25,567 nucleotides of DNA from a virus, in the IMG/VR virus record IMGVR_UViG_3300000563_000013, positions 1 to 25,567 of that record, one strand, 5' to 3'. The notes beneath the pieces were generated by a model. The model saw only the letters and a list, made by a program, of their open reading frames with translations. It was not told where the DNA came from and searched no databases. Numbering within the stretch: the first letter of the stretch is position 1; every line of letters begins with the position of its first letter. This document shows positions 1 to 25,567 of the stretch, in pieces. A program made the position numbers and the translations under genes.

Positions 1-723
1 GTTTTAAATGAAGACTTGCCTTGGGCATATCCACTAATTCCAAAGTTTTTTCACGCATATCCTAAAGTCGGTGAAATCGTAAGGATTTTCATTGAAGATA
101 TTAGATATCCTAAAAGGTCGAGGTTTTGGATGGGTTCGGTTATATCACAACCACATAAAATAAATTTTGATTCTATTTATACCGCACAATCAACAACTGA
201 TATGGCACTTACGAATCCGGAAAAAGCACCATCCACTTTCCCGGATGCCGAAGGCGTGTTTCCTAAAAAAACAGATATTGCTTTAGTTGGTAGAAAAAAT
301 ACTGACATCATATTAAGAAATAATGAAATACACATTAGAACCGGAAAACATTTTGATGGCGAACCATTAAAACTAAACATTTTAAACCCTTCAACATTTT
401 CACAAGTTTTCGAAGAAGATGATGGTGATTTCAGAAGTAGTACGGTTGTTTTAAGTGATAAAATTGCTTTAATATCTCACGATGGAAATCCAAAATTCAG
501 GGCATCTGAATTAGATAAAGAAGACAGGGATGATATTTTCGAAAGAGGTCATCCATTGGCAAGGGCAGATGTTTTGGTTAAGGCAATGAATATTATGAGA
601 AATGCAATTATACAACACATACACGGTTACGCCACAATACCACCAGATAAAAATGATGTTATAAATGAATTAGAAAACATCAATTTTGAAGCAATCATAC
701 AAAAGAACATCGTTATAAATTAA
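1..723 (+). CDS. 5: Baseplate central hub protein, gp5-like OB-fold (5' partial)
   Basis: The reading frame is open from base 1, so the true start lies outside the window; a TTG at 16 is only an internal codon. About 240 residues are visible. The start (LPWAYPLIPKFF, then a VGEIVRIF strand and FWMGSVISQP) matches the layout of the T4 gp5 N-terminal OB-fold, where an LPW segment is followed by a G-x-x-V strand and a short strand ending in G. T4 gp5 then carries a lysozyme domain and a beta-helix. Here the protein ends soon after a segment HPLARADVLVKAMNIMRNAI with no lysozyme domain, so it would be a hub adaptor without cell-wall hydrolase activity. It converges on the tail tube gene across a shared terminator. 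The OB-fold assignment is by pattern only; another hub OB-fold protein is possible. Confidence 0.55.
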   Translation, partial: VLNEDLPWAYPLIPKFFHAYPKVGEIVRIFIEDIRYPKRSRFWMGSVISQPHKINFDSIYTAQSTTDMALTNPEKAPSTFPDAEGVFPKKTDIALVGRKNTDIILRNNEIHIRTGKHFDGEPLKLNILNPSTFSQVFEEDDGDFRSSTVVLSDKIALISHDGNPKFRASELDKEDRDDIFERGHPLARADVLVKAMNIMRNAIIQHIHGYATIPPDKNDVINELENINFEAIIQKNIVIN

Positions 724-755
724 AAAATCAACAAGCAACAGTGCCTGTTGATTTT
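724..755. terminator. Bidirectional hairpin terminator between hub and tube genes
   Basis: A stem of AAAATCAACA (724-733) pairs with TGTTGATTTT (746-755). After one mismatch two more pairs form around a 6-base loop. T runs follow on both strands. It sits between the ends of convergent genes, so it can stop transcription from both sides. Confidence 0.8.
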
Positions 756-779
756 TTTTTCACCAATATTTTGGTTTTC

Positions 780-1268
780 TTAATAGTTAAGAATACATCT
801 CCAAGGCTGAATGGTAAGGGTAATATTTGTTAATTCATCATTACCGTAGTCGTTTTCACCAAAATCAATACTAACAATTTGACATTGCTCTAAAAAGAAT
901 TTAGCTACTTCAACACCAGTGGGATCAAGCTCTTTTAGTATAATGTTTTTCTTATATCCAGCAGCATAACCCATACGACCAGTTAAAGATTCTGCATGTA
1001 ATCTAACCCATTCCATCAACTGTACTGCCGTAGAAGGACCAATGGTGTCTAGGAAAGTAATTGATTGTTCTTGCCATTGATATCTACCTGCAACATATTG
1101 CATCTCATTCATAAATGGGATTTCAACTTTATTGATGTTAAGTTCTGGCCTGTTGAATTCCTGTACTTTCCAAACTTCAATCCCCAATTCATCTGGAAAT
1201 TCTGCAAAAAACCTATTCACCCTTTTAGGTTCGTACTCAAATGGAATACCTCTTAATAATTCGCTCAT
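780..1268 (-). CDS. 19: Tail tube protein, gp19-like
   Basis: At 162 residues this equals the usual size of T4 gp19 (163). The order of features also fits: an N-terminal RFFAEF strand, a central VEIPFMNEMQYVAGRYQW segment corresponding to the T4 IPVGFMNRKINVAGDRTF region, a helix VQLMEWVRLHAES, a YKKNIIL strand, and a terminal LTNITLTIQPW strand. The product polymerises into the inner tube through which DNA passes and around which the sheath assembles. The sheath gene lies upstream on the same strand but is separated by an endonuclease gene read the other way. The ATG has an A/T-rich leader with no Shine-Dalgarno motif, and a late-type element lies 62 bases upstream (1331-1339). Confidence 0.85.
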   Translation of the reverse strand: MSELLRGIPFEYEPKRVNRFFAEFPDELGIEVWKVQEFNRPELNINKVEIPFMNEMQYVAGRYQWQEQSITFLDTIGPSTAVQLMEWVRLHAESLTGRMGYAAGYKKNIILKELDPTGVEVAKFFLEQCQIVSIDFGENDYGNDELTNITLTIQPWRCILNY

Positions 1269-1287
1269 AATATTTTAATTTTTATAT

Positions 1288-1318
1288 TTGTATTTATTCA
1301 AAAAATTTATTATCTTTG
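1288..1318 (+). promoter_or_regulatory. Host-type (Bacteroidetes) promoter for the Vsr-like endonuclease
   Basis: TTG (1288-1290) is followed after exactly 20 bases by TATCTTTG (1311-1318). This fits the Bacteroidetes primary-sigma form with TTG near -33 and TAnnTTTG near -7. A start near 1325 would give a leader of about 20 bases. The same 20-base spacing recurs at 10891 and 15426. Confidence 0.75.
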
Positions 1319-1330
1319 CACATTCTTTGT

Positions 1331-1339
1331 TATAAATAC
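1331..1339 (-). promoter_or_regulatory. Late-type element GTATTTATA upstream of tail tube gene
   Basis: The minus strand reads GTATTTATA, 62 bases before the tube ATG. On the plus strand the same bases read TATAAATAC, the T4 late core, 7 bases before the endonuclease ATG, so this copy alone does not settle direction. Copies with no plus-strand gene to serve (18642, 23974) favour the minus reading. Confidence 0.5.
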
Positions 1340-1346
1340 TAACAAA

Positions 1347-2798
1347 ATGAAAAAAAGTGAACTAATTCAATATTTTACCCAAAACAATAAATCTGGTTAT
1401 AAAACAAGGGAAATACACGTAAAGAAAAATTTTCCTGAATTATTGGATGATATTGAAAAATATAATGAGACGTTTTTTTCTAAAGAAAAATTAGTTTTTA
1501 GTCAAAAACTATATCATTTTCTCTATGATGTTAAGGAAATACCGTTATGTGAACATTGTGGGGGTAAAATGAAATGGAGGGGTGTGTTTACTGAAGGTTA
1601 TTTGAAATATTGTTCAAGGGTTTGTAATGATAAAAGCAAACACCGAATAATGAGAATGAAAAAAACCAATATGAAAAGATATGGTGTGGATTCAGTTCTT
1701 CAAAATTCGGATATAATGAATAAAAAATGGGAGACAATTAATGGTAAAATCACAAAAAAATTTGAAGAATTGGGTTATATAATACTCAACTCAAATAAAA
1801 TTGAATTATTGATAAAACACCCAGATGGACACACTTTTACTATCAATCGGAAAATTGCAATAAATCGTTTAAATGCGGGTTGTGAAATATCAACAAAACT
1901 TCTACCAATATCATCACAAATTTCCACATATGAAATTGAATTAAGAAATTTCATTGATAGTCTTGGTGTTTCATATTATATTAATGATAGAAAAATAATA
2001 AAACCTAAAGAGATTGATATCTATATTCCATCCAAAAAAATTGGTATCGAATTCAATGGACTTTATTGGCACAGTGAATATTTTGTTGAAAATGACTATC
2101 ATAAAAATAAACATAAATTAGCAAAAAAAAATAATATTGAATTAATACAAATTTTTGAAGATGAATGGATTTTAAAAAAAAATGTCGTAAAATCAATAAT
2201 AAAAAATAGGTTGGGTTTTGTCAATAAAAAACATTTTGCAAGAAAATGTAAAATTAAAGAAGTTAACAGTTCAATTGTAAATGAATTTCTTAATAAAAAC
2301 CACATACAAGGTTATGTGGCATCTAAAATTAACATTGCATTATATCATAATGATGAGATTGTTTCTGTAATGACATTCGGACCTCAAAGAAAATCATTGG
2401 GTGCAAGAAAAAAAAAGAACTCTTATGAAATGTTAAGATTTTGTAACAAAACAAATCTATTGGTTGTTGGTGGTGCAAGTAAATTATTCAAGTATTTCTT
2501 AAAAAAATATGATGTAAATGAAGTTGTAACATATGCAGACATTAGATATTTTAATGGTGGTTCATACGAAAAAATGGGTTTTACATATCATTCAATAACA
2601 AAACCGAATTATTGGTATGTTTTTAAAGATACAATCACAAAAAAACATAGGTTTAATTTCAGAAAAGACGTGTTGGTAAAACAAGGATTTGATAAAACTA
2701 AAACGGCACATCAAATTATGCTTGAAAGAAAAATTCCTAGAATTTACGATTGTGGTAATCATAAATACATTTATAAAACAAACCCCCAACAAAAATGA
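1347..2798 (+). CDS. Free-standing homing endonuclease: zinc finger, Vsr-like nuclease, GNAT-like domain
   Basis: This 483-residue protein is likely a mobile DNA endonuclease. Residues 68-93 hold a four-cysteine zinc site (CEHC, then CSRVC). A recognition-type segment RMKKTNMKRYGVDSVLQN follows at about 103-120. Residues 193-275 resemble the Vsr/EDxHD nuclease fold: E196, then EIDIYIPSKKIGIEFNGLYW with D224 and E235, H242 and later H252/H256, ending IQIFEDEW. Residues 297-430 form a separate GNAT-like domain that is shared with the GIY-YIG endonuclease at 18884-20389. The gene sits antisense between tail tube and sheath genes, a typical homing-endonuclease location. It has its own host-type promoter and terminator. 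Nuclease activity is inferred from motif layout; the role of the C-terminal domain is unknown. Confidence 0.7.
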   Translation: MKKSELIQYFTQNNKSGYKTREIHVKKNFPELLDDIEKYNETFFSKEKLVFSQKLYHFLYDVKEIPLCEHCGGKMKWRGVFTEGYLKYCSRVCNDKSKHRIMRMKKTNMKRYGVDSVLQNSDIMNKKWETINGKITKKFEELGYIILNSNKIELLIKHPDGHTFTINRKIAINRLNAGCEISTKLLPISSQISTYEIELRNFIDSLGVSYYINDRKIIKPKEIDIYIPSKKIGIEFNGLYWHSEYFVENDYHKNKHKLAKKNNIELIQIFEDEWILKKNVVKSIIKNRLGFVNKKHFARKCKIKEVNSSIVNEFLNKNHIQGYVASKINIALYHNDEIVSVMTFGPQRKSLGARKKKNSYEMLRFCNKTNLLVVGGASKLFKYFLKKYDVNEVVTYADIRYFNGGSYEKMGFTYHSITKPNYWYVFKDTITKKHRFNFRKDVLVKQGFDKTKTAHQIMLERKIPRIYDCGNHKYIYKTNPQQK

Positions 2799-2812
2799 TG
2801 GGGGTTTGTTTT
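2775..2812. terminator. Strong bidirectional terminator after endonuclease and sheath genes
   Basis: A perfect 13-base-pair stem, AAAACAAACCCCC (2775-2787) with GGGGGTTTGTTTT (2800-2812), encloses a 12-base loop and has T runs in both directions. The endonuclease stop codon (2796-2798) lies in the loop, so the last codons of that gene form part of the hairpin. The sheath gene ends just to the right. Confidence 0.85.
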
Positions 2813-2825
2813 TTCTTTATTGATT

Positions 2826-5576
2826 TTATATGTCTTGGAATGCAGCACCTGCCGGTGTGATATTAAATGTGATTCCAATATATTCAACAGACCTTGTTGG
2901 CCTAATTGAAATTTCACCATAAAGTTCGTTTCTTTCACGAGTTTCTGGTGTGTTAATACTATCATCCATTTTAATATCAAATGCTTCCAAACCTCTTTCT
3001 CTTTGAATTGCATCTAATACTGGGATTGCTTTTGAAAGGAATTGGTCAATTGTTGTTTCATCATTTTGTTCAAATAACAACCTAACTGCGATGTTAGAAA
3101 TAAGAACTTTAATTTGAAGCAACAACCTACGAACATTAATTCTATCTAACGCACTTTCTCTAACCTGTAATGTTTTCTGACCAAAGATAACCGTTCCGGT
3201 GTCAGCAAAATCAGCCATAGGGTTGATTCTGTTTGAATAAAGCACATCTCTCGCATCTTGTGATAAACGATATCTTGACCTCAACGCACCCGTTGCACCT
3301 CGTTGTATACCTGCTGGCGCATACCAAGGGAATTTACTGTTATCGGTAAATGCAATTGAAGCAACAACTTCACCTGTTGGTGGAATGAAAACGTTAATAC
3401 CGTTATCAATATCTCTTACTTGTATCCAAGGGAAGTATGTTGCAGAATAGTTAGAATCGATGTTTGCGATATCCAATAAATCAGCAACTTCTTTGGCAGA
3501 ACGAACATCATTTCTATCATTTCCGATTAATTGATTAATATCAATATCGGGAGAATCGATGATATATAAACTATCTGCCCTCTCTTCTTCAATCATTTCA
3601 ATTGTTCTCTGAACTAAAATGTTGTGGTCTGACCAATTAATGCCCGGAGTTGAGAACAAGTTAATAGTAACGCTTTCAGGATTTGAGTATGTTTGAATAG
3701 CTGTTTCCCAAGCCTGGAAATCGGTTCTTGGTGTTTGATTTGTAGGCACGCCATCAAAAATACCACCTTGTCTGTAAAGGTCGGTGTTTGACCTACTATT
3801 TCTATGAACATCCCATCCATCAAAACCACCTGCAGGAACTAATGTGAATTTTCTTGTATTTAATTCATTATACGCTGAAGTCGGTTGTAAGGTGTCTGTA
3901 CCTCTGAAAGTATCTGCACCACCTTCAAATTCACCAAATTCAAACGTTTTACCACTAACACCAGAATCCATATGGAAACCTTTGGTTTTCTTAAAGTTGC
4001 TTGGATCGGCTTCTTCACTAAAACCATTAAAATTAAAGAAATTCTGATTAATGCCTGTTACAGTAATTCCTTCAGCAGCATAACCTAATGGCGAAATACC
4101 TAAAAATACTCTTTGTGGTCTTTCATCAGGTAAATGTTCTGTTTTATAAAAGATTTTTGGTGGAATACCTTCTACATTATCGTCACCAGTAACACCGCTT
4201 TCAAAGTTATTGAACCAATAACCTTCAAAACCCGCAGGGAATGAATCTTCTGCAATATCTTCAGCAATTTCAAGCATTACATATTCACTTCTTAAAGTAT
4301 ATTCACCATCAACAGTACCAATTCTGTTACCAATAAATGTTGACGTACCTTTAATTAACGAACATCTTGTATATGATTCCAATACTTCAGGGTTTGCATC
4401 TGTGTCATTAAAGTCACGAATCATCACATTAAACTCACGTGCAATAGGGTCGATATTGGTAATACTAATTTTGATTTCCCTGTTAGCGGCATCTCCATCT
4501 GAAATAGATATAAATCTGAATAATCTGTCGATTTCATTACCCCTTAATTGTGATACAACCCAAGGAGTTTCAGGTGTTTTAAATTGTGTTCTATAATCAC
4601 TAAACACATCTGAATCAGCTTCAATTAATTCGGTGTTGATGCCATACGCCAAACCATCGGCATCAAGTTTTTTAATTAATTCAGGATAAACCGATTCAAC
4701 CCATAATTTAGTGTTTTTTCCTTTTGGTTTATTTCCTAAAACATTGCTAATAAAGTCCGGTGAATTCGGATTTAATGAAACTTCATATGTTGAAGGAATA
4801 TCGGGATCCCCATGTGTATTTTCTGATGCTTCAAGTGTGAATTCACCAAATAAATCACCAGTACCAACATCTGTTTGGTTGTCAATAATTTCCAATTCTG
4901 TTGCATCAAATGTTGTTTGAGGTGCTTGGTCTACAATATCTTCAACCCTACCACGACTTCTGATAACAGCCAACACCATATCTTCATATTCGGTGTATGA
5001 TTTACCAGTTATTGTGCTAACCTCATCAGTTACTTCACCTTCACCTGTTTCTGGGTCATATATTGTAACCGTGAATTCGTGTAATTCACCTTCAAAAGTA
5101 CTGTTTTGCTTTTCAAATCCACTAAAAAAAGTGCCTGTATCACCTGTCGCAGATAATGTGACACCCAAATAAGTGTTTCCACTAAATGGTACGTTTGTGT
5201 TTGTGTCAGTAGTTGTTACACCGGTTGTTGATAAATCAACACCAGCATCTAAAGTAATTGCCCACGCAGTTCCGGCATTATAGCCGCTCATACCCAAAAC
5301 TCTGGTTACATAAAGTTGATTTGATTCCTCTAAATAACCATTTGCAACATAAGGTAGTTGATATTGCAAATCACCATTTGGAAATCTTTGAATGCTTTGT
5401 CTACCAAATTTTCTTCTGAATAGTGTTTTGTCTTGTACAAAAACTGGTTCAAAAGCAGGTCCTTTTTGTGTTTCACCAACAAGACCAAGTGTGGTAATAC
5501 CAACATTTCTAGTTACAAATGTTAAATCTCTTTCCCTGAATTTTACTCCGGGAGACGTAAATACAAATTCTGCCAT
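2826..5576 (-). CDS. 18: Contractile tail sheath protein, gp18-like
   Basis: This 916-residue protein starts FTSPGVKFRERDLTFV and continues with GLVGETQKGPAFEPVFVQD, the N-terminal arrangement of T4-type sheath proteins. It ends with EISIRPTRSVEYIGITFNIT, the conserved C-terminal strand region. The segment near residues 760-800 (YAPAGIQRGA, then LSQDARDVLYSNRINPMADF) is the sheath core motif found from gp18 to other contractile systems. Sheath subunits stack around the tube and contract to drive it through the host envelope. T4 gp18 has 659 residues, so about 250 extra lie in the middle (roughly residues 120-500), probably as outward-facing protrusion domains. It has its own late-type element (5626-5634) and shares a terminator with the endonuclease downstream. 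Confidence 0.92.
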   Translation of the reverse strand: MAEFVFTSPGVKFRERDLTFVTRNVGITTLGLVGETQKGPAFEPVFVQDKTLFRRKFGRQSIQRFPNGDLQYQLPYVANGYLEESNQLYVTRVLGMSGYNAGTAWAITLDAGVDLSTTGVTTTDTNTNVPFSGNTYLGVTLSATGDTGTFFSGFEKQNSTFEGELHEFTVTIYDPETGEGEVTDEVSTITGKSYTEYEDMVLAVIRSRGRVEDIVDQAPQTTFDATELEIIDNQTDVGTGDLFGEFTLEASENTHGDPDIPSTYEVSLNPNSPDFISNVLGNKPKGKNTKLWVESVYPELIKKLDADGLAYGINTELIEADSDVFSDYRTQFKTPETPWVVSQLRGNEIDRLFRFISISDGDAANREIKISITNIDPIAREFNVMIRDFNDTDANPEVLESYTRCSLIKGTSTFIGNRIGTVDGEYTLRSEYVMLEIAEDIAEDSFPAGFEGYWFNNFESGVTGDDNVEGIPPKIFYKTEHLPDERPQRVFLGISPLGYAAEGITVTGINQNFFNFNGFSEEADPSNFKKTKGFHMDSGVSGKTFEFGEFEGGADTFRGTDTLQPTSAYNELNTRKFTLVPAGGFDGWDVHRNSRSNTDLYRQGGIFDGVPTNQTPRTDFQAWETAIQTYSNPESVTINLFSTPGINWSDHNILVQRTIEMIEEERADSLYIIDSPDIDINQLIGNDRNDVRSAKEVADLLDIANIDSNYSATYFPWIQVRDIDNGINVFIPPTGEVVASIAFTDNSKFPWYAPAGIQRGATGALRSRYRLSQDARDVLYSNRINPMADFADTGTVIFGQKTLQVRESALDRINVRRLLLQIKVLISNIAVRLLFEQNDETTIDQFLSKAIPVLDAIQRERGLEAFDIKMDDSINTPETRERNELYGEISIRPTRSVEYIGITFNITPAGAAFQDI

Positions 5577-5625
5577 AATAATAAATATTTATTTTTTTCT
5601 TATTCTTCGTTATTAATATTTTTTA

Positions 5626-5634
5626 TATAAATAC
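5626..5634 (-). promoter_or_regulatory. Late-type element GTATTTATA upstream of tail sheath gene
   Basis: The minus strand reads GTATTTATATAAAAAATATT, 49 bases before the sheath ATG. Read on the plus strand it is TATAAATAC, pointing at the gene starting at 5777. Confidence 0.5.
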
Positions 5635-5652
5635 TAAATAAAAAACGAAAAA

Positions 5653-5738
5653 TCAGTAAAATGTAGATGGCGACCAATCTTTTAAACAAAAAACATATAT
5701 GTCTTGCAAGTAATTACAGTATTTTGTAATTTTACTGA
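5653..5738. other. Palindrome cluster between divergent virion genes
   Basis: TCAGTAAAAT (5653-5662) is the exact reverse complement of ATTTTACTGA (5729-5738). Between them are three perfect palindromes nearly end to end: ACATATATGT (5693-5702), CTTGCAAG (5703-5710) and GTAATTAC (5710-5717). A hairpin AATTACA (5712-5718) with TGTAATT (5725-5731) overlaps the outer stem, so the two folds exclude each other. It lies between the divergent sheath gene and the gene at 5777. It may be a protein-binding hub, a structured leader or an origin; the sequence does not decide. Confidence 0.45.
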
Positions 5739-5752
5739 AAATTTATTATTAA

Positions 5753-5761
5753 CTATTTATA
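5753..5761 (+). promoter_or_regulatory. Late-type element CTATTTATA upstream of the 5777 gene
   Basis: CTATTTATA ends 15 bases before the ATG at 5777, followed by AAAAAA as in the minus-strand copies. It is in the same orientation relative to its gene as the copies upstream of sheath, gp15, gp13, scaffold and protease. Confidence 0.5.
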
Positions 5762-5776
5762 AAAAAGTTTGTTATA

Positions 5777-8116
5777 ATGAATAAATCACAAAGGATTAGA
5801 TTGAATCCAAACAATCCAAATGAAGATAAGTATTTAAAAATTAAACTCGAACAAAACGTTGATAAATTGGAGTTTTTAACACTTAAATTAAATACTAGAG
5901 ATGTTTATGAAACAACCAACTCCGATTTTGGTATTTTAGTTGGGAGGGTTATTGCAAACGATGGTGTTGGTATACCAAATGCCAAGATATCCATATTTAT
6001 TCCATTAGATGAAGAAGACGAGAGTAATGGTGAAATACGTGGTTTATATCCATATAAAACACCAAGAGATAAAAACTTTGATGGCAAGCGATATAATTTA
6101 CTTCCGAGAGTAGGTGAGTTTGACCACGAAACAAGATCATATAAACCCAGACAACCATTTGGTAGTTTTCCAACCAAACCAGAATTAATTACCAATAAAA
6201 CATTAATGGGGGTTTATAAAAAATACTATAAATACAGTACTATAACAAACGAATTTGGTGATTATATGATTTTTGGTGCACCTGTTGGAGTGTTTGACGT
6301 ACATTTGAGTGTCGATATCACAGACATTGGTGAGTATAGTATGACACCACCAGTAATGATAAAACAATTAGGTTATTCTGAAAATCTATTTATTGAAAAC
6401 GGCACTAAAATTATACCTAGTTCGGATTTGGATGATTTACCAAACATCGAAACACAAGAAATTTCTGTAGACATCAGGCCGTTTTGGGGGAATGCAGACG
6501 ATTTTGAAATCGGAATAACAAGACAAGATTTCAGAATTAGAGCACAATTAGTAAACACATTTACTGTTTTTGGTACTTCTTTTACTGATGGTGAAGAAAG
6601 TACGTGGGGGAGTTCACACGATGAATATTTAATAAGAAGATTATATAGATTGAGTGGTGATTTCATAACAATCGATGGTGATGGTAAAGTAGTGGAAGGG
6701 GATAACGATGGTAGTGTACATGACAATTTTAGTATTACATCTAAAAGAATTGGTAGAATTAGTGAAAATATATTTTACATACCAAATACAGTTTCAGATG
6801 AAACCATTAAAAACAATGAATTAGACCCCAATGGAAACGATTTTTCTTTAATGGATAATACCGAATATTCTTCATTTAAGAAAGATGGTGATTTTGTGTA
6901 TATTATTCCGTGTAATAGAAAAAAAATTATAATAAACGAATTCGGTGATCTTGTTGAAGTACCGCCGGACGAACCAAGAGGCGTGTTTATTGAATTTAAA
7001 GGCTATATGACGTTTGATTATGATGACAGTGGATTAGATATCTCACTTGAACAATCAATTAGGAGTATAACGTTAAATAATGCAAGACCAAAAGTTAAAA
7101 TTCCACAAGTTGCCGATAGAAACGAAACCTTTAAAATATTTGGTTATCCTGCAGAAGAACCAACCCTAGGAAATAGAACCACAGAACCAGATGAAGAGAT
7201 TGGTATTGAATTGACGTCTATATGGAGAAACCAATTCAAGACATTTGAAGGCGGGGAATTTTATACTGTATCAAAATTTCATCCAACAATTAGAAATGGA
7301 GGTGGTAATGCCGCTCAAACATATGACGATGGTTTTTTAGGTGCTGATATAATAAATGATTTAACATTAACACCTGATCCAGTAAATCCATTTAGAACTG
7401 TGGGGTTAATTGGGACAAGGGGGTTTGTTAGTTCTGTTGATTCTGACGGAAATACGATAATACAACATAGAACAGCAGATTTTCCTAATAATGCAACCCA
7501 AGTTAATTATTTTGCACCAATTGTTTTTGACGAACCAGTTTTTGGTAGTAATTGGCTTAATTTTGCACTTTATTTACCACAATACGTTCATTCAAACCCA
7601 CAAGGTTTACATCCAAGTATGTTTAATGTGAAATCAAGCACATATTTTACACACGATATAAGAAGAATTTTTAGGTATTTACCTCCGGGTTTGACCGACC
7701 CCGTTACCTTATATCAACCTTTAGTTGCGGGTTTGGATTATTATCTTCCAAACACTCAATTACTTGGTGGTGGTGTTGTTGATACGTCAAGGTTTCTTCG
7801 CTCAGACATTCATTGGACTGATTTTGTGAAAGTGTCAAGAGAAGATTTGAGTGAAATAATTAAAAAAATCGAAAGTGAAGATGGTTTAAAAAAAGGTTTT
7901 ACGAGTTTAAATGTAGATTTATCGAGTGATTTTAGAAATGGTATGTTTACGACATCTGATGAAGATGATTTGTTTTTCGGAAAAGACCCGTGTCCCTTCA
8001 ATGGAGGTAAGATTTTGGGTGTTCCAAGCAACGACCCTGATGATTTAACATATTTTTTCAGAGGACATAGTGGTGCTGATTGTATTATGTATTTAAAAAA
8101 ACTTGGTTTTATATAA
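5777..8116 (+). CDS. Large probable virion protein with carboxypeptidase-regulatory-like domain
   Basis: This 779-residue protein has no family I can name. Residues 50-180 look like a carboxypeptidase regulatory-like (transthyretin/Ig) fold: FGILVGRVIANDGVGIPNAK with the G-x-V ... G-x-P-x-A pattern, and later TITNEFGDYMIFGAPVGVFD, the T-x-x-x-G-x-Y/F ... P-x-G pattern closing such a domain. About 70 residues that look like an excursion (about 80-150) sit between the halves. The rest is acidic and rich in N, D and F, with no signal peptide or membrane span. It is the first of three plus-strand genes between sheath and gp15, and a late-type element sits at its start, so a structural role (tail, neck or fibre decoration) is inferred from context. 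A host-attachment role is possible but unproven. Confidence 0.6.
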   Translation: MNKSQRIRLNPNNPNEDKYLKIKLEQNVDKLEFLTLKLNTRDVYETTNSDFGILVGRVIANDGVGIPNAKISIFIPLDEEDESNGEIRGLYPYKTPRDKNFDGKRYNLLPRVGEFDHETRSYKPRQPFGSFPTKPELITNKTLMGVYKKYYKYSTITNEFGDYMIFGAPVGVFDVHLSVDITDIGEYSMTPPVMIKQLGYSENLFIENGTKIIPSSDLDDLPNIETQEISVDIRPFWGNADDFEIGITRQDFRIRAQLVNTFTVFGTSFTDGEESTWGSSHDEYLIRRLYRLSGDFITIDGDGKVVEGDNDGSVHDNFSITSKRIGRISENIFYIPNTVSDETIKNNELDPNGNDFSLMDNTEYSSFKKDGDFVYIIPCNRKKIIINEFGDLVEVPPDEPRGVFIEFKGYMTFDYDDSGLDISLEQSIRSITLNNARPKVKIPQVADRNETFKIFGYPAEEPTLGNRTTEPDEEIGIELTSIWRNQFKTFEGGEFYTVSKFHPTIRNGGGNAAQTYDDGFLGADIINDLTLTPDPVNPFRTVGLIGTRGFVSSVDSDGNTIIQHRTADFPNNATQVNYFAPIVFDEPVFGSNWLNFALYLPQYVHSNPQGLHPSMFNVKSSTYFTHDIRRIFRYLPPGLTDPVTLYQPLVAGLDYYLPNTQLLGGGVVDTSRFLRSDIHWTDFVKVSREDLSEIIKKIESEDGLKKGFTSLNVDLSSDFRNGMFTTSDEDDLFFGKDPCPFNGGKILGVPSNDPDDLTYFFRGHSGADCIMYLKKLGFI

Positions 8117-8118
8117 TT

Positions 8119-9267
8119 ATGGATAAAAAAATAAAAATATTGCTTAATAGCGAAAGAAATGTTGAATCTGTTAATGTCGATACTTTTAATAAAATTGCAT
8201 TAATGAATGATGTTTCAGAAATTCAGGAATACGAATTAAGAAATGCTATTAGTGAAACACAACAATATGAAATTGAAAGACAGGAAACCGAAATATATAG
8301 GATATACGGTAAACTAAACTATGTATCACTGCTGAATGGTTTGAGAAGTGACTATGGTCAAATCGGAGATTTCTTTGATAAAAGAAAATTTGAAAATGAA
8401 AAAGATGTATTCAACACATTTAAATTTTATTTAGCGATTCCAAGTAATATCTTTGTCGAAGTGATTGGCACTACACAAAGATATGGAAGAAAATTTGAAA
8501 TCATTGCAACACCCAATGAGTTTCAATTAATGGATGCTGGTTTTTCAAAAAATGTATTTAATGAACAAGAATACTCATTTATTTTTGATATTGATTTTGA
8601 TATATCCGGTAAATATGATTATTTAAACTTTCCGATAACAGAATTTTTTCTTTACGCCGAATATCAACCATCAAGTGGTGCTGAAGGTAACGAAATGATT
8701 GAAAGGTTTAATTGGGAAGCCGGAGGCATTATTACTGAACAATACACACCTATTGATTTGGAAATCGGTGATTTGATTATTGGAGATGTTGTAGAATACT
8801 CGGCAAGGAATTATTTACAAGCAATAGATACTAACCAAAAATACGTAATAACAACGCCAATATCGGGTACAAGTGGAAATATTGATATTAAGTGGGAATA
8901 CAACCCATTCATTAAATTAAATGCGAGGTATTTACAATCAACAACAACAAAAGCCAATAAAGACAGTACATCGTATGACCAACAACAATCAATCCCAGAC
9001 CACGCAATAGATTTGGGTGGTGGAAATATGGTTTGGAGAGAAATATTGCCACAAGGAATTGATGACAATATAACGGGGGATGGTGCTAACTTTCCATTTG
9101 TAAATAAAAGAAGGTATTTATTTGCAAACGAAGTTCTTTTAATATCACCAGACCTAACAGACCAACAAACATTGAATGTGTTTGAAGAAATAAACTTTGG
9201 TGAAGAACCCATTACAATAAGTAATTTACCAATAACAGATATCGATAACATTGGAAGCCCATGTTAA
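8119..9267 (+). CDS. Hypothetical phage protein, probable virion component
   Basis: I choose the ATG at 8119, two bases after the preceding stop codon. An upstream in-frame ATG at 8080 would overlap the previous gene by 37 bases and add a hydrophobic, unconvincing leader. The 382-residue product is soluble and acidic, with an N-terminal helical stretch rich in E, Q and I (residues about 25-50), then alternating hydrophobic segments that look beta-rich. One of these runs near residues 130-170, as EYSFIFDIDFDISGKYDYL. No catalytic motif was recognised. It is part of the 5777-10067 unit and overlaps the next gene by 7 bases, which suggests translational coupling. A structural role is inferred only from neighbours. 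Confidence 0.6.
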   Translation: MDKKIKILLNSERNVESVNVDTFNKIALMNDVSEIQEYELRNAISETQQYEIERQETEIYRIYGKLNYVSLLNGLRSDYGQIGDFFDKRKFENEKDVFNTFKFYLAIPSNIFVEVIGTTQRYGRKFEIIATPNEFQLMDAGFSKNVFNEQEYSFIFDIDFDISGKYDYLNFPITEFFLYAEYQPSSGAEGNEMIERFNWEAGGIITEQYTPIDLEIGDLIIGDVVEYSARNYLQAIDTNQKYVITTPISGTSGNIDIKWEYNPFIKLNARYLQSTTTKANKDSTSYDQQQSIPDHAIDLGGGNMVWREILPQGIDDNITGDGANFPFVNKRRYLFANEVLLISPDLTDQQTLNVFEEINFGEEPITISNLPITDIDNIGSPC

Positions 9268-10067
9268 AAAAAGAAAAAATAAGATTTACTGGTAACGATA
9301 TTAACATAAAAATTAATATTGGTGGAAATAATGCTTTTTATGGTTATAATCAAAGCATTGAAAATTTTGTTAGAGATCAATCACAACAATCAATAAACGA
9401 ACCAACCGATGTTGAAGTAGTTAGATTTGCTTTGGATGAAATAAATCAAAACACCAAATTATTTTTTGAATTTTATGACGGCGAAGAAGAAACACATGCA
9501 CCTTCATTTGAAAATGCTGGTTTTACAAAAGAAGAAATAATATCGTATAGCGAACAATTAAGAAATAGTTTTTTCAGTATTGATTTGTATGATGGGTTTG
9601 AATTATATTCAAGTGAAAAGGTTGTAAGCAAGTATTACACAAAATTTAACATTGTGGAAGAAGACCAAACCAAGTTAGATATTTATAATGTAAACCAGTT
9701 AAAACATTTGCTAATACCCAAATCATTTTTAGATGAGTTTTTTGAAGACACAATTACTTTATATGTGAGATTTTTCTTTTATAACGCCAAATTTGGTTTT
9801 TTAACGCCTTTTTATAATGCTGAATATCACGATGGCAGTGATTACACAACATCATCACCAATCAGAATGTACTTTAAAATAACACTAAACAAAAACACAA
9901 AAAAATGGCGTTTTGAAGAAACCAATGAGATTATTGCCAAAGAACTTATTGGTAATGAAAATTATCGTGAAAGAATTGATGAATCGTTGGATAGTGTTGA
10001 CGTGAAAAGACAGAACTATCCACCTAAATCATATTTTGATTGGGAAAATCAAACTTATTTTGCATAA
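9261..10067 (+). CDS. Hypothetical phage protein, probable virion component
   Basis: This 268-residue protein starts at an ATG inside the last codons of the previous gene (7-base overlap). It is rich in F, Y, N and E and beta-like, for example ITLYVRFFFYNAKFGFLTPF around residues 165-184. No membrane span, signal peptide or known motif was seen. Its end overlaps the end of the convergent gp15-like gene by 13 bases, and a hairpin covers the junction. As third member of the 5777-10067 unit it probably acts with the two upstream products; the function is unknown. Confidence 0.6.
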   Translation: MLKKEKIRFTGNDINIKINIGGNNAFYGYNQSIENFVRDQSQQSINEPTDVEVVRFALDEINQNTKLFFEFYDGEEETHAPSFENAGFTKEEIISYSEQLRNSFFSIDLYDGFELYSSEKVVSKYYTKFNIVEEDQTKLDIYNVNQLKHLLIPKSFLDEFFEDTITLYVRFFFYNAKFGFLTPFYNAEYHDGSDYTTSSPIRMYFKITLNKNTKKWRFEETNEIIAKELIGNENYRERIDESLDSVDVKRQNYPPKSYFDWENQTYFA

Positions 10068-10822
10068 AAACCAAATCTTGGTTTTCTGGTTGTTTTTACA
10101 ATTTCAAATTCATCTTCATTTTGAAGTATACCAAACAATTTAAGGGTGTATTTTGAAACAAAAAATCTGTCTCCATCAATATTTTCAATGGTATTGTCTT
10201 CATCTAATCCTTCAAAATGAATTGGTAATGGCTGACCATTAATAAAAATATAATCTTGTCTTGATGCAAAGTTTTTTAATATTTGTTCATCAAAACGATT
10301 AACATCAACTCTATATTTTGAATATAGCGATATTTCATATGTTAAATCAACATTCACGGGTTGTGGCATTTTCAAACGTAAGTATGTTACTTGACCCGAA
10401 TCCATAATAGGAACATCCATATATCTAAATGTTCTAGGATGTGGTATCCTATGTCTCACACCTAAACGAGTTCCGGCTTCTTTATCGGTTCTTCTGACTA
10501 AAATATATGGGGTCGGAACGTTTTTATCATCATCCATAAACTTCCAAGTCTTTCTAAACTCACCCCACCTATCATTATCCAAATAAAAAACAGGAACTTT
10601 CGCACCATCCAAAACAATTCGCATTCTATCTTCACTAACATATTTTAAAATTGACATATCAAGGTCTTCTAATAGTATGGTTCGAGGAAGATACTTTGTG
10701 TTTTTATCGGTATCTTTCATTAATTTCTCAATTCGATCCATACCAAATTTAAAAAAATCAGTTCCTACCTTTGGTGGATTTATATCGTGTGTATATTTTA
10801 CTTTCTTTTTAGGTAATGCCAT
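10055..10822 (-). CDS. 15: Tail terminator / sheath stabiliser, gp15-like
   Basis: In this 255-residue protein, TYEISLYSKYRVDVNRFDEQ at 161-180 followed by ILKNF matches the T4 gp15 segment YELSIFTRYEDDMFQIVEQI. The following IENIDGDRFFVSKYTLKLFG corresponds to the T4 AIDGDNLSRRRIEWSLTF region. T4 gp15 (272 residues) forms a hexamer that caps tube and sheath and joins the tail to the neck. Placement between gp14/gp13 and the sheath on the same strand supports this, since T4 has the order 13-14-15-(16-17)-18. A late-type element lies 14 bases before the ATG. The start MALPKKKVKY is unambiguous. Confidence 0.75.
   Translation of the reverse strand: MALPKKKVKYTHDINPPKVGTDFFKFGMDRIEKLMKDTDKNTKYLPRTILLEDLDMSILKYVSEDRMRIVLDGAKVPVFYLDNDRWGEFRKTWKFMDDDKNVPTPYILVRRTDKEAGTRLGVRHRIPHPRTFRYMDVPIMDSGQVTYLRLKMPQPVNVDLTYEISLYSKYRVDVNRFDEQILKNFASRQDYIFINGQPLPIHFEGLDEDNTIENIDGDRFFVSKYTLKLFGILQNEDEFEIVKTTRKPRFGFYAK
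10067..10085. terminator. Hairpin at overlapping gene ends
   Basis: AAAACCAA (10067-10074) and TTGGTTTT (10078-10085) form a perfect 8-pair stem with a 3-base loop. T-rich sequence follows on the plus strand. The stem begins at the last base of the upstream gene's stop codon and lies inside the last codons of the convergent gp15-like gene. Compactness forces the terminator into coding sequence. Confidence 0.6.
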
Positions 10823-10836
10823 AACTATTATTTTTT

Positions 10837-10845
10837 TATAAATAC
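10837..10845 (-). promoter_or_regulatory. Late-type element GTATTTATA upstream of gp15-like gene
   Basis: The minus strand reads GTATTTATAAAAAAATAATAG, 14 bases before the ATG at 10822. It stands back-to-back with the host-type promoter at 10891-10921. Confidence 0.55.
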
Positions 10846-10890
10846 TTTTGTTTTACGTAATTTTTTTTTCACCAACACAGTCATTAATTC

Positions 10891-10921
10891 TTGCATTTCA
10901 TATAATTTTGTGTTATTTTTG
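10891..10921 (+). promoter_or_regulatory. Host-type promoter for the dut-thyA operon
   Basis: TTG (10891-10893), a 20-base spacer and TATTTTTG (10914-10921) match the TTG-N20-TAnnTTTG form. A start near 10928 gives a leader of about 20 bases to the ATG at 10949. This is the only strong plus-strand signal in the 126-base gap. Confidence 0.75.
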
Positions 10922-10948
10922 TAAAAAAACGTATTATAAACTATAGAT

Positions 10949-11281
10949 ATGATTGTAGAAAAAAAAGAATTTAACGAAAATGAAGAAAGGTGGATTGAAT
11001 GTATTTATGATTCATCAAACATTTTAAAAAGTGTTTACCTACCTAAACTAAAAAGACTTTATATTTCATTCAATAGGGGCGGTGTTTATTCGTACAATAA
11101 CATTGATGACACACTATATAATGAATTTGAAGTAGCGAAATCACAAGGAAAGTTTTTTGCAAAACACATAAAAAAACATCCAGACAAATATCCGCATAGA
11201 AAAGAATTTTCACTTTTCCCTTCTGAAATAGAGCAAGCAAAAAAAATCATTGAAGAAAAAAAACAAAATGATGAGGAATGA
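10949..11281 (+). CDS. KTSC-domain protein
   Basis: This 110-residue protein carries the KTSC domain layout across residues 21-80. A DSSNILKSVYLPKLKRLYIS segment holds the S-x-x-I start. Next comes FNRGGVYSYNNI (the F-x-x-G-x-x-Y-x-Y core), and then a helix ending AKSQGKFFAKHIK, the S-x-G-x-F-x-x-x-I motif. KTSC domains are small and of poorly defined biochemical role, common in phages and in lysyl-tRNA-synthetase-linked contexts. The C-terminal 25 residues are a charged helix (EIEQAKKIIEEKK). It is first in an operon that continues into dUTPase and thymidylate synthase, with a host-type promoter 28 bases before the ATG. It overlaps the next gene by 14 bases. Confidence 0.75.
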   Translation: MIVEKKEFNENEERWIECIYDSSNILKSVYLPKLKRLYISFNRGGVYSYNNIDDTLYNEFEVAKSQGKFFAKHIKKHPDKYPHRKEFSLFPSEIEQAKKIIEEKKQNDEE

Positions 11282-11570
11282 CACACAAATCTATGAAAAT
11301 TTAATTGTTTTTTTAAAAGAAATTTTGGGTTTTTATGCTAATGAAGACAATTATGTTCAAAAACACAACATAAATAATGAGTTGTCTTCAAGCATTGAAC
11401 TTGATGGCGGTAAACAAGCAAAATCCGCACTTAATCAAATCGAAACAATTGAAAAACTAACAAGTGATAAACAAAATGAATTGATGGAAAAATTCTCACA
11501 CGCAATAAAAAACAAACAATCACTTGATGAGGTTTTAAAAATAATTGAAGAATTTAAAAAATATGAATAG
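11268..11570 (+). CDS. Hypothetical helical protein
   Basis: The start is taken at the ATG at 11268 (or the adjacent ATG at 11271). An earlier in-frame TTG at 11250 would only lengthen the overlap with the preceding gene. The product of about 100 residues is charged and probably all-helical. An N-terminal hydrophobic-amphipathic stretch ENLIVFLKEILGFYANED is followed by K/E-rich helices (NQIETIEKL, LDEVLKIIEEFKKYE). No known motif was seen. It is tightly packed, overlapping the KTSC gene by 14 bases and ending on the first base of the dUTPase start, which suggests coupled translation within the nucleotide-metabolism operon. Confidence 0.6.
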   Translation: MMRNDTQIYENLIVFLKEILGFYANEDNYVQKHNINNELSSSIELDGGKQAKSALNQIETIEKLTSDKQNELMEKFSHAIKNKQSLDEVLKIIEEFKKYE

Positions 11571-12049
11571 TGCAAATTAGAATTCCGATTAAATATCACA
11601 ACCCCATTTGTAAATTAGAAATTCACGGAAATTGGATAGACCTTAAATCAGCAGAAACCATTGTTATTCCTAAACTAACAAATCATTTGGTTAATTTAGG
11701 GGTTTCAATGAAACTTCCTAAATATTATCAAGCCAACATTGTTCCTAGAAGCGGAACTTTCAATAAATATGGTGTAATTCAAGGTAATCATTATGGGGTT
11801 GTGGATGGTCCGACAAACATAAATAGTGGATATTCTGGTAATAATGATATATGGAAATTTAACGCAATTGCATTGAGAAACACCACAATAACTGAAGGTG
11901 ATAGAATATGTCAATTCGAAATAAAACCGACAATGTTTGCTCCTTGGTGGGTCAAACTAAAATGGTTATTTGTAAATAAAATTGAATTTGTTGAAGTAGA
12001 TGACCTCAAATCAAAAGATAGGGGTGGTTTCGGTTCAACAGGGAAATAA
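11570..12049 (+). CDS. dut: dUTP diphosphatase (trimeric dUTPase)
   Basis: The product hydrolyses dUTP to dUMP and diphosphate, keeping uracil out of DNA and supplying dUMP to the thymidylate synthase encoded next. All five trimeric dUTPase motifs are visible in its 159 residues: motif 1 around D24, motif 2 PRSG at 59-62, motif 3 GVVDGPTNINSGYSG at 76-90 with D79, motif 4 GDRICQF at 110-116, and motif 5 RGGFGSTGK at the C-terminus. A short loop of W and K residues (FAPWWVKLKWLF, 123-134) between motifs 4 and 5 is an unusual extension. The start is a GTG that overlaps the TAG of the previous gene by one base; the nearby ATG at 11563 is out of frame. Confidence 0.92.
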   Translation: MQIRIPIKYHNPICKLEIHGNWIDLKSAETIVIPKLTNHLVNLGVSMKLPKYYQANIVPRSGTFNKYGVIQGNHYGVVDGPTNINSGYSGNNDIWKFNAIALRNTTITEGDRICQFEIKPTMFAPWWVKLKWLFVNKIEFVEVDDLKSKDRGGFGSTGK

Positions 12050-12067
12050 TAATAATAAAATAATAAT

Positions 12068-12142
12068 ATGAAAAATAGTGGATTACTACCTAACGTATTT
12101 GGTTTATCAAAATTATGTATTTTAAATGAAACAATATCATGA
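12068..12142 (+). CDS. Possible 24-residue leader peptide before thyA
   Basis: A short ATG frame in the 76-base gap between dut and thyA encodes 24 residues beginning MKNSGLLPNVFG. It ends 17 bases inside the thymidylate synthase gene, so its translation could be coupled to thyA. It has an A-rich leader (AATAATAATATG) as real starts here do. It may be chance, and nothing homologous is recognised. Confidence 0.25.
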   Translation: MKNSGLLPNVFGLSKLCILNETIS

Positions 12143-13310
12143 ATTATTACAAAACATCATAAATAACGGTGTTGAAAAGGAAAGTGGAAGAGCAAACATG
12201 CCAAATACAATTGGTATATCACACGCAACAATTGAAATGGACTTAAGTGATGGATTTCCATTACTCACAACCAAGAAAATGTATTGGAAAGGAATAGTAC
12301 ATGAACTTCTCTGGTTTCTACGTGGAGAAACTAATATCAAATATCTTGTTGATAATAATGTAAATATTTGGAATCAAGACGCATACAGATGGTATTTGAA
12401 ACATCACACAGAATCAGGGTATAATACACCACCATTAACAATGGAAATGTTTGTTGATGAAATAAAAAATAACAACATTAATGATTCACATTTTAATAAT
12501 AGTGATTATAAACTCGGTGATTTGGGAAAAGTATATGGTTATAATTGGAGAAATTTATATAAAGAAGTTGATTCTGATTATTATCCTAAAACAAGACCAA
12601 CACCTAAATTAAAAGTTGGTTTAGAAAAAACGTATTTAGGTGTTGCTAACGGTAGTGGTTTAGTGTCGGTAAATACAAAGAAAAAATATGTAAAATACGA
12701 CCAAGTTAAACATGTTATTGATGGGTTAAAAGAAAATCCATATAGTAGATATCATATCATTAATGGGTGGGATATTCGAAATTATGATGAATCTGCTTTG
12801 ATGCCTTGTCACTTGCTTTATCAGTTTATTGTGAGACCATTACAACAACATGAAAGGGAACAATGGGCATGGGATAATGGATTAAAGGAAAAATATAAAC
12901 AAGATGCACCTAAAACACATGATGAATGGACTAAATGGTTAGATGAACATAACGTCCCTAAATTCTATCTCGACTTGAATATGTATCAACGCAGCGTTGA
13001 CGTAGGACTTGGTTTGAGTTTTAATTTAGCATCCATGTCATTACTATTAATGATATTTGCTAAAGCAAGTAATATGGTTGCTGGAAAAGCATATTGGATT
13101 GGTGGTGACACACATATTTATCTTTCCCATGTAGATGGATTGAAAGAGCAGTTGAAACGTGAACCATTTCCATTACCTAAATTATTAATTAATAAAGAAT
13201 TATCGTCATTAGATGATATTCTAAATCTTAATATTGATGATTTTGAATTAATAAATTATCAATCACATCCAGCAATAAAATTGGAGTTGTTTACTGGACT
13301 GAAAAAATAA
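12126..13310 (+). CDS. thyA: Thymidylate synthase (ThyA family) with two insertions
   Basis: The product converts dUMP to dTMP using methylene-tetrahydrofolate. The family motifs are complete: the N-terminal FPLLTTKKMYWKGIVHELLW (44-63), the phosphate-binding SRYHIINGWDI (207-217), the catalytic cysteine C228 in ALMPCH, QRSVDVGLGLSFN (288-300), and GGDTHIYLSH (326-335). Bacterial ThyA has about 264 residues; this one has 394. The extra length falls in two places. One is about residues 144-200, before the active-site segment. The other is about 239-277, a W/K/D-rich helical insert between the catalytic cysteine strand and the LDLNMYQRS motif. Both are in loops, so activity should be kept. It follows dut directly, giving a dUTP to dUMP to dTMP path. 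No intron is present, unlike T4 td. Confidence 0.93.
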   Translation: MKQYHELLQNIINNGVEKESGRANMPNTIGISHATIEMDLSDGFPLLTTKKMYWKGIVHELLWFLRGETNIKYLVDNNVNIWNQDAYRWYLKHHTESGYNTPPLTMEMFVDEIKNNNINDSHFNNSDYKLGDLGKVYGYNWRNLYKEVDSDYYPKTRPTPKLKVGLEKTYLGVANGSGLVSVNTKKKYVKYDQVKHVIDGLKENPYSRYHIINGWDIRNYDESALMPCHLLYQFIVRPLQQHEREQWAWDNGLKEKYKQDAPKTHDEWTKWLDEHNVPKFYLDLNMYQRSVDVGLGLSFNLASMSLLLMIFAKASNMVAGKAYWIGGDTHIYLSHVDGLKEQLKREPFPLPKLLINKELSSLDDILNLNIDDFELINYQSHPAIKLELFTGLKK

Positions 13311-13313
13311 GAC

Positions 13314-13442
13314 ATGGATAAATATTACAATTTTGGTTTATGGGTTAATTAACAGTTCGTCAACGGTAAAGAATTAATAATTAAAGGTGAGGTTGTTTCA
13401 CCACAACCAAAAGAAGTGATTACGAAATACGAGATTAAGTAA
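13314..13442 (+). pseudogene. Small ORF interrupted by one in-frame stop
   Basis: From the ATG at 13314 the frame reads 12 residues (MDKYYNFGLWVN), then TAA at 13350-13352, then 29 more sensible residues (starting QFVNGKELIIKGEVVSP) up to a TAA at 13440-13442. The part after the stop has no start codon of its own but codes a plausible short beta-strand protein with composition like its neighbours. The simplest reading is a 42-residue gene broken by a single substitution; sequencing error or stop readthrough are alternatives. Confidence 0.45.
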
Positions 13443-13446
13443 TTGA

Positions 13447-13686
13447 ATGGAGTTATTCTACATATTAATAATATTATTGTTGGTGTTGATTATTGTTCTA
13501 TTATCAACAAGTATATATTATTTGATAAAGAAAAGTATATACTTGTCTGATAAAGAAAAAGAATTTATTATATTCACATTTGATGTATTTATCGAATTTG
13601 GTGAAGATTTAGGGATTCAATCAAAAGAACAGCACAAAAAATTAGCTGAAGAACTGGAAAAGATTAGAAAAAAGAAGTTAAAGTAA
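13447..13686 (+). CDS. Small single-span membrane protein
   Basis: This 79-residue protein has one very hydrophobic N-terminal segment (residues 3-27, rich in I, L and V). A hydrophilic domain follows, with a lysine-rich C-terminal helix (EQHKKLAEELEKIRKKKLK) likely to form a coiled coil. The segment lacks a clear signal-peptidase site, so it is probably an anchor with the charged tail in the cytoplasm or, if inverted, in the periplasm. The size and layout resemble small phage lysis or envelope proteins, but nothing specific supports that. It is last in the operon and ends before the terminator at 13731. Confidence 0.6.
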   Translation: MELFYILIILLLVLIIVLLSTSIYYLIKKSIYLSDKEKEFIIFTFDVFIEFGEDLGIQSKEQHKKLAEELEKIRKKKLK

Positions 13687-13730
13687 ACTACTATAAGAAA
13701 AAGTGAATTAAAGCAAATTCTAAAAAAAAT

Positions 13731-13756
13731 AAAAGGGAATTGATTAATCCCCTTTT
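13731..13756. terminator. Bidirectional terminator between operon end and gp14 gene
   Basis: AAAAGGG (13731-13737) pairs with CCCTTTT (13750-13756). An inner ATT/AAT stem lies beyond one mismatch, with T/A runs on both sides. The gp14-like stop codon (13744-13746 on the minus strand) is in the loop. Confidence 0.7.
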
Positions 13757-14301
13757 TCACCACCTCTAAAGAACTGTACAACGTCACTACGTACTGGCAC
13801 AGCAATAACTTGTCTCCAATAAGGCTTAAAACCAGCAATTGTTTTATCGGTTGTGTCGGTAACATTGTTTGCATATTCTACTTCATAAAAACGATTTTTT
13901 TCACCACTCATATTAAATTCAACAATATCACCCCTATTTATTTCCGTATTTTTTTCTTTCAATTCACTTAAATAAACACCAAACCTTAAATTACCACTAT
14001 CATCACGTGCAATACCACCTTGTCCGTCACCATAAAACGACTGATCGCCGTCATCAACATTTACCATTACATTAATATCAACTGGTGGAAAAAATGACTT
14101 ATCAGCAGGTTTTGATTGTCCATATAATTTGTGTGATTTTGTTTTAATAAGATTTATTCTATGCAATTTTATCACAAAATGCACATCATTTTCAAGATAC
14201 TTACGACCATACATAATTTCTAAATCGAAAGACCTTTCATTCATAAACAAACCATATCTTTTTTGTTCTAAATCAACAAATTCTTTTTTCTTTCTTTTCA
14301 T
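13744..14301 (-). CDS. 14: Neck protein, gp14-like
   Basis: In this 185-residue protein, the segment INRGDIVEFNMSGEKNRFYE followed by VEYANN (about 125-150) parallels T4 gp14, where [20 protein letters not shown] leads into the same region. The N-terminal RSFDLEIMYGRKYLENDVHF also fits the start of the gp14 fold, in which a short peptide gives way to strands. T4 gp14 (256 residues) is a neck component joining the portal and gp13 to the tail. It lies 18 bases downstream of the gp13-like gene on the same strand, exactly as in T4. It is shorter than the T4 protein, mainly at the C-terminus, which here ends FRGGEKGD. Confidence 0.7.
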   Translation of the reverse strand: MKRKKKEFVDLEQKRYGLFMNERSFDLEIMYGRKYLENDVHFVIKLHRINLIKTKSHKLYGQSKPADKSFFPPVDINVMVNVDDGDQSFYGDGQGGIARDDSGNLRFGVYLSELKEKNTEINRGDIVEFNMSGEKNRFYEVEYANNVTDTTDKTIAGFKPYWRQVIAVPVRSDVVQFFRGGEKGD

Positions 14302-14319
14302 TGCAACACTTTTTTCAGA

Positions 14320-15441
14320 TTATATTGGTATAATTGGTGTTTTCATTGGCTGGAAACCTCTTTCTCTGTTGACATTTTCAGCAATTTCTGCACGTTCTCT
14401 TGTTAAATTAACCTGACTTAATTTATCTAGTTGTTCCCTGATTTTTTCTTCTGTGGTTTCTTTTAATTTTTCTCCTTCATCAAGCAAATGTCTATAATCC
14501 ATTGTCAATGCTTTATCCGTTGCACCGATTTCACCACTATAAAAACCACGAACACTACCAACAACCATTTTGGTTTTAGCGATTAATAAATCCCTTATTT
14601 GTCTTCTAGCAACATCATTTAATTTTTCCCACTTAATCACTTTTATTGGGGGATCCGAAGGTAATTTTATGACGTCACTATTTTCTTCTAAACATTTATC
14701 TCTTTCACTTTCATTCTTTGTTTCATAATACCAATACCAAACCTTTCTTCCAGCATACCTTCTACCCCATCTTCCAGTGATTTCGTGTCTACTTCCTGGG
14801 GGTGGATATAAATGTAGTATTTTTTCACCATTAGCTAAACCCGTAATTCGGTATGTTAGTAATGATTGTAAAACCCTTTTTTTTGTTCTTCTGTCTTGTG
14901 CACCTAATAGTGTTGAAAACGTTGGCTGAACATACATTGCGGGTCTACCCATATAACCCCAACCCAACATACCCGGACTCCAATTATTTAAAGCAAATGG
15001 GTCAACCAAACCACCATCAATAGCTGGTGGGGTTTCCCATAAAACCTCATTAACTTGTCTTCCAGCAGGAATTATGTAATGTTGTGTATGTGCTGAAGTT
15101 ATAATATAGTCTCTTTTCAATTCCCAACCATGTTCAGCAGGGGCATTAGTACCCAAACCAACTTGTTTTGAATAAGCATGTGTAAAGGATTGCATATAAT
15201 CAGTAGATTTGGTGGTTAATGTTGATAAAAAATCGGAATTTTCACCATCCAATCCTTCAATATTTATCCAATTTTGATGAATCAACCATTCATTTACAAG
15301 TGATGAATAGTCTTCGATAACCATTTCCATATAGCTATCGAGCATATCATCTTCAATTTCAAAGGGTCTTAAAGGAAAACCTAGTTCATGTTTAACCTTT
15401 AGGTATAATTTTTTTTTCTCGTTGCTTGATATTAATCCCAT
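14320..15441 (-). CDS. 13: Neck protein, gp13-like
   Basis: In this 373-residue protein, an N-terminal helix pair (KLYLKVKHELGFPLRPFEIE, then LDSYMEMVIEDYSSLVNEWL) matches the start of T4 gp13, which has a GAP/LGxP turn followed by a D-rich helix of the head-completion connector type. Near residues 275-345, VARRQIRDLLIAKTKMVVGS and then a RGFYSGEIGATDKALTMDYR segment correspond to the gp13 C-terminal part with the AKxxLGxIRGKF-like helix and LD-G loop. T4 gp13 has 309 residues and forms the neck ring above gp14. A Y/W-rich insertion (RKVWYWYYETKNESERDKCL, about 220-245) adds length. It is co-transcribed with the gp14-like gene. A late-type element is 35 bases before its ATG. Confidence 0.75.
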   Translation of the reverse strand: MGLISSNEKKKLYLKVKHELGFPLRPFEIEDDMLDSYMEMVIEDYSSLVNEWLIHQNWINIEGLDGENSDFLSTLTTKSTDYMQSFTHAYSKQVGLGTNAPAEHGWELKRDYIITSAHTQHYIIPAGRQVNEVLWETPPAIDGGLVDPFALNNWSPGMLGWGYMGRPAMYVQPTFSTLLGAQDRRTKKRVLQSLLTYRITGLANGEKILHLYPPPGSRHEITGRWGRRYAGRKVWYWYYETKNESERDKCLEENSDVIKLPSDPPIKVIKWEKLNDVARRQIRDLLIAKTKMVVGSVRGFYSGEIGATDKALTMDYRHLLDEGEKLKETTEEKIREQLDKLSQVNLTRERAEIAENVNRERGFQPMKTPIIPI

Positions 15442-15456
15442 TTTTGCTTATATTTG
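15426..15456 (+). promoter_or_regulatory. Host-type promoter for the helicase operon
   Basis: TTG (15426-15428), 20 bases, then TATATTTG (15449-15456) match the TTG-N20-TAnnTTTG form. The -33 part lies inside the first codons of the minus-strand gp13-like gene. A start near 15463 gives a 30-base leader for the ATG at 15494. Confidence 0.65.
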
Positions 15457-15476
15457 CTAAATAAAAATAATTTTAT

Positions 15477-15485
15477 TATAAATAC
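15477..15485 (-). promoter_or_regulatory. Late-type element GTATTTATA upstream of gp13-like gene
   Basis: The minus strand reads AGTATTTATAATAAAATTAT, 35 bases before the gp13-like ATG at 15441. Its expected start point coincides with that of the opposing host-type promoter (15426-15456). Confidence 0.5.
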
Positions 15486-15493
15486 TAAACAAT

Positions 15494-15997
15494 ATGATTA
15501 ATAATTCATTTCTTTATGAAATTAAGATTGACGATGAAACCGGAAGACCATATATTAAATTACCAGATGACTACGAAGACAAAGCAGAAGATAAGTTTAT
15601 GGCCATTCAATTATGTACATATCTTTTAAATGAAGTGTATGAAAAAAGATATGGTAAAATCCTTGGTGAATTTGGTGATGACGAAGAAAAAGTGAAAGAA
15701 CTTACCGATAGCGATGAATTTTTGGCGTTTGATATTACACTTGATTTTTTAAATGATGTTGCCGAATCAACAGGAGATATTTTAATGGAGCAAATGAAAA
15801 GTACTGCTGAAATGAAAACGATGCTGAATAATAGTTATTTATTTCAAGTAAATTCATATGATGATTTAAAGAATGTTAAACCCAAGAACAACTTATTTGG
15901 TGGTTCGCTATATGATAGGTTTGATGGAATGAAAGTTAGGGTTGTTGATGAGGATTGTATTTATGTTTACGATAATGATAAATGGAAGAAAAAATAA
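15494..15997 (+). CDS. Hypothetical acidic protein
   Basis: This 167-residue protein is strongly acidic and mostly helical in the middle (residues 30-105), with a short C-terminal strand region (MKVRVVDEDCIYVYDNDKWK) that looks like a small beta hairpin. No known domain, membrane span or catalytic motif was seen. It is first in the plus-strand operon driven by the host-type promoter at 15426, with the helicase downstream. That suggests an early or middle function, perhaps linked to DNA metabolism, but only by position. Confidence 0.65.
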   Translation: MINNSFLYEIKIDDETGRPYIKLPDDYEDKAEDKFMAIQLCTYLLNEVYEKRYGKILGEFGDDEEKVKELTDSDEFLAFDITLDFLNDVAESTGDILMEQMKSTAEMKTMLNNSYLFQVNSYDDLKNVKPKNNLFGGSLYDRFDGMKVRVVDEDCIYVYDNDKWKKK

Positions 15998-16022
15998 TTT
16001 TATTTAATAACACTAAAATTTT

Positions 16023-16151
16023 ATGTTTGACGAAAAAGAATTTTTTGGAATTAACAACGGAACGACTTATGTGATAAACATTTCATACATATATGGAAAT
16101 ATGTATTATGAAAATGTTAATACCACATACGAAACAATAACATTTTACTAA
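16023..16151 (+). CDS. Small hypothetical protein (42 residues)
   Basis: This short ATG frame fills the gap between the acidic protein and the helicase. It starts 25 bases after one gene and stops 8 bases before the next. The product (MFDEKEFFGINNGTTYVINI then a Y/N-rich tail) would form a short beta meander. The tight fit between neighbours and the A-rich leader support it; no relatives are recognised. Confidence 0.5.
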   Translation: MFDEKEFFGINNGTTYVINISYIYGNMYYENVNTTYETITFY

Positions 16152-16159
16152 AAAATAAT

Positions 16160-17644
16160 ATGAAGGCAACAAAAGAGCAGATAAGGTTTTGGAAATTTTT
16201 AAAGAAAAGACCTGAAAATATATTGATAAAAGCATATGCTGGAACCGGTAAAACTTTCACTATTGTTGAGGGTTTGAAATACATTCCTTCAGATAAAAAA
16301 ATAACGTATTTAGCATTTAATAGACACATAAAGGAAGATTTGGAAGCAAAACTTCCCAATCACGTTAAATGTTATACCACATATGGTGTTGGTTTGGGTG
16401 CATTAAAAAAGGTTTATGGTGATAAAACCAAATTTGATGAATTTAAGATTGATAAAATCATAAAAAGTAAGTCAAAAACTTGGGGGTTAGAACAAGAATT
16501 TAAAACAACAGCAAAAGTTGAAGAATATTTAAATTCAATGAAAAAACTTGTTAATTTATGTAAATTAACACTAACAATCAAACCAGATTTTATTTCATTA
16601 TTGGCATCAAAACATTCGTTAAGGATGTTGACCGATAAAAAACACGTAAAGCGTGTTTTAAAGGTGCTGGATGCATCTACTCAAAATATGGATACATTCG
16701 ATTATGTTGATATGATATACATTCCAGCGACAGATAAAAAGATTTGGATGTATCCACAAGATTATATTGTGGTGGATGAGATTCAAGATTTGAATATGTG
16801 TCAAATCAGAATCATCCAAAAAATGTTAAAAAAGGATAGGGTTAGTAAAAAAGTTTTGGGTAGGTTAATTGCTGTTGGCGATTTCTTTCAAAATATTTAT
16901 GGTTTTAATGGTTGTACCGAAAAGTCTTTTGAATGGTTTGAAAAATATCCAAATACTGAAATAATGACGTTATCTACATCGTTTAGATGTTCAAAAAACG
17001 TTATAAAAGAAGCTCAAAGAATTGTTCCTGAAATTAAGGCAATGGATGATGCCCCGGAAGGAAGTGTTAGGCGTGGAAATGTGCTTGAAGAAGCAAAAGA
17101 TGGGGATTTTGTTTTGTGTAGAACAACAGCACCACTAGTTGCTTTGTTTTTCCAATTTTTGGTACAAAAAAAGAAGGTTGTTATTAAAGGAAGCGATATT
17201 GGATTGGGTTTAATACAATTAATCGGTAAAATAAAAACAATTGATGAACTCAACGAATATTGGACTGATGAAATTAATAAATATAAATTCGAATTAAAAA
17301 GAAAAGGTATATTAAACCCATATGAACACAGTGGTTTTGTTAGTTTAGATGATAAGGTTTCAACACTTCTTTTTATTTCAAAAATGGCCACAGACATTAA
17401 TGATTTAAAAACAAAGATTAACACAATATTTACGGATAAATTACAAGGCATTGTGTTAAGTACAATTCACAAAATAAAGGGATTGGAAGCCGATAATGTT
17501 TTTATTGTAAGACCCGACAAACTACCATTGCCAAACGCAAAGGGGTGGGAATACGCACAGGAAATGAACTTAAAATACGTTGCTATTACAAGAGCAAAAA
17601 ATAATTTAATTGTTGACAATAATTGGACTGATGAAGAACAATGA
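16160..17644 (+). CDS. Superfamily 1 DNA helicase (UvrD/Rep-like)
   Basis: The product is an ATP-driven DNA helicase, probably for replication or recombination in the role T4 gives to Dda or UvrD-type proteins. Its 494 residues show the full motif set. Motif I is AYAGTGKT at 25-32 and motif Ia includes TYLAFNRH at 49-56. Motif II is VVDEIQD at 204-210 and motif III GDFFQNIYGFNG at 240-251. Motif IV includes LSTSFRCS at 271-278. Motif V is LSTIHKIKGLEADNVFI at 433-449 and motif VI KYVAITRAKNNL at 472-483. It is short for UvrD (about 720) and lacks most of the 1B and 2B subdomains, closer in size to Dda (439). It overlaps the next gene by 14 bases. Polarity and partners cannot be read from the sequence. 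Confidence 0.9.
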   Translation: MKATKEQIRFWKFLKKRPENILIKAYAGTGKTFTIVEGLKYIPSDKKITYLAFNRHIKEDLEAKLPNHVKCYTTYGVGLGALKKVYGDKTKFDEFKIDKIIKSKSKTWGLEQEFKTTAKVEEYLNSMKKLVNLCKLTLTIKPDFISLLASKHSLRMLTDKKHVKRVLKVLDASTQNMDTFDYVDMIYIPATDKKIWMYPQDYIVVDEIQDLNMCQIRIIQKMLKKDRVSKKVLGRLIAVGDFFQNIYGFNGCTEKSFEWFEKYPNTEIMTLSTSFRCSKNVIKEAQRIVPEIKAMDDAPEGSVRRGNVLEEAKDGDFVLCRTTAPLVALFFQFLVQKKKVVIKGSDIGLGLIQLIGKIKTIDELNEYWTDEINKYKFELKRKGILNPYEHSGFVSLDDKVSTLLFISKMATDINDLKTKINTIFTDKLQGIVLSTIHKIKGLEADNVFIVRPDKLPLPNAKGWEYAQEMNLKYVAITRAKNNLIVDNNWTDEEQ

Positions 17645-17921
17645 AACCATAACAAAAACAGTAAAAATTGAAGACGAAAAAAGGTTGAGGTTTTTTATTG
17701 AAATTGATTTAATATCGGAATCACTGAAAATTCGTGGACAATACAGGATTCTATCACCAACAATTCAGTGGATTGATATCACCAAACCTTCTATATGTGA
17801 TTTTTCTGAAGAATCAGTTGAGAATACATTTTCTGAACTATATAAAATAATGGAAAAAAAAGTTAATAAAACCGAAACTTTTATTGAAAGAGTTTTGGCG
17901 ATTACAAAAGTATCGTTTTAA
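17631..17921 (+). CDS. Hypothetical small protein after helicase
   Basis: I place the start at the ATG at 17631, which overlaps the helicase end by 14 bases; a TTG at 17610 in frame is less likely. The product of 96 residues has an N-terminal beta region (LRFFIEIDLISESLKIRGQY) and a C-terminal helix (ENTFSELYKIMEKKVNK). No known family was seen. Translational coupling to the helicase suggests a partner or accessory role, by inference only. Confidence 0.6.
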   Translation: MKNNETITKTVKIEDEKRLRFFIEIDLISESLKIRGQYRILSPTIQWIDITKPSICDFSEESVENTFSELYKIMEKKVNKTETFIERVLAITKVSF

Positions 17922-17992
17922 ACTTCTTCAACGTCAGCAGAAAAAACGGGTTCGTGAACTATCGGATGCGCTGTAGTCACAAATTTCTTCAT
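17918..17992 (-). CDS. Possible 24-residue peptide
   Basis: In the gap between the helicase operon and the membrane-protein pair, a minus-strand ATG frame encodes MKKFVTTAHPIVHEPVFSAD plus four residues. Its stop overlaps the end of the plus-strand gene by 4 bases. The composition is protein-like and the stretch is somewhat less AT-rich than its surroundings, but the size makes chance likely. Confidence 0.25.
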   Translation of the reverse strand: MKKFVTTAHPIVHEPVFSADVEEV

Positions 17993-18015
17993 TCACGATT
18001 TAAATCATTTTTTTT

Positions 18016-18417
18016 TCATTTCATAAAAATTTTGCTATAAAATAATTGGAATGTTGTTGTGAAGATTAAATACATTAAAGCAAAGTCAATTAAACCACTA
18101 AATACGGGCTTGTAAATCACAATACATACCATAAAACAAGTAAACATTAAGCCTTGAAAAAAATGCCAAGCATCAGTAAATCTAACGAACCATCTACTAC
18201 TTCCCCAAAACCTTTCTCCTTGTTCGGGATTACCATTTTTCCATTTATTTTTCCAACTAACACTTGGATTCCACCAATTTTTGCTGAAATTAACAAAAAT
18301 ACTTGTTTGATATCTATAACTCAAAACATCCATTATGGCATTTGAGATTGCTGCAATAATAAGCAATGTTATTAACAATACGGTTGTCATAATTACGAAT
18401 TTCTCTTTCTTTTCCAA
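18016..18417 (-). CDS. Multi-span membrane protein
   Basis: This 133-residue protein has a hydrophobic segment near the N-terminus (about 8-30), then a W-rich soluble loop (NWWNPSVSWKNKWKNGNPEQ, then GERFWGSSRWFVRFTDAWHF), and two further hydrophobic stretches (about 87-105 and 108-127). The loop pattern SWKNKW...G-S-S...TDAWHF is one I associate with small membrane proteins of Bacteroidetes, from memory and without certainty. It overlaps the upstream membrane gene by 25 bases and is presumably co-transcribed with it. The function is unknown; a host-derived envelope protein carried by the phage is plausible. Confidence 0.6.
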   Translation of the reverse strand: MEKKEKFVIMTTVLLITLLIIAAISNAIMDVLSYRYQTSIFVNFSKNWWNPSVSWKNKWKNGNPEQGERFWGSSRWFVRFTDAWHFFQGLMFTCFMVCIVIYKPVFSGLIDFALMYLIFTTTFQLFYSKIFMK

Positions 18418-18629
18418 GTACGATAAGGATTAATTATCCAAGCATAAATTATTGGAATAATAATCATTATGGTAATATATGCCATCGGAATTAATGGGAT
18501 TAAAACCCACCAAGTATTTTCTAAATTAAAATGTGTGACGACAATACCACTAATAACAGCCAAAACAATGGCAAAAACAATCCTATAAAATTTAGAGTGT
18601 CTAATTCTTTCTAAAATGTTACCTATCAT
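18393..18629 (-). CDS. Small two-span membrane protein
   Basis: This 78-residue protein has two hydrophobic segments (about 15-34 and 40-66) separated by NLENTWWVL, and a positively charged C-terminus (PYRTWKRKRNS) that would face the cytoplasm. A late-type element lies only 12 bases before the ATG, so it is probably made late, together with the overlapping membrane gene downstream. Two-span late proteins can be holins; size and timing fit, but no lytic enzyme is adjacent and nothing else supports that role. Confidence 0.55.
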   Translation of the reverse strand: MIGNILERIRHSKFYRIVFAIVLAVISGIVVTHFNLENTWWVLIPLIPMAYITIMIIIPIIYAWIINPYRTWKRKRNS

Positions 18630-18641
18630 AATAATTTTTTA

Positions 18642-18650
18642 TATAAATAC
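18642..18650 (-). promoter_or_regulatory. Late-type element GTATTTATA upstream of membrane-protein pair
   Basis: The minus strand reads GTATTTATATAAAAAATTATT, 12 bases before the ATG at 18629. On the plus strand there is no gene ahead of it for more than 6 kb, so this copy argues for the minus reading. Confidence 0.6.
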
Positions 18651-18883
18651 AGAAATTGTTTTAAAGTGGTCGAATTCGACTGGTTTAGGATGTTCTTATT
18701 TGATTCCACCAGGTTATCGGTCACCATGTCCGTTAAAATGTCCGATAAGCACATTGTGACTACATAATAGTCTCTATATCGCACACACTCTCCTTTCCGG
18801 TCGTATTGAGAAGAAGAAAAAAACAGAAGTTGAGCAAAAGCTGAAAGGCCAATACATTCAAGGTAAAAATTAATCAATTAAGA
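18651..18883. other. Anomalous GC-richer, repeat-bearing non-coding stretch
   Basis: G+C is about 40% over 18661-18840, against roughly 30% around it. It holds a perfect 12-base palindrome GTCGAATTCGAC (18669-18680), a stem TTATCGG (18714-18720) with CCGATAA (18742-18748), a direct repeat ATGTCCG (18726-18732 and 18738-18744), and a GACTA/TAGTC hairpin (18758-18772). A minus-strand frame of 83 codons crosses it but looks unlike local genes. The repeated TGTCCG pattern reminds me of subterminal repeats of IS21-type elements, which would make this an insertion remnant. It lies directly downstream of the GIY-YIG endonuclease. No transposase is present. Confidence 0.4.
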
Positions 18884-20389
18884 TTATTTAACATATGTCC
18901 ATAATTGATTTTTAATGATTTTATTGTTTTTACACCACCTACTAATGGTACTTTGACTCACACCAACAATCACACTCGCATGTTTTGTTGATTCGTATTT
19001 GTTAATGACTTCATTGGTTTTTATGTTTTTCACATACACCGTTCTACATAAAACATTTTTTTGTTTTTCAGACAAACCATTTATCTTTTTTGTTTTGGAT
19101 ATCTTTTCTTTGGTTTTTTCATCCCTCTTTTTTCCCAACCAATATTTAAGAGATTTTTCACTCAATTCTTTTTTCTCAGAATCACTCTTTTTCCTTCCAT
19201 ATTTTTTTGCTTCATCTGTCCCGGCAGTAGCAATTCTTTTATTAATCCACTCATAGGTTTGTTTTTTACCTAAATGAGAACGAGACATTTTTTCAAGTGT
19301 TTCAATTGTTGGGATTGAATTTCTTCCACCATTAGTAATATTATATCCAACTGATTTGTTTGTTGTATTGAATTTCCTAATATAGTATATTTCTTTTTTG
19401 TTTAACCCATCTATAGTTGAGCCAGTGTCAATGATTTTAAATTCAAAATTATCCCAACCATATTTATTAAACGCATTAAGTAGATATTGATTATAAAATT
19501 TATTTAAATTGAACGCACTTTTATATTCATAAATACGTTTATGTAATGGACGTGTGGTTTGCCCAATATATGATTTATTATTAACTAAGTTTTTTATTTG
19601 ATAAATAAAACCTTGAATTATTTCTTGATTTTCATTTATAAAAAGTTCATATCTAATTTTACCACAATTCCATAGTTTTATTAAATTACTTAAATTTTTC
19701 TTTTTTTCATCCTCACATATATTACTATTTTTTAAATATTTTGTACCATATGTATATTTATGAAACAATCCATCTCTTTCAATGTGATAATATTGAAAAT
19801 CTGGTTGAATGTTTTTTACATTTTTAAATCCATTAGATATGTAGATATTATTCGCTTTATTTACAATATTTAAATCAGCGTATGATATGATTTTATTGGG
19901 TTTATAATCGGAAATGAATTGTTTAAGAATTTTATTGAAAATACCAACCAATATAACACCAGTTTTTACTGAAAATCTTGATAGTTCATAATCACCATTA
20001 GTTAGATTATGTGTCATACGATTACTATCATTAAACGACATAACACTTAATAGTTCGTTACAATAATAAGCACCATAATTAATTTGAGATTTTACTGTAC
20101 CTTGTATGTGGTTTTTATTGAGAAACTCGTTTTTTTCATTACTATTGATTTGTTTTATTATGCATTTCCTTGCATTCACTTTAGTTTGATTAATAAAGAT
20201 AAGTTTATTAATTTTATCTTTTATTAATGGTTTATGGTTTTTTAAATCAATATAATTATATATAATACAATTATCATATTTTAAAAGAAATTCTTCTTTG
20301 ATTTTTTTTAAATCACCTTTATTTAATGTAATAAAATCATGTTTATTTAAAAACAATATTATTGTTCTATTAATTATCAATCTTTTCAT
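18884..20389 (-). CDS. GIY-YIG homing endonuclease with N-terminal GNAT-like domain
   Basis: This 501-residue composite starts (residues 38-66) with what looks like the tail of a Vsr-like nuclease, without catalytic residues. Residues 73-250 are the GNAT-like domain, strikingly similar to residues 299-478 of the protein at 1347-2798; for example both have NEFLNKNHIQG. A GIY-YIG nuclease follows: GFIYQIKNLVNNKSYIGQTT at 260-279, R285, catalytic E333 in KKEIYYI, and GYNITNGG at 348-355. Then come NUMOD3-type DNA-binding repeats (SHLGKK at 371-376, SLKYWLGKK at 413-421) and a NUMOD1-type helix-turn-helix (ESTKHASVIVGVSQSTISRW, 466-485). It overlaps the upstream gene by 20 bases. The domains look intact, so activity is likely. 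Confidence 0.85.
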   Translation of the reverse strand: MKRLIINRTIILFLNKHDFITLNKGDLKKIKEEFLLKYDNCIIYNYIDLKNHKPLIKDKINKLIFINQTKVNARKCIIKQINSNEKNEFLNKNHIQGTVKSQINYGAYYCNELLSVMSFNDSNRMTHNLTNGDYELSRFSVKTGVILVGIFNKILKQFISDYKPNKIISYADLNIVNKANNIYISNGFKNVKNIQPDFQYYHIERDGLFHKYTYGTKYLKNSNICEDEKKKNLSNLIKLWNCGKIRYELFINENQEIIQGFIYQIKNLVNNKSYIGQTTRPLHKRIYEYKSAFNLNKFYNQYLLNAFNKYGWDNFEFKIIDTGSTIDGLNKKEIYYIRKFNTTNKSVGYNITNGGRNSIPTIETLEKMSRSHLGKKQTYEWINKRIATAGTDEAKKYGRKKSDSEKKELSEKSLKYWLGKKRDEKTKEKISKTKKINGLSEKQKNVLCRTVYVKNIKTNEVINKYESTKHASVIVGVSQSTISRWCKNNKIIKNQLWTYVK

Positions 20390-20729
20390 ATATTCTATTT
20401 AATAAAATTAATGTTCTTTTTGATATGTTGGGCGATAAAAAAAATCTATTTCTCGAATTTGTATAATCTAAGTTGGTGTTAAATTGTTCTTTAGTTATAT
20501 CAATAATATCACCAGTTTCTTTATGTTTTAAAAACCAATGTGTAATTCCGTTAACTTTAATGGTAGCTGGTGTATAGTTTATTTTTTCATCGTCATCAAG
20601 TAAATAATATAATGCTTCGGTAGCAACATAACAGTGACCATAAAGTGGGTTATTTCTTATAGGAGTTATTTTCTTATTAAGTAAGTCAGATGATAATGAT
20701 TTTTGAATGATTTCAATAATTTCGTTCAT
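20370..20729 (-). CDS. Small phage protein with Cys/His/Asp arrangement
   Basis: The start is taken at the ATG at 20729; upstream in-frame codons run into the promoter-like element. In the 119 residues, GHCYVATEALYYLL places C33 at the head of a helix, GITHWFLKHKETGDIIDIT places H64 and D77 in successive strands, and EQF follows. Cys on a helix with His and Asp on strands is the papain/transglutaminase-like catalytic order. This GHCYVxxEALY ... THWF ... IDxTxxQF pattern is familiar from phage and bacterial hypothetical proteins, but I cannot name the family. It lies just downstream of the capsid gene terminator with its own late-type element, so it is likely made late. A peptidase or amidase role is inference. 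Confidence 0.6.
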   Translation of the reverse strand: MNEIIEIIQKSLSSDLLNKKITPIRNNPLYGHCYVATEALYYLLDDDEKINYTPATIKVNGITHWFLKHKETGDIIDITKEQFNTNLDYTNSRNRFFLSPNISKRTLILLNRIYEKIDN

Positions 20730-20747
20730 GTTATATATGTGTTTATG

Positions 20748-20756
20748 CATAAATAC
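20748..20756 (-). promoter_or_regulatory. Variant late-type element GTATTTATG
   Basis: The minus strand reads GTATTTATG, one base off the usual form, 18 bases before the ATG at 20729. On the plus strand it would only transcribe antisense to the capsid gene. Confidence 0.4.
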
Positions 20757-20770
20757 GTACAAAGATAAAA

Positions 20771-20797
20771 AAAAGGGTTGAAAAATCCAACCCTTTT
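20771..20797 (-). terminator. Terminator after major capsid gene
   Basis: AAAAGGGTTG (20771-20780) pairs with CAACCCTTTT (20788-20797), a 10-pair stem with a 7-base loop. On the minus strand it runs into eight T. It lies 20 bases after the capsid stop codon and separates it from the next late unit. Confidence 0.85.
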
Positions 20798-20817
20798 GTT
20801 GTTAATATCAATTAAGA

Positions 20818-22497
20818 TTATCTCAAATCACCAATACCAAATGTTTGCAATCCATCGCAGAAGATACGTCCGTAGTAACGGTTAAGAACCATTTTCTTAG
20901 CGTAACGTGTCATAATACCACGAATCGGAGTGAAATCAAATGGGTTGTACATTACAGGAGTTAACTGCATAGGTACATACGGTGCGTATATGTAACCGGT
21001 TTCCAAGATAGAAGTACCTTTATGTCCAATTAAAACGGTGTTTGCAGGAGCATAAGGGTCACGATATACTTGGTAACGACCACTCAACGTACCGATTTTC
21101 TCAATACCCATATTATATTTGTCCTGTTCTGGATGAGCGTTAGATACGTGGAAGTATTCTAAGTCATCAAATACAGCACTAACTTCAGGAGAAACCACTA
21201 CCCAAGAAGCACCACCACGAAGGGTTGATTTGTGAATTTGAGCAGAAATTTGGTTAATCTTGGTGATTAACGTCTGGTTCCAGTCCTTCTGAACACCGTG
21301 ATAAGTGTTAGTTTGCTTACGCAATCCGTTGTAGTCCCAACGAGTTGTCCAAGCAGCACCTCTTCTAAGGTCACGCAAGATTTCACGGTCAATTTCAGCA
21401 GCCATTTGTTCTGAAAGAAGAGCGGTTAACTCAGCTTCAGCGTCAATGTTGTGGAATGCACTAACGTCTTGTGCTAATTCAGGAGTCCAAGCAGCACGCA
21501 TTTTACGAGTTTCAACAGTAACAGTAACTTGATCCAATTGGAAAGTTACCTCTGCCATACGGCTGTCTTCTTCAAGGTCATCATATACCCTGTAAGATGC
21601 TGTGAATGTTGTTCCAGTATCACCAGTCAATGCTTCATAACCATCAGTACCAGGATATGTTAAGTCAACATTAAGAAGGATTTCTCCTTGTCTGTTAACA
21701 ATTGCCTGACCATATTTTTGAACTTTCACGTGGAAAGGAACTGGTTTACCAGCATCAATGCTATACTTATCGTAAGCAGCAGGAGCATTCAAGTCGTTAT
21801 CGGCAGTAAGCCTCAAACCAGCCAAGAAACTTTCGGTATCAATTGGAGTACCTGCTGGTCCAACCAATCTACCGTCATCAGTAGTACTAAAACCATCAAG
21901 TTTAACAGTAATGTACTTGTCACCAATTACACCATCTTCAACTGTAGTTGCACCAGTAATTATTTCGAAACTACCTTTTGAACGATCAAAAAGACCTTCA
22001 CCTTCTTCATCGTATTCTGTTGCGTAAAACGCATCATATAATGAACGTTCTTCAAAGCGAGTTTTACCACTTGCTGGTGTGCTTGCGGCGTTACGATACG
22101 CACCATCAGGTGAAGTATGTTTGTTACCGTCAATGTGTGTGTTATCTCTGTCTTGTACTCTAACACTAGCTTTTGGGTTGATGTAATACAATTTACCCAA
22201 AGGCAAGTTCAATGCCTGTACAGATACGATATCATTTGCCAATAATTTAGCAAATACCCTGCGAATTACTGGAAACGCAACAGTCTCAAACTGACCAGAA
22301 CTTGCAGAGTCGGTTGACTCATTGATCATATGAGAAAGCTGGTTCTCGAACAATTGAGCGCAGTTTTCTTTAACATTACCTTCAAGACCTTCAAGCAAAC
22401 CTAATTTTTCCCAACGGCTTGTGGTAATTTCTCTTTGTTCACGAAGTTGTTTTAAACCAATGTTACCAACTTCGCCACTTTCAACTAAAAATCCCAT
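20818..22497 (-). CDS. 23: Major capsid protein, gp23-like
   Basis: At 559 residues this is close to the T4 gp23 precursor (about 520). Residues 50-105 follow gp23 order: a FENQLSHMINESTDSASSGQ segment like T4 ENQ...INESTG, then VAFPVIRRVFAKLLANDIVS and VQALNLPLGKLYYI. The C-terminal third has RAAWTPELAQDVSAFHNIDA, DREILRDLRRGA, and the HKG/YAPYVPMQLTP region typical of HK97-fold T4-type capsids. Possible prohead protease cleavage sites are LVE|S after residue 6 and LLE|G after residue 36, fitting the (L/I)xE rule. The gene is visibly richer in G and C at third positions than its neighbours, as expected for a highly expressed gene. It follows the scaffold gene by 26 bases. Confidence 0.95.
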   Translation of the reverse strand: MGFLVESGEVGNIGLKQLREQREITTSRWEKLGLLEGLEGNVKENCAQLFENQLSHMINESTDSASSGQFETVAFPVIRRVFAKLLANDIVSVQALNLPLGKLYYINPKASVRVQDRDNTHIDGNKHTSPDGAYRNAASTPASGKTRFEERSLYDAFYATEYDEEGEGLFDRSKGSFEIITGATTVEDGVIGDKYITVKLDGFSTTDDGRLVGPAGTPIDTESFLAGLRLTADNDLNAPAAYDKYSIDAGKPVPFHVKVQKYGQAIVNRQGEILLNVDLTYPGTDGYEALTGDTGTTFTASYRVYDDLEEDSRMAEVTFQLDQVTVTVETRKMRAAWTPELAQDVSAFHNIDAEAELTALLSEQMAAEIDREILRDLRRGAAWTTRWDYNGLRKQTNTYHGVQKDWNQTLITKINQISAQIHKSTLRGGASWVVVSPEVSAVFDDLEYFHVSNAHPEQDKYNMGIEKIGTLSGRYQVYRDPYAPANTVLIGHKGTSILETGYIYAPYVPMQLTPVMYNPFDFTPIRGIMTRYAKKMVLNRYYGRIFCDGLQTFGIGDLR

Positions 22498-22523
22498 AAT
22501 AATTATTTTTTTATGTTTTTTTC

Positions 22524-23939
22524 TTAAATTATTTTTTTGCCATCTCTTTTGTCAAGAGTTTCCATAAGTCCTTTTATTTTTTTAAGATGACCATCGTTTT
22601 CATAAACTTTCTTTTCAACAACTTCATCTAATTTATTTTTTGATGATGGTTGGATTGAAGAAGATGATGAAAACTTGTCTTCAATAGACTCATCGATTGG
22701 CTTCTTTTTGTTTTCTTTAAATTCGTTTAAGAATGACTTATACTTTTCTTCTGATTTTTTGATTGTATTGGCATTCTTAAATTCGTTGATGATTTTCACC
22801 TTGTCCTCTTGCGTTAGTGAAATGTTTTCGTTAATGAATAAACTATTTACGTGTGCAAGATTAGTGTTGAATAACGCCATTTCTTTTAACTGATTGCGAT
22901 ATTTTGCAATTGCAGTTTTATAGCTTTCAGCCAAATCATTGAATGCTTTTTCTTTTTTTCTGTATTCATTCAATTTTTTGGTGATTTTTTTGTTTTCGTT
23001 AATTAACGAATCTTGTTTTTTCTCTTCTCCCTCACGCATTGCGTAACGAAGTCTTTCTTTGTGAGATGATGGTAATCCCTGATCTTTTCTTGGGAGTTTA
23101 CCGTCAACACCTCTTCTTCTGGCGTGTGTGATGCCGTGACCCTCATCCACATCTTTATCCACTACGTGTTTATGTGGGTCAACCTCTTTTTCGGCTTCAA
23201 GTGCATCAAAATCTTTTACAAATTTGTCGAATTCGAATTCATCGAAATCATCTTCATCAGTCATTGAATCGTCATCAAAATATTCATTGATTGCATCTTC
23301 AATTTCTGCATCTGTGATTTCAGGTTCTTCTCTATCACGTTCAACAACCCTTTCAGAATCTTCAAACTCACCTTCAGGTCCTCTTTCTTTTTTGTAGATT
23401 TCTTTGTCACGTTCAGCAAGTTTTTCAGAATCTTCAAATTCTCCTTCTTTACCTCTTTCTTTTTTGTAAATTTCTCTGTCATTAGAAAGTTTTTCAGAGT
23501 CCTTAAACCTACCTTTAGGACCTCTTTCTTTTTTATACACTTCCTTTTCAGCTTTTTCAGCTAAATCGTCCATGTCTTCAATTTCTTTCTTAATGTCGTC
23601 TGCACTTAAAAATTCTTCTTCACCGTGTTCGGCTTCATTTAATTTTTTGGCTTTTTTGTCATCAGCATTTTTCATTTCACTAATTGATTTTTTATCATCG
23701 TTTATGTCGGCTTTATCATCAACCTCTTTTTCTTTTGAATCTTTTGATTCACTGACAACATCCTTTTCTTCGGACTCATTCTTGTCATTTTTCTTTAATT
23801 CTTCTTTTAATAATGAATTAAACTTTTCTGGAAACTCATCAGCAAGTTTTTTTTCAGCATTTTTTCTTGCAGCTTCCATAATTTGTTCGTATTCAATAAT
23901 CGATTCATTTAATACGGACTTTTTATCTTCATTTTTCAT
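22524..23939 (-). CDS. 22: Prohead core scaffold protein, gp22-like
   Basis: The start is the ATG at 23939; a TTG three codons earlier is less likely. The 471-residue product is extremely charged (K, E and D), with helical N- and C-terminal parts. Residues 133-203 are three tandem repeats of about 24 residues with core EIYKKERGxxGEFEDSEKL. A very acidic stretch (about 205-245) and a KERLRYAMREGEEKKQDSLI helix leading into a coiled coil (about 300-370) follow. Position between protease and capsid genes is that of T4 gp22, which forms the core on which the shell assembles and is then degraded. Candidate cleavage motifs of the (L/I)xE|(A/G/S) kind are visible, such as IMEA, LNEA and IDES. T4 gp22 has about 269 residues; the extra length is the repeat and acidic region. 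Confidence 0.75.
   Translation of the reverse strand: MKNEDKKSVLNESIIEYEQIMEAARKNAEKKLADEFPEKFNSLLKEELKKNDKNESEEKDVVSESKDSKEKEVDDKADINDDKKSISEMKNADDKKAKKLNEAEHGEEEFLSADDIKKEIEDMDDLAEKAEKEVYKKERGPKGRFKDSEKLSNDREIYKKERGKEGEFEDSEKLAERDKEIYKKERGPEGEFEDSERVVERDREEPEITDAEIEDAINEYFDDDSMTDEDDFDEFEFDKFVKDFDALEAEKEVDPHKHVVDKDVDEGHGITHARRRGVDGKLPRKDQGLPSSHKERLRYAMREGEEKKQDSLINENKKITKKLNEYRKKEKAFNDLAESYKTAIAKYRNQLKEMALFNTNLAHVNSLFINENISLTQEDKVKIINEFKNANTIKKSEEKYKSFLNEFKENKKKPIDESIEDKFSSSSSIQPSSKNKLDEVVEKKVYENDGHLKKIKGLMETLDKRDGKKII
23331..23543 (-). repeat. Three in-frame tandem repeats in scaffold gene
   Basis: Three units of 69-72 bases encode E-V/I-YKKERG-x-x-G-x-F-x-DSE-x-x with a variable charged end. 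The second and third units are the most alike. A unit length that is a multiple of three keeps the frame, so copy number can change without breaking the gene. Confidence 0.8.
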
Positions 23940-23973
23940 AGTCAACAATATTTAATTTTATTGTTATTTTTTA

Positions 23974-23982
23974 TATAAATAC
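23974..23982 (-). promoter_or_regulatory. Late-type element GTATTTATA upstream of scaffold gene
   Basis: The minus strand reads CGTATTTATATAAAAAATAA, 34 bases before the scaffold ATG. The plus-strand reading would only give antisense RNA through the protease gene, so this copy supports minus orientation. Confidence 0.6.
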
Positions 23983-24038
23983 GTTTACATATTAAAAAAA
24001 CTATATTTTTTTACATAAAGCAGTTAAAAATGATTACT

Positions 24039-24746
24039 TTACAATAAAAACTTATCAAAAGCATCTATAATTTTCTTATTTTCATTAACATAAACGCCAT
24101 TCTTTTTCTTATATCCTTCACCAATATTCCCCTGATCATCAATATCGACACCGGGAAATAAATATGCTCCGGGCGTGCTTGGTGTTGAAACCAAGTCAAA
24201 ACCAATCAATTCAAAATCATCTTGTACATAATTTTCTCCATCAACATCTTTTAATGTACCAACACCTCTTGAAGATATTCCTAATTTAAGTCCGTTTTGC
24301 ATATACAACAAAACCTTATCTCCAACAACCGATGCAATACCGTATTTTATAAAACCCGGAGTAACAATTAATCTAATTTGACCGAAAAGAATATTTTCTT
24401 TTTCCCCCTTGCCCCACCACATTTTTGTGATGAGGTGAGATATGTTTAACAAAGAAATTACTGATGATTCTGGATGGTCTGCCTCTGATGGCGAACTTCC
24501 ATTATCAATCATTTTTTGGTATTCATTAACTTGGTTAACCAAAATATCTTTTGGGTAAATTCTACCGTTTTGATTTTTAACACCCCATTTTTGAAGAATA
24601 CTGTTTACGAATATTGGTTTACCGAGTTCTACCTTAAAATTTTCATTAACAACAAATTTCTCATTCAAGTCATTGCCAATATATCCGGCATCCCTCTCAA
24701 TTAAAATTCCAAAACCAGTTTCACCCGCTTCTAATAATCTAGCCAT
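24039..24746 (-). CDS. 21: Prohead core protease, gp21-like
   Basis: The product is a serine protease of the T4 gp21 type (herpes-assemblin-like fold) that cleaves scaffold and capsid N-termini during head maturation. In 235 residues, H91 in SEADHPESSVISLLNISHLI is the active-site histidine, and S158/S159 in GISSRGVGTL carries the nucleophile. The following FELIGFDLVSTPSTPGAYLF is the conserved strand and P-S motif. T4 gp21 has 212 residues. The N-terminus MARLLEAGETG contains LLE|A, matching the family's own cleavage rule and suggesting self-processing. Scaffold and capsid genes follow in T4 order; the portal gene (20) would be expected next to it but is not in the window. A late-type element is 12 bases before the ATG. 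Confidence 0.88.
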   Translation of the reverse strand: MARLLEAGETGFGILIERDAGYIGNDLNEKFVVNENFKVELGKPIFVNSILQKWGVKNQNGRIYPKDILVNQVNEYQKMIDNGSSPSEADHPESSVISLLNISHLITKMWWGKGEKENILFGQIRLIVTPGFIKYGIASVVGDKVLLYMQNGLKLGISSRGVGTLKDVDGENYVQDDFELIGFDLVSTPSTPGAYLFPGVDIDDQGNIGEGYKKKNGVYVNENKKIIDAFDKFLL

Positions 24747-24758
24747 ATCATTTTTTAT

Positions 24759-24767
24759 TATAAATAC
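24759..24767 (-). promoter_or_regulatory. Late-type element GTATTTATA upstream of protease gene
   Basis: The minus strand reads AGTATTTATAATAAAAAATG, 12 bases before the gp21-like ATG. The same spacing is found at 18642. Confidence 0.55.
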
Positions 24768-24843
24768 TTTTTTTTCTTTATTTTTATATGGTTCCTTGCA
24801 TTATTTAAAAAAAATCCTTAAATTTCGGGTTTTCTGGTTAATA

Positions 24844-24852
24844 GTATTTATT
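24844..24852 (+). promoter_or_regulatory. Late-type element GTATTTATT upstream of the 24870 gene
   Basis: GTATTTATT, one base off the common form, ends 17 bases before the ATG at 24870. It has the same orientation to its gene as the minus-strand copies. Confidence 0.4.
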
Positions 24853-24869
24853 TTAAATAGGTTTAATTT

Positions 24870-25567
24870 ATGAGTGATAGCAGATTTTTTCAAACCCACG
24901 GAAACGTTACGTTGGTTGATCCAAACGGATTAAATATTGACGAAAATATTCACAACGCCATTCCAAAATATCAAGATATGCACATTTTTGTCGAATTAAC
25001 GGCAAGAAGAAAAGGTAGGAGTGTTTTAACTTTTGAGAGTGGTGGTGTAGAATTAACTCAAACGGGTTTGGAAGATAGTATCGCTATCAATATGATGGGA
25101 ATTGACCAAGACCCAAATAGTCCAACATATGGTAATTTTACAACCAAATGGCACGATGAAAGAACGGGAGAAAAAATACAATATGAAGGCTTTGGTTTAA
25201 CAAATGTTGAAATAATCACAAACTCATCATATATACCTCAAATAAATATTGAATTTACCGATGTTAGGGGGATGTCATTTTTTAATGAAAAAAATTCGCC
25301 ATACCGAATACTTTTCGATTTCCCACCACCAAGATTTACTTTGAAAGTTAAGGGGTATTATGGAAGAATGTTGAGTTATGAAATGCATTTAGTGAAATAT
25401 ACTTCAGAATTTAAACCAGAAACCGGTAATTTTATAATAAACGGAGAATTCATTGCAATAATGTATGCTCCACTAACAGATATTTTATTTCCTTACATAA
25501 AAAACGTTCCATTAATTCGAAGTAAATTTGTTGACCCAGACATAATTTCTACATCAAGACCAAGAAA
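24870..25567 (+). CDS. Probable virion/tail protein (3' partial)
   Basis: An open frame starts at the ATG at 24870 and runs off the right edge with 232 complete codons. The start MSDSRFFQTHGNVTLVDPNG is followed by beta-rich sequence with a YIPQINIEFTDVRGMSFFNE segment, FPPPRFTLKVKGYYGRMLSY, and a stretch starting HLVKYTSEFKPETGNFIING. Strand-turn patterns such as FxLKVKGYYG and ETGNFxxxxxF are ones I associate with large tail or baseplate proteins of T4-like phages, but I cannot name a T4 counterpart. A late-type element precedes it, which supports virion function. It diverges from the protease gene. Length and C-terminal domains are unknown. Confidence 0.6.
   Translation, partial: MSDSRFFQTHGNVTLVDPNGLNIDENIHNAIPKYQDMHIFVELTARRKGRSVLTFESGGVELTQTGLEDSIAINMMGIDQDPNSPTYGNFTTKWHDERTGEKIQYEGFGLTNVEIITNSSYIPQINIEFTDVRGMSFFNEKNSPYRILFDFPPPRFTLKVKGYYGRMLSYEMHLVKYTSEFKPETGNFIINGEFIAIMYAPLTDILFPYIKNVPLIRSKFVDPDIISTSRPR

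Follow-up and report, generated by a model that had tools for sequence, protein, structure and literature searches.

Mom-like GNAT and GIY-YIG nuclease domains combined in a probable free-standing homing endonuclease gene at a phage capsid locus

The window, by which we mean the whole stretch of 25,567 nucleotides analysed here, was drawn from a virus record of 29,691 bases. Its minus strand carries a gp23-like major capsid protein gene (20818..22497; matched by 2531 phage records) with an endonuclease locus immediately downstream. The capsid gene is followed by an intrinsic terminator, recognised by reading the sequence as a GGGTTG-loop-CAACCC hairpin plus T-run (20775..20793, minus), which stands just upstream of a Bacteroidota-type -7 promoter element, TATCTTTG (20760..20767, minus), located directly after it. 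A small ORF, phrog_12251 (20370..20762, minus), lies between the capsid and endonuclease genes and overlaps the start of the latter by 20 nt, an arrangement that suggests translational coupling; the same small ORF accompanies many of the related chimeras. The endonuclease gene itself (18884..20389, minus) is an ORF of 501 aa, a hybrid free-standing homing endonuclease gene that joins a Mom-like GNAT domain to a GIY-YIG domain. Our comparison protein is encoded on the plus strand (1347..2798), between the tail tube (780-1268) and sheath (2826-5576) genes; it is an EDxHD/Vsr-like homing endonuclease of 483 aa with a C-terminal Mom-like domain.

Four segments can be recognised in the hybrid protein, all on the minus strand. 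Residues 1-66 (20192..20389) probably constitute an emptied EDxHD/Vsr core without catalytic residues, as judged from the order of secondary-structure elements and from the alignment of a relative (L006c). Residues 67-252 (19634..20191) form the Mom-like GNAT-fold domain, identified by its top PDB match, phage Mu Mom (8bv8), and by conservation, and residues 260-344 (19358..19612) form the GIY-YIG nuclease domain (Pfam PF01541 and TIGR01453). Residues 416-484 (18938..19144) make up a DNA-binding tail resembling NUMOD3 and NUMOD1/HTH modules, in which the NUMOD3, NUMOD1 and HTH matches all fall below the Pfam cut-offs. In the GIY-YIG half, TIGR01453, a group I intron endonuclease subfamily, matches residues 260-495 (91.2 bits against a cut-off of 56.05, E=9e-26), the Pfam domain scores 26.7 bits against a cut-off of 22.6 (E=7e-6), and the catalytic Tyr, Arg, Glu and Asn are all present, with columns Y7, Y18, G20, R29, E77 and N94 invariant in an alignment of 12 relatives (A5). 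A first search returned four full-length relatives of the hybrid protein, and the domain tree described below raised the family to at least 21 non-identical proteins, hereafter hefGNAT-GIY, 'hefGNAT' being our name for the form that the domain takes in EDxHD (Hef-like) enzymes and in the hybrid protein of the window. Two chimeras (L128 2206-4479 and L134 2221-4137) carry an added C-terminal extension of 130-250 residues, which in L134 gives a weak match to an HTH-type Pfam family.

An earlier note on this DNA, made by eye, had aligned residues 73-250 of the GIY-YIG protein with residues 299-478 of the Vsr-like protein, and the homology withstands statistical scrutiny. BLASTP aligns residues 61-200 of the former with 287-424 of the latter at 40% identity and 61% positives (93.6 bits, E=1e-24), and the Smith-Waterman score of the pair is 276, against 60.6 +/- 10.4 and a maximum of 100 in 300 shuffles, so that chance similarity is excluded on both counts. 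The remainder of the proposed alignment, as far as its CG..(K/R)Y end, is covered by PHROG 3339, a homing endonuclease family whose extreme C-terminus (340-533 of 536) matches hybrid residues 52-249 with E=5.8e-42. Every motif quoted for the shared region was found in the sequences.

The shared region had been described as GNAT-like, a description that structure prediction both bears out and sharpens to Mom-like. An AlphaFold2 model of hybrid residues 1-256, made with 77 window and viral sequences as input, has a mean pLDDT of 93.6. The solved structure it resembles most is that of phage Mu Mom, an enzyme that modifies adenine in DNA (8bv8; E=3.6e-7, probability 1.00, TM-score 0.46-0.52, at about 15% sequence identity), and many GNAT acetyltransferases come next; Mom is likewise the first PDB match of the Vsr-like protein model. 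At the sequence level, the Pfam Mom family PF25680 is matched by 28 of 65 EDxHD relatives (best 1e-8) and Acetyltransf_1 by 16 of the 65, and the hybrid protein of the window has no match to PF25680 at E<=1. When profiles of the hef-type domain and the canonical Mom module were compared (hhalign), the result was weak, and PDB sequences searched with the N-terminal profile of the Mom-GIY proteins described below yielded no match. Conservation analysis shows R74, F89, H94, Q96, R138, G149, Y183 and G243 to be invariant and D172 nearly so; H94, R138, D172 and Y183 align with H58, R111, D149 and Y159 of Mu Mom. The S124A mutant of Mu Mom is labelled inactive in the PDB, and Ser124 lacks a clear counterpart in the hef-type domain, where the alignment is ambiguous; we accordingly make no claim that the catalytic Ser124 of Mom was lost in the chimera. 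Four further residues, R174, R208, K216 and D241, are nearly invariant in EDxHD relatives and altered in chimeras, a change that could reflect loss of an activity. That the Mom-like domain of the hybrid protein still catalyses DNA-base modification is possible but, in our estimate, less likely than not, and we rate a purely DNA-binding role about the same.

The 35 residues preceding the shared region had been taken for the non-catalytic end of a Vsr-like domain, and three comparisons support this reading. In predicted models, the elements of the hybrid (E2-6, E9-13, H26-35, E40-44, H46-51 and H53-64) follow the same order as E122-128, E133-138, H152-162, E166-171, H172-177 and H179-190 of the EDxHD fold, as read from the model of the window's Vsr-like protein (P0002); the first helix and strand and the catalytic loop of that model are absent from the chimera. 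The relative L006c aligns over residues 25-251 with residues 308-540 of an EDxHD enzyme (L004e) at 44.7% identity over 235 aa, and PHROG 559 covers its residues 33-257. The N-terminal piece alone gave no significant hhalign match to the Vsr region, and for this reason we grade the remnant reading as probable, with more trust in residues ~33-66 than in 1-32. A Vsr profile matched none of the chimeras, and the first 66 residues of the chimera contain none of the catalytic motifs (E.D, E.NG..H, H and FEDEW) that EDxHD relatives keep invariant or almost so. The hybrid protein is a descendant of the EDxHD/Vsr-like family, yet no longer one of its members. The nuclease part of the window's Vsr-like protein, by comparison, finds the reference EDxHD catalytic domain of I-Bth0305I (3r3p) as a structure match, and the sequence profile of the protein also matches 3r3p (E=7e-6).

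In a tree of 115 domain sequences, all hefGNAT-GIY chimeras form one clade (SH-aLRT 98) within the EDxHD endonucleases of the capsid-gene site. The results support the proposal that fusion of a GIY-YIG module to a broken Vsr-like endonuclease swapped the nuclease and kept the accessory domain. In the tree, the shared domain goes back to a capsid-site EDxHD (Vsr-like) endonuclease as donor. The window's own Vsr-like protein is ruled out as the donor, as it sits in the tail-gene branch, far from the chimeras. Across the tree, the site label of the EDxHD enzymes (capsid versus tail tube/sheath) changes 7 times, compared with 20.9 times in shuffles (minimum 16, n=200). For the GIY-YIG half, a quick tree hinted at repeated independent exchange between hef-type and canonical Mom-type modules, a single group being recovered in 0% of bootstrap trees; an AU test did not reject a single hef clade (p=0.104), and we therefore claim one exchange only. 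A sporadic assembly artefact is ruled out as the source of the fusion by the presence of the full fusion on many independent contigs together with purifying selection.

Wherever the contig extends far enough, essentially every chimera has the capsid gene as its neighbour. We surveyed 65 contigs in which a related capsid gene is followed by 1.5 kb or more of sequence: recognised endonuclease types were absent at 26 of these loci, and the occupied ones carry hefGNAT-GIY, Mom-GIY, EDxHD-hefGNAT, GIY alone, or tandem pairs. Among the tandem arrangements, EDxHD-hefGNAT precedes Mom-GIY in L244 and hefGNAT-GIY in L249, and in L262 an unfused GIY precedes EDxHD-hefGNAT; such tandem endonuclease genes are a plausible source of the fusion. 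Downstream of another capsid gene (L267), a frameshift splits the chimera into hefGNAT and GIY-YIG frames. The sequence TAnnTTTG, taken to be a -7 promoter element of the kind known in Bacteroidota, lies directly behind the terminator of the capsid gene in 18 of 22 GIY-type alleles and in one of the 17 empty sites (p=2e-6, Fisher test), a distribution suggesting that the endonuclease element brings its own promoter. Because of this element, and because a close relative with an 80% identical domain (L087) lies in a Bacteroidales bin, the hosts of these related T4-like phages are probably Bacteroidota.

The earlier note had called for a survey of the domain with other nuclease types, and Mom-family domains prove to be paired with three of them: EDxHD, GIY-YIG and HNH. 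The same GIY-YIG half, with a common 5' leader, occurs at the same locus with canonical Mom (PF25680, E=7e-22) in place of hefGNAT (carriers L118, L123, L126, L129, L131-L133 and L138); one carrier, L129, has two different Mom-GIY genes in tandem. In more distant phages (L392, L393, L399, L402, L324 and L329), canonical Mom with an N-terminal endonuclease VII/HNH-like nuclease stands behind the capsid gene. The domain is also found without a working nuclease. In L405 (2686-3693), Mom is joined to an N-terminal HNH-like domain that, inspected by eye, apparently lacks the catalytic histidines, with a tail-tube gene adjacent. A chromosomal protein of Sphingobacteriaceae (for example L099 2743-3540, L101, L102 and L186-L208) combines a decayed Vsr part with a conserved hefGNAT domain; it is present in 70 of 151 genomes sampled, almost always in single copy, and lies within a few kb of miaA at 24 of the 26 loci examined. 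This stand-alone protein looks like a domesticated homing endonuclease.

All modules of the hybrid protein are maintained, each under purifying selection. Between the window and L087, dN/dS (Nei-Gojobori) is 0.28 for the remnant, 0.14 for the GNAT domain, 0.08 for the GIY-YIG domain and 0.17 for the tail; other pairs gave similar values, with 0.12-0.30 for the GNAT segment, all approximate given the high dS. A selected, portable function of the accessory domain, as first proposed, is favoured by this selection on every segment, and its portability is wider than had been supposed, extending over EDxHD, GIY-YIG and HNH partners and persisting after nuclease loss. We consider it likely, with a probability of roughly 0.7, that the gene encodes a free-standing homing endonuclease behind the capsid gene, produced by a one-time fusion of an EDxHD-derived Mom-like GNAT domain with a GIY-YIG nuclease, and that its Mom-like part acts on DNA. 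The homology, the fold, the single origin, the locus, the purifying selection and the repeated pairing are computational results; we infer DNA cutting, homing and the direction of transfer for the hybrid endonuclease along the following lines. A capsid-site EDxHD homing endonuclease would have lost its catalytic core and kept its Mom-like GNAT domain, and this domain would then have been fused to a GIY-YIG nuclease that brought a DNA-binding tail along. When a phage without the gene infects the same cell, the GIY-YIG module and tail would cut its capsid region, and the endonuclease gene would be copied into the cut genome by repair. Our leading idea for the Mom-like domain is that it may be, or descend from, a module that acylates DNA bases and thereby marks the surroundings of the target; one protein would then both modify and cut DNA.

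What the Mom-like domain contributes can be explained in several ways. Free-standing enzymes of T4 cut hundreds to thousands of bases away from their own genes (PMC2988022), and insertion alone therefore leaves the target intact; a modification domain could serve the self-protection of its carrier. One extension of this idea is a class of mobile genes for self-marking homing endonucleases: a base-acylating domain of Mom type would form a functional unit with an exchangeable EDxHD, GIY-YIG or HNH nuclease, and modification would spare the carrier's DNA or the copied target. We regard this generalisation as somewhat unlikely. A little less doubtful, if still short of probable, is that the Mom-like GNAT domain is now purely a DNA-binding or targeting module that steers any attached nuclease to the capsid region, making the nuclease exchangeable. 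Such a role would fit the way in which the domain tree tracks genomic site (7 changes against 20.9), the retention of the chimeras at the capsid site as in their EDxHD relatives, the lack of a clear Ser124 counterpart and the alteration of several residues conserved in EDxHD enzymes. However, vertical inheritance at one site would produce the same correlation between site and tree, and the same GIY-YIG half at the same site also carries a different N-terminal module, canonical Mom. Nor does targeting alone explain the persistence of the domain in Sphingobacteriaceae and L405, where no working nuclease accompanies it; because of this persistence, and because the domain is paired with three nuclease folds, we argue for a function beyond targeting.

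The recurrence of Mom-like domains with three nuclease types could be expected of a weapon resembling restriction-modification, in which Mom shields the phage's own DNA and the nuclease attacks that of the host or of rivals, as has been predicted for the Mom-REase fusions of jumbo phages (PMC7824862). Yet the tight attachment to one slot, the gene-free alleles and the tandem endonucleases found there resemble homing rather than a defence cassette, none of the PADLOC families matched convincingly, and GIY-YIG proteins of the TIGR01453 type are classic homing enzymes, all of which makes us think the weapon reading unlikely. The fusions might finally be recombination by-products at a crowded endonuclease hot spot, the Mom-like domain having no retained function in the GIY-YIG protein. 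The tandem endonucleases at the locus (L244, L249, L262 and L267) do make accidental fusion likely, but the GNAT segment is under purifying selection (dN/dS 0.12-0.30), the architecture is kept in 21 diverged family members and the pairing recurs with other partners, leaving this explanation quite improbable. A homing endonuclease whose Mom-like part acts on DNA is the reading we retain. At one and the same phage locus, a fold resembling that of a DNA-modifying enzyme is joined to nucleases of three unrelated folds, and it outlives the nuclease. This offers a testable case of base modification linked to homing, and the natural swaps (the same nuclease with different Mom-like modules, the same module with different nucleases) provide a means to separate targeting, protection and cutting. 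Self-marking, if true, could help to explain how free-standing homing enzymes with distant cut sites spare their own genome.

Several known systems come close to this architecture. Mu Mom (8bv8; PF25680) likewise has a GNAT fold, with His, Arg, Asp and Tyr positions that align with those of the hybrid, but it is a stand-alone protein with Ser124, whereas the domain in the window is fused and its Ser124 counterpart is not clear. The Hef-like/EDxHD homing endonucleases (phrog_3339; I-Bth0305I, 3r3p) are the source of the accessory domain and probably of residues ~33-66; in contrast to them, the hybrid has no EDxHD nuclease and carries the domain at its N-terminus rather than its C-terminus. The T4 Seg-type and I-TevI-type (TIGR01453) enzymes share with it a GIY-YIG domain and a NUMOD/HTH-like tail, a free-standing gene and a capsid-gene neighbour, T4 segD lying between genes 23 and 24 (PMC2988022); the window protein differs from them in its additional Mom-like GNAT domain, some 190 residues long and placed at the N-terminus. 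Domain shuffling among homing endonucleases is established from the chimeric nuclease Odn and from ICP1 and its relatives (PMC8263062, PMC10448857), which likewise show recombination with unrelated DNA-acting domains; there the partners are RepA_N or CapR DNA-binding domains, whereas here a Mom-like module occurs with nucleases of several folds.

A literature search for GNAT or Mom domains with homing endonucleases, incomplete in coverage, found no description of a GIY-YIG or HNH fusion, and among 50,697 records of isolate phages none covers 80% of a hefGNAT-GIY or Mom-GIY protein; the GIY-YIG and HNH partners of Mom-like domains and the exchange of modules at the capsid site appear to be new. 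The closest precedent comes from jumbo phages, in which Mom-family domains are fused to REase-fold nucleases, an arrangement interpreted as restriction-modification (PMC7824862). These fusions likewise combine a Mom-like GNAT domain with a nuclease, and neither GIY-YIG nor homing is mentioned for them, whereas the window protein has a GIY-YIG nuclease, an emptied REase-fold core and a fixed capsid locus. One such phage, PA5oct, is described as having five momylating enzymes (PMC7824862), and our search of phage records matched five places in PA5oct; the five enzymes are probably the EDxHD relatives found there. On another contig, a helicase gene adjoining endonucleases (L004 7959-9998) contains an apparent intein-like insertion (VDE-CLPYKTYIS ... 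ITHNC-QDIN).
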